Source: Bacteroidales bacterium
GTDB taxonomy: Bacteria; Bacteroidota; Bacteroidia; Bacteroidales; UBA932
Assembly: GCA_017559545.1 (NCBI GenBank)
Contig: JAFYRK010000003.1
Coordinates: 1-43,819 of the forward strand
Length of the DNA: 43,819 bases
Direction: 5' to 3'
The notes under the pieces are model-generated. The model worked only from the letters and a program-made list of their open reading frames with translations, was not told the DNA's origin and searched no databases. Shown here one piece after another: positions 1 to 43,819 of the stretch (positions within the stretch are counted from its first letter, which is position 1; each line of letters starts with the position of its first letter). The position numbers and the translations under genes were made by a program.

Positions 1-138
1 AAGACCCCAGTCCTCTTCGTACACAATCTCTGCACCACGCTCCTTGAGGTAGTTAGTGTACTTTGCGACCGCTTCCTTCATCTGAGCATCAGACAAAACG
101 GGAGTTGCAATGAAAACGGTTTCGTACTGTTTAAGCAT
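1..138 (-). CDS. rpsF: 30S ribosomal protein S6, N-terminal part (runs off the window)
   Basis: The leftward reading frame starts at the ATG at 138 and encodes 46 residues before the window edge, beginning [20 protein letters not shown]. This is the conserved beta1-helix1 start of bacterial S6 (YETVFI...PVLSD), followed by the usual E-x-x-W-G-L segment where S6 contacts S18. S6 binds 16S rRNA and S18 in the platform of the small subunit. In Bacteroidota the gene usually leads an rpsF-rpsR-rplI operon, which would lie to the left of base 1. The 5' leader of about 65 nt has its own hairpin, and the promoter is at 209-240. The ORF was found by reading the sequence; only the 3' end is missing. 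Confidence 0.93.
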
Positions 139-172
139 TTTGTTTGTAATTAATTGTTTAATAATAATTTGC

Positions 173-206
173 GCCCATCTGCGAGCACAAAATCTCACAA
201 ATGGGC
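173..206 (-). promoter_or_regulatory. Hairpin at the 5' end of the rpsF leader
   Basis: On the minus strand GCCCATTTGTGAG pairs with CTCGCAGATGGGC over 13 pairs, two of them G-U, closing an 8-nt loop. The hairpin starts a few bases after the predicted -7 box, so it would form the very start of the rpsF mRNA. Ribosomal leaders that bind S6:S18 are known in many bacteria, but I do not see a clear bulged CCG of that motif. It may instead protect the mRNA or be a lineage-specific autoregulatory site. Confidence 0.6.
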
Positions 207-208
207 TG

Positions 209-240
209 CAAATATAGGAATAATAATCGGTTCCACCAAA
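209..240 (-). promoter_or_regulatory. rpsF promoter (Bacteroidota type)
   Basis: On the minus strand TTTG (237-240) is followed after 20 bp by TATATTTG (209-216), a full match to the Bacteroidota -7 consensus TAnnTTTG. The predicted start of transcription is near 203, giving a leader of about 65 nt. The element lies just downstream of the stop of the leftward membrane-protein gene, whose last codons overlap its upstream edge. Confidence 0.6.
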
Positions 241-531
241 TTATTTCTCAGCTTCCTTTTTAAGTTTTCTCCTCATTTTCAGTCTCTTGACCCCTTCGAC
301 TCCTATTATGGCGAGTCCGGTGTACTGAAACAGCTTCGCAAAGCCAAAAAGCCAGAACCACAGGGTCCCTTTCAAGACAGTACTGATAGGCAGCAGCATC
401 TGTGCGAAGGACAATATATAGAAAACGACACAGACACCCAATACTATGAGTCCTGTACGGAAAGAGAAGCCAGCCAACCAGTTCCTGGTCTTACGGAGAA
501 ATATTCTGAATCTTAACTTAAATCTTGACAT
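241..531 (-). CDS. Small conserved membrane protein of unknown function
   Basis: 96 residues, strongly basic at both ends (MSRFKLRFRIFLRKTRNW and KRLKMRRKLKKEAEK). Two hydrophobic segments are visible at about 26-44 and 56-77. The core (SFAQMLLPIS..KG.LWF.LFG.AK..QYTGLAIIGVEG) resembles a small family I associate with Bacteroidales, and no function is known to me. The charge pattern fits an inner-membrane hairpin with both ends in the cytoplasm. The stop lies next to the rpsF promoter. A weak -7 box GATATTTG (minus strand, 563-570) sits about 30 bp before the start. The opposite-strand ORF over the same bases looks like a shadow. Confidence 0.7.
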   Translation of the reverse strand: MSRFKLRFRIFLRKTRNWLAGFSFRTGLIVLGVCVVFYILSFAQMLLPISTVLKGTLWFWLFGFAKLFQYTGLAIIGVEGVKRLKMRRKLKKEAEK

Positions 532-562
532 GTCATATGAAAAGTCGGTGCATAGTTACAGC

Positions 563-570
563 AAATATCG
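563..570 (-). promoter_or_regulatory. Possible -7 box of the small membrane protein gene
   Basis: GATATTTG on the minus strand matches TAnnTTTG at all but the first base and is placed about 30 bp before the ATG at 531. No good TTTG box is seen 19 bp upstream. Confidence 0.35.
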
Positions 571-618
571 TGCTAAACGAAATCCTTCGGAACTATGTCA
601 GATTTTATTATAAAAAGG

Positions 619-648
619 TTTATTTAAGAAACATTTTTCCTACCTTCG
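619..648 (+). promoter_or_regulatory. Possible promoter of the APC permease-glsA-glsB operon
   Basis: TTTA (619-622) and TACCTTCG (641-648) are 18 bp apart and approximate the TTTG / TAnnTTTG pair. The predicted leader is about 25 nt. The rest of 541-679 is AT-rich and shows no other feature. Confidence 0.4.
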
Positions 649-679
649 TTGATTATTACTCAAGCAAACCTACTCTTAA

Positions 680-2053
680 ATGTCACACAACATTGGAAAA
701 TTAAAGAAGGCCATGCGTCCCATCGACGTATGGGGCCTCGCACTAGGAGCCATCATCGGATGGGGCTGCTTCGTACTGCCCGGCAATGCATTCCTGCCTA
801 AAGCAGGTCCTGCAGGAACAGCTGCAGGCATGATGATAGGAGCTTTAATGATCATCATAATTGCGATCAGCTACGGATATCTGATCAAGAAATTCCCTGT
901 AAGCGGAGGAGAATTCATCTACACAAAAGAGACTATCGGCAAGCGCAACGCCTTCGTGTGCGGATGGGGCATGATCCTCGCCTACTGGAGCCTTATTCCT
1001 CTCAATGCAACAGCATTGGCACTGATCACCCGTTACCTTTTTCCAGGTATAGTCCAGTGGGGACTTCTTTATGAAGTTGCCGGATGGGAAGTATATGCAG
1101 GAGAAGTAGTCCTTGCTTCAGCATTCATCATCATAATGGCGATGATCAACATCAGAGGCATCAAGCAGGCTGCATGGATACAGACAGCCATCTCGCTTAC
1201 CCTGGTAGGATGTATTCTTCTTGTTACATTCTTTGTTCTCAGTGTTTCCGACTGGTCCAACCTTACACCGGGATTCCCTGAAGGCCGCCATTGGTGGAAG
1301 GGAGTATTCAGTATCGTAGCCATGGCCCCTTGGGCATTCATCGGATTCGACTGCATTCCGCAAAGCGCCGAAGAATACAACTTCAGCCACAAGAAATCAA
1401 CCAACATCATGGTCCTCGCCGTCATCATCGCAGCGCTGCTATATATTGCTGTGTGTACAGTTACAGCCATCGGACATGAGCCTTGGCAGGACCTTCTCGC
1501 ATCAAAGCAAAACTGGCCTACGGGATTTGTCGTACGCAATGTCATGGGCATAGCCGGCCTCGCGACATTGGGCATAGCAATGTTCTGCGCTGTGATCTCC
1601 GGCATGAATGCATTCTATATCTCAACATCGCGCCTGATGTACGCAATGGCCAAGGAAGGAAGCCTTCCTAAATGGTTCGAGCACATCTCTCCGAAACACG
1701 GAACTCCGAGAAACGCGATCCTCTTCACTATGGCAGCAAGCCTCTTCGCCCCTTGGTTCGGAAGGGAGATCCTGATATGGATCGTTGACATGACAAGCGT
1801 TGGAGCCGCCATTGTATTCGCATACACAACAGCGTCAGCCGCCATACTCGCAAAAAGAAACGGACAGAAGAAATACCTCATATACGGTATTATAGGTTGC
1901 ATATTCTCGCTGTTCTTCCTATCTCTCCTTATCATCCCTGGAATGCCGGGATACCTTTCAATCCAGAGCCGCGTAGTGCTCGTGGTATGGATTGCGATAG
2001 GAATACTGTTCTATATGTTAATAAGAAAAAGCTATGTCAAAGGACAGAACTGA
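680..2053 (+). CDS. APC-superfamily amino acid permease
   Basis: 457 residues with about 12 hydrophobic segments. The N-terminal signature (WGLALGAIIGWGCFVLPGNAF, near 20-40) is the glycine-rich broken helix 1 that binds the alpha-carboxylate and amino groups of substrates in APC/LeuT-fold transporters. A second helix-6-like break is seen at MAPWAFIGFDCIPQSAEE (about 214-232). The protein would import an amino acid at the inner membrane, driven by a cation gradient; the substrate cannot be read from the sequence. It overlaps glsA by 20 bp (2034-2053) and is therefore very probably co-transcribed with the glycine lipid genes, which makes glycine or serine an attractive but untested substrate. 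Confidence 0.88.
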   Translation: MSHNIGKLKKAMRPIDVWGLALGAIIGWGCFVLPGNAFLPKAGPAGTAAGMMIGALMIIIIAISYGYLIKKFPVSGGEFIYTKETIGKRNAFVCGWGMILAYWSLIPLNATALALITRYLFPGIVQWGLLYEVAGWEVYAGEVVLASAFIIIMAMINIRGIKQAAWIQTAISLTLVGCILLVTFFVLSVSDWSNLTPGFPEGRHWWKGVFSIVAMAPWAFIGFDCIPQSAEEYNFSHKKSTNIMVLAVIIAALLYIAVCTVTAIGHEPWQDLLASKQNWPTGFVVRNVMGIAGLATLGIAMFCAVISGMNAFYISTSRLMYAMAKEGSLPKWFEHISPKHGTPRNAILFTMAASLFAPWFGREILIWIVDMTSVGAAIVFAYTTASAAILAKRNGQKKYLIYGIIGCIFSLFFLSLLIIPGMPGYLSIQSRVVLVVWIAIGILFYMLIRKSYVKGQN

Positions 2054-2882
2054 TTACTTGCTGAACATAGAGGAGGTGCTGGGCCCGAAACTCCGTGAAA
2101 AGCTCCCTCGATTTGCAGTGAACTTCCTCAAAAGACGCATCCACGAGGAGGAGATCAACGACTGCATAATGAAGGCAGAGCATTACTGCGGTGCCCGATT
2201 CTTTGACGAAGCCCTGAAATATGTCGATATAACATATAAGGTGCGTGGAGCTGAAAATCTTGACCCGACCAGGAAATATATCTTCGCCTGTAACCACCCT
2301 CTGGGAGGTCCGGAAGCTCTGATCATAGGTTCCTTGTTCTACCATATATACGGAGGTGGTTTCAAGGTGCCGTCAAATCAGCTGCTTATGAACATGAAGC
2401 CATTGGCTGAATTCTTCACCCCGGTAAAGGTCCAGAGCAAGTCCGGACAGGGACGTGATATCAGCGCAAAGATTGCCGCCATGTTCGAGTCTGACGAGCA
2501 GGTGCTTGTATTCCCGGCAGGACTCTGCGCAAGAAAGATCAAGGGCAAGGTTACAGAGATGCCTTGGAAGAAGATGTTCGTGACACAGGCCAGGAAATAT
2601 GAAAGAGATGTAGTTCCAGTGCACATCTCCGGCAGCAACTCAGCAAAATACCATTTTTTCAGCTGGATAAGCCGCGTCCTCGGACTCAAGATGAATATCG
2701 CGATGCTTTTCCTTGTGGACGAACTGTTCAACAAGAGAGGCACAGAATTTACGATAACTATAGGAAAGCCTATACCTTATACACATTTCGACAGTTCAAA
2801 GACTGACATACAATGGGCCGCAGAGGTCAAAAATATGGTCGAAGAACTGTCAAAGGACAACGGATGTCCTCCAAACATGTAA
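2034..2882 (+). CDS. glsA: Glycine lipid O-acyltransferase GlsA (PlsC-like)
   Basis: 282 residues of the hemolysin/PlsC-type acyltransferase family. The active-site block is CNHPLGGPEALIIG (near 88-101), followed by a QSKSGQGRD loop and the FPAGLCARK block that binds the acceptor phosphate or carboxylate in this family. In Bacteroides thetaiotaomicron GlsB N-acylates glycine and GlsA then adds the second acyl chain to the 3-hydroxy group, giving glycine lipids. The adjacent glsB supports this assignment over a plain phosphatidate synthase. Odd point: the acidic residue after the catalytic His is Glu (HPLGGPE), where I would expect Asp in many relatives. The start overlaps the permease by 20 bp, and the stop is 11 bp before glsB. 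Confidence 0.85.
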   Translation: MSKDRTDYLLNIEEVLGPKLREKLPRFAVNFLKRRIHEEEINDCIMKAEHYCGARFFDEALKYVDITYKVRGAENLDPTRKYIFACNHPLGGPEALIIGSLFYHIYGGGFKVPSNQLLMNMKPLAEFFTPVKVQSKSGQGRDISAKIAAMFESDEQVLVFPAGLCARKIKGKVTEMPWKKMFVTQARKYERDVVPVHISGSNSAKYHFFSWISRVLGLKMNIAMLFLVDELFNKRGTEFTITIGKPIPYTHFDSSKTDIQWAAEVKNMVEELSKDNGCPPNM

Positions 2883-2893
2883 AATCCATAACC

Positions 2894-3862
2894 ATGAGTA
2901 TTCCTATTATTGACCCTGTAGATGTGGAGCTGCTCAAGAAAGAGCTGAACCAGGACACATTCCTCCGCAAGACAACCAGAGGAAACAATGAGATATATGT
3001 AGTAAACAACGAGAATGCCCCGAACGTCCTTCGTGAAATAGGACGTCTGCGCGAGGTTTCATTCCGTGCTGTTGGAGGCGGAAGCGGTACCGAGTGCGAC
3101 CTGGACCACTTTGATCTCGATGACAAGGCATGTTTCCAGCTGGTAGTATGGAATCCTGAGGCTGATGAGATAATAGGAGGCTACAGGTTCACAAGGTGGT
3201 CAATGGCCTCGTTCCATGAGAACGGGCAGCCTTACGTGAACACAGAACACCTGTTTGATTTTTCACAGAAGTTCATTGACGAGTACTTCCCGCACTGCAT
3301 CGAGATGGCGCGTGCATTCATCCAACCTAAATACCAGTCGGCACAGGCAGGTCGAAAGGCCTTGTTCGCCCTTGACAACCTTTGGGAAGGCATCGGAGGA
3401 CTGGTAGCGAAGGATCCGAGCGTAAAGTATCTTTCAGGAAAAGTAACAATCTACAGTTCTAGTCCGGAGATAAGCAGAAAGGCAATGGTGTACTACCTGG
3501 ACAAGTACTTCGGAGACCGCGAAGGTCTGCTCACCTCCAAGAATCCCGAGACATGGACTCCTGAGCAGGCAGAGATGTTCGAGAAAATGTTCACCGGAGA
3601 GGATTATAAGGAGAACTACCTCATCCTGAACAACTTCGTCAAGTCACTTGGAGACACAATCCCGCCTCTTATCCACTCATACATCTGGCTTTCTCCAACG
3701 ATGAAGACTTTCGGAACGACATTCGACCCTGACTTCGGAGACTGCTATGACACAGCAATGATAATTACCGTGGCAGACATCTACAAGGAAAAGAGTGAAA
3801 GATACATTGAATCCTATAAAGACGAAGACTACGGGCAGATTACCCTTGCAAGGAAATCATAA
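2894..3862 (+). CDS. glsB: Glycine N-acyltransferase GlsB (GNAT/hemolysin-like)
   Basis: 322 residues from the ATG at 2894. The frame stays open upstream to 2813, but the conserved start MSIPIIDPVDVELLKKEL begins here, 11 bp after the glsA stop. The GNAT-like core is seen in LREIGRLREVSFRAVGGGSGTE (about 50-70), then DHFDLDD and the ADEIIGGYRF strand, which is the acyl-carrier-binding half of PlsC-partner N-acyltransferases of the ornithine/glycine lipid type. It is expected to join a 3-hydroxy fatty acid to glycine, making commendamide, the precursor for GlsA. These lipids sit in the membrane and affect stress tolerance in Bacteroides. The last 34 bp overlap the 3' end of the convergent methyltransferase gene. 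Confidence 0.87.
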   Translation: MSIPIIDPVDVELLKKELNQDTFLRKTTRGNNEIYVVNNENAPNVLREIGRLREVSFRAVGGGSGTECDLDHFDLDDKACFQLVVWNPEADEIIGGYRFTRWSMASFHENGQPYVNTEHLFDFSQKFIDEYFPHCIEMARAFIQPKYQSAQAGRKALFALDNLWEGIGGLVAKDPSVKYLSGKVTIYSSSPEISRKAMVYYLDKYFGDREGLLTSKNPETWTPEQAEMFEKMFTGEDYKENYLILNNFVKSLGDTIPPLIHSYIWLSPTMKTFGTTFDPDFGDCYDTAMIITVADIYKEKSERYIESYKDEDYGQITLARKS

Positions 3863-4557
3863 TGCTCGCCAGCATAGAGGAGTTCGGCCTTGAGGCCGGA
3901 CTCTTCTGCGTAATGGGCCAATGTATCAAAATCCACATAGAGCCAGTCAAAAGGCTTTCCCTTTACGTTCTTATACTGCATCTGGTAGTCAATCTGACCA
4001 TAATAGTCTCCGGCAAGATCTATGAGGAAACTGCCATCCTCTTCCTCATAGAGATATTTCAGGTCACTCGAGTCGATCAGAAGGCTTCCACCAGGAGCAA
4101 GCAACTGCTTGACGCGGGCGAAGAACATCGGCATCATGTCCAGAGTCCCTACAATGCCCGTTCCGTTCATGAGCATGAGTATCGTGTCGAACCTTTCGTT
4201 GAACGAGGCATCGTAGAAGTTGACCTGACGAGCGTGTACTCCCCTTTCCAGCATGACTTCTACCGCCAGCGGAGAGATATCAATAGCCATGACATCCTTA
4301 CCCATTCCTGTCAGGGCGATGCTATGGCATCCGCTACCGGCACCGACATCCAGAATACGGCCACTCGCAGCATTCAGGGCCACCTTTTCCAGTTCGGGCA
4401 TATCCTCGTAACTGCGAAAAAGGTCTGCCACCGGAATCTCGTCCTCATCGAACTGTGATGAGAACACCCTCAGCTTTGCGGCTTTTCCGGTTTTATGATA
4501 GTCATAAATCGCCGCTCCCATTGGGTCGCCTGACGCTCTCAATACCGAATTGCTCAT
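3829..4557 (-). CDS. SAM-dependent class I methyltransferase
   Basis: 242 residues from the ATG at 4557. The frame is open to 4617, but the extra 20 residues (MMTFWLCCFCLLLC...) would come from a stretch that holds a good promoter, so the shorter form is preferred. Motif I is ILDVGAGSGCHSIAL (about 68-82), the acidic end of beta2 is AIDISP (94-99), and motif III/IV fits FDTILMLMNGTGIVGT. These build a Rossmann fold that binds SAM. The substrate is unknown; relatives are annotated only as class I methyltransferases. It is convergent with glsB and overlaps it by 34 bp, and it lies downstream of the flavodiiron gene with its own promoter. Confidence 0.85.
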   Translation of the reverse strand: MSNSVLRASGDPMGAAIYDYHKTGKAAKLRVFSSQFDEDEIPVADLFRSYEDMPELEKVALNAASGRILDVGAGSGCHSIALTGMGKDVMAIDISPLAVEVMLERGVHARQVNFYDASFNERFDTILMLMNGTGIVGTLDMMPMFFARVKQLLAPGGSLLIDSSDLKYLYEEEDGSFLIDLAGDYYGQIDYQMQYKNVKGKPFDWLYVDFDTLAHYAEESGLKAELLYAGEHYDFLARVICP

Positions 4558-4578
4558 ATCGTCACATTTAAATCCACA

Positions 4579-4609
4579 CAAAAGTAAACAAAAGCAGCAT
4601 AACCAGAAA
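4579..4609 (-). promoter_or_regulatory. Promoter of the methyltransferase gene
   Basis: Minus-strand TTTC (4606-4609), 19 bp, then TACTTTTG (4579-4586): a full -7 match with correct spacing. The predicted transcript starts near 4573, about 15 nt before the ATG at 4557. This decides against the longer reading frame starting at 4617. It overlaps the last codon of fprA. Confidence 0.6.
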
Positions 4610-4613
4610 GTCA

Positions 4614-5789
4614 TCACAGAAGATCAGCGACGGCTGCGATGTCGCATTTCTCGCTGGTGTAGGCATGTGGGAATGACATTCCGTCTCCAAGTACCTCAAA
4701 ACCCATCTCGGCAGCGAGCGCATTGAGCTGCCTGACGCTTGCGCCGGCCCATGAGTACGAACCGAATGCATAGAAACGCCTTCCCTTCACCTGACGGGCC
4801 TTCAGAGCTTTCATGAAGGTCTCAACTGGAGGAAAGATTCCGTTGTTATATGTAGGAGATCCCACCACTATTGTGTCATACTTGAATGCATCTCTGATTG
4901 CACCTGATACTCCAAGTACCCCCGCATTATTCCCGGCCAGGTCATGGATTGCGTATTGGATACCACGGGCCTCGAGCTCCATAGCAAGAGCATCCGCCGC
5001 AGCAGCCGTATTGCCGTACATGGATCCGTACACGATACATACTCCCCTATCCACATCATAGCGGCTCAGCCTGTCGTAGAGGGCAACAACCTGTCCTACA
5101 TTATTTTCCCATACAGGTCCGTGAGTGCTGCACACCCTCTTGATATCAAGCCCGCCGAGTTTCTTGAGCGCCTGCTGGACAGGAGCCCCATACTTTCCTA
5201 CAATGTTGGAATAGTATCTGATCATCTCATCACGATACTCCTCGAATGTGCCTTCCGAGTCGACTATTCCGCCATTGACGGCACCGAAGGTTCCGAACGC
5301 ATCGCCAGAGAAAAGAGTACCTTCCTCCGGCACCCATGTAACCATGGTTTCCGGCCAATGCACCATCGGGATCATATAGAAATTGAGATTGCATGAACCA
5401 AGGCTGATGGATTCACCCTCTGCAACCACCTTGATCTTCTCCTCCGGTGTCTCATAGTAGCCTTTGAGCATTGGAACTGTCTTGGCGTTTGCAACAACCA
5501 TAAGTTCCGGATGCTTCCTGAGCATGTACGCCACCAGCGAAGAGTGGTCCGGCTCCATATGGTTCACAACGAGATAGTCGATCTTTCTGCCATCCAGCAC
5601 CTTCTCAATGTTTGCCAGATATTCCTCCTCGAAGCCGTACTCGACCGTATCTATCAACGCCACCTTCTCATCCAATATCAGATACGAATTATAACTTACG
5701 CCAAACGGGATAGGCCAAAGTCCTTCAAAAAGATCCTTATCATGATCATTCACTCCTACCGAGTAGATTCTTGTGCTTATTTTTTCCAT
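4614..5789 (-). CDS. fprA: Flavodiiron protein (A-type flavoprotein, O2/NO reductase)
   Basis: 391 residues in two domains. The N-terminal metallo-beta-lactamase domain (1-250) carries the diiron ligands NHMEPDHS (H77, E79, D81), a His in MVHWPETM, the Asp of LFSGDAFG and the His of CSTHGPVW. The C-terminal flavodoxin domain starts at VCIVYGSMYGNTAAAADAL (about 251-269), the FMN phosphate loop, and has VVGSPTYNNGIFPPV further on. No rubredoxin or NADH-oxidase domain follows, so an external donor (rubredoxin or a rubredoxin-like protein) is needed. Such enzymes reduce O2 or NO to protect anaerobes in the cytoplasm. A -7 box TATCTTTG is at 5815-5822 on the minus strand. Confidence 0.94.
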   Translation of the reverse strand: MEKISTRIYSVGVNDHDKDLFEGLWPIPFGVSYNSYLILDEKVALIDTVEYGFEEEYLANIEKVLDGRKIDYLVVNHMEPDHSSLVAYMLRKHPELMVVANAKTVPMLKGYYETPEEKIKVVAEGESISLGSCNLNFYMIPMVHWPETMVTWVPEEGTLFSGDAFGTFGAVNGGIVDSEGTFEEYRDEMIRYYSNIVGKYGAPVQQALKKLGGLDIKRVCSTHGPVWENNVGQVVALYDRLSRYDVDRGVCIVYGSMYGNTAAAADALAMELEARGIQYAIHDLAGNNAGVLGVSGAIRDAFKYDTIVVGSPTYNNGIFPPVETFMKALKARQVKGRRFYAFGSYSWAGASVRQLNALAAEMGFEVLGDGMSFPHAYTSEKCDIAAVADLL

Positions 5790-5814
5790 ATCATTATTCT
5801 ATTCTAATACTATA

Positions 5815-5822
5815 CAAAGATA
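5815..5822 (-). promoter_or_regulatory. -7 box of fprA
   Basis: TATCTTTG on the minus strand matches TAnnTTTG and lies 25 bp before the fprA start. No clear TTTG is found at -33, which may mean activator dependence. It diverges from the luxR-type gene's -7 box 21 bp away. Confidence 0.45.
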
Positions 5823-5843
5823 GCGATTTTCGTACATAATCGT

Positions 5844-5851
5844 TATATTTG
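5844..5851 (+). promoter_or_regulatory. -7 box of the LuxR-type regulator gene, very close to the start codon
   Basis: TATATTTG ends only 6 bp before the ATG at 5858, so the mRNA would have almost no leader. A -33 box is not evident. The TTG at 5849 lies inside this box and is unlikely to be the start. Confidence 0.5.
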
Positions 5852-5857
5852 CAAGAT

Positions 5858-6442
5858 ATGAACCCTTGTTTTGCAATCATAGATATGAACACTCTGTCCG
5901 GCACGTCACTGCGTGGCATGCTATGGGAAATCTATGATCATGTAGAGATACACATCTACAAGACAATGGAGGAAATGATCAGGGACTCCAACAGACACTT
6001 CGTGCACTTTTTTGTGAGCACTGAAATACTGTTCAGCAACGCCGACGAGTTCGAGACATTGAAAGGCCAGACTACCGTATTGGCAGAAGGAACAAATGAG
6101 GCTATCTCAAAGGCTGGATTCAAGGTACTGGACTGCACTGCAAGTGAGAAAGAGCTAAGAGACAGACTCATGGAGATAGAGTTGGAGCGCAGATGGTACA
6201 TGAGCGATGAAAATGCGCGCAGGAGAAGAATTGCAGACAGGCTGTCAGACAGGGAGAAGGAAGTTCTGATACTGATTGTCAAAGGACTGATCAACAAGGA
6301 GATAGCTGAGGAACTTAGCATCTCTGTACCTACTGCGATATTCCACAGGAATAATATATGTGATAAACTTCAGACCAGATCGATAGGCAAGCTGACTGTA
6401 TATGCAGTCCTTTCCGGTCTGATCGACATAAGCGACATATAG
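5858..6442 (+). CDS. LuxR/NarL-type transcriptional regulator with a degenerate receiver domain
   Basis: 194 residues from the ATG at 5858. The C-terminal helix-turn-helix is clear at 129-175: LSDREKEVLILIVKGLINKEIAEEL followed by SVPTAIFHRNNICDKL. The first 100 residues have the alternating pattern of a response regulator receiver (CFAIIDMN, HFVHFFVSTEILF, TTVLAEG, FKVLDC), but strand 3 lacks an Asp phospho-acceptor and no conserved Lys is seen at the end of strand 5. It is therefore probably a pseudo-receiver that responds to something other than phosphorylation. It is 3 bp upstream of trkH, so it may control K+ uptake or itself. Confidence 0.82.
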   Translation: MNPCFAIIDMNTLSGTSLRGMLWEIYDHVEIHIYKTMEEMIRDSNRHFVHFFVSTEILFSNADEFETLKGQTTVLAEGTNEAISKAGFKVLDCTASEKELRDRLMEIELERRWYMSDENARRRRIADRLSDREKEVLILIVKGLINKEIAEELSISVPTAIFHRNNICDKLQTRSIGKLTVYAVLSGLIDISDI

Positions 6443-6445
6443 GAT

Positions 6446-7900
6446 ATGATGAGTGTGAAGGCAATATCGCTTGACATCGGCAAGGCATTGCAGATCAACG
6501 CATTGTTCATGCTCCTATCTCTAGGGGTTTCGGTGGCTTGTGGCTTTGACTCAGGCTTTACCCCTCTGCTTATCAGTTTCCTCATAACCAGCATAGCGGG
6601 GTCCTTCCCTTTGATTTTCGTAAGGGAAAGCCATCAGCAGGTAACGCCACAGGAGGGATTTATCACTATCGTCATGGCCTGGCTGCTGTCATTCATCTTC
6701 GGCATGCTCCCCTATGTCCTCTGGGGAGGAGAATTCACGCTGATGAATGCATGGTTCGAAAGCGTTTCCGGCTACACGACAACCGGATCGACAATCCTTT
6801 CAGATGTTGAAGCCCTGCCGAAGAGTCTGCTGATGTGGCGCTCTTCTACGCATTATATCGGAGGACTGGGAGTTGTCGTATTCCTTCTTCTGATTTTACC
6901 GGATACAAGCACATTCAAGTTCAAGCTGTCCCATCTTGAACTTTCTTCGATTGCAAAGGAAGGCTACAGATACAAGTCAGGCAAAACCGTCAGGATCATA
7001 ACATTAACATACATAGGCCTCACTATAGCAGAATTCTTCTGTCTATGGGCTGCAGGAATGACTCCATTTGACGCAATCAACCACTCCTTCAGCACGATTG
7101 CCACCGGAGGATTCAGCACGAAGAATACCTCTATCCTGTTTTATGACTCCACTGCAATAAACATAATCATCATGGTCTTCATGGCCCTGGCTTCAATGCA
7201 TTTCGGAGTCATATTCGCAAGCTTGGCGACAAGGTCATTCAAGCCGCTCAAGCATCCGATCACAAGGTATTACTTCCTGGTCATCCTGATTCTTTCCCTT
7301 CTGGCGACATTATCTCTCTCTATCCAGGGAGGGCTTAGGTTCCCGGAGGCTCTGATGAGCGGTTCCTTCCAGGTAATCAGTTTCATCTCAACCACTGGAT
7401 TCGGCCAGGCTGACAACGCCATGTGGCCTGTCATGGCTAACGCCATCCTTCTTTTCGCAGGTTTCCACTGCGGATGCGCAGGCTCGACAACGGGAGGTAT
7501 CAAGGCTGACAGAATGTACATTTCGCTTAAAGCCATAGCGGGAGACTTCCGCAAAAGACTTTCACAATCTGCCATAATAAGGGTAAGAGTAGGTGAAACA
7601 TGTGTCGAGGAAGATACAGTAGCATCGATCTTCCTGTTCATCGTACTGTACATAATGGTACTGTTCCTGTCATTTGTGGCCGTATTGTTCTGCGGCGTAG
7701 ATATAGCGGAGGCATTCTCCGGCACCCTCGCATCTCTTGGGAACGTAGGTCCGGGACTCGGAACGCTCGGCACTATGGGCAACTATGCCTCACAGCCTGA
7801 GGTTGCGAAGTTCATATACACGATGGACATGTTCCTGGGACGACTGGAGATCTTCCCTGTTCTCGTGGTCATGTCACTTATCTTCAAGAAGAGAGCTTAA
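6446..7900 (+). CDS. trkH: TrkH/KtrB-family potassium channel subunit (copy 1)
   Basis: 484 residues. The four pore-loop filters of the Trk/Ktr family are present with their glycines: YTTTGST (110-116), IATGGFST, STTGFG and GNVGPG. About 10 hydrophobic helices are visible. The protein forms the K+ translocating dimer of the inner membrane and normally needs a cytosolic NAD/ATP-binding TrkA or KtrA ring, which is not encoded in this window. The start (ATG 6446 or 6449) is 3 bp after the LuxR-type gene, so both are probably one transcript. The gene is closely related over its full length to the leftward copy at 22102-23553, with almost the same N-terminal frame (SFP/AFPLIF, SGFTPLLISF). Confidence 0.92.
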   Translation: MMSVKAISLDIGKALQINALFMLLSLGVSVACGFDSGFTPLLISFLITSIAGSFPLIFVRESHQQVTPQEGFITIVMAWLLSFIFGMLPYVLWGGEFTLMNAWFESVSGYTTTGSTILSDVEALPKSLLMWRSSTHYIGGLGVVVFLLLILPDTSTFKFKLSHLELSSIAKEGYRYKSGKTVRIITLTYIGLTIAEFFCLWAAGMTPFDAINHSFSTIATGGFSTKNTSILFYDSTAINIIIMVFMALASMHFGVIFASLATRSFKPLKHPITRYYFLVILILSLLATLSLSIQGGLRFPEALMSGSFQVISFISTTGFGQADNAMWPVMANAILLFAGFHCGCAGSTTGGIKADRMYISLKAIAGDFRKRLSQSAIIRVRVGETCVEEDTVASIFLFIVLYIMVLFLSFVAVLFCGVDIAEAFSGTLASLGNVGPGLGTLGTMGNYASQPEVAKFIYTMDMFLGRLEIFPVLVVMSLIFKKRA

Positions 7901-7904
7901 GAAT

Positions 7905-9026
7905 TTATCTGGACAGCAGGGACTGCAGATTGAACCTTACGGTCACCATCTGCTGGGTTCCGCAGTATTTCATTGCGTTGAAATGGAAAATCGCTCCTAT
8001 GCGGATATTGATATATCTTGATGAGCCTTTGAAATCGGGTTCATAATATACTTCAAGCCTGTCGTAGATGCCCAAGCCCTTACTTCCATCATCATACACA
8101 CGATAGAACGGATCTCCCATATAAAGTTCCGGCCCATACTTGACTCCCGTATTATCCTTATTGTTATAAAGAGGCATCATATCTGTACCACAGAAAAGTC
8201 TGTTGCGCACACCGACGTTCCAGTTTCTGATATCCAGATCCAACTCGCCTCCAGACGGGAACACATAGCCGTCTCCATGCACCCTGTCGTTCTGCAAGCC
8301 CTGGAGCCAGCCCAGACGTACGTCCATACGCTGAAACCCGGTCATGTCCGAGAAATCGAACTTCAGATACGGATTGAGCAGAATATTGTCAACCACTCCC
8401 TTCTGCTTATATGAGTTTGCAAAATGGTACAGATAACCGGCATAACCCAAAGCCATGAACGGAAGAAGTTTTCCTTCACCGGCAGAAAACACCATAAACT
8501 TTTCCCTTCTGTCCGGACCATATTGTCCCATCCAGTCACATGCCACCTCAAACGAAGCCTTCGGACGTCTTACCTGAAGAATTATTCCCTCGAGATTATT
8601 GTCATAGAAAAGCAGGGAGTCCGAGAAGAATGCAGGCGAATAATCACCTGTCGTGCGGTGTCTCGGAAAGATTCCGGCATATAAAGTAAGGTCTGTATCA
8701 CAGAGAGTCTTCTGCATCCTGTAATATAATGTAAGCTCTTCAAGAATCTTGTTCTGGACTCCCCCGAAATCCTTCATCACATCCGCACCGATCATGACCT
8801 TGTGCTCCTCTCCTTCCTGCGGACGCACCGAAATTCCGACCGAAGGAGTTACCCTGGCGCCAAAGATGGTCATGGAAGATGAATACGCACTCTTATATAG
8901 TTCCCTGTTGTCAAATCTCATCAGGAAATCAAGATCATAAGCAAGGCTGACGGTCTTCAGGCTGTCGGATGCCTGGAGTGTGAAGGTTGATATGAATATA
9001 AAGATAAGAAGGAATAGTCTTTTCAC
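7905..9026 (-). CDS. Probable outer-membrane beta-barrel protein of unknown function
   Basis: 373 residues starting with GTG at 9026. The N-terminus MKRLFLLIFIFISTFTLQASDS is a typical signal peptide with cleavage near residue 20. The rest lacks long hydrophobic helices and is made of alternating strands rich in Tyr, Phe, Gly and Asp (for example LTLYYRMQKTLCDTDLTLYAG, LEVYYEPDF, YINIRIGAIFHFNA), ending in a strand VRFNLQSLLSR. This suggests a porin-like barrel, but I recognise no named family, and the terminal aromatic of classical porins is absent. It ends 4 bp from trkH, tail to tail. A minus-strand -7 box TATCTTTG is at 9049-9056. Confidence 0.7.
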   Translation of the reverse strand: MKRLFLLIFIFISTFTLQASDSLKTVSLAYDLDFLMRFDNRELYKSAYSSSMTIFGARVTPSVGISVRPQEGEEHKVMIGADVMKDFGGVQNKILEELTLYYRMQKTLCDTDLTLYAGIFPRHRTTGDYSPAFFSDSLLFYDNNLEGIILQVRRPKASFEVACDWMGQYGPDRREKFMVFSAGEGKLLPFMALGYAGYLYHFANSYKQKGVVDNILLNPYLKFDFSDMTGFQRMDVRLGWLQGLQNDRVHGDGYVFPSGGELDLDIRNWNVGVRNRLFCGTDMMPLYNNKDNTGVKYGPELYMGDPFYRVYDDGSKGLGIYDRLEVYYEPDFKGSSRYINIRIGAIFHFNAMKYCGTQQMVTVRFNLQSLLSR

Positions 9027-9076
9027 GTATTTTTTAATTTAAGACTTTCAAAGATAGCACTTTTCACGTATTTTTG
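9019..9076. repeat. 16-bp direct repeat CTTTTCACGTATTTTT in a divergent promoter region
   Basis: The word CTTTTCACGTATTTTT occurs at 9019-9034 (over the GTG start of the barrel gene) and again at 9060-9075 (over the rightward -7 box), 41 bp apart. The two copies are identical. It could be a regulator site, or the relic of a small duplication. Confidence 0.65.
9046..9076 (+). promoter_or_regulatory. Promoter of the GSCFA gene, overlapping the divergent barrel promoter
   Basis: TTTC (9046-9049), 19 bp, TATTTTTG (9069-9076). On the other strand TATCTTTG (9049-9056) serves the barrel gene, with a TTTG 22 bp upstream. The two -7/-33 elements share bases, so the two promoters should compete for RNA polymerase. 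Confidence 0.6.
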
Positions 9077-9093
9077 CACAAAACGATTTTCTC

Positions 9094-9942
9094 ATGAAGC
9101 TGCAGACTCCGGTTACCGACCTGCCTTGCAAGACAGGCATATCATACAGGGACAAGATCATGATGCTCGGAAGCTGTTTTTCTGACAACATAGGTTCCCG
9201 TCTGAAGAACTACGGATTTGACGTGTGTGTCAATCCGTTCGGGACGCTTTACAACCCCGCATCCATCCTTTCAAGCGTAAAGAGACTGCTTGACTGCAAT
9301 GGGTTCTGTGCAGTGGATTGCATGGAGATCGGAGCTGGTGACAACCGCACATGTTCATTCTACCATCACACATCCTTTGCCCGTGGCTCGCACGAGGAGT
9401 TCATTTATAATGCCAACGAGCGACTGATAGAAGCGGCTGCTTTCTTCCGTGAATGCAATAAGGTCATCATAACCTTAGGCACGAGCTGGTGCTACAGACA
9501 TATAGACAAAGATATGATTGTGTCAAACTGTCTCAAGCGCCCTGCAAAGGAATTCGTCAGAGAGTTTCTGCCGACAGAACAGACAGCAGGAATGCTACGA
9601 GAGATTATGGAGCTATGCCCGGACAAACAGTTCATTTTCACTGTCAGCCCGATAAGACATTTCAAGGATGGAGCGCACGGCAACCAGCTCAGCAAGGCTT
9701 CGCTGCTGCTTGGCATCGAGGGGGCGCTTTCCGGTACTGCAGACTACTTTCCTGCATATGAGATCGTGATGGACGAGCTCCGCGACTACCGTTTTTATGC
9801 AGAGGACATGTGCCATCCTACTCAGCAGACAGCAGACTATATCTGCGAGCGCTTCCTTGACTGGGCGCTGCCTTCCGAGGAGCATGAGACACTTAAAGAG
9901 CACATCCGTCTGTGGCGTCAGAATTCCCACATCACTAAATAA
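9094..9942 (+). CDS. GSCFA-domain protein
   Basis: 282 residues. The signature GSCFSDNIGSRL (about 27-38) names the GSCFA family, and NPFGTLYNPASI follows at about 48-59. Later conserved blocks are ITLGTSW, FTVSPIRHFKDGAHGNQLSKASL and the C-terminal YFPAYEIVMDELRDYRFYAEDMCHPTQQ. The Ser of GSCF and the D-x-x-H-P near the end are arranged like an SGNH-type hydrolase, so an esterase or acyl-hydrolase role is plausible, but the family's substrate is not established as far as I know. No signal peptide is seen. It has its own promoter and stands alone. Confidence 0.85.
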   Translation: MKLQTPVTDLPCKTGISYRDKIMMLGSCFSDNIGSRLKNYGFDVCVNPFGTLYNPASILSSVKRLLDCNGFCAVDCMEIGAGDNRTCSFYHHTSFARGSHEEFIYNANERLIEAAAFFRECNKVIITLGTSWCYRHIDKDMIVSNCLKRPAKEFVREFLPTEQTAGMLREIMELCPDKQFIFTVSPIRHFKDGAHGNQLSKASLLLGIEGALSGTADYFPAYEIVMDELRDYRFYAEDMCHPTQQTADYICERFLDWALPSEEHETLKEHIRLWRQNSHITK

Positions 9943-9954
9943 ATCCCATAAAGT

Positions 9955-9985
9955 ATTGAATTTATAAATACTTTGTCTACCTTTG
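9955..9985 (+). promoter_or_regulatory. Promoter of the ABC transporter-GntR operon
   Basis: ATTG (9955-9958), 19 bp, TACCTTTG (9978-9985). The -7 match is full and the spacing is exact. The transcript would start near 9990, inside the inverted repeat at 9988-10009, leaving a leader of about 40 nt. This places the start of translation at the ATG at 10030. Confidence 0.65.
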
Positions 9986-9987
9986 CG

Positions 9988-10009
9988 GTGTACTACTTTA
10001 CTAATACAC
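9988..10009. promoter_or_regulatory. Inverted repeat, probable operator of the GntR (YtrA-type) regulator
   Basis: GTGTACTA-N6-TAATACAC is an inverted repeat with 7 of 8 positions paired, starting 3 bp after the -7 box and covering the predicted transcription start. YtrA-subfamily GntR proteins are commonly encoded with the ABC transporter they repress and bind such dyads at the promoter. Here the regulator is the third gene of the same operon, so the site is a strong candidate for autorepression. Confidence 0.65.
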
Positions 10010-10029
10010 TATTAACGAATAGACATAGT

Positions 10030-10857
10030 ATGATAGCTATCAGGGATTTAGGCTTCAGTTACGGCGAGATTCCCGTCTTGAAGAACATAACGATGACCTT
10101 AGAAGAGGGACGGATCTACGGTCTTCTTGGAGAAAACGGAGTCGGCAAGACTACACTGCTGACACTGCTGTGTGGACTTAAGGCTGCCAAGGCTGGCAGC
10201 ATCAACACCGACGGACACAACCCGTTTGACAGAGATCCGTCATTCCTGTCAGACCAATACTATCTCAGTGATGAGGTTGCCGCAATGAACATGACAGCCC
10301 TTGACTATGCAAAGAGCTACGGGCACTTCTGGGAGAAGTTCGACATGGATAAGTTTATCGAGATCATGGGTATATTCGAGAACGACCCTGGCAAGAAAAT
10401 GTCAAAGATGTCGTTCGGCCAGCTTAAGAAGACCTATATCGCCTTTGCTCTCGCATGCAACACCAGGTACCTTTTCATGGACGAACCCACAAACGGCCTT
10501 GACATCCCCTCAAAGGCTCAGTTCAGGAAGGCCATGACCAAGTACACCCGCGAAGATTCAGTCATTCTTATCTCGACACACCAGGTACGCGACCTTGAGA
10601 ACATCATTGATCCGATCATCATCCTTGACAGGCAGGATATCCTCCTGAATGCCTCCCTGGAAGAAATTTCTGAAAAGCTGTATTTTGATTACTCGACAGT
10701 AAAGATCGATAACGCGCTTTACTGCGAGATGATTCCCGGAGGAAACATCCAGGTAACCCTCAATACAGAGAGCAAGGACAGCAAGGTAAACCTCGAAGCG
10801 CTCTTCAACACAGTGCACCAGCACAAGGAACTCATTAAAGGAATCTTCAGCAAATAG
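10030..10857 (+). CDS. ABC transporter ATP-binding protein
   Basis: 275 residues from the ATG at 10030; the frame is open to 9973, but that stretch holds the promoter and operator. Walker A is GENGVGKTT (34-42), the signature motif is the divergent MSFGQLKK in place of LSGGQ, Walker B is YLFMDEPTNGLD and the H-loop is ILISTHQVRDLE. These form a complete nucleotide-binding domain of the YtrB/EcsA class. The tail of about 60 residues is family-specific. It would pair with the membrane protein encoded 5 bp downstream to form an exporter or a membrane-stress device. Many such YtrA-linked transporters respond to envelope-active antibiotics, but the substrate here is unknown. Confidence 0.92.
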   Translation: MIAIRDLGFSYGEIPVLKNITMTLEEGRIYGLLGENGVGKTTLLTLLCGLKAAKAGSINTDGHNPFDRDPSFLSDQYYLSDEVAAMNMTALDYAKSYGHFWEKFDMDKFIEIMGIFENDPGKKMSKMSFGQLKKTYIAFALACNTRYLFMDEPTNGLDIPSKAQFRKAMTKYTREDSVILISTHQVRDLENIIDPIIILDRQDILLNASLEEISEKLYFDYSTVKIDNALYCEMIPGGNIQVTLNTESKDSKVNLEALFNTVHQHKELIKGIFSK

Positions 10858-10862
10858 ACATC

Positions 10863-11711
10863 ATGAAAAACAAGGATATATTCAATTTCAACAGATTCGG
10901 AAAATACTTCGTTTCGGATCTGAAGACTTGCGTGGCCAACTATGGCCTCACCCTGCTGACTACCACATTACTGCTGCCTATAGCGATATACGTGGTCAGA
11001 GTGGCACTCCACGCCTTTGCCTACTCGACATGGGAAGGACCGGAACCAGGATTAAGGCTGTTCTGCTTCGGTATGGCACTCATATTCATAATTACACAGA
11101 TGCCGGTCAAGTGCTATGGTAAACTGACTGAAAAACAATATGGATCATTCTGGCTGACCCTTCCGGCGTCTCGTCTGGAAAAGTTCCTCAGCATGCTCAT
11201 AATGACATGCCTGATAGCACCTCTGACCGGAACTGCACTATTCCTTGGTATGGACACACTCATGTGCGCTATTGATCCGACATGCGGCGAATGCATAATT
11301 GCCCGATCCAAAAACCTGTTCGGTCTTCTGACTGAAATGGGAAATCTCAAGGTGAATATAGGATTTGGAAGCATTCCTATTGATGATCCTGAGGCATATG
11401 ACAGAATGCTCGGTATCCTTACTTCACCATGGTTATATGTAGACGATATCTTCGGCATAACTCTCCCGTTCCTCCTCGGAGCCATATATTTCAAGAAGAA
11501 CAAGATTGCCAAAACATTCCTTGCACTGTTTGCATTCAGCATGGCAATAAGTTTCATAACCGCACCACTCACAATGGGATTGACTCCTCAGAAAATATTC
11601 TGCAGCAACTTCTTCAGAAACATGGTACTGACAGACATAATTTCAGACACTGTACTCAACATAGCTATGATGGCAGGAGTATGGTTCAGAATCAAGACTT
11701 TGAAACACTGA
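10863..11711 (+). CDS. ABC transporter membrane subunit (putative)
   Basis: 282 residues with about six hydrophobic segments (near 25-48, 63-80, 103-130, 190-205, 215-240, 255-275). It has no strong sequence signature. The segment KCYGKLTEKQYGSFWLTLPASRLEKFLSMLI resembles the coupling region before helix 3 of ABC-2 type permeases, which commonly read LPxSRxEKxxS. Its position between the ATPase gene (5 bp) and the GntR gene (4 bp) makes it the permease partner. The transported molecule is unknown. Confidence 0.8.
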   Translation: MKNKDIFNFNRFGKYFVSDLKTCVANYGLTLLTTTLLLPIAIYVVRVALHAFAYSTWEGPEPGLRLFCFGMALIFIITQMPVKCYGKLTEKQYGSFWLTLPASRLEKFLSMLIMTCLIAPLTGTALFLGMDTLMCAIDPTCGECIIARSKNLFGLLTEMGNLKVNIGFGSIPIDDPEAYDRMLGILTSPWLYVDDIFGITLPFLLGAIYFKKNKIAKTFLALFAFSMAISFITAPLTMGLTPQKIFCSNFFRNMVLTDIISDTVLNIAMMAGVWFRIKTLKH

Positions 11712-11715
11712 CATC

Positions 11716-12096
11716 ATGGAGTTCAACAGCAATAAATCAATATATCTGCAGATCTGCGATGCGATATACGAGCACATCCTGAGCGGAGAACTGGGACCGG
11801 ACTCGCGCATACCTTCAGTACGTGAGTATGGCGCCGAGATCGGAGTGAACCCAAACACTGTGATGCGTTCTTATGAGAAGCTGACCAATGAGGGTGTGAT
11901 ATACAATAAAAGAGGAATCGGATACTTCATCAGCAGGAATGCGCAGGCGATAGTCCTGCAGACCATGAGAGACGATTTCATGAACAATGAGCTACCTCAG
12001 ATCATCCGCAAAATGGAGCTCCTGGGCATCAGCTTTGAAGATTTTTACCAGCAGACGCACGCCACTGCTTCGGAGAGCAGCCCACAATCTTTGTAA
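11716..12096 (+). CDS. GntR-family regulator, YtrA subfamily
   Basis: 126 residues, which is the short form of the family. The winged helix-turn-helix covers 5-75: SIYLQICDAIYEHILSGEL, then RIPSVREYGAEIGVNPNTVMRSYEKL and the wing GVIYNKRGIGYFIS. The short C-terminal helical tail (80-112) is the dimer segment of the YtrA type and has no effector domain. It should repress its own ABC operon through the dyad at 9988-10009. The last 68 bp (12029-12096) overlap the 3' end of the convergent AraC gene; the final 15 residues (QQTHATASESSPQSL) are outside the conserved part. Confidence 0.9.
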   Translation: MEFNSNKSIYLQICDAIYEHILSGELGPDSRIPSVREYGAEIGVNPNTVMRSYEKLTNEGVIYNKRGIGYFISRNAQAIVLQTMRDDFMNNELPQIIRKMELLGISFEDFYQQTHATASESSPQSL

Positions 12097-13204
12097 ACTG
12101 ACGATGGAAATTTGAACGGTCGCTGAAGCCTGAAAGCTCAGCGACTATATTTGTGGACATTTCTGGGTTCTCAAGGAGAAGGGCCTTGGCTTCTTCAATA
12201 CGCATACGGGTGCGCCATGTCTTGAAGTCTACGCTCATACGTGTGACAAAGAACAGATGCAGCATCTCCTTGGTGGTATTAAGTTCCTTTGCTATCTGCT
12301 CCCTGGTCTTATCGTATTCGCGATAACGTTTCTCCTTTACCCACTTCTCCAATGCGTGCTCTATCCTGCACATCTCCTGCTCGGTAAGCTGGGTATCCAG
12401 ATGTCGCGCATCCTTTGCTCCCTTCTTCATCATCTTCCTTCGTTGGATCCTTTCGATGATCTCCTGACCGGACAGGGTCTTATAGGCAAAGGCATCAAGC
12501 AGAAGCTTGTTACTACCAAGGAAAGAAATGAAGTGGGCTGAAAAGTAGACCATGAAAAGCACATACCATAGCGTGTAGACCTTCATGAACCCACGCGGAA
12601 GAAGCATGTAGACCAGAACAAACATCTCTGTCAACATCATCATGATGTAGCAGAATCTGATCCACTTCATCTTATTGTTCTCTTCCTCGTCATAGTACTG
12701 CTCGATCATCTGCACAGACCTTAGGTATGTACGATGGAAAATGACGATATGGATTACGCAGTTGATGATGAAAAACACGACTGCAGCAACAAGAATGACA
12801 GTGCGGAGGAGCCCTGATTCCATCCAGAAAGAGCGCATCAGAATGCAGCTGCAGATGGTTATGACAGCGATATTGAGAAAGAACTTGTCGTTGTCACCCT
12901 CTTCCAGAAGGTTCATCAGAGAGAATGACAGGATTGCCGAAGATATGGCGGTCACCACAAACATCATGAGCGACGAGAATACTTCATAATTTTCTACCCC
13001 CGAATACGTATAACAGACGAAGAACAGGATAGAGGATATGAAGAAGCACATGGCTATGGTATTCTTTGCCTTAATGAGCTTGCGTGAATGCTCCGAATTC
13101 GGAACGTTGATAAGAAAGAGCAGAAACGCTAGGATAAATGAAGTGACTATCGCTATGATCAGCGACAGTTCGACATTGAAGACCATACCGGCAAGGCCTG
13201 ACAT
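12029..13204 (-). CDS. AraC-family regulator with an N-terminal membrane domain
   Basis: 391 residues. Residues 1-240 contain about seven hydrophobic helices and a short charged loop (MIEQYYDEEENNKMK). The last 100 residues hold an AraC-type double helix-turn-helix: YDKTREQIAKELNTTKEMLHLFFVTRMSVDFKTWRTRMRIEEAKALL, then NIVAELSGFSDRSNFHRQFTKIVGCSPKQWR. A transcription factor anchored in the inner membrane may sense a membrane or envelope signal directly. No target genes are implied by the neighbours. It converges with, and overlaps by 68 bp, the GntR gene. The ATG is at 13204, 28 bp after the upstream gene's terminator. Confidence 0.88.
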   Translation of the reverse strand: MSGLAGMVFNVELSLIIAIVTSFILAFLLFLINVPNSEHSRKLIKAKNTIAMCFFISSILFFVCYTYSGVENYEVFSSLMMFVVTAISSAILSFSLMNLLEEGDNDKFFLNIAVITICSCILMRSFWMESGLLRTVILVAAVVFFIINCVIHIVIFHRTYLRSVQMIEQYYDEEENNKMKWIRFCYIMMMLTEMFVLVYMLLPRGFMKVYTLWYVLFMVYFSAHFISFLGSNKLLLDAFAYKTLSGQEIIERIQRRKMMKKGAKDARHLDTQLTEQEMCRIEHALEKWVKEKRYREYDKTREQIAKELNTTKEMLHLFFVTRMSVDFKTWRTRMRIEEAKALLLENPEMSTNIVAELSGFSDRSNFHRQFTKIVGCSPKQWRASAGKNLQS

Positions 13205-13227
13205 TATATTGGATAGCTAAGATTTAT

Positions 13228-13262
13228 AAAAAATCCGGCACCCGTGTGCGTGAGTGCCGGAT
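13228..13262 (-). terminator. Terminator of the deoxyhypusine-synthase-like gene
   Basis: On the minus strand a 9-bp perfect stem (ATCCGGCAC / GTGCCGGAT; 13233-13241 with 13254-13262) closes a 12-nt loop and is followed by a run of T. Two smaller hairpins precede it: CGTCCC/GGGACG (13268-13283) and GAAAATTT/AAATTTTC (13289-13309). Confidence 0.8.
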
Positions 13263-13313
13263 GTATGCGTCCCTAACGGGACGGCTTCGAAAATTTCGCT
13301 TAAATTTTCTCGC

Positions 13314-14288
13314 TTACCAGCCGAGAACGTATGAGAAGATGAGCGGAGCTACGATTGTAGCGTCTGACTCAACGATGAAGCGTGGAGTGTCGACATCGAG
13401 CTTACCCCAGGTGATCTTCTCGTTTGGAACTGCTCCTGAGTAAGAACCGTATGAAGTAGTCGAGTCTGAGATCTGGCAGAAGTAAGCCCAAAGTGGAACG
13501 TCTGGCCACTCGAGATCCTGAGCCATCATAGGCACTACGCAGATTGGGAAGTCACCTGCTGTACCACCACCGATCTGGAAGAATCCTACACCTTCGCCGA
13601 GGCAGTTCTCACGATACCACTCTGTAAGGAAGATCATTGTCTCGATACCGTTCTTGATCATGTTAGGTTCGAACTCACCCTTGATACAGTGTGCAGTGAA
13701 GATATTTGCTGTAGTACAATCCTCCCATGCAGGAACAACGATAGGAATGTTCTTTTCGCAAGCTGCAAGTACCCAGCTGTCCTTAGGGTCGATCTCGTAG
13801 TACTGCTCGAGAACGCCGCTGCGGAGAAGCTTGTAGATAACCTCCCAAGGGAAAAGTCTCTCACCTGACTCCTTCATCTCGTTCCATACATCAACGAGGT
13901 GGTCCTCAAGACGACGGAAAGCCTCCTCCTCAGGGATACATGTATCTGTAACACGATTCATGTGGTTGTCAAGAAGCTCCTTCTCCTGAGCTGGAGTGAG
14001 GTCACGATAGTGAGGTACACGGAAATAGTGGTTGTGAGCCACGAGGTTCATGATATCCTCCTCGAGGTTATTTGCCGAGCAGGACACGATCTGGATCTTG
14101 TCCTGGCGAATCATCTCAGCAAGTGAAAGGCCGAGCTCCGCTGTTGACATTGCACCTGCCATTGCAAGCATCATCTTGCCACCCTTGTTCATGTGTGCGT
14201 CATATGCCTTTGCTGCGTCTACGAGAGATGCAGAATTGAAATGACGGTAATGATGGGTAATGAACTGTGAAATAGGTCCTTTTTCCAT
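13314..14288 (-). CDS. Deoxyhypusine-synthase-like protein (bacterial DHS homologue)
   Basis: 324 residues. The NAD-binding core is recognisable: MMLAMAGAMSTAELGLSLAEMIRQ (38-61), a HNHYFRVPHYRDLT block, NRVTDTCIPEEEAF, PIVVPAWEDCTTANIF and the C-terminal WGKLDVDTPRF...SDATIVAPL. The Lys of WGK (K296) matches the Lys that forms the enzyme intermediate in eukaryotic DHS. The usual KHH motif after GGG is replaced by GDF (GGGTAGDFPICV), so the active-site His is missing. Bacteria lack eIF5A; some such homologues make homospermidine, and others are uncharacterised. It diverges from lysA, with 137 bp between them. Confidence 0.83.
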   Translation of the reverse strand: MEKGPISQFITHHYRHFNSASLVDAAKAYDAHMNKGGKMMLAMAGAMSTAELGLSLAEMIRQDKIQIVSCSANNLEEDIMNLVAHNHYFRVPHYRDLTPAQEKELLDNHMNRVTDTCIPEEEAFRRLEDHLVDVWNEMKESGERLFPWEVIYKLLRSGVLEQYYEIDPKDSWVLAACEKNIPIVVPAWEDCTTANIFTAHCIKGEFEPNMIKNGIETMIFLTEWYRENCLGEGVGFFQIGGGTAGDFPICVVPMMAQDLEWPDVPLWAYFCQISDSTTSYGSYSGAVPNEKITWGKLDVDTPRFIVESDATIVAPLIFSYVLGW

Positions 14289-14356
14289 TTTAGATAATTT
14301 TATATTGTTTGTTTATGTATCAGTTATACAATCTGCGAAATTACGGATTTTTTCGT

Positions 14357-14364
14357 TATTTTTG
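14357..14364 (+). promoter_or_regulatory. -7 box of the lysA-ffh operon
   Basis: TATTTTTG matches the consensus fully. A TCTG lies 21 bp upstream, so the -33 part is weak. The leader would be about 55 nt. Confidence 0.5.
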
Positions 14365-14369
14365 CAATC

Positions 14370-14393
14370 GTTTTCGGGACAATTTCCGAAAAC
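14370..14393. promoter_or_regulatory. Inverted repeat at the 5' end of the lysA leader
   Basis: GTTTTCGG-N8-CCGAAAAC is a perfect 8-bp dyad that begins 5 bp after the -7 box, where the mRNA should start. It can be a regulator site or a 5' stabilising hairpin. No lysine riboswitch is seen; the leader is far too short for one. Confidence 0.55.
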
Positions 14394-14425
14394 AGATGAC
14401 ACCAGATAGACAAGAATAAGATAAG

Positions 14426-15634
14426 ATGCTAGATATCAACACAATAGAGAGATTAGACAAAATTGCCACACCTTTCTATTACTACGACATGGACCTGCTC
14501 CGCAAGACAGTTGACTATGCCGCAGAAATGGCAGAGAAATATGGCATTAAGATACATTACGCGGTAAAAGCCAACGTGGAGCGCAAGCTGCTCGAGTACA
14601 TCAGCGGCAAGGGATTCGGAGCTGACTGCGTAAGCGGCAACGAAGTTCTGCACGCGCACGACTGCGGATTTCCTGGCGACAAGATCGTGTATGCCGGAGT
14701 CGGAAAAAGCGACAAGGAGATATACAATGCTCTCAAGATCGGTATCGAGGCATTCAACTGCGAGTCTCTTCAGGAGATCTATGTGATCAACGAAATGGCT
14801 CATGTATATGGACTTAAGGCGAATGTATCGGTCCGCATCAACCCGGACATCGACGCACATACCCACAAGTATGTAACCACAGGTCTATATGAAAACAAGT
14901 TCGGCATCTCTCAGCATGAGTTCGACAAGCTGATAGACATCCTTAAGAAGAGCGGGCACATCAACTTCATCGGTCTGCATTTCCACATCGGTTCGCAGAT
15001 CACAAGAGTGGAGGAAGTGTTCGGACTTGAGTGCCAGAGGGTAAACGAGATAGTGGCTTACTTTGAGCGCAACGGGCTTGAAGTCCGTAACATCAATCTT
15101 GGAGGTGGACTCGGAGTAGACTATGACGACCCGGATGAAAGCCCGATTCCTGATTTCGAGACATGGTTCAGGACTATCTCTGAAAACATTGTACGTCGCG
15201 AAGACCAGACAGTGCATGTGGAGCCGGGCCGTTCTCTCGTTGCACAGTGCGCAACGCTTATTTCACGAGTACTTTTCGTAAAAAGTGGAGAGACCAAGAA
15301 CTTCCTGATTATGGACGCAGGTATGAACGACCTGATCAGACCGGCGCTCTATGGTGCATACCATAAGATTGAGAACCTGTCGGCGTCTCAGAGGACATTC
15401 TACCCTACCCACCAGGCTTATGATATTGTGGGACCGGTATGTGAGTCCAGTGACGTATGGGGTGCAGGAAGACTTCTGCCGTTGAGTGTACGTGGAGACC
15501 TTATGGCAATCAGAAGCACAGGTGCATACGGCCAGGTGATGGCAAGCCGCTACAACATGAAGGACCTCGCACCTTCAGTTTTCAGCGATGACCTTGACTC
15601 CGCCCCTGAGGTCGTAAACTATTTTGAAAAATAA
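14426..15634 (+). CDS. lysA: Diaminopimelate decarboxylase
   Basis: 402 residues of the fold III, PLP-dependent decarboxylases. The PLP lysine is in HYAVKAN (K48). LHFHIGSQI (about 185-193), the phosphate-binding glycine loop LGGGLGVDY, the VEPGRSLVA block and the substrate Cys motif GPVCESSD are all present, as is the GAYGQVMASRYN near the C-terminus. It removes CO2 from meso-diaminopimelate to give L-lysine in the cytoplasm. The YKxN/GPVC set and length fit LysA better than carboxynorspermidine decarboxylase. It is 11 bp upstream of ffh and probably co-transcribed with it. Confidence 0.94.
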   Translation: MLDINTIERLDKIATPFYYYDMDLLRKTVDYAAEMAEKYGIKIHYAVKANVERKLLEYISGKGFGADCVSGNEVLHAHDCGFPGDKIVYAGVGKSDKEIYNALKIGIEAFNCESLQEIYVINEMAHVYGLKANVSVRINPDIDAHTHKYVTTGLYENKFGISQHEFDKLIDILKKSGHINFIGLHFHIGSQITRVEEVFGLECQRVNEIVAYFERNGLEVRNINLGGGLGVDYDDPDESPIPDFETWFRTISENIVRREDQTVHVEPGRSLVAQCATLISRVLFVKSGETKNFLIMDAGMNDLIRPALYGAYHKIENLSASQRTFYPTHQAYDIVGPVCESSDVWGAGRLLPLSVRGDLMAIRSTGAYGQVMASRYNMKDLAPSVFSDDLDSAPEVVNYFEK

Positions 15635-15645
15635 AACAATAACAT

Positions 15646-16989
15646 ATGTTTGAGAATTTAAGTGAAAGACTTGAGAGATCGTTCAAGATCCTCAAAGGTG
15701 AAGGAAAGATTACCGAGGTGAACATCTCGGAGGCGATGAAGGACATCCGCCGCGCCCTTTTGGACGCCGACGTGAGTTACAAGATTGCCAAGCAGTTCTG
15801 CGACGAGGTCAAGAAAAAGGCCATCGGACAGAACGTGCTTACAGCCGTGAAGCCTCAGCAGATGATCGTGAAGATCGTTCATGACGAGCTTGCCGCGCTG
15901 ATGGGAAGCGAATCATCAGACATCAATCTCAAGGGTTCGCCAGCAATCGTAGTTGTTGCCGGTCTCAATGGTTCGGGTAAGACGACATTCTCAGGAAAGC
16001 TCGCTCTGCACGTAAAGAATAAGCGTGGAATGAAGGTTCTGCTCGCAGCCTGCGACTACTTCCGTCCAGCAGCCATTGACCAGTTGAAGGTACTTGGAGA
16101 GCAGATCGGAGTAGAGGTCTACTCGGAGGAAGGAGTAAAGGATCCTATCCAGATTGCACAGAACGCAATCAAGAAGGCCAAGGCAGAAGGATATTCTGTG
16201 GTCATCGTTGATACAGCCGGACGCCTCGCAGTAGACCAGGAGCTTATGGACGAGATTTCAGCTCTCCATAAAGCAGTTGAGCCGACAGAAACTCTCTTCG
16301 TCGTTGATGCCATGACAGGTCAGGACGCAGTCGAGACCGCCAAGGCATTCAATGACAGACTTGACTTTGACGGAGTCGTACTTACCAAGATGGATGGTGA
16401 CACCCGTGGCGGTGCCGCACTCTCTATCAAGGCTGTAGTAGGCAAGCCGATCAAGTTCGTCAGCACAGGCGAGAAGATGGAGGCTCTCGACGTGTTCCAT
16501 CCTTCACGTATCGCAGACCGTATACTCGGCATGGGAGACGTCGTTTCCCTCGTTGAGAAGGCACAGGAGCAGTTCGACGAGGCACAGGCACGTGAGCTCA
16601 AGAAAAAGCTCGCAAAGGATCAGTTCACCCTCTGGGACTTCTACAACCAGATCCAGCAGATCAAGAAGATGGGTAACATCAAGGACCTGGCGTCTATGAT
16701 CCCAGGTGTCGGCAAAGCCATCAAGGATATTGATATGGACAACGACTCATTCAAGGGTATCGAGGCTATCATCCTTTCTATGACTCCATACGAACGTGAG
16801 CATCCTGAGTGCCTCAACGGAAGCCGCAGAAAGAGAATCGCAGACGGTTCCGGCACATCACTTCCTGAGGTGAACAAACTGATCAAGCAGTTTGAGGGCA
16901 CACGCAAGATGATGAAGACCGTCATGGGTGCCGGCCCTATGGGCATGGGTGGCATGATGGGACGTCACGGCGGCAAGAAGCGCAGATAA
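15646..16989 (+). CDS. ffh: Signal recognition particle GTPase
   Basis: 447 residues, the normal length. The N domain (1-90) is followed by the G domain with G1 GLNGSGKTT (107-115), DYFRPAAIDQL, G3 DTAGRLAVD and G4 TKMDGDTRGGAAL. The Met-rich M domain binds 4.5S RNA and signal peptides; it has the GDVVSLVEKAQE linker, the SMTPYEREHPECLNGSRRKRIADGSG helix-turn-helix for RNA binding, and a tail PMGMGGMMGRHGGKKRR. It targets nascent membrane proteins to FtsY at the inner membrane. The RNA gene is not in this window. A strong terminator follows directly. Confidence 0.96.
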   Translation: MFENLSERLERSFKILKGEGKITEVNISEAMKDIRRALLDADVSYKIAKQFCDEVKKKAIGQNVLTAVKPQQMIVKIVHDELAALMGSESSDINLKGSPAIVVVAGLNGSGKTTFSGKLALHVKNKRGMKVLLAACDYFRPAAIDQLKVLGEQIGVEVYSEEGVKDPIQIAQNAIKKAKAEGYSVVIVDTAGRLAVDQELMDEISALHKAVEPTETLFVVDAMTGQDAVETAKAFNDRLDFDGVVLTKMDGDTRGGAALSIKAVVGKPIKFVSTGEKMEALDVFHPSRIADRILGMGDVVSLVEKAQEQFDEAQARELKKKLAKDQFTLWDFYNQIQQIKKMGNIKDLASMIPGVGKAIKDIDMDNDSFKGIEAIILSMTPYEREHPECLNGSRRKRIADGSGTSLPEVNKLIKQFEGTRKMMKTVMGAGPMGMGGMMGRHGGKKRR

Positions 16990-16991
16990 TA

Positions 16992-17030
16992 AATAAGAGG
17001 CCATCGGATAATCCGATGGCCTCTTATTAT
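16992..17030 (+). terminator. Intrinsic terminator of lysA-ffh
   Basis: An 18-base arm (16992-17009, AATAAGAGGCCATCGGAT) is mirrored perfectly by 17011-17028, and the right arm ends in TCTTATTATAT. This gives a long GC-rich stem with a U-rich end, starting 3 bp after the ffh stop. Confidence 0.85.
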
Positions 17031-17034
17031 ATAA

Positions 17035-17091
17035 CATCCTTTTCCTATACCCCTGTGCCTAATGTCCGTAAAACTATGACCTTTAGGCACA
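17035..17091 (+). repeat. Direct repeat flanking the RAYT gene, left copy
   Basis: 57 bp, identical to 18262-18318 except at two positions. It begins CATCCTTTTCCTATA and contains the first hairpin, GTGCCTAA...TTAGGCAC (17055-17090). See the REPIN entries for the structure. Confidence 0.9.
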
Positions 17092-17177
17092 GATCAATAA
17101 ACTCAACTTCCTGATTATCATACCATCGAAAATGCCATGTCGTGCTTAAAGGTCTAAATTAATCAACCATTAGGCAC
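17055..17177. repeat. REPIN-like element, left of the RAYT gene
   Basis: Two hairpins in opposite orientation. The first (17055-17090) has arms GTGCCTAA and TTAGGCAC. The second (17142-17177) has arms GTGCTTAA and TTAGGCAC. The reverse complement of the second aligns with the first through both arms and the GTGCCTAATG / GACCTTTA inner parts, each 36 nt long. They are separated by 51 bp. Two REP sequences facing each other is the definition of a REPIN, the mobile form mobilised by RAYT transposases. Confidence 0.8.
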
Positions 17178-17186
17178 ATATAACGA

Positions 17187-18044
17187 TTATTCTAGATATT
17201 TGATTATATCTGATACAGCAACACCTGTAATTCGTGCAAGTTGCTTTGATGAGGCACTGAACCTAACCTTAAGATCCTTTATTAGATTCTTCAGAAGGAA
17301 TTCATTCAACTCGCTGACAGAGGACATTCCGAATTTCTTTTCGAGAAGTTCATTCATGGAACTATGAATGACTGCATCACTGAAGGTGATATTCTCATTG
17401 ACTCCTTTCTTCATAGATAGTGATGAGCTCAGAAAGTACTCAAACGAACGGCTTGATTTAAATAACTCCTCTACGAATACTTTATCAACATAAGACTGTG
17501 GTAGAATATACCCTGCAGGGCCAAACAGCCAGTTTCCAGGAAGAGTCTTGTGTGTATGAAGAAGCGATCGCAACTGTCTTACTGTATAGGATTGTATAGG
17601 GACAGCGGCAACGCTGAAATCAGTAGCACTGAAATAACATCTTGCACTGCTCCACTCATATGCACATGCAATACAATTTATTCCAGCCTTGACAGGGTTA
17701 TTCAGAACATATACAATCAGACGTTTTAAATCCTCAATATCAGGCGGCACCTCGGATTTAGATGTTTCCAGCCCACGTAAATATTTGACATAGCCATACT
17801 TATCACCTAGATAACGAGATAGGAGATGCTTGTATAGCCATATAAAACGTTCGGCTTTGTCTTTGCTGCAATCCAGCACGAAATGCAGATGATTGGACAT
17901 AAGTACAAATGCCAATAATCGTAGTTCAACACCAATACTGGAGCACACTATTGCCACGATATTCATACCTGCAATATAATCCTCACGGCAAATGAAGAGT
18001 TCACGATCTACAAGACCTTTAGTATAAACATGAAAATAAGCCAT
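17187..18044 (-). CDS. REP-associated tyrosine transposase (RAYT, Y1/HUH family)
   Basis: 285 residues from the ATG at 18044 (MAYFHVYTKGLVDRELF); the frame is open to 18104, but a promoter lies between. The HUH motif is SNHLHFVLD (H52, H54). YVLNNPVKAGI carries the likely catalytic Tyr (Y112), matching the YxxxNPxRAG block of RAYTs. The last 60 residues (LKVRFSASSKQLARITGVAVSDIIKYL) look like a DnaA-type helix-turn-helix, typical of one RAYT group. The protein should nick and rejoin single-stranded REP DNA. It is flanked by two REPIN-like elements and is intact. It lies alone between the ffh and dpp IV genes, on the minus strand. Confidence 0.9.
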   Translation of the reverse strand: MAYFHVYTKGLVDRELFICREDYIAGMNIVAIVCSSIGVELRLLAFVLMSNHLHFVLDCSKDKAERFIWLYKHLLSRYLGDKYGYVKYLRGLETSKSEVPPDIEDLKRLIVYVLNNPVKAGINCIACAYEWSSARCYFSATDFSVAAVPIQSYTVRQLRSLLHTHKTLPGNWLFGPAGYILPQSYVDKVFVEELFKSSRSFEYFLSSSLSMKKGVNENITFSDAVIHSSMNELLEKKFGMSSVSELNEFLLKNLIKDLKVRFSASSKQLARITGVAVSDIIKYLE

Positions 18045-18051
18045 TTTTACG

Positions 18052-18082
18052 CAAAGTAACGATGATCTATCCATATACCGAA
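18052..18082 (-). promoter_or_regulatory. Probable promoter of the RAYT gene
   Basis: Minus strand: TTCG (18079-18082), 19 bp, TTACTTTG (18052-18059), each one base away from consensus. The -7 box ends 7 bp before the ATG at 18044, which favours that start and predicts a nearly leaderless mRNA. Confidence 0.45.
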
Positions 18083-18218
18083 AAAGAATTTGCTTAAACG
18101 CCAAAATCGTCTTCTGATCAACCTAAACCGCAGATTTGTATAATAGAATTTAATGGATTTTACTGTAATTTCAGATAAAATCTATACAGGAGGGATAGCA
18201 ATATATAGAAATGTGTTT

Positions 18219-18270
18219 AAAAGGATGGGGTGACTAAAAGTCTTTTGCCGACCAGTCACCCCATCCTTTT
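18219..18270. terminator. 17-bp perfect hairpin with T-run, possibly a bidirectional terminator
   Basis: AAAAGGATGGGGTGACT (18219-18235) is mirrored exactly at 18254-18270, leaving an 18-nt loop. Both strands end in TTTT, so it could stop transcription from either side. The last 9 bp are shared with the start of the right 57-bp repeat, which begins CATCCTTTT; the left repeat has CATCCTTTT too, but not the mirror arm. Confidence 0.6.
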
Positions 18271-18318
18271 CCTATATCCCTGTGCCTAATGTCCGTAAAA
18301 CTGTGACCTTTAGGCACA
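18262..18318 (+). repeat. Direct repeat flanking the RAYT gene, right copy
   Basis: 57 bp, the same as 17035-17091 except for C/T in the CCTATA[C/T]CCC word and A/G in ACT[A/G]TGACC. It includes the hairpin 18282-18317. Confidence 0.9.
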
Positions 18319-18410
18319 CACATCTAAAGATAAAACCATATCTATAAGCACATTACAGAAACCCCTCGTGCTTAAAGGTCAGGTAATATTGACCATTAGG
18401 CACAAGGGGT
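18282..18410. repeat. REPIN-like element, right of the RAYT gene
   Basis: The forward hairpin 18282-18317 (GTGCCTAA...TTAGGCAC) and the inverted hairpin 18368-18403 (GTGCTTAAAGGTC-N10-GACCATTAGGCAC) are 50 bp apart, as in the left element, although the spacer sequence is different. The second hairpin is extended by ACCCCT/AGGGGT arms (18361-18410) and, being 28 bp after the dpp IV stop, may also serve as its terminator. Confidence 0.8.
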
Positions 18411-18437
18411 TAAATCTATAGTACAGGAAACTGCAGA

Positions 18438-20648
18438 TTACTTACCGAGGAGGTACTTCAGCCAGAAGGCTTGGTTGGCTTTCAGGAAGTGGTCGCCCTG
18501 GTAGCCATAGTAGCCGTGCATTCCGTCCGGGTAGATCATGAAGTCGAACTTCTTGCCTTCGCGGTGGAGGGCGTCAAGGAGCTGGAGGGTGTTCTGGTGA
18601 TGGACATTGTCGTCACCGGTGCCGTGGGTCAGTTTCAGCATGACCGGCTCAACAGATTGCCACGTCGCTGACGCTCCTCGCAATGACATATCATCCGGTT
18701 CTGACTTTCCTTGTAATGAGGTGTCGGCAGATTCGGAGACTGATCGCAATGACGTGTATGAGGTCGGATAGCCGGAGACATAGTTGAGGACTTTTGAGAC
18801 CTCGTAGCCTTCAGGGTTGGCCTGAGGGGTATCCATGTAGCGTTCTGTGTAGTGTGAATCATAGAGAGCCCAGTCATACACACCGCCACCGGCGATTCCA
18901 TAGTGGAACTTGTCAGGAGCCTGCATCAGGAGCATCGATGTCATGGTACCTCCGAACGAGAATCCCTCGACTCCGATCTTGTCACCATCAACATAAGGCA
19001 GTGACTGGAGCCATGTAGCCCATGCACAGAAGTCCTTGACCTCCCACACTGTAAGCTGACGATAGATCATGTCAAGACCGGCACGGCCGTTGTGACCGGC
19101 TGCACGAGGGTCCACTGTAATCTGGATGATTCCGTTTTCAGAATACCACTGATTTGCAGCAGTAGGCTTTACCCAACGGTCACGCACCATAGGAGTATTA
19201 GGTCCGCCATAGATATCAACATGGACAGGATATTTCTGGGTCTTGTCAAAATCCTTAGGATAGACAATCATGCCCGGTAGCTGGAATCCGTCTTCAGTTG
19301 TAATGAACACAAGTTCCGGAAGCGCGTATGCGAACGCATTGTAATCCGGCCCCTGCATATCTGCAACCACACTCCCCTGACGAAGTTTCTTTCCTGACGA
19401 CGGAAATATTGCGACCTTGGTTGGAGTCGTCATGTTCGAATACGAAGCCACGAAATATTTGCCGTCTGGTGAGAACGAGATGCCTGTAGTATTGTATGCA
19501 GGATCAGTGAGAGCTGTGATTACACCCTTCTTGTCTACCTTGTAAAGAGCCTGCTTGCCGACTGCATCACGCTTAGCAGTGTAGTACACATCACCCTTCT
19601 TCTCATCAACGCGCACGATATCCACATTCCAGTTCGGGCCGCCTGTGAGGCGACGGAAGGTCTTGCCATCATATGAGAGGAAGTAGATCTGCTGCCAGCC
19701 TGTTTCGAATTCGCGGGCCATATAAAGTCCGTTATCAGTGAACACAACACCATCAAACCAGTTAAGCCATGTCTTATAGGTCTCATTATATACATGACGT
19801 TTGCTGCCGTCAGCGGCATTTACCGCATAGAGGTCGATTGTATTCTGGAGACGAGGCATGCGGGCAATGAAGAACTCCTTTGAGCCTGGTCCCCAGAACG
19901 GGATGCCGAAATACTGATCCAATGTCGGGTCAAAGTCAGCCCAAGTGATTGCATCCACGCATCGCATTGGGCATGAGATGCACTCTGAGGTAAGATCAAC
20001 GATACCGATACGGACCTGCGGGTTGGTCTGACCGGCCTTAGGATAGCGAGTCTCGCTGAGCGAACCGCCAAGGGCGAGATCGGTCACGCGCGGACTCTGC
20101 GACTTCGAGGCAGCGGCTGCAGGGTTTGCAAATGCCGAATAGATCGGGAACATCGGCACCTGTGAATTGTCAAAGCGATAGAAACCGATCTTCTTGCTGT
20201 CAGGTGACCACCAGAACGCCCTGTATTTTGAAGCACGACCGAAAATCTCCTCAAAGTACACCCATGATGCATATCCGTTCATGATGACATCGGTGCCGTC
20301 AAAAGTAAGGCGCGTCTCGACGCCCGACTCAATATCCACTACATAAAGGTCATTGTCACGAGTGAATGCAAGTTTTGTCGAATCCGGAGAGAATGTCAGA
20401 TTGACAGCGCCTTCCGGCCTGACAGGGAGCGCAGAATATTTTGCCGGAGCCTTTACTCCGACTGTCTTCTCGCCCGTACGGGGATTCACCACAAAGGCAG
20501 TGCTGTCAGAATAAAGTCCGTTATAAGTGAAGATGACCTGCTCATCATCAAGCCATTTCCACGCACGCGGAACAGGATTGAACTCTTGAGCGGCAGCGCA
20601 CACCGCCACCACTGCACACAATACTGATAACAACAATCTTTTATTCAT
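18438..20648 (-). CDS. Dipeptidyl peptidase IV-like serine peptidase (S9B) with an inserted repeat
   Basis: 736 residues. A signal peptide MNKRLLLSVLCAVVAVCAAAQ is followed by an eight-bladed beta-propeller (about 25-470) and an alpha/beta hydrolase domain. The catalytic Ser is S564 in GFSFGGT, Asp is D679 in HGTGDDNVH and His is H711 in PDGMHGYYG. The propeller glutamates that bind the peptide N-terminus are in YFEEIFG. The enzyme should cut X-Pro or X-Ala dipeptides in the periplasm. Residues 633-665 are three 11-residue repeats absent from ordinary family members, lying between the Ser and Asp of the triad. The gene follows the helicase gene by 8 bp. Confidence 0.92.
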   Translation of the reverse strand: MNKRLLLSVLCAVVAVCAAAQEFNPVPRAWKWLDDEQVIFTYNGLYSDSTAFVVNPRTGEKTVGVKAPAKYSALPVRPEGAVNLTFSPDSTKLAFTRDNDLYVVDIESGVETRLTFDGTDVIMNGYASWVYFEEIFGRASKYRAFWWSPDSKKIGFYRFDNSQVPMFPIYSAFANPAAAASKSQSPRVTDLALGGSLSETRYPKAGQTNPQVRIGIVDLTSECISCPMRCVDAITWADFDPTLDQYFGIPFWGPGSKEFFIARMPRLQNTIDLYAVNAADGSKRHVYNETYKTWLNWFDGVVFTDNGLYMAREFETGWQQIYFLSYDGKTFRRLTGGPNWNVDIVRVDEKKGDVYYTAKRDAVGKQALYKVDKKGVITALTDPAYNTTGISFSPDGKYFVASYSNMTTPTKVAIFPSSGKKLRQGSVVADMQGPDYNAFAYALPELVFITTEDGFQLPGMIVYPKDFDKTQKYPVHVDIYGGPNTPMVRDRWVKPTAANQWYSENGIIQITVDPRAAGHNGRAGLDMIYRQLTVWEVKDFCAWATWLQSLPYVDGDKIGVEGFSFGGTMTSMLLMQAPDKFHYGIAGGGVYDWALYDSHYTERYMDTPQANPEGYEVSKVLNYVSGYPTSYTSLRSVSESADTSLQGKSEPDDMSLRGASATWQSVEPVMLKLTHGTGDDNVHHQNTLQLLDALHREGKKFDFMIYPDGMHGYYGYQGDHFLKANQAFWLKYLLGK
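18654..18752 (-). repeat. Three tandem 33-bp units inside the dpp IV gene (dispersed 'CHCEER' type element)
   Basis: On the minus strand each unit starts with TCATT: 18720-18752, 18687-18719 and 18654-18686. In frame they read SLRSVSESADT, SLQGKSEPDDM and SLRGASATWQS. The last unit is TCATTGCGAGGAGCGTCAGC followed by GACGTGGCAATCT, which is the well-known short dispersed element that in another frame reads CHCEERQRRGNLL. The first two units are degenerate. Length is a multiple of three, so the host frame is kept. Confidence 0.85.
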
Positions 20649-20656
20649 AGTCTTGA

Positions 20657-22102
20657 TTATATTTCAAACAACTCATCCTTGAAGTTAACCAGATACACCT
20701 TTTCGGTGGCACGGGTGATGGCTGTATAGAGCCACTTGAGGTCGTCCACAGTCAGCTCCTCCTGCCAGAACGGGTTGTCTATGAAGACACACTTCCACTG
20801 TCCTCCCTGGGACTTGTGACAAGTTATTGCATTGGCATATTTCAGCTGCAGAGCATTGTAATACTTATCCTCACGCACTGCCTCATATCTTTTCTTCTTG
20901 GTCGTAAGATGTGCATAGTCCTCATTGACTCCCTGATACAGCATGTTCGACTGCTCGTATGTCAGCGATGCACTCTCAGAGTCCAGTGTATCAAGAATCA
21001 CCTTCGCCACAATCTCCTGATCATCATAGTCTGGGAACGAAATACGCGCCTCAGCGAAATGCAATCCATACCTCTCCTCAAACTTCGATATCTTCTGCAG
21101 CTTGGCTATGTCACCGTTGGCGATATAATCCATACCCTCGATACCTTCCAGGAACTGGTAGCAATTCTTCACGATCATGAGCTTGTCGTCACGCACAAGG
21201 CGTTCCTCCTTGAACTGCACAGTCGAACGTATTCCCAGATTATATTTGATCGCACGCTTGTTAGACCGGCACAGAATCACCGTCTCATCCTCGCCATATG
21301 AAGCATACGCATCCGAGATCTTCTCGATAAGATCACCGCCACCGATTCTCTCCACATCTTCAAAGCCCTCTACCTCAAGTCCAAGATCACATATATCCAC
21401 AACTCCAGGTCCATATTCCATCTCAGAGAGAAGCTGCCTGATCAAAGTTGCATTATGCAATATGCCGGACTCCTGCTGCTGACGCACAACAGTAGAGAGT
21501 TCCGCAAAAACAACTCCACCCATCATCGCCATATAGTCATGCAGAAGCGCAGGACTGGCATCCAACCCAACAGGAGGCAGCTGCGCAGAATCTCCTATCA
21601 TAATCACCTTACACTCCACACCGGAACGCACAAAAGCTATCAGGTCATCCAACAGGTTGCCCGAACCGAAAGCGGCGCTTGTCTGCTGCTGACCTGCATC
21701 AATGCCGATCAAAGACACCTCATCAACAACAAAAAGTGTCTCCTTGTCCTTGTTCGGAGCCAGCGAGAACTGCCCGAATCCGTCGCCTCCGACGGACTTC
21801 TGACGATATATATGTTTATGGATTGTGTATGCTGGCTGACCGGCATACGAAGAAAGCACCTTAGCTGCACGGCCAGTCGGAGCAAGCAGCACGCACTTGG
21901 TGCCTGACGCCTTCAATGAAGCTATCACAGACGCTATCGCAGTCGTCTTTCCTGTACCGGCATATCCGTTGACTACAAGAATGTCGTCATCGTCAGTGCT
22001 GACAAAATCTGCCACCTTCCTCAAAAGAGCGTCCTGGCACGTTGTCGGCGCATGCTTCAGATGCGACAGAAAGCATGAATAATGAAAATCGCTCCTCCCC
22101 AT
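20657..22102 (-). CDS. RecD-like AAA/UvrD-type DNA helicase
   Basis: 481 residues from the ATG at 22102, which shares one base with the trkH stop (TGATG). Walker A is VNGYAGTGKTTAI (near 45-57), Walker B is LFVVDEVSLIG, motif III is VIMIGDSAQLPPVG, and the C-terminal UvrD_C_2 module has ITCHKSQGGQWKCVFID and LYTAITRATEKVYLV. It is shorter than RecD2 and lacks its long N-terminal region, so it belongs to the RecD/Pif1-like helicases of about 480 residues common in Bacteroidota. It presumably acts in DNA repair as a 5'-3' motor. Its place between trkH and dpp IV is probably only operon packing. Confidence 0.88.
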   Translation of the reverse strand: MGRSDFHYSCFLSHLKHAPTTCQDALLRKVADFVSTDDDDILVVNGYAGTGKTTAIASVIASLKASGTKCVLLAPTGRAAKVLSSYAGQPAYTIHKHIYRQKSVGGDGFGQFSLAPNKDKETLFVVDEVSLIGIDAGQQQTSAAFGSGNLLDDLIAFVRSGVECKVIMIGDSAQLPPVGLDASPALLHDYMAMMGGVVFAELSTVVRQQQESGILHNATLIRQLLSEMEYGPGVVDICDLGLEVEGFEDVERIGGGDLIEKISDAYASYGEDETVILCRSNKRAIKYNLGIRSTVQFKEERLVRDDKLMIVKNCYQFLEGIEGMDYIANGDIAKLQKISKFEERYGLHFAEARISFPDYDDQEIVAKVILDTLDSESASLTYEQSNMLYQGVNEDYAHLTTKKKRYEAVREDKYYNALQLKYANAITCHKSQGGQWKCVFIDNPFWQEELTVDDLKWLYTAITRATEKVYLVNFKDELFEI

Positions 22103-23553
22103 CACTTAGCCCTTCTGAATATCATTGAAACGACCACAAGTATAGGATATATCTCCACACGGCCAAGGAACATATTCACTGTATATACAAACTTAGACAT
22201 CGATGCTTGAGCCGAATAATTATCCAGGCTGCCGAGATCGCCAAGACCGGGACCGACGGAGCCGATCGAGGCAATCACACCGGAAACAGCCTCTGTAGCT
22301 GTCTCGCCACACAGCATGACTATGATGATTGACAAGAACGTAAGGAGAAAATATGTCACGATATACATCATCACAGCCTTTACGGAACTGTCCGAAAGAT
22401 TAAGTCCGCTCATGCGCACATGACTGATCTCCGAAGGATGCAGCCTATGTCTGACCTCATGGCCTATTGCCTTGAAGGCTATCAGGATTCTGTCAACCTT
22501 GATACCTCCTGTTGTCGATCCCGAGCATCCGCACTGGAATGACACAAACAGGAGAACCACACCGGCCACCCACGGCCACATGGAGTTATCGCATATGGCA
22601 AAACCTGCTGTGGACATATAGCTGACCACTGTGAATGAAGCATCCATCGCTGCCCTTCCGACACTCTCATATCCTCCCTGGGTCAGCAAGACCGACATGA
22701 TGATTACCGAGCAAACCAGAATCGATCCGAAATAATACTTCACGACGGTATTATTCAGCGGCTTGAGCGAGCCGGTTACGAAGACCGCATATATAAGTCC
22801 GAAGTGCATGGCACAGACAGCCATAAGCACAAGGACGATCATATTTATGAGATCGGAACCGAAAGCACCGATGGAAAGGTTCTTCGTACTGAATCCTCCT
22901 GTTGCAGCGATGCTGAAGGCATGATTCAGAGCATCAAAGAAAGGCATTCCTGCAGCCCATAGCGACAGGAGCGACACAACAGTAAAGCCAAGGTACACGC
23001 TGGTGATGATCATCACTATTTTGATGGACTTATACCTATATCCCTCCTTTGACAGAGACGACATCTCCATATTGGTCAGTTTATGCCTGAAAGGGCTTGC
23101 CCCCGGCAACACAAGAAGGAGGAAGACAACAACTCCCAGACCACCGATATAATGGGTAGAAGATCTCCAGAAAAGAAGACTCTTAGGCAAAGCCTCTATA
23201 TCCGTAAGAATTGTAGATCCAGTAGTCGTATATCCGGAAACGCTTTCAAACCAGGCATTTATGAGTGTAAACTCCCCTCCCCACATTACATAAGGCAGCA
23301 TACCGAACACGAAGGAAAGAAACCATGAAAGGACTATGGTAAGAAAACCGTCCTTCAAAGACATAGTTCCCGGTCTGCGAGTGAAAATAAAAGGGAAAGC
23401 GCCTATGAGAAGCGTAATGACGAAACTGATAAGAAGGGGTGTAAAGCCAGAATCCATCCCGTATATCAATGAAACGACAAGGGACAGAAACATGAACAAG
23501 GCACTGACCAGCAGCGCCATGCCCACATTATGTGATATGGCTTTGATGTTCAT
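22102..23553 (-). CDS. trkH: TrkH/KtrB-family potassium channel subunit (copy 2)
   Basis: 483 residues, co-linear with copy 1. Filters: YTTTGST, AATGGFST, MSTAGFA and GSVGPG. In the third filter STTGFG is changed to STAGFA, keeping the glycine. The other three filters are typical. The gene starts 1 bp after the orphan receptor gene and its stop overlaps the helicase start by 1 base, so it is translationally linked with both. Copy 1 has a LuxR-type gene upstream and copy 2 a membrane receptor, so the two channels probably serve different conditions. Confidence 0.92.
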   Translation of the reverse strand: MNIKAISHNVGMALLVSALFMFLSLVVSLIYGMDSGFTPLLISFVITLLIGAFPFIFTRRPGTMSLKDGFLTIVLSWFLSFVFGMLPYVMWGGEFTLINAWFESVSGYTTTGSTILTDIEALPKSLLFWRSSTHYIGGLGVVVFLLLVLPGASPFRHKLTNMEMSSLSKEGYRYKSIKIVMIITSVYLGFTVVSLLSLWAAGMPFFDALNHAFSIAATGGFSTKNLSIGAFGSDLINMIVLVLMAVCAMHFGLIYAVFVTGSLKPLNNTVVKYYFGSILVCSVIIMSVLLTQGGYESVGRAAMDASFTVVSYMSTAGFAICDNSMWPWVAGVVLLFVSFQCGCSGSTTGGIKVDRILIAFKAIGHEVRHRLHPSEISHVRMSGLNLSDSSVKAVMMYIVTYFLLTFLSIIIVMLCGETATEAVSGVIASIGSVGPGLGDLGSLDNYSAQASMSKFVYTVNMFLGRVEIYPILVVVSMIFRRAK

Positions 23554-23554
23554 C

Positions 23555-24379
23555 CTACTCCTTCTCTCTCAATGCCTTGATCCTACGTTTAAGCTCATGG
23601 TTCTCCTCTGTCAGATCAGACACGCCTGTATTGATGTTTGCAAGCTGGTCATCTCCGTCATAGACATATTTGAAGACCCGTCCGGTAGCCTTGTAGGCAT
23701 CTATACCGTCGGATATCCTGTATATCGGATTCACATAGTTAACCATAATGAAATAAAGGAGAAGGAATATCATCAGAAGACCAGCCCCTACAGATACGAC
23801 TCCCGGTATGATGCTTCGATAGAATCCTGCATCAAAGTTCGCGGAATTGGTCTGGAGGTCATCGTGAATTGACTCGTTAAGGACATTGATGTCGTCACGG
23901 AACTTGTTGTAACGAGGCTGCAATGTTCCGAAGAACCACTCACCGGTGTCCACGCTATCAGCCAGGAACACCTCGTCGAACTTCATTGAAGTCCTCATGA
24001 AGGCATCAAACGAAACGACTACACTATCCACCATCTCCATTCCCATCGGCGACTTGACCGAAGCCTTCAGCGAATCTGCCTGAGCTGTAAAATCCTCAAG
24101 GTCAAAGTTCGGCATGATGGCAATATCATTGGTAACCACCACAGCAAGCATCTGCTGATCATACTCTCTGGTAATGTCTGCCAGACGCTGTGACAGGTTA
24201 ATGCTCTCGATATTTGAAGATATGAGTTCCGACACATAGTCGCTCATACGTCTGTATTCCAATATGGAAATAATGCCTGACAGCAGCAATACCGCGGCTA
24301 TCGAGCCCAAAGCACGCACCAGTCTGACCCTCATCGAAGGCCTTTTCTCCTGGTTGCGTCTGAATAATCTGAATGCCAT
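23555..24379 (-). CDS. Orphan membrane receptor: 4-helix-bundle sensor and HAMP-like region, no output domain
   Basis: 274 residues. A basic N-terminus is followed by a membrane helix (about 21-40), a periplasmic helical domain (41-188) like the sensor of chemoreceptors and histidine kinases, a second membrane helix (189-213), a HAMP-like segment (NPIYRISDGIDAYKATG, 217-233) and a final coiled coil (LTEENHELKRRIKALREKE). It has no kinase, methyl-accepting or cyclase domain. It is 1 bp upstream of trkH copy 2, so it may signal to the channel or to a separate kinase. The ATG is at 24379 with a TATATTTG -7 box 23 bp before it. Confidence 0.8.
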   Translation of the reverse strand: MAFRLFRRNQEKRPSMRVRLVRALGSIAAVLLLSGIISILEYRRMSDYVSELISSNIESINLSQRLADITREYDQQMLAVVVTNDIAIMPNFDLEDFTAQADSLKASVKSPMGMEMVDSVVVSFDAFMRTSMKFDEVFLADSVDTGEWFFGTLQPRYNKFRDDINVLNESIHDDLQTNSANFDAGFYRSIIPGVVSVGAGLLMIFLLLYFIMVNYVNPIYRISDGIDAYKATGRVFKYVYDGDDQLANINTGVSDLTEENHELKRRIKALREKE

Positions 24380-24401
24380 ATCTGTGCATGTTTAAATCAC
24401 G

Positions 24402-24409
24402 CAAATATA
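24402..24409 (-). promoter_or_regulatory. -7 box of the receptor-trkH-helicase-dpp operon
   Basis: TATATTTG on the minus strand, 22 bp before the ATG at 24379. The -33 region is weak. Confidence 0.5.
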
Positions 24410-24421
24410 ACAATAATTAGT

Positions 24422-24429
24422 TAACTTTG
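24422..24429 (+). promoter_or_regulatory. -7 box of the GH95 gene
   Basis: TAACTTTG fits TAnnTTTG and is 17 bp before the ATG at 24447. No good -33 box is seen. It diverges from the minus-strand box 12 bp away. Confidence 0.5.
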
Positions 24430-24446
24430 CGAAAACACATCCATAT

Positions 24447-26804
24447 ATGAAAAGGTTATTCCAATTTGTCATGACCATAGCCTCAGCGGCTTCCTGCCAG
24501 ATATCTTCCGACAACACTGCAGACCATGAATCCGTCCTTTGGTATGATACGCCTGCTCAAGCATGGGAGGAGACCCTGCCTCTTGGCAACGGCAGATTGG
24601 GAATGATGCCATACGGAGGTGTTCACAAAGAAAACATCATACTGAATGAGATCTCGCTTTGGAGCGGATCAGAGGCAGATTACGCAAACCCAGATGCAGC
24701 GGCAAGCCTTCAGGAGATAAGGGCGCTGCTGACCGAAGGCAGGAATGCACAGGCGCAGGACGTGATGTACGAAAGATTCGTGCCTCACAAACCGACAGGA
24801 GGCGGAACATACGGCAGCTATGAGGTTCTGGGACAGATATGCATGGACTACCATCATGAGGCCGACAGCACAACCCTATACGAAAGAGGCCTCGACCTGA
24901 AGACAGCCACTGCATGGACCCGATATAGCATAAACGGAGTAAGACACACCAGAAGATATTACGCCTCGCGTCCGGCAGATCTTGCAGTAATCGAAGTAGA
25001 AGCAGACAGTAAAGGCGGCGTCAACTTTGACATATGTATGGACAGGGCCGGCAAATGCAGCCTTGAAGCCACTGAAGACGGCATGATAAAGATGTATGGA
25101 AGTCTGGACAGCGGCGCAGAAGGCGTTCAGGGAATGAGATATGCCGCATATGCCAGGGTCTTTACTAAAGGATCAAAGGCAACCACAGAGATTGCATCCG
25201 ACTCTACAGGAACACCATTCATTAACGTCAGAAACGCAGATAAGGCATGGATAATCACAAGCGCCGCGACAGACTATCTGGAGGCAGAAGGATACGACAG
25301 CGTTGCACGAGCAAAGGTCAAAGCAATACAAAGGCCGGAAAGACTGCACAAGGATGCCGTAATGGCTCATAAGTCACTCTACGACAGAGCCGGGATAAGC
25401 ATCATGTCCGATGCAGGAACAGAGGCCCTTCCGACCGACCAAAGGCTGAAGGCATATGCTGATGGTGCACAGGACAATGCACTTGTTTCCCTGTATTACA
25501 ATTATGGAAGATACCTGATGATTTCCAGCTGCAGGGTCGGCTGCCTGCCACCAAATCTCCAAGGACTATGGGCCAACACCTTCCACACACCATGGAACGG
25601 AGACTACCACACCAACATCAATGTCCAGATGAACCACTGGATCGTTGAGCAGGGCAACCTCAGCGAACTGCACCTGCCATTGACAGAACTGACACTCGAC
25701 CTTGTCGAAAGCGGAGAGAAGACAGCAAAGGACTTCTATGGACCTTATGCAGAGGGCTGGGTACAGCACATGATGACCAACGTGTGGAACTACACAGCAC
25801 CGGGAGAGCACCCTTCATGGGGCGCGACCAATACCGGAGGGGCATGGCTGTGCGCACACCTTTGGGAGCACTATCTATATACCGGTGACAAGGAATATCT
25901 CAAGAAAGTATATCCGGCTTTGAAAGGAGCTGCAATGTTTTTCCTGACTACCATGATAGAAGAGCCAGCAAACGGCTACCTTGTAACTGCGCCGACCTCT
26001 TCTCCGGAAAATGAATTCATCATGGACGGTCGCAGAGTCAGCATCTGCATGGGACCTACCATGGACAACCAGATTATACGAGAGCTGTTTACAAATACTT
26101 TAGAGGCAGCGGAAATCCTTGGGGAAACAGACATGGCAGAGCAGATCGGAGCCGCATTGAAGAAACTCGCTCCGCACAAGATAAGTCCTGACGGCTATCT
26201 GATGGAATGGATGGAAGACTATACAGAGGCAGACATCCGCCATAGGCACGTCTCACATCTGTACGGACTGCATCCGAGCAACCAGATATCACCATCACGC
26301 ACACCGGAACTCGCTGAAGCATGCAGAGTCACACTGAACAGAAGAGGAGACGAAGCCACAGGCTGGAGCCGTGCATGGAAGATGAACTTCTGGGCAAGGC
26401 TCGGAGACGGAAACAGAGCCCTGAAACTGTTCAGAAGCCTTCTGGAGCCAAGCCCGTCTGGCAGAAGCGCCATCAGCGGCACATATCCTAACCTGTTCTG
26501 TTCACACCCGCCGTTCCAGATCGACGGTAACTTCGGAGGCGCAGCCGGCATCGGAGAAATGCTCCTGCAGAGCCATGAAGGATTCATAAATATCCTCCCT
26601 GCACTTCCTGACGAGTGGAGAGAAGGATCTCTCAAAGGCTTCAAGGTGCGTGGTGGTGCGACCATAAACCTCACTTGGAAAGACGGACGTCCGACAGAAA
26701 TGACCGTAACAGGAGGCTGGGCAGACACGCTCAAAGTAAAGACGCCTGACGGACTCATAGAGATTCCATCAGGCGCTAAGCCATATCATATCAGATTTGA
26801 TTAA
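24447..26804 (+). CDS. Glycoside hydrolase family 95, probable alpha-L-fucosidase
   Basis: 785 residues. The N-terminus MKRLFQFVMTIASAASC ends in a Cys that may be a lipoprotein site. The family blocks are in order: LPLGNGRLGMMPYGG (45-59, beta-sandwich), NLQGLWAN, PWNGDYHTNINVQMNHW with the catalytic Asn pair, TSSPEN, RHVSHLYGLHP and GWSRAWKMNFWARL. The His two residues before the first Asn is of the type I recall for fucosidases, as opposed to the Thr in the L-galactosidase variants. It should cleave terminal alpha-1,2-fucose from host mucin or plant glycans at the cell surface or periplasm. No SusC/D genes lie nearby. The stop overlaps the next gene's stop by 4 bp, tail to tail. Confidence 0.92.
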   Translation: MKRLFQFVMTIASAASCQISSDNTADHESVLWYDTPAQAWEETLPLGNGRLGMMPYGGVHKENIILNEISLWSGSEADYANPDAAASLQEIRALLTEGRNAQAQDVMYERFVPHKPTGGGTYGSYEVLGQICMDYHHEADSTTLYERGLDLKTATAWTRYSINGVRHTRRYYASRPADLAVIEVEADSKGGVNFDICMDRAGKCSLEATEDGMIKMYGSLDSGAEGVQGMRYAAYARVFTKGSKATTEIASDSTGTPFINVRNADKAWIITSAATDYLEAEGYDSVARAKVKAIQRPERLHKDAVMAHKSLYDRAGISIMSDAGTEALPTDQRLKAYADGAQDNALVSLYYNYGRYLMISSCRVGCLPPNLQGLWANTFHTPWNGDYHTNINVQMNHWIVEQGNLSELHLPLTELTLDLVESGEKTAKDFYGPYAEGWVQHMMTNVWNYTAPGEHPSWGATNTGGAWLCAHLWEHYLYTGDKEYLKKVYPALKGAAMFFLTTMIEEPANGYLVTAPTSSPENEFIMDGRRVSICMGPTMDNQIIRELFTNTLEAAEILGETDMAEQIGAALKKLAPHKISPDGYLMEWMEDYTEADIRHRHVSHLYGLHPSNQISPSRTPELAEACRVTLNRRGDEATGWSRAWKMNFWARLGDGNRALKLFRSLLEPSPSGRSAISGTYPNLFCSHPPFQIDGNFGGAAGIGEMLLQSHEGFINILPALPDEWREGSLKGFKVRGGATINLTWKDGRPTEMTVTGGWADTLKVKTPDGLIEIPSGAKPYHIRFD

Positions 26805-27595
26805 AGATTGAACAGCGGCGAAGGATATTGCCTTGGGAGACACCTCAGGGCAACGCTTCCCTTTTCCACTCCCAATTCCTTCAAAGCCTGAGCCGCACAC
26901 TCATAAGCAAGGTCATGAGTATTGTTGTTCTCGCTGAGGTGGCACAGGAATATGTTCTTCAGGCCAGGGTGCCAGAACCGCTTGATGGCGCTGGCGCACT
27001 CATCATTGCTGAGATGGCCACAACCCTGGACAATCCTCATCTTAAGTTCATAAGTATATGGACCGCTCATCAGCATGTCCATATCATAATTTGACTCGAC
27101 AACCACGGTATCAGCCTGACGTGCAAATTCCACCGCCTCGTCTGTCATGCGCCCTATATCAGTCATTATCACAAACTTATGATCACCTGTATCAATAACA
27201 TATCCTACTGTCTGGGTAGCATCATGAGGTACAACGAAATAGCGGATCTTCATTCCGGCAACCTCGTTCCATGCACCCTCATCAAGCACGCGACGATAGC
27301 CTCCGATGACAGGAGCAGTGAAAGTATGACGCGCAAGAGCATCGTGGATTGCCTTGGCTGTATATACAGGCTTTTTGAAACGCTTGCAGAAAGGTCCCAG
27401 ATGGCGGATATGGTCCAGATGGTCATGCGTTACAAGCACAGCCGAAAATGAGTCCAGGGACAGATTATACTCCTGGAATATCTTCCTCAACCTCACTGAA
27501 CCAACTCCTGCATCTATAAGGAGTCCGCCCTTGTCCGAGGAGAGATAATAGCAGTTGCCGCAGCTACCGCTGGAAAGACTCATGAACTTTACCAT
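26801..27595 (-). CDS. MBL-fold metallohydrolase (YycJ/WalJ family)
   Basis: 264 residues from the ATG at 27595, which overlaps the stop of the HAD gene by one base (TGATG). The metal motif is THDHLDH (about 57-63); other ligands are in VVPHDATQ, MTDIGR and LCHLSENNN. The start MVKFMSLSSGSCGNCYYLSS is characteristic of the YycJ family, of which the Gram-positive member may act as a DNA-end 5'-exonuclease. Its role here is unknown, and the nuclease function is only an analogy. Confidence 0.88.
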   Translation of the reverse strand: MVKFMSLSSGSCGNCYYLSSDKGGLLIDAGVGSVRLRKIFQEYNLSLDSFSAVLVTHDHLDHIRHLGPFCKRFKKPVYTAKAIHDALARHTFTAPVIGGYRRVLDEGAWNEVAGMKIRYFVVPHDATQTVGYVIDTGDHKFVIMTDIGRMTDEAVEFARQADTVVVESNYDMDMLMSGPYTYELKMRIVQGCGHLSNDECASAIKRFWHPGLKNIFLCHLSENNNTHDLAYECAAQALKELGVEKGSVALRCLPRQYPSPLFNL

Positions 27596-28224
27596 CAGCA
27601 ACCCTCCCTGTTCAATACGTCATAAATAACAGCGGAAAGGTCAGTGCCCGGCTCGTAATACACAGCCGGAAGACCAGCCTCAATCGAGCCGTCAACATTT
27701 TTCTGAGAGTCATCGATGAACAACATCTGCTCCGCCGGAAGACCTATCTCACGCATAACAGCCTCATAAAATGACTTTGACGGCTTCAGAGCCTTCATCT
27801 CAAACGAGAAAAAGCATTTGATGAAGATATCCTTGAGCGGTATGCCTGCGTCATCAAACATCTTGCTTGAGAAAGGAAGACATATCGCATTATTGTTACT
27901 GAGCATATAAAGATCATACTTATCTGACAGATCCTTAAGAAGCTGCACCTTGGAAGGTTCTATGCCTGCAAGAATATGCGACATAGCCTCGTCCACCTCT
28001 GCCTCAGTCGCACCCGGCCTTGATCCCGCCAGCACAATCGCACGGAACTCTTCAGCCGAGAGAGTTCCCTCTTCCAGATCGCCGTATATGCCTTTCTGAT
28101 GGCATGCATCGATTATCTGGTCTATATCATGATATCCCAGTTTCTCCTTGAAGGTCTTCTTACAGTCTTCAATGTCGAGGTCCACAAGGACACCTCCCAT
28201 ATCAAATATCAACGCCTTAATCAT
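27595..28224 (-). CDS. HAD-superfamily phosphatase (HAD-IA, YihX-like)
   Basis: 209 residues from the ATG at 28224; it overlaps the stop of the TPR gene by 8 bp. Motif I is LIFDMGGVLVDL (4-15), with the second Asp replaced by Gly as in the GGV type, motif II is LYMLSNNN, the Lys is in the MKALKPSKSFYE block and motif IV is MLFIDDSQKNV. These fit small soluble phosphatases for sugar phosphates or nucleotides. The substrate cannot be read. The odd first motif (DMGG, not DxDG) is common in the YihX branch. Confidence 0.88.
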   Translation of the reverse strand: MIKALIFDMGGVLVDLDIEDCKKTFKEKLGYHDIDQIIDACHQKGIYGDLEEGTLSAEEFRAIVLAGSRPGATEAEVDEAMSHILAGIEPSKVQLLKDLSDKYDLYMLSNNNAICLPFSSKMFDDAGIPLKDIFIKCFFSFEMKALKPSKSFYEAVMREIGLPAEQMLFIDDSQKNVDGSIEAGLPAVYYEPGTDLSAVIYDVLNREGC

Positions 28225-30232
28225 TGTTCTCCTCACAGTATTTCTTTATGACACCATACGCATCCGCCACGCCGAGCTCTCCGGCACGCGAAAGGTCGAT
28301 GCATCCTTTTTCCTTATCCTTAAGATATATCAGTACAAGGCCCCTGTTGAAATAAGCATCACCCATATAAGGGTACAGCTCGATGGCCTTGGTATAGTTC
28401 TCTATTGATGCCAGATGTTCCTCCGACAGGCAGTAAAGGTTGCCGAGGTTGAAATATACATACGGTATAAGAGGCACTATGTCGGCAGCCACCTTCATGT
28501 CCTCTATAGCCTCACTATAGTCATATTGCCTTACCACGCGATCCTTCACCCTTGCCCTCGCAGCTCCGGCATCGTCCATAGAGAGCACCTGCACATTATT
28601 GTCTATGCTGGCCAGGAACTCAATCATCTCTGCACGTAGAGCACCTCTATTCATATAATAAAAGGCACTGTAGAGGGACTCCACGTCCTGCTCTCCCTCA
28701 GATGAAGCCTTGATAGCTCCACTATAGTATGCCAGCGCTGAATTGAAGCGTTTCAGGTCATTCTCATAAAGGGCACGCACAAAAAGATGCTCAGCATCGT
28801 TTCCATCCCAACCATATCTCTGGGCCTGCAAGAGCTGTTCATCTGTAAGCACAACAGGTTCATTGACAACCTTGACTCCAACAGGAAGTTCACTCTCCAT
28901 CCTCGTCATGAGAGGATTCTCATAACCTCTTGACAAAGCATAGCTTACCATATCCTTCTCGCCCGAAAGAACAAACTTATACAGAGGACGGAGCTTCACG
29001 TCGATGTCCCTGTTCTGCAGGAGCTCGTCGTTGAAATCCTTCTTTGCAAACTCTGCATCCAGAGACAGCAGGGCACTGTATTTCTTTGTCGTATCAGCAA
29101 ACGATGTCGCATCGGACATACTCTTTTCCCTATACTCCCTCACTTTCCTCTGCGCCGTATCATAGTCTTTCTTAGAGGACTTGTAATCACCAAGAAGATT
29201 TTTCACGTACGACCTGTTCATATAGGCCTTGGCAAAATCAGGATACAGTTCTATGGCCCTGTCATAATCCTCAAGAGCATTCTTGTATTGGCCCATCTCT
29301 ATGAATATGGATGCACGGTTGAAATACGCCAGCACATTCTCCGGATTGATATTGAGCACACGGTCCATATCATCGAGAGCCTCCTCATAAGCGCCAAGCT
29401 GCGCATGTATCAGACCTCGGTTATAGAGGGTAAGGGCATTGCCAGGCTCATCCTCAAGCACCTGATTAAGGTCATCCATAGCCTCTCTGTAGCGCTCCTG
29501 CTCATAATACATGATGGCTCTGTTAAAATACGCGAACGTATTGGCAGTGTCCAGACTTATCGCCATATCCATGTCGGCTATGGCTTTATCATAATCCTTC
29601 TGTGATGCGTACAGACGACCTCTGCGGACGTATCCCTCCGGATCGAAGCGGTCAAGCTTTATCGCCTTGTTATAATCGGACACAGCCTTGAGGGTGTCAC
29701 CCAGGAAAAGGTAACTCGCTCCTCTGTTCAGGTATGCGGAAGGATCCTTAGGCTCTTTTCTGATATACTTATCGAAGTCAGCAATCGCCTTATCGAACTG
29801 CTGGGACAGGAAGTATGTCACTCCACGACTGAAATACAGCCCTATGAATCCAGGACGAAGGTCTATGGCTGTCTGCAAGTCAGCAAGGGCTTGATCATAA
29901 TTGCCGAAACGGCTTTCTGTGATTCCTCTATAATGATATCCGGAAGTGAATACGGGGTTGATCCGCACCGACCTGTCGAAATCGTTCCTTGCTCCCCTGA
30001 GGTCACCGAGATTGTACTTTGCTATGCCTCTGAAGAAGAAAGTATAATAGTCAGCTGTATCCAGCTGGGCCAGAACATTGAAATTATCGATAGCCTGGGC
30101 GTATTTACCGTCTGCGAGAGCATTTCTTCCACGCATATAGAATACATCCTTGTCATATTGGGCATATGCATACGAGCCCCTTATCGAAAAGAAAAGGAGC
30201 AACACCGCCAGACATTTCAGAATCCTATGCAT
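28217..30232 (-). CDS. Secreted tetratricopeptide repeat protein
   Basis: 671 residues from the ATG at 30232; the frame is open to 30304, but a promoter lies in that part. A signal peptide (MHRILKCLAVLLLFFSIRGSYAYAQ) is followed by about ten TPR units in the first 360 residues (motifs such as AYFNRAIMYYEQERYREAMDDLNQVLEDEP), a less regular middle part and two more TPRs near the C-terminus (AYFNRGLVLIYLKDKEKG). No catalytic domain is seen. It probably serves as a periplasmic scaffold. It starts an operon with the HAD and MBL genes. Confidence 0.88.
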   Translation of the reverse strand: MHRILKCLAVLLLFFSIRGSYAYAQYDKDVFYMRGRNALADGKYAQAIDNFNVLAQLDTADYYTFFFRGIAKYNLGDLRGARNDFDRSVRINPVFTSGYHYRGITESRFGNYDQALADLQTAIDLRPGFIGLYFSRGVTYFLSQQFDKAIADFDKYIRKEPKDPSAYLNRGASYLFLGDTLKAVSDYNKAIKLDRFDPEGYVRRGRLYASQKDYDKAIADMDMAISLDTANTFAYFNRAIMYYEQERYREAMDDLNQVLEDEPGNALTLYNRGLIHAQLGAYEEALDDMDRVLNINPENVLAYFNRASIFIEMGQYKNALEDYDRAIELYPDFAKAYMNRSYVKNLLGDYKSSKKDYDTAQRKVREYREKSMSDATSFADTTKKYSALLSLDAEFAKKDFNDELLQNRDIDVKLRPLYKFVLSGEKDMVSYALSRGYENPLMTRMESELPVGVKVVNEPVVLTDEQLLQAQRYGWDGNDAEHLFVRALYENDLKRFNSALAYYSGAIKASSEGEQDVESLYSAFYYMNRGALRAEMIEFLASIDNNVQVLSMDDAGAARARVKDRVVRQYDYSEAIEDMKVAADIVPLIPYVYFNLGNLYCLSEEHLASIENYTKAIELYPYMGDAYFNRGLVLIYLKDKEKGCIDLSRAGELGVADAYGVIKKYCEENND

Positions 30233-30291
30233 ATCGAAAAATTTTGCTAATTTCGCGGCCTGATTGCGCAGGCAATCCACACGCCAAACTA

Positions 30292-30322
30292 CAAAGATAG
30301 TCATTTATTACGCTCATGCAGA
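30292..30322 (-). promoter_or_regulatory. Promoter of the TPR-HAD-MBL operon
   Basis: Minus strand: TCTG (30319-30322), 19 bp, TATCTTTG (30292-30299). It overlaps the start codon of the divergent M28 gene at 30316, so the first codons of that gene lie inside the promoter. Leader length is about 55 nt. Confidence 0.6.
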
Positions 30323-31347
30323 CAAAAACCGCCAAAAATTCCTTAAGATGCGCTATTATTTCAATAGCCGCAGCGGTTATCTGCACCATCGGTGCTTCCG
30401 CCCAGAACACGATGATCCGCGAGCATCATTCCGCACGAAAGCTAGTCACAAACTCCATACTTAATGAACGCATAGAACATCTTTGCGACAGTCTTTGCGA
30501 AGGCCGAGGCAGCGGACAACGAGGCGGAGGACTTGCCGCCATCTGGCTGCAGAGGGAGTTTGAGAGAATCGGTCTGATGAAGATGAGCGGAGGATATGCC
30601 CATGCAGTCCCTCTCAATAACGGGAAATACGGAAGAAACATCATAGGCATGCTACCTGGTTCCAAGGCGACGACTCGCGACAGATATGTAATTGTCGGAG
30701 CACATTACGACCACCTCGGAACCTTGGACGGCAAAATGTATCCGGGAGCCGACGCAAATGCCTCAGGTACAGCCGCTTTACTAAGTCTGGCCGAGATGCT
30801 TTCAGAATACAGGAACGAGGGCAACACCCACGACTATAACGTAATCTTCGTGGCTTTTGATGCCAAGGAATATGACATGGCAGGTTCCAAGGCGCTTTGG
30901 AAAATGATTGAAAACGGCCAGCTCGGAGACCCGCAGTCAGGCAAGACAATAACCAAAGACAAGATAGCATTGATGGTCAACATAGACCAGATAGGCTGCA
31001 CAATTTCACCATTGGCATCGGGCAGGAAAGACTACATCATAATGCTTGGAAACGAGTCATTGAAGCCGAGCAGGAGAGACCTTCTGCGCACATGCAACCG
31101 AATGTTCGCAATTGATCTGGAGATCGACCTCACATACTACGGAAGCAAGAATTTCACGCGCATGTTCTACCGACTCTCGGACCAGAGGATATTCATTGAC
31201 AACGGCATTCCTGCAGTATTTTTCACCTCCGGCATCACGATGAATACAAACAAGACCCGCGACAACGCAAAGACAATCGACACAGAAATACTACGTAAAA
31301 GGATTTTTCTGATGTATCATTGGATTGAGAAGATGCTTAGATACTAA
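30316..31347 (+). CDS. M28-family peptidase homologue with altered metal and base residues
   Basis: 343 residues. A signal peptide (to about residue 29, IGASAQ) is followed by an M28 domain. Compared with the family, H130 (VGAHYDHLG), D146 (PGADANASG), E185 and D224 (NIDQIG) are kept. The catalytic base of the usual EE pair is Lys (K184, FDAKEYDMAGS), and the last Zn ligand, normally His in SDH, is Gln (Q290, LSDQRIF). It may be inactive or have changed chemistry. The start is inside the divergent TPR promoter. The stop TAA is within a long palindrome. Confidence 0.85.
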   Translation: MQTKTAKNSLRCAIISIAAAVICTIGASAQNTMIREHHSARKLVTNSILNERIEHLCDSLCEGRGSGQRGGGLAAIWLQREFERIGLMKMSGGYAHAVPLNNGKYGRNIIGMLPGSKATTRDRYVIVGAHYDHLGTLDGKMYPGADANASGTAALLSLAEMLSEYRNEGNTHDYNVIFVAFDAKEYDMAGSKALWKMIENGQLGDPQSGKTITKDKIALMVNIDQIGCTISPLASGRKDYIIMLGNESLKPSRRDLLRTCNRMFAIDLEIDLTYYGSKNFTRMFYRLSDQRIFIDNGIPAVFFTSGITMNTNKTRDNAKTIDTEILRKRIFLMYHWIEKMLRY

Positions 31348-31380
31348 AACACGCAAATATTTCTTATATTTGCGTGTTTT
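31346..31380. terminator. 15-bp palindrome: terminator of the M28 gene with an embedded promoter -7 box
   Basis: AAAACACGCAAATAT (31346-31360), loop TTCTT, ATATTTGCGTGTTTT (31366-31380): a perfect 15-bp stem ending in TTTT, starting within the M28 stop codon. TATATTTG (31365-31372) inside it is a full -7 match for the msbA gene, with the leader starting near 31377. Confidence 0.75.
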
Positions 31381-31393
31381 ACATTTAAACATC

Positions 31394-33226
31394 ATGAAGG
31401 ATTTTTTCAGACTGCTTAAAAGATACGCATCACCCTATACAGGATACATGGCATGGTCCATCCTGCTGAACATCCTGTCGGCCGTGTTCAACATATTCTC
31501 ATTCACCCTGATCATCCCTATCCTCCAGATCCTCTTCGGCCTGGACACGACTGTATATGAATTCATGGCATGGGATAGCGGGGTTCCTGTCAAGGATCTG
31601 GTAATCAACAACATGTACTATTATGTGACATGGGCCATTGCGACATGGGGAGCTTCCAGGACACTTCTGCTTCTGGGTCTGTTCATGATGCTGATGACAG
31701 CGCTGAAGACATCATGCTACTTCGGTTCTTCCGCAATCATGGTTCCGATCAGGACAGGTATTGTAAGGGACATAAGGACACAGGTATACAACAAACTCCT
31801 GAGCCTCCCGATGGGTTTCTTCTCGCAGCAGAAGAAGGGCGACATCATAGCAAGGATGAGCGGCGACGTAAACGAAATCGAATACTCGATCACCAGCTCG
31901 CTTGACATGCTGATCAAGAACCCTATCCTCATATTCTTCTACTTCACTACTCTCATCGTCACCAGTTGGCAGCTGACACTATTCACCATTGCAGTGGTTC
32001 CTCTCATGGCATGGGGAATGAGTGCAATCGGAAAGAAGCTCAAGAGAAAGTCACTTGAGGCGCAGGAGAAGTGGAGCGAGACCATGTCGCAGCTTGACGA
32101 GACCCTCGGCGGCCTGCGTGTGATCAAGGCCTTCATCGCCGAAGACAAGATGAAGGAAAGATTTGCGAACACAGCAAACGAATACAAGACTGCCTCAAGC
32201 AGGGTTTCCACAAGACAGGCATCCGCACATCCGGTCAGCGAGTTCCTTGGTACATGCATGATCATGATTGTGCTCTGGTTCGGAGGTACGCTGATTCTCA
32301 GCGACTCATCGCCTATCGATGCCCCTACATTCATCTTCTACATGGTCATCCTTTACAGCGTACTCAACCCTCTGAAGGATTTTTCGAAAGCTGGTTACAA
32401 CATCCCTAAGGGACTGGCTTCCATGGAGAGGATCGACAAGATCATGAACGCAGTTAATGACATTAAGGAGCCTGCACAGCCTGCAGAACTGAAGGGATTT
32501 GAAAATGAGATACACATAAAGGGCGTAAGCTTCAGCTATGAAGAGGGACGCGAAGTCCTGACAGACATCGACCTGACCATCCCTAAGGGCAAGATGGTGG
32601 CACTGGTAGGACAGTCCGGCTCGGGAAAATCCACTTTGGTCGACCTTATACCACGATATTACGACGTATGCTCTGGAAGCATAACCATTGACGGCACCGA
32701 CATAAGGGAGGTGCGCATAAAGGACCTCAGGTCACTTATCGGAAACGTAAACCAGGAGGCCATCCTATTCAACGACACAATCTTCAACAACATTGCGTTT
32801 GGAGTAGAGGGAGCGACCATGGAGCAGGTCATAGCTGCGGCAAAGATTGCGAATGCGCATGACTTCATCATGGAGAAGGAGGAAGGCTACATGACCAATA
32901 TCGGAGACAGAGGTTCAAAGCTCTCAGGAGGCCAGAGACAACGCATCAGCATCGCCAGAGCAATCCTGAAGAATCCTCCGGTGCTTATCCTCGACGAGGC
33001 GACATCCGCCCTCGACACAGAGTCGGAGAAGCTCGTACAGGAAGCACTTGACAGGCTTACCGGTTCCAGAACCACAATCGCCATCGCCCACAGACTCTCG
33101 ACAATCAAGAATGCGGATGAGATCTGCGTGATGCACGAAGGACGCATCGTGGAACGTGGAAAGCACGAGGAACTCCTTGAGCTTAACGGATATTACAAGA
33201 AACTTAACGACATGCAGGCACTTTAA
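31394..33226 (+). CDS. ABC exporter, MsbA/LmrA type (half-transporter)
   Basis: 610 residues from the ATG at 31394; the frame is open to 31325, but the upstream part is the palindrome. Six membrane helices (about 20-320) form the exporter domain. The ATPase part has Walker A GQSGSGKST, signature LSGGQRQRISIARAI, Walker B LILDEATSALD and H-loop IAHRLSTI. The protein is expected to dimerise and flip a lipid or drug across the inner membrane; a lipid A-core flippase is the main candidate. VanZ, amidase and CyuA follow with overlapping stops and starts. Confidence 0.92.
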   Translation: MKDFFRLLKRYASPYTGYMAWSILLNILSAVFNIFSFTLIIPILQILFGLDTTVYEFMAWDSGVPVKDLVINNMYYYVTWAIATWGASRTLLLLGLFMMLMTALKTSCYFGSSAIMVPIRTGIVRDIRTQVYNKLLSLPMGFFSQQKKGDIIARMSGDVNEIEYSITSSLDMLIKNPILIFFYFTTLIVTSWQLTLFTIAVVPLMAWGMSAIGKKLKRKSLEAQEKWSETMSQLDETLGGLRVIKAFIAEDKMKERFANTANEYKTASSRVSTRQASAHPVSEFLGTCMIMIVLWFGGTLILSDSSPIDAPTFIFYMVILYSVLNPLKDFSKAGYNIPKGLASMERIDKIMNAVNDIKEPAQPAELKGFENEIHIKGVSFSYEEGREVLTDIDLTIPKGKMVALVGQSGSGKSTLVDLIPRYYDVCSGSITIDGTDIREVRIKDLRSLIGNVNQEAILFNDTIFNNIAFGVEGATMEQVIAAAKIANAHDFIMEKEEGYMTNIGDRGSKLSGGQRQRISIARAILKNPPVLILDEATSALDTESEKLVQEALDRLTGSRTTIAIAHRLSTIKNADEICVMHEGRIVERGKHEELLELNGYYKKLNDMQAL

Positions 33227-33627
33227 TGAAGTACAGAAAGCAAATATCAATCATACTGTTCTGCCTCTACATCGCGGCAGTGGCATTCCTATGCTTCATG
33301 CAGGGAGAACAGCTCCCCGAACTGCCAAAGACATGGTTCGGGATACCGGCAGACAAGGTTGCGCATGCACTGATGTTCTTTCCGTTCACGATCCTAGGAT
33401 ATCTGTCTTTCACATCTGAAGAGAACACCACCTTTCAGAAAACAGTTATCCTTGTAATCCTGATTGCAGTCGGTTGGGGTATGGCATATGCAACCGAAAG
33501 CATCCAGCGCCTGCTCGGTTACCGCGCATACGAGATAAGCGACATGAAGGCTGACCTTATCGGCCTGACAGCCGGAGCTTTTTTCAGCGGCCTGCTGATC
33601 ATATTCTCATTAAAGAAGATTAAATGA
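33226..33627 (+). CDS. VanZ-family membrane protein
   Basis: 133 residues with four hydrophobic segments: about 7-24, 42-60, 70-88 and 108-127. The family pattern is present: DKVAHALMFFPFTILGYL, then the acidic E in ATESIQRLLGYRAYEISDMKADLIGL, with an Asp before the last helix. VanZ-like proteins confer low-level teicoplanin resistance in enterococci, but the usual role is unknown. It shares one base with the stop of the exporter gene (TAATG) and overlaps the amidase gene by 4 bp. Confidence 0.88.
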   Translation: MKYRKQISIILFCLYIAAVAFLCFMQGEQLPELPKTWFGIPADKVAHALMFFPFTILGYLSFTSEENTTFQKTVILVILIAVGWGMAYATESIQRLLGYRAYEISDMKADLIGLTAGAFFSGLLIIFSLKKIK

Positions 33628-36600
33628 AAAGACTGTCCGCAATATATATAGTCATTTTACTTACATGCCTGAACCTGCATGCCCAAAACAAGATTGCCAA
33701 GGACTTCCAGGAGGCATGCGACTCGCTCAGCACCTTGATGAGCGAAAGGACAGCCGTGCAGGGACGCATTGTCCTTAAGACCGTCATGAAAAGAGGATCT
33801 GCTCTGGATTTCTACTTTACAGAATCACTCGGAGACTACCCGTTCAGACCAGGCGATGCGAAGTGGTTCCGCAACGCACTCAAGAGCCAGTTTCCGGAAG
33901 ATTACAGGAAATATTCCATCGGTGTGGTAAAGTCCAGAAACGTTGACATCGAGAATCTCGAAGTGGCAAGCCTGACATTCGGAGGCAAACCGGCAGCATC
34001 AACCCACAGGACACAAGAGCCTCACAAACCGGCACGTGTTGTCAAACCTTTGGACGGCCATGAGTACGGAAAAGGACTTGACGGAAGGACAATCGCCGTT
34101 TGGCAGAGCCACGGAAGAGCCTTCTCTACAAGAGGAGGGCTCTGGGAGTGGCAGAGGCCATGCCTCTTCCAGACTGTGGAGGACATGTTCACACAGGGAT
34201 TCGTGCTGCCTTACCTGGTTCCTATGCTGGAAAATGCAGGAGCATATGTCATGCTGCCGCGAGAAAGAGACTTGCAGACCCACGAAGTCATTGCCGACAA
34301 TGATCCTGTCGGAGGAGGACGTGGAACTGCAACATACACAGAAACAGGCAGATGGAGCGATGCAGGAATCGGATTTGCAGACCTTCAACCTATATACACA
34401 AGAGACGAGGAACCGTTCAAGATGGGAACTGCACGTCAGGCAAAATGTTCTGATGACGTTTCAGCAAAATGGGCCCCTGACATTCCTGAGAGGGGTTTCT
34501 ATGCAGTATATGTCTCATACACATCACTTCCGGAGAGCACCGGAGCAGCTTTATATACGGTCAACCACATGGGAGGTTCAAGCCGATTCGTCGTTGACCA
34601 GAGAATAGGAGGCGGAACCTGGGTATATCTGGGTACATTCGAGTTCGACAGAGGATCGGATGCAAGCGTCGTATTGAGCGGCAAGACTCCTGAAGGCTAT
34701 AAGTTCGACAGGCACAGCGTCATTACTGCGGATGCAGTAAGATTCGGAGGTGGAATGGGCAACATCGCAGGCCAGCCTGCCGACACGACTCTTGCGCCTG
34801 TGATCTCCGGTCTTCCACGTTCTGCTGAAGGCGCTACATATTGGCTGCAGTGGGCGGGCGCAGACAAGGCAGTATGGAGTCCTGAAGACGCGGACAGCGA
34901 TTATTCAGAAGACTTCATGTGCAGGGGTGACTGGGTGGATTGGATAAGCGGAGGCTCATATATGAATCCTAAAAAAGACGGAAAGGGCATCCCCGTTGAC
35001 CTGTCACTCGGTTTCCATACCGATGCTGGAGTAAACCCTGCCGACACCGTGATAGGAACACTCGCAATCTACACTTACAAGTCAAAGAACGACACCAGAC
35101 TCCCTGGAGGGGAAAGCAGAATGACCAGCAGGGAGTATGCAGACATCGTACAGTCGCAGATCGTCCATGACCTGCAGGGACTTTTTACCGAAAACTGGAC
35201 CAGAAGGCAGCTCTGGGACAGGGGCTACAGAGAATCACGCACACCTTCATGTCCGGCAATGCTGATTGAACTTCTGTCACACCAGAACTTCGAGGATATG
35301 AAATATGGTCTTGACCCGACTTACAGGTTCACCGTCAGCAGAGCCATATATAAAGGCATGCTCAAATACCTCAGCAACAGATATGGAGTGCCATACGTGG
35401 TGCAGCCCCTGGGAGTTGAGGAGATTGGAGTGAAATTCGGAGACAGCGGCAAGGCCGTGCTTTCATGGAAGGCGGTCAGCGATCCACTTGAGCCTACTGC
35501 CGAAGCATCAGGATTCATTCTCTACACCAGAAAGGGCGACGGAGCCTTTGATAATGGAAAGGTAATCAAGGCAAGTGCAGAACACGACAGATATGTTTAT
35601 GAAACATCAGTGAAGCCTGGAGAGATCTACAGTTACAAGATTGCTGCCTTCAACGACGGTGGAAAGAGTTTCCCATCCGAAATTGTAAGCATCGGAACCC
35701 CTGCAGACGGAGTATTCGGAAAAGTTGTGCTTGCTGTCAACAATTTCGACAGAGTTTCCGGTCCGGCATACTTTGACACACCTTCATACGCCGGATTCGA
35801 CAACAGGACCGACAGTGGTGTTCCTGATGTCATGGACATGACATTCATCGGCGAGATGTATGAGAACAGGCGCGCTATGCCGTGGGTAAGCAATGCCTGT
35901 GCAGGTTTCGGAGCCTCATACCACGACTATGCAGGAAAGACCGTTGCTGGAAACACTCATGACTTTGCTCATGTACACGGCAAAGCGATCATGAAGGCAG
36001 GCTATGCTTTCTTCTCATGCAGCAACGAGGCCTTCTGCAACGACTCAACATACAGAAAGCAGGCTTGGGCCATTGATCTGATATGTGGAAAGCAGATAAC
36101 CACCACAGTAGGCAACGGCTTTGATTCTCCTCGCTTCCATGTATTTACCGAAGCCATGCAATCGGAACTTTCAGCTGCCGCAGAATGCGGAACAAACATT
36201 CTGGTAAGCGGAGCACATATTGGTACTGACGCATGGGACAGAATCTATCCATACGAGAAAGACGACGCCACGACTTTGGAAACCCAGAAATTCATAAGGA
36301 ATGTACTCGGTTACAAATGGGTAATGAACTATGCAGGAAGAAGTGGAGAGGTGACCTTCGCACAGGACAGCCTGTATGCAGCGGAGGGTCCTGCAGGTTC
36401 GTTCTATACCGCACCAAACCCTGAAAAGTACTGTGTGGAGACTCCTGACGGCATTTCTCCTTCCAGCAAAATGGGAAAAGTCATAATGAGATACTCCGAC
36501 ACGAAGATTCCGGCAGGAATACGCCATGAGGCTGACTCATACAGAACAGTCTGTTTAGGCTTCCCTATCGAGGCATTGAAGAGCGAAGAGGAGATTGAGA

Positions 36601-36638
36601 AGATTATCAAGAAAACACTAGAATATTTCAACAGATGA
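33624..36638 (+). CDS. Secreted N-acetylmuramoyl-L-alanine amidase split by a golvesin-like domain, with FnIII and a C-terminal domain
   Basis: 1004 residues. A signal peptide ends near LHAQ (21). An amidase_3 domain is divided: its first half (about 150-215) has H163 (WQSHGRAF) and E175 as Zn ligands, and its second half (about 405-570) has H465 (LGFHTDAG) and the catalytic Glu E549 (AMLIELLSHQNF). Between them (about 235-375) lies a golvesin C-like beta-sandwich (WSDAGIGF, GFYAVYVSYTSLPESTG, TWVYLGTFEFD). A fibronectin III-like domain (about 595-690) and a 300-residue C-terminal domain follow. Often mis-named xanthan lyase. It should cut peptidoglycan stem peptides in the periplasm or outside. 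Confidence 0.85.
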   Translation: MKRLSAIYIVILLTCLNLHAQNKIAKDFQEACDSLSTLMSERTAVQGRIVLKTVMKRGSALDFYFTESLGDYPFRPGDAKWFRNALKSQFPEDYRKYSIGVVKSRNVDIENLEVASLTFGGKPAASTHRTQEPHKPARVVKPLDGHEYGKGLDGRTIAVWQSHGRAFSTRGGLWEWQRPCLFQTVEDMFTQGFVLPYLVPMLENAGAYVMLPRERDLQTHEVIADNDPVGGGRGTATYTETGRWSDAGIGFADLQPIYTRDEEPFKMGTARQAKCSDDVSAKWAPDIPERGFYAVYVSYTSLPESTGAALYTVNHMGGSSRFVVDQRIGGGTWVYLGTFEFDRGSDASVVLSGKTPEGYKFDRHSVITADAVRFGGGMGNIAGQPADTTLAPVISGLPRSAEGATYWLQWAGADKAVWSPEDADSDYSEDFMCRGDWVDWISGGSYMNPKKDGKGIPVDLSLGFHTDAGVNPADTVIGTLAIYTYKSKNDTRLPGGESRMTSREYADIVQSQIVHDLQGLFTENWTRRQLWDRGYRESRTPSCPAMLIELLSHQNFEDMKYGLDPTYRFTVSRAIYKGMLKYLSNRYGVPYVVQPLGVEEIGVKFGDSGKAVLSWKAVSDPLEPTAEASGFILYTRKGDGAFDNGKVIKASAEHDRYVYETSVKPGEIYSYKIAAFNDGGKSFPSEIVSIGTPADGVFGKVVLAVNNFDRVSGPAYFDTPSYAGFDNRTDSGVPDVMDMTFIGEMYENRRAMPWVSNACAGFGASYHDYAGKTVAGNTHDFAHVHGKAIMKAGYAFFSCSNEAFCNDSTYRKQAWAIDLICGKQITTTVGNGFDSPRFHVFTEAMQSELSAAAECGTNILVSGAHIGTDAWDRIYPYEKDDATTLETQKFIRNVLGYKWVMNYAGRSGEVTFAQDSLYAAEGPAGSFYTAPNPEKYCVETPDGISPSSKMGKVIMRYSDTKIPAGIRHEADSYRTVCLGFPIEALKSEEEIEKIIKKTLEYFNR

Positions 36639-37954
36639 CACCACGTGAATCAGAGATCATCGGATTGATCAGAAAGGAAGTGAAGCCGGCACTCGGCTGC
36701 ACAGAACCTATTGCAGTGGCGCTTGCAGTGGCAAAGGCAATGGAAATCCTTGAGGATAAATGCCCTTCATGCAACGATGGGTGGAGATATTCCGAAAGCT
36801 ACGCCATCCGTGTGGAGGTTAGCGGAAACATTCTCAAGAACGGCATGGGAGTAGGCATCCCGGGAACCGGTATGGTAGGATTGCATATAGCATCTGCTTT
36901 GGGAGCTGTCTGCGGAAAGTCCTCATACGGACTTGAGGTTCTTAACGATCTGGATGATGCAGCAATCGCAAAGGCTAAGAAGATGACAGAAGACTCTGTC
37001 GTTACCGTCGCCCTTGCCGAGACTTCCAGGAAACTCTATGTAAAGGCTAAAATCACTGACTCATGCGGGCATACGTCCAGTGCCCTGATAGTCGATGACC
37101 ATGACAATATCGCAGAGACCTGCTTCGGAGAGGATGTGTTGACCTCCTTACAGAAAGAGGAAGCTGCAGTTGAGCAGAAGACTACGCTCGACTACCATCT
37201 GACAGTAAAGGAAATTTTCGAATTCGCTTCTACTGTTGCATACGAGGTGATTGAATTCATACTTGAGTCACGCACCTTGAACATGGCGCTGGCACAGGAG
37301 GGGTTGCGCGGAAATTATGGTCTCAGAGTTGGTCAGGCGATCTGCGCTTCCGCCAACAAGGAGGTTTTCGGTGAAGATTTTCTTTCCTATGCCATGGCTC
37401 TTACTGCAGCAGCATCTGATGCGCGCATGGCAGGATGTACGCTTGCTGCAATGAGCAATTCAGGAAGCGGCAACCAGGGAATCACTGTTACAATGCCTGT
37501 CATAGCATATTCCATGAAATACGGAACTACTGACGAGCAGTTGGCCAGAGCTCTTGTGCTCAGCCATCTTGTGGCGATACATATCAAGGGCTACCTTGGC
37601 AAGCTGTCTGCGCTTTGCGGATGTGTGATAGCATCTACAGGTTCGGCATGCGGACTGGTATATCTTCGCGGTGGTGATTATGATCAGGTGTGTTCAGCTA
37701 TCAAGAACATGATCGGAAACATTACGGGCATGGTGTGCGACGGAGCGAAGGTAGGATGTGCCATGAAGGTTGCGTCCGGAGTGTCAAGCGCACTCCAGTC
37801 TGCAGTCCTCGCACGAGAGGGCATGTGCATTTCAGAGCATGACGGTATCATTGAGAAAGATATCGAAAAGACAATCCAGAACCTCGGTAAGATCGGTTCT
37901 GTGGGCATGCAGCACACCGACGACATGATCCTCAACATCATGGTATGTAAATAA
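36635..37954 (+). CDS. L-cysteine desulfidase (UPF0597 / CyuA-like)
   Basis: 439 residues. The start has LGCTEPIAVALAVAKA (about 20-35), the signature of the serine-dehydratase-alpha-like family, in which CTEP holds an iron-sulfur Cys. Further cysteines are in SDARMAGCTLAAMSNSGSGNQG, LCGCVIASTGSACGLVYL and GMVCDGAKVGCAMKV, giving the pattern for a [4Fe-4S] cluster. Such enzymes release H2S, pyruvate and NH3 from L-cysteine in anaerobes. It overlaps the amidase gene by 4 bp (ATGA) and closes the operon. The stop is followed by a 19-bp gap to a convergent gene. Confidence 0.88.
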   Translation: MTPRESEIIGLIRKEVKPALGCTEPIAVALAVAKAMEILEDKCPSCNDGWRYSESYAIRVEVSGNILKNGMGVGIPGTGMVGLHIASALGAVCGKSSYGLEVLNDLDDAAIAKAKKMTEDSVVTVALAETSRKLYVKAKITDSCGHTSSALIVDDHDNIAETCFGEDVLTSLQKEEAAVEQKTTLDYHLTVKEIFEFASTVAYEVIEFILESRTLNMALAQEGLRGNYGLRVGQAICASANKEVFGEDFLSYAMALTAAASDARMAGCTLAAMSNSGSGNQGITVTMPVIAYSMKYGTTDEQLARALVLSHLVAIHIKGYLGKLSALCGCVIASTGSACGLVYLRGGDYDQVCSAIKNMIGNITGMVCDGAKVGCAMKVASGVSSALQSAVLAREGMCISEHDGIIEKDIEKTIQNLGKIGSVGMQHTDDMILNIMVCK

Positions 37955-37972
37955 TATAGATTAAATTAAACG

Positions 37973-38380
37973 TTAGTCAATAAGTTGATTACGAAATTGG
38001 TGGATGAGAGTCAGGGCTAATGATCTGAAGTCGTCGGAGGGAGAAAGGCTATCAGATAGTTCTGAGAACATTTTGGCAAACATTTTCAGGAAGAGCTTTT
38101 TCCTGAATATGAACAGGACGATGAAAGCAAGAAAGTAAACACCTGCCACAATAAAAGCTGCCGCAGCAAAGCTATCCATTGCCTCGCCTATGAGCATTAT
38201 GAAAGCAAAGGCCAGGACTGACAGAACCACCACTGCAAGAAGCGCCATGATAAGGACGGCAAGAGTCCTGCTGAAACCGAATGACAGGCCTGCCACTACC
38301 CTTTTCTTCAAATTATCTGTCCTCGTTCCCAGATATTCCTCAAGGACCGAGGACAGAATCTTTATCAGACCGTTCATCAT
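37973..38380 (-). CDS. Phage-holin-like (holin-X / DUF1469) membrane protein
   Basis: 135 residues with two close hydrophobic helices (about 38-62 and 70-90) between amphipathic ends. The N-terminal half (LIKILSSVLEEYLGTRTDNLKKRVVAGLSFGFSRTLAVLIMALLAVVVLSVLAFAFIMLIGEA) fits the family often named phage holin, which in Bacteroidota is chromosomal and not part of a prophage. It starts at ATG 38380, overlapping the YtxH gene by 4 bp. A role in the envelope stress pair is only an inference. Confidence 0.82.
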   Translation of the reverse strand: MMNGLIKILSSVLEEYLGTRTDNLKKRVVAGLSFGFSRTLAVLIMALLAVVVLSVLAFAFIMLIGEAMDSFAAAAFIVAGVYFLAFIVLFIFRKKLFLKMFAKMFSELSDSLSPSDDFRSLALTLIHQFRNQLID

Positions 38381-38574
38381 TTCTCCTCCAAGGCTTTCTC
38401 TATGATATCCAGTCCTTCCAAAATCTTGCTTTTTGCTAATCCTGCTGCATCAGATGCACCCTTTCTGATCTTTGCGCGGGTATTTGCACCTGAATCCGGA
38501 GCAAGAAGCAAGGCAGCAAGCGCTCCCGTCGCAGCTCCTGCGAGGAAACCCAAGAATGTATTGCCTGTGCTCAT
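38377..38574 (-). CDS. YtxH-domain protein
   Basis: 65 residues. The glycine- and alanine-rich membrane helix (FLGFLAGAATGALAALLLAPDSG, 8-30) followed by a charged helix (NTRAKIRKGASDAAGLAKSKILEGLDIIEKALEEK) is the YtxH pattern, known from general stress proteins of Firmicutes. It is transcribed together with the holin-like gene, an order repeated in many Bacteroidota. Confidence 0.85.
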   Translation of the reverse strand: MSTGNTFLGFLAGAATGALAALLLAPDSGANTRAKIRKGASDAAGLAKSKILEGLDIIEKALEEK

Positions 38575-38650
38575 ATCTTCTGTGTTTTAAAGTTAACGCC
38601 AGAAGAATTTCACAAAGTGTACCAGATCACTCCTGCGCACACCCACAAAG

Positions 38651-38738
38651 CACCTAACTAAGTGACACACAATCAAATAAACAATTGAGGGTCGGAAAAT
38701 TTTCCTACCCTCAAACATGTAAGCTACTATGCATCAAC
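38651..38738. repeat. Nested inverted repeat downstream of the MATE gene
   Basis: CACCTAAC (38651-38658) is mirrored by GTTAGGTG (38731-38738), enclosing the smaller hairpin 38685-38714. The outer right arm is followed by a second GTTAGGT-like word (TTAGGTAC). The outer arm pairing may be chance. Confidence 0.4.
38685..38714 (-). terminator. Hairpin terminator after the MATE gene
   Basis: TTGAGGGT and ACCCTCAA (38685-38692, 38707-38714) pair, then one mismatch, then GGAAAA/TTTTCC. The stem continues almost to the centre. It lies 35 bp after the MATE stop, but a run of T is short, so termination efficiency is unclear. 38575-38748 holds nothing else that I recognise. Confidence 0.6.
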
Positions 38739-38748
38739 GTGTTAGGTG

Positions 38749-40074
38749 TTAGGTACTACGAACCGCATAACGGAAACGGCGGTAAAAAAGAAGCCCGGCA
38801 GTGGTCAGGCCCAGAGGAAAGGAGAGCCAGATACCGGTAAGGCCCCATTTGAATACGAAGCCAAAGATATAGGCAGAAGGAAGTGAGACGAGGAAATACG
38901 CAATGAAGGCATATACAGAGACCATCTTTACGTCAGATATGCCTCTGAGGGCGTTGGAGTAATTGCACTGCAACCCATCACCGAACTGATAGACGACGAA
39001 AGGTATCACCAGTGTAGCGACCATCGCAGCAACTTCAGCACTTTCTGTAAAAAGAAAACCTACGCTGTCACGGAAGAGCAACAGAGGCACGCATACCATA
39101 GCTGCCATCACAAGGATGATACGAAATCCAACACTGGCTGTTGTCCTGACAGCCGGTAAATCATTCTGCCCGTGAAAATTGCTGGCTTTCACAGCCACCG
39201 CTGCTGCCATACCGTAATACATCATGAAGCCGAGCTGACCTACTGTAAGCATGACCTGATGGGCTGCTAAGGCAACCGTACCCAGCCAGCCTACCATAAC
39301 GGTGCTGAGACTGAACGAGGCAGTCTCCATGCCCATCTGCAGTCCGACCGGCATTCCCATCTTGTTCAGCAGCACAAAGTCCTTCCTGTTGATACGTGAC
39401 TCGAGGAAACCCTGTACATAAGGACGATACCTCTTCGCAGTAAAGAATACCAGAACAAAGACAAGTAACATCACTACTCGCGCCGTCAAGGTTGCGACAC
39501 CTGCTCCAAGCAGTCCCATAGCCGGTGCACCAAGCTTTCCATAGATCAGCACCCAGTTAAGGAAGATGTTAAGGATATTGCCTCCCAACAGAACGAACAT
39601 GGGAGTGACTGTATCTGTGATGCCGTCCGCAAACTGCTTGAACGCATTGAAAAGGAGCACGAACAGAAGGGAGATCAGCAGTACTATATAATATGGTCTC
39701 ATAAGAGGCAGCAGTTCCGCCGGCTGGCCCAGTCGGTGGATATTGAGATAGAGAAGCCCCATCAGAAGCATGAGTCCAAAAGCGACCACAGCATTGACTG
39801 CAAGGCCGTTTTTCAGAACTCGTCCGACCGAAGGGCACTCTCCCCTGCCGTAATGATTGCCGACAACAGGAGTCAGACCATAAGAGAATCCTGTTGCAAA
39901 GACGATGACCAGATTGAACATGTTGTTCACGAAGCTGGCGGCCGCAAGCTCAGCAGTGCCACAACGTCCGACCATCATCGTGTCGGCAAAAGACAAAATA
40001 ATAATCCCGAGCTGCCCGATCATTATGGGCAGCCCGAGCTTTATCAAAGATGGTAAAATGGTTTTCGAGACCAC
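38749..40074 (-). CDS. MATE-family efflux transporter
   Basis: 441 residues from GTG at 40074 (VVSKTILPSLIKLGLPIMIGQL); the frame is open to 40131, but the upstream part lies within the end of pepD. Twelve hydrophobic helices are seen. Family marks are FADTMMVGRCGTAELAAASFVNNM near the N-terminus and the second-half repeat. These transporters use Na+ or H+ to export cationic drugs. The normal length of 440-460 fits the GTG start. It is the last gene of a leftward operon with pepD, DUF4831 and lpxL. Confidence 0.9.
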   Translation of the reverse strand: MVSKTILPSLIKLGLPIMIGQLGIIILSFADTMMVGRCGTAELAAASFVNNMFNLVIVFATGFSYGLTPVVGNHYGRGECPSVGRVLKNGLAVNAVVAFGLMLLMGLLYLNIHRLGQPAELLPLMRPYYIVLLISLLFVLLFNAFKQFADGITDTVTPMFVLLGGNILNIFLNWVLIYGKLGAPAMGLLGAGVATLTARVVMLLVFVLVFFTAKRYRPYVQGFLESRINRKDFVLLNKMGMPVGLQMGMETASFSLSTVMVGWLGTVALAAHQVMLTVGQLGFMMYYGMAAAVAVKASNFHGQNDLPAVRTTASVGFRIILVMAAMVCVPLLLFRDSVGFLFTESAEVAAMVATLVIPFVVYQFGDGLQCNYSNALRGISDVKMVSVYAFIAYFLVSLPSAYIFGFVFKWGLTGIWLSFPLGLTTAGLLFYRRFRYAVRST

Positions 40075-40082
40075 TCGAAAAA

Positions 40083-41567
40083 CTATTTTACAGGAATGTT
40101 TGCAAGAACAGCCTGGAGGAACTCCCAGCACTTGGCTACTGAAGGGATGTTCGCACGCTCGTCAGGAGAGTGAGGGCTCATGAGAGTAGGTCCGCATGAA
40201 ACCATATCCCAGTGTGGATATGCACCGCTGAGGATACCGCACTCAAGACCTGCGTGGATAGCCATCACAGCCGGCTCCTTGCCATAGAGGTCATTGTAAA
40301 CCTTCTTCATTGTAGCGAGGATCGCTGAATCTGGGTTTGGTGCCCATCCTGAGTATCCGCCTGCGAATGATGTCTCGATTCCTGCGAGAGAGAAGATAGC
40401 CTCAAACTTCTGAGCAAGAGCCTCCTTAGCAGTATCAACAGAACTTCTCATGAGAGTCTTCACGCTGAACTCGCCAGCCTCGATCTTGACCATTGCAAGG
40501 TTGTTTGAAGTCTCCACGAGACCTGGCATCTCGCTGCTCATGCGCTCAACTCCGTCCGGACAAGCGAGGATTGCGCGGATGAAACGGAGAGCGTCAGCCT
40601 CAGGAACATACTTGCACTCGTCGCCGTGGCAGCAGCACTCGCCCTCTGCGCACTCGTATGGCTTGAAGATGAACTCTGAGTCTGGATCTGTACCTGCGTA
40701 CTCAGCCTTGATAGCTGCAGAAACCTCTGCAAATACCTTCTGAGCCTCAGCTACCTTAGCCTCAGGAACATATACTGTTGCGAATGCCTCGCGTGGGATT
40801 GCGTTTCTGAGTGTACCTCCCTCGAGGTCAAGAAGTTTCACGTCAGCCTGAGTCATGAGAGCGTAAAGGATACGCGCAGCAAGCTTGTTGGCATTTCCTC
40901 TGCAGAGGATGATGTCCATACCTGAGTGACCGCCCTTGAAACCCTTTACTGTAAGTGACCAGCACTCGTGTGCCTCTGGAGCCTCTGCAGGAACATATGT
41001 AGCAGTAGCAGAAGCGTCAAGACCACCTGCGCAACCTACATAAAGCTCACCCTCTGTCTCTGAGTCGAGGTTGATGAGGATATCACCCTGGAGAACACCT
41101 GGCTTGAGAGCCATAGCACCTGTCATACCTGTCTCCTCGTCGATTGTACAGAGAAGTTCGATAGGACCGTGCTTGATGTCATTTGACTCGAGAACAGCCA
41201 TTGCCATAGCAAGACCGAGACCGTTGTCTGCTCCGAGGGTTGTGCCCTTAGCCTTTACCCACTCACCGTCAATCCATGTCTGGATAGGGTCCTTAAGGAA
41301 GTCATGAACTGTGTCAGCGTTCTTCTGAGGAACCATATCGATATGACCCTGAAGGATAACACCCTTCATGTTCTCGCAACCAGGAGTTGCAGGCTTGCGG
41401 ATAATGATGTTGCCGACCTCGTCCTTGATAGTCTCGAGTCCATGCTCCTTACCCCAGTTATACATATACTCCACTGCAAGCTCTTCATGCTTTGAAGGGC
41501 GTGGAATCTGTGTCAATGCGTAGAAATTCTTCCACACGATCTGTGGATCAAGTTCTTTAATGCTCAT
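40083..41567 (-). CDS. pepD: Aminoacyl-histidine dipeptidase (M20C, Xaa-His dipeptidase)
   Basis: 494 residues of the M20 metallopeptidases. Zn ligands are H75 and D77 (GHIDMVP), D114 (TLGADNGLG) and E144/E145 (TIDEETGMTG). The C-terminal His is in AIHAGLECG. The lid domain between them holds a Cys/His-rich loop, with Cys at 306, 311-313 and 318 and His at 314. PepD cleaves dipeptides, typically X-His, in the cytoplasm. It starts 12 bp after the DUF4831 stop. The loop is not part of the family consensus that I remember. Confidence 0.93.
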   Translation of the reverse strand: MSIKELDPQIVWKNFYALTQIPRPSKHEELAVEYMYNWGKEHGLETIKDEVGNIIIRKPATPGCENMKGVILQGHIDMVPQKNADTVHDFLKDPIQTWIDGEWVKAKGTTLGADNGLGLAMAMAVLESNDIKHGPIELLCTIDEETGMTGAMALKPGVLQGDILINLDSETEGELYVGCAGGLDASATATYVPAEAPEAHECWSLTVKGFKGGHSGMDIILCRGNANKLAARILYALMTQADVKLLDLEGGTLRNAIPREAFATVYVPEAKVAEAQKVFAEVSAAIKAEYAGTDPDSEFIFKPYECAEGECCCHGDECKYVPEADALRFIRAILACPDGVERMSSEMPGLVETSNNLAMVKIEAGEFSVKTLMRSSVDTAKEALAQKFEAIFSLAGIETSFAGGYSGWAPNPDSAILATMKKVYNDLYGKEPAVMAIHAGLECGILSGAYPHWDMVSCGPTLMSPHSPDERANIPSVAKCWEFLQAVLANIPVK

Positions 41568-41579
41568 AGTATATCAATG

Positions 41580-42638
41580 TTATTTAAGTATTACATTTAT
41601 CGGAAGGGAACTTTCACGTCCGAGCTGGTAGATCGGAATACGGCTCTGGAGCAAGAGGTTGGCTCCGTCCATGAGTCTGACTGTGCAGACAGCCGGTATT
41701 CTATAATATGCTACAACTTCCTTCTTATTCTTGGTATCCTCAAGCGAGACAGTGGTCTCGGCAAAAGTCTGAGGAACGATCTCCATGATCACTGGCTTGC
41801 CTGAGAGATTTTCAGCAGGCACGAGACCGGCTGTATCAGAAAGACGGAAAGCCACATAGATCTGACCTTCGTTTGCTGCATCCGGAATCACCTCAAAACG
41901 CATCTTCTGGGTCTGATACTCAGAGTATCCTGCAAACAGCATCATGTATTCCTCCTCAAGACGGGTAATCTCTGCTATTGCAGCACCCATAGCCTCTCCG
42001 CTGTAAGTCGCATCTGTATCGCCTGTAACAATCTGCAGACGCTGTTTACGGAGTTTCAGGATCATATCAGCTGTCTCTGCTGCTCGCTGCTCAACTGTCT
42101 TTCCCACAAGCATATTCTGCTGAACCGCAACTCTATCATACGCTGACGAGCCGTCGTCACTACGATACAGGGTAGCAGACTGGGATGTCAGGTTTGAAGA
42201 CACACCCATACCGGAAAAATCACCCTGTCCCTCTGTTGGAAAACGCCATACGGACTGGTCACCGAACTTAGCATCCGAAAACGAAATCAGACCGACAGAA
42301 GCAAGTTTAAGGAAGGTCGCATCTATCTGTCCCTTCTTGACATTCACAGAGTATCTTCTGTTCTGGTCCGCTTCTATAAGAGGAAGCATCTTGATCTCCG
42401 TAATCTGGAAATTAGTCTCATTCTTCTGACGCGCCTTGATGCCGAGGTACTTCTCTGCATATTTCGCATATGGACCTACATAGAATTTCTCCTGCACTGC
42501 CTCAACTTCAAGCACAATGCTTGTGGAAGGCAATGAATAAGTCAGGAATCCTTCCGGATCCGCACTCTTCTGCGCCGACGCCATCTTAGGAAGCGCCATA
42601 ATGGCCACAGCTAAAATCAGTTTGAAAGTATTATTCAT
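41580..42638 (-). CDS. DUF4831 family protein (exported)
   Basis: 352 residues from the ATG at 42638. The signal peptide is MNNTFKLILAVAIMALPKMASAQ. The rest is a soluble periplasmic or lipid-associated protein with the family blocks LTYSLPSTSIVLEVEAVQEKFYVGPYAKYAEKYLGIKA and the later EEEYMMLFAGYSE. No function is known. The family is widely distributed in Bacteroidales. It lies 12 bp downstream of the acyltransferase gene and 12 bp upstream of pepD, in one operon. Confidence 0.85.
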   Translation of the reverse strand: MNNTFKLILAVAIMALPKMASAQKSADPEGFLTYSLPSTSIVLEVEAVQEKFYVGPYAKYAEKYLGIKARQKNETNFQITEIKMLPLIEADQNRRYSVNVKKGQIDATFLKLASVGLISFSDAKFGDQSVWRFPTEGQGDFSGMGVSSNLTSQSATLYRSDDGSSAYDRVAVQQNMLVGKTVEQRAAETADMILKLRKQRLQIVTGDTDATYSGEAMGAAIAEITRLEEEYMMLFAGYSEYQTQKMRFEVIPDAANEGQIYVAFRLSDTAGLVPAENLSGKPVIMEIVPQTFAETTVSLEDTKNKKEVVAYYRIPAVCTVRLMDGANLLLQSRIPIYQLGRESSLPINVILK

Positions 42639-42650
42639 AATCTTCAATTT

Positions 42651-43559
42651 TTATTTCCATCTTTTATGTGTCCAGAGCCAGTTGGCAGGAGACTCATTTA
42701 TCTCCTCCTCCAGCAAGTCATAATATTTGCGCATGATCTCTTCAGCCGGCATCTCTGACGCGTTCCTGCATATTGGAATCAGCGTCATCTCATAGCGTCC
42801 GCGCTCTACACGCTTCATCTTAAGATACATGACAGAGTGCGACAGTTTACATGCTGCACCCACACCTCCCAACATAGTGTCTGTCTGCTGATGCATAAAC
42901 TCGCCTATCGGATGCTTTGCCGCTTTCCAATATGGAGCCTGGTCGGTCGGATAGATGTACACAAGTTTCTTATCGCGGTTGGAGACCGCATGTCTGAGGA
43001 TATTCCTGGACTCGATCTCACAGGAAGTCCCTACTCTTTCAAGAGCGGATGCCCTGTTGCGTTTGAAGACCTCATCCGCCACCGGATTGGTCAACTGCTT
43101 GTAAACTACGCGGATCTGCTCCTCCTCCAGGGCTATCTTCACGCCGGTAGATGTTCTGTAGCCAAGGAACCCTCCGAGGAGTTCCCAGTTGCCGCAATGT
43201 GTGCTCAGAACGGTCATTGACGGAGTGGACAGAAACAGTTCATTAAAATCCTTAGGATCAGTAACAGTCACTATGCCGGAATCATACAGTCTCTTATAGT
43301 CACTTCCGCTGAACCAAATGGCCTCTGCGGCAATCTCACCTAAATGTCTGTAGAAATCATTCGCCATAGTCTTGATCTCGCCGTATTTCCTATCAGGAAA
43401 CGACCTGGACAGATTGACCATCACAACGTCATACCTGTAATGAAAGACCGACTTTGCCAACCATGCAAAAATGCCCCCCATGAAGTAATGAAACTTCAAT
43501 GGCAATTTAGACAGAACGACAAGTATAGCCCTGACGATATTTACTGCTATCTTTTTCAT
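42651..43559 (-). CDS. LpxL/HtrB-type lipid A acyltransferase
   Basis: 302 residues. A hydrophobic N-terminal segment (about 5-20) is followed by the acyltransferase motif STHCGNWELLGG (about 117-128), with an HxxxxE catalytic pair, and the later blocks YIYPTDQAPYWKAA and ESPANWLWTHKRWK. It should transfer an acyl chain to the Kdo-lipid A precursor at the inner face of the inner membrane. In Bacteroides there is usually a single LpxL-like enzyme, giving a penta-acyl lipid A. It starts the leftward operon; a TATATTTG -7 box is at 43578-43585. Confidence 0.88.
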   Translation of the reverse strand: MKKIAVNIVRAILVVLSKLPLKFHYFMGGIFAWLAKSVFHYRYDVVMVNLSRSFPDRKYGEIKTMANDFYRHLGEIAAEAIWFSGSDYKRLYDSGIVTVTDPKDFNELFLSTPSMTVLSTHCGNWELLGGFLGYRTSTGVKIALEEEQIRVVYKQLTNPVADEVFKRNRASALERVGTSCEIESRNILRHAVSNRDKKLVYIYPTDQAPYWKAAKHPIGEFMHQQTDTMLGGVGAACKLSHSVMYLKMKRVERGRYEMTLIPICRNASEMPAEEIMRKYYDLLEEEINESPANWLWTHKRWK

Positions 43560-43577
43560 TTTTATGTCTCCAAATTA

Positions 43578-43585
43578 CAAATATA
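43578..43585 (-). promoter_or_regulatory. -7 box of the LpxL-like-DUF4831-pepD-MATE operon
   Basis: TATATTTG on the minus strand, 18 bp before the ATG at 43559. The -33 region has no clear TTTG. Confidence 0.5.
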
Positions 43586-43634
43586 GTAAATTTCCTTGAT
43601 TGCAGACCTAAATCCAGCAGAAAGAGACAAGGCT

Positions 43635-43664
43635 TTTGCCAAACGATTAATTTTATTATCTTTG
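43635..43664 (+). promoter_or_regulatory. Promoter of the POT transporter gene
   Basis: TTTG (43635-43638), 18 bp, TATCTTTG (43657-43664): both boxes match the consensus fully. The 5' leader (about 45 nt) is almost free of G and rich in AATCAAT words, as in well-translated Bacteroidota mRNAs. Confidence 0.7.
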
Positions 43665-43713
43665 CACGATTTAATTGGAATAATCAATAACAATCAATAA
43701 AACCAAATCAATC

Positions 43714-43819
43714 ATGTTTAAAGGACATCCTAAAGGTCTCTTGGCAGCAGCTCTCAGCAACATGGGAGAGCGTTTCGGCTACTACATCATGAACGCCGTG
43801 CTCGTGCTGTTCCTCTGCT
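43714..43819 (+). CDS. POT/PTR2-family peptide transporter, N-terminal part (runs off the window)
   Basis: 35 codons from the ATG at 43714: MFKGHPKGLLAAALSNMGERFGYYIMNAVLVLFLC. GHPKGL and the E-R-F-x-x-Y motif of the first helix (the ExxER-type motif that couples protons) identify a proton-driven di/tripeptide importer of the inner membrane. The rest is beyond the window. With pepD and DPP IV close by, the region is well supplied with peptide-use genes. Confidence 0.85.
   Translation, partial: MFKGHPKGLLAAALSNMGERFGYYIMNAVLVLFLC

Follow-up and report, generated by a model that had tools for sequence, protein, structure and literature searches.

The locus described here raises the question of whether a RAYT gene (REP-associated tyrosine transposase) that lies between two pairs of hairpins encodes an enzyme that acts on those very hairpins. 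The window, by which we mean the whole stretch of 43,819 nt that was analyzed, comes from Bacteroidales bacterium (UBA932; GCA_017559545.1, contig JAFYRK010000003.1) and carries the gene on the reverse strand at 17187..18044, between ffh, which is convergent and encodes SRP54 domains, and a gene for an S9-type peptidase. Our results lead us to favor, with a probability of about 0.7, a model in which this locus is a REPtron: an HuH nuclease gene between two REPINs that bear its own target hairpin. The model draws on the structure of the hairpins, on their arrangement around the gene, on the dispersal of REPINs for other RAYTs and on covariation in one hairpin family.

The initial annotation had described an intact RAYT gene between two 57-bp direct repeats that are identical at 55 of 57 positions, and this description stands: the repeats lie at 17035..17091 and 18262..18318 (both forward), they are the sole direct repeat of at least 28 nt found in the window (14-base seed), and the reading frame is open. 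Each flank, as also stated there, is an inverted pair of 36-nt hairpins. In the left REPIN, hairpin 1 (the outer hairpin; 17055..17090, forward) and its inverted partner hairpin 2 (17142..17177, reverse) are separated by a linker of 51 nt (17091..17141); in the right REPIN, hairpin 3 (18282..18317, forward) and its inverted partner hairpin 4 (18368..18403, reverse) are separated by one of 50 nt (18318..18367). The inverted order of two REPs, by which a REPIN is recognized, is therefore present at both flanks. Hairpin 1 matches hairpin 3 in 35 of 36 nucleotides, with near-identity running past the hairpin ends, and hairpin 2 matches hairpin 4 in 27 of 36. The proposed divergence of the spacers between the flanks was confirmed, with a likeness at chance level (445 of 1000 shuffles align as well). 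None of the eight tetranucleotides adjoining the four hairpins on both strands is GTAG or GTGG, the forms of the GT[AG]G foot. Two further inverted repeats lie close by: a terminator-like, perfect 18-bp repeat past ffh (16992..17028, forward) and a 17-bp repeat between the RAYT start and the right REPIN, where it overlaps the 57-nt repeat (18219..18270). No tnpB adjoins the RAYT gene in the window, and an Rfam scan of the window gave zero matches at gathering scores.

Other repeats in the window are recorded here in their own right. Two perfect matches to CGCAATGACRT lie at 18679-18755, in the peptidase ORF by the right REPIN; with one mismatch allowed the window holds five, a count equalled in 3 of 100 shuffles. 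Segments 6651-7125, in a TrkH-like gene (6446-7900), and 22880-23354, in an ORF at 22102-23553, are 71-73% alike in inverted orientation and probably belong to paralogous transporters.

The enzymes of this lineage make up a large and diverged set of RAYTs that are extended at the C-terminus. For the window RAYT the mechanical ORF call starts at a TTG (18104); an alignment of relatives points instead to the ATG at 18044, which would give a protein of 285 aa with HuH residues H52 and H54, a catalytic-type Y112 and a C-terminal extension of ~150 aa. This protein matches NCBIfam NF047646 (REP_Tyr_transpos) with E=2e-7 and 31 bits, where the cut-off is 80, and the same model is matched by all 31 aligned RAYTs, with a best E of 7.7e-13; against Pfam Y1_Tnp the window RAYT reaches E=0.03 at best. 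A PDB search with the single window RAYT returned nothing up to E=5, and one with the family profile reached IS200-type transposases (E 0.075-0.41) as well as a single chain that is unrelated. H52, H54, Y112 and N116 are invariant in the alignment of 31 relatives (the first, second and third of these in 31 of 31 rows), as are Q268 and R271 in the C-terminal extension, and the window ORF has every invariant residue. The distance from HuH to Y is 56-59 residues in 87 of 87 proteins measured, three of 90 having been left out because they failed the Y pattern, and W[QES] lies between HuH and Y in one of the 87. HTH-type matches at the C-terminus are weak, each in one member of the 31 and none better than E=0.01. 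Purifying selection on RAYTs is shown in relatives, with dN/dS of 0.05-0.13 in 9 of 10 pairs; no estimate came from the tenth, and dS is >1 in two of the nine.

RAYT homologs are present in 166 of the 200 genus genomes, often several in each, and the window's own genome has 12 at profile level. Seven RAYT-like proteins of ~300-335 aa in this genome fall into two additional groups, both strongly diverged (L007, L008, L009 and L011; L010, L012 and L014), with flank repeats above threshold at L009, L010, L011 and L012 and not at L007, L008 or L014. We had considered that the long RAYT form might be confined to one genus and dropped this idea, because the family sample has matches (E ≤1e-10) in 75 of its 149 genomes, spread over 12 of 25 genera; among the listed matches, most span the full profile. 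Matches in the order sample (E ≤1e-5) come from 32 of 149 genomes, in a set that includes 97 unlisted, unmatched genomes whose kinship is not shown, and the 30 matching genomes outside the host family match the core only, with nothing past profile position 171 of 286.

To see how often hairpins flank these genes, we took 99 RAYT loci, namely 10 from the own genome and 89 drawn from among the best-scoring sample matches, which are not a random draw. Two were dropped (L013, which had no match, and L032, in which no frame was found), leaving 97, and seven of these were dropped for short flanks. In 50 of the remaining 90 loci the upstream and downstream flanks share a repeat that scores above the 99th percentile of mismatched flanks, and in 40 a repeat above this threshold was not found. 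The hairpin sequences mostly differ among the 14 loci displayed. Dispersal was assessed by whole-genome BLAST for five RAYTs, and four of these have 2-10 REPIN copies elsewhere in their genomes: 10 in G081, beyond the two at the RAYT gene, 4 in G149, 2 in G191 and, for a RAYT on contig C70 of the window's own genome, 5, of which two are weak (76% identical). The fifth, the window RAYT, has none in its assembly, which is 69% complete. The G081 unit was also searched for in four control genomes. Nothing fell below E=0.3 in two of them, G023 gave a partial match at 1.7e-5 together with another match at 0.002, and in G191, home to a related RAYT, the matches were weaker, reaching 4.8e-10 at best. 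The intergenic clustering asked about in the initial annotation is seen for G081, G149 and the own genome, the three for which copies were fetched: 18 of 19 lie outside ORFs of at least 100 aa (greedy scan), and the remaining one, which is weak, overlaps an ORF of 167 aa.

The window's own hairpin behaves differently, and the proposal that it is a dispersed genomic REP was not borne out. Within the 69% of the genome that is assembled, the exact hairpin pattern has four matches, all at the window locus, the outcome that the initial annotation had named as refuting, and BLAST with the left REPIN has no further match below E=1. Across the genus sample of 200 genomes, the own genome included, the pattern with a 16-24 nt loop matches in two genomes, that of the window and G160, where the match (C43:7718-7752, L174) lies ~90 nt from a RAYT at 7845-8732. 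Since a reversed control pattern matches in 3 of 200 genomes, the number of matches is at chance level and it is the place beside a RAYT that tells. The G160 RAYT next to this match (L019) lies outside the window RAYT's clade, which could reflect convergence, exchange or chance. Because only the two gene-flanking REPINs are seen at the window locus, its other REPINs are gone, very few or hidden where the genome is not assembled. The broader claim, that this genome has its own RAYT-REPIN family with a new REP, thus holds for the lineage, which has such families, and for the C70 RAYT, whose REPIN has copies in the same genome, but finds no support, within the assembled 69%, for the hairpin of the window.

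Covariation of the stems is seen in the G081 family. Of its 24 hairpins 23 were used, the other being a duplicate in sequence; in these, 94.8% of cells pair, the stems have compensatory changes at 6 of 15 pairs, which 0 of 500 shuffles reach, and the paired share drops to 22.6-45.3% in slid controls; the structure was read from the same sequences, and kinship alone can beat shuffles without structure. Of all 4-mers that have a complement at a distance of 4-9 nt, the one that most exceeds its shuffled count in RAYT flanks is GTCC/GGAC (45 of 97 loci, compared with a mean of 9.8 in five shuffles), and a T-rich linker motif occurs at 30 of 97 loci (mean 6.7 in 20 shuffles); both were defined on the loci in which they were counted, and these counts are not independent tests. 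The window hairpins have shorter forms of the core, GTC/GAC or GGT(C)/(G)ACC. A view of hairpin turnover is provided by L030 and L031, from two species, whose RAYTs are 98% identical (dS 0.16) and have the same neighbors: by inspection of this one species pair, the REPIN center is inverted in place at both flanks and the surroundings are colinear. These inversions show turnover of palindromes, and template switching without the RAYT could be an alternative source of them.

If a RAYT acts on its own hairpins, as we propose, the gene and the hairpin sequences would change together. REP similarity across opposite flanks is found in 9 of 11 RAYT pairs that are >70% identical and in at most ~1% of pairs that are <50% identical; the overall correlation between REP and RAYT similarity is weak (rho 0.18). 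A quick tree with SH-aLRT support only places the window RAYT (L005), L015 and L016 in one group (support 95), which joins L017 and L018 (support 99). L005, L015 and L016 have in common 36-nt hairpins beginning GTGC and linkers of 49-51 nt; L015 and L016 adjoin a PIF1/HRDC helicase gene and L005 adjoins ffh. L017 and L018 adjoin ffh yet carry different hairpins. Since the same hairpins occur at two sites and different ones at ffh, hairpin type in this small, five-member clade appears to track the enzyme rather than the neighbor gene, with the G160 match as an exception. The pairing of a kept spacing with a diverged spacer, from which selection on structure had been suggested, holds up in part. 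The linker length is indeed kept at the three nearest RAYTs, but the right window linker resembles one L016 linker (1 of 500 shuffles as good); its likeness to the other L016 linker and to L015 is not significant (69 and 108 of 500), and the left window linker shows no likeness to any of the four others with which it was compared.

The genomic sites were also compared. Among 30 stretches around ffh, each with up to 1.5 kb per side and several of them of little value because a contig ends there, three have a RAYT. A clean empty site at ffh is not demonstrable because the S9 peptidase gene is in none of the 30 stretches; the window's own stretch stops short of it. In L020/L027, L025/L061 and L105/L110 a neighbor matches the opposite-side neighbor of the relative, as if the gene had turned or moved.

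How might such a locus work? We envision a scenario in which the REPs would fold when the strand is single, as on the lagging-strand template during replication, and in which the RAYT would read a RAYT-specific outer stem together with the loop-proximal GGTC(C) core. The enzyme would then cut beside the hairpins with Y112 and copy or move the REPIN doublet to other intergenic sites. By analogy with known TnpA-REP biochemistry, we infer the cleavage, the mobility and the roles of the core and the C-terminus.

A different possibility is that REPIN-RAYT-REPIN moves as one element in the manner of IS200/IS605, with two hairpin ends of like orientation serving as its left and right ends. Such a unit would account for the orientation of the flank repeats, which score higher direct than inverted in 43 of 50 loci, for the two sites occupied by the window RAYT's close kin (ffh in the window, G021 and G007; the helicase gene at L015 and L016), and for a long flank match (>150 aa) on opposite sides in 3 of 70 RAYT pairs displayed. 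However, RAYT pairs at least 87% identical keep the same upstream neighbor in 7 of 7 cases and both neighbors in 5 of 7, the own genome has no near-identical copy of the window RAYT (the next homolog in the 69% assembly is 31% identical), and searches with this RAYT gave zero plasmid matches and one weak phage match (29.5% over half the protein). We consider movement of the whole unit unlikely. It is less probable still that the hairpins are transcription or mRNA-stability elements, such as terminators or sites of autoregulation, rather than enzyme substrates. The copies are intergenic and often near gene ends, and two more terminator-like repeats adjoin the locus, as this account would have it, but the G081 doublets are dispersed in the genome of their own RAYT, with none, partial or weaker matches in the controls, and in the window RAYT's five-member clade hairpin type goes with the enzyme.

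Another alternative, for the window locus itself, is that it is a relic: the gene was kept, its REPs elsewhere have disappeared and gene conversion preserves the flanking repeats. The lack of dispersed copies, a left linker unlike the others and the extension of the near-identity of hairpins 1 and 3 past the hairpin itself are all consistent with this idea, which we regard as doubtful though worth keeping in view: the ORF is open with all invariant residues, both hairpin pairs are intact, and the assembly in which copies were sought is 69% complete. We continue to favor the REPtron model.

Beyond this locus, the data raise the possibility, which we regard as evenly poised, that a single bacterial family bears many co-resident and mutually distinct RAYT-REPIN lock-and-key pairs, whose RAYTs are an undescribed subclass and in which the common GTCC/GGAC core is held as enzyme and outer stem change together from one species to the next. 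If this is true, the codes of recognition have diversified repeatedly and in parallel. The choice of a hairpin by a RAYT has so far been studied for few enzymes, with three enzyme-hairpin pairs treated in the sections of PMC8266576 on which we draw. The natural set described here offers enzyme-hairpin pairs by the dozen, graded in their distance and with several in one genome; it includes dispersed families of small size and, in the case tested, compensatory changes in the stem. A graded natural series of this kind makes the recognition code, and the reason for the long persistence of RAYTs, testable by comparison, and the window locus is an entry point to it.

The REPtrons of E. coli, Pseudomonas and Stenotrophomonas resemble this system in their HuH-Y1 enzyme, in inverted REP pairs on both sides and in a cognate REP for each RAYT and, for relatives of the window RAYT only, in dispersed intergenic doublets. 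The system here differs in window hairpins without the GT[AG]G foot, in the loop-proximal GTCC/GGAC core among the loci, in the absence of the W[QES] motif, in the C-terminal extension and in the small number of copies. With IS200/IS605 elements (IS608, ISDra2) it shares the HuH-Y1 enzyme type and flanking hairpins that for the most part point the same way; unlike them, it has diverged single copies, a site kept among close kin and, in the window, no adjoining tnpB. In the sections of PMC6006769 used here, Bacteroidetes RAYTs are placed in subclass 2.6 (Bertels group 5), with a median of 179 aa, an HuH-Y distance of 82 and a WQ motif. Atypical flanking hairpins that lack GTAG and have copies elsewhere are common to TnpA-Y1 subclass 2.6 and our set, whereas the proteins here have ~285 aa, no WQ and an HuH-Y distance of 56-59, although the measure of distance in that paper may differ; this spacing is close to the 58-67 given there for most subclasses. 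A longer protein with a C-terminal extension recalls subclass 2.1 and the TIRYTs, which are marked by a DnaA_C/HTH domain at the C-terminus, as described in the consulted portions of PMC6006769 and PMC3733652. However, subclass 2.1 is reported in the former to be without REPs, and here REPINs are frequent and the C-terminus has no consistent HTH match; in the same portions of PMC3733652, Bacteroidetes are mentioned solely for CGTC repeats. Judged by these published descriptions rather than by subclass HMMs, enzymes of ~285 aa with this C-terminal extension appear to fit no subclass of PMC6006769. The window locus is thus an ordinary member of the RAYT-REPIN systems by its arrangement and an unusual one by its enzyme and its hairpin.
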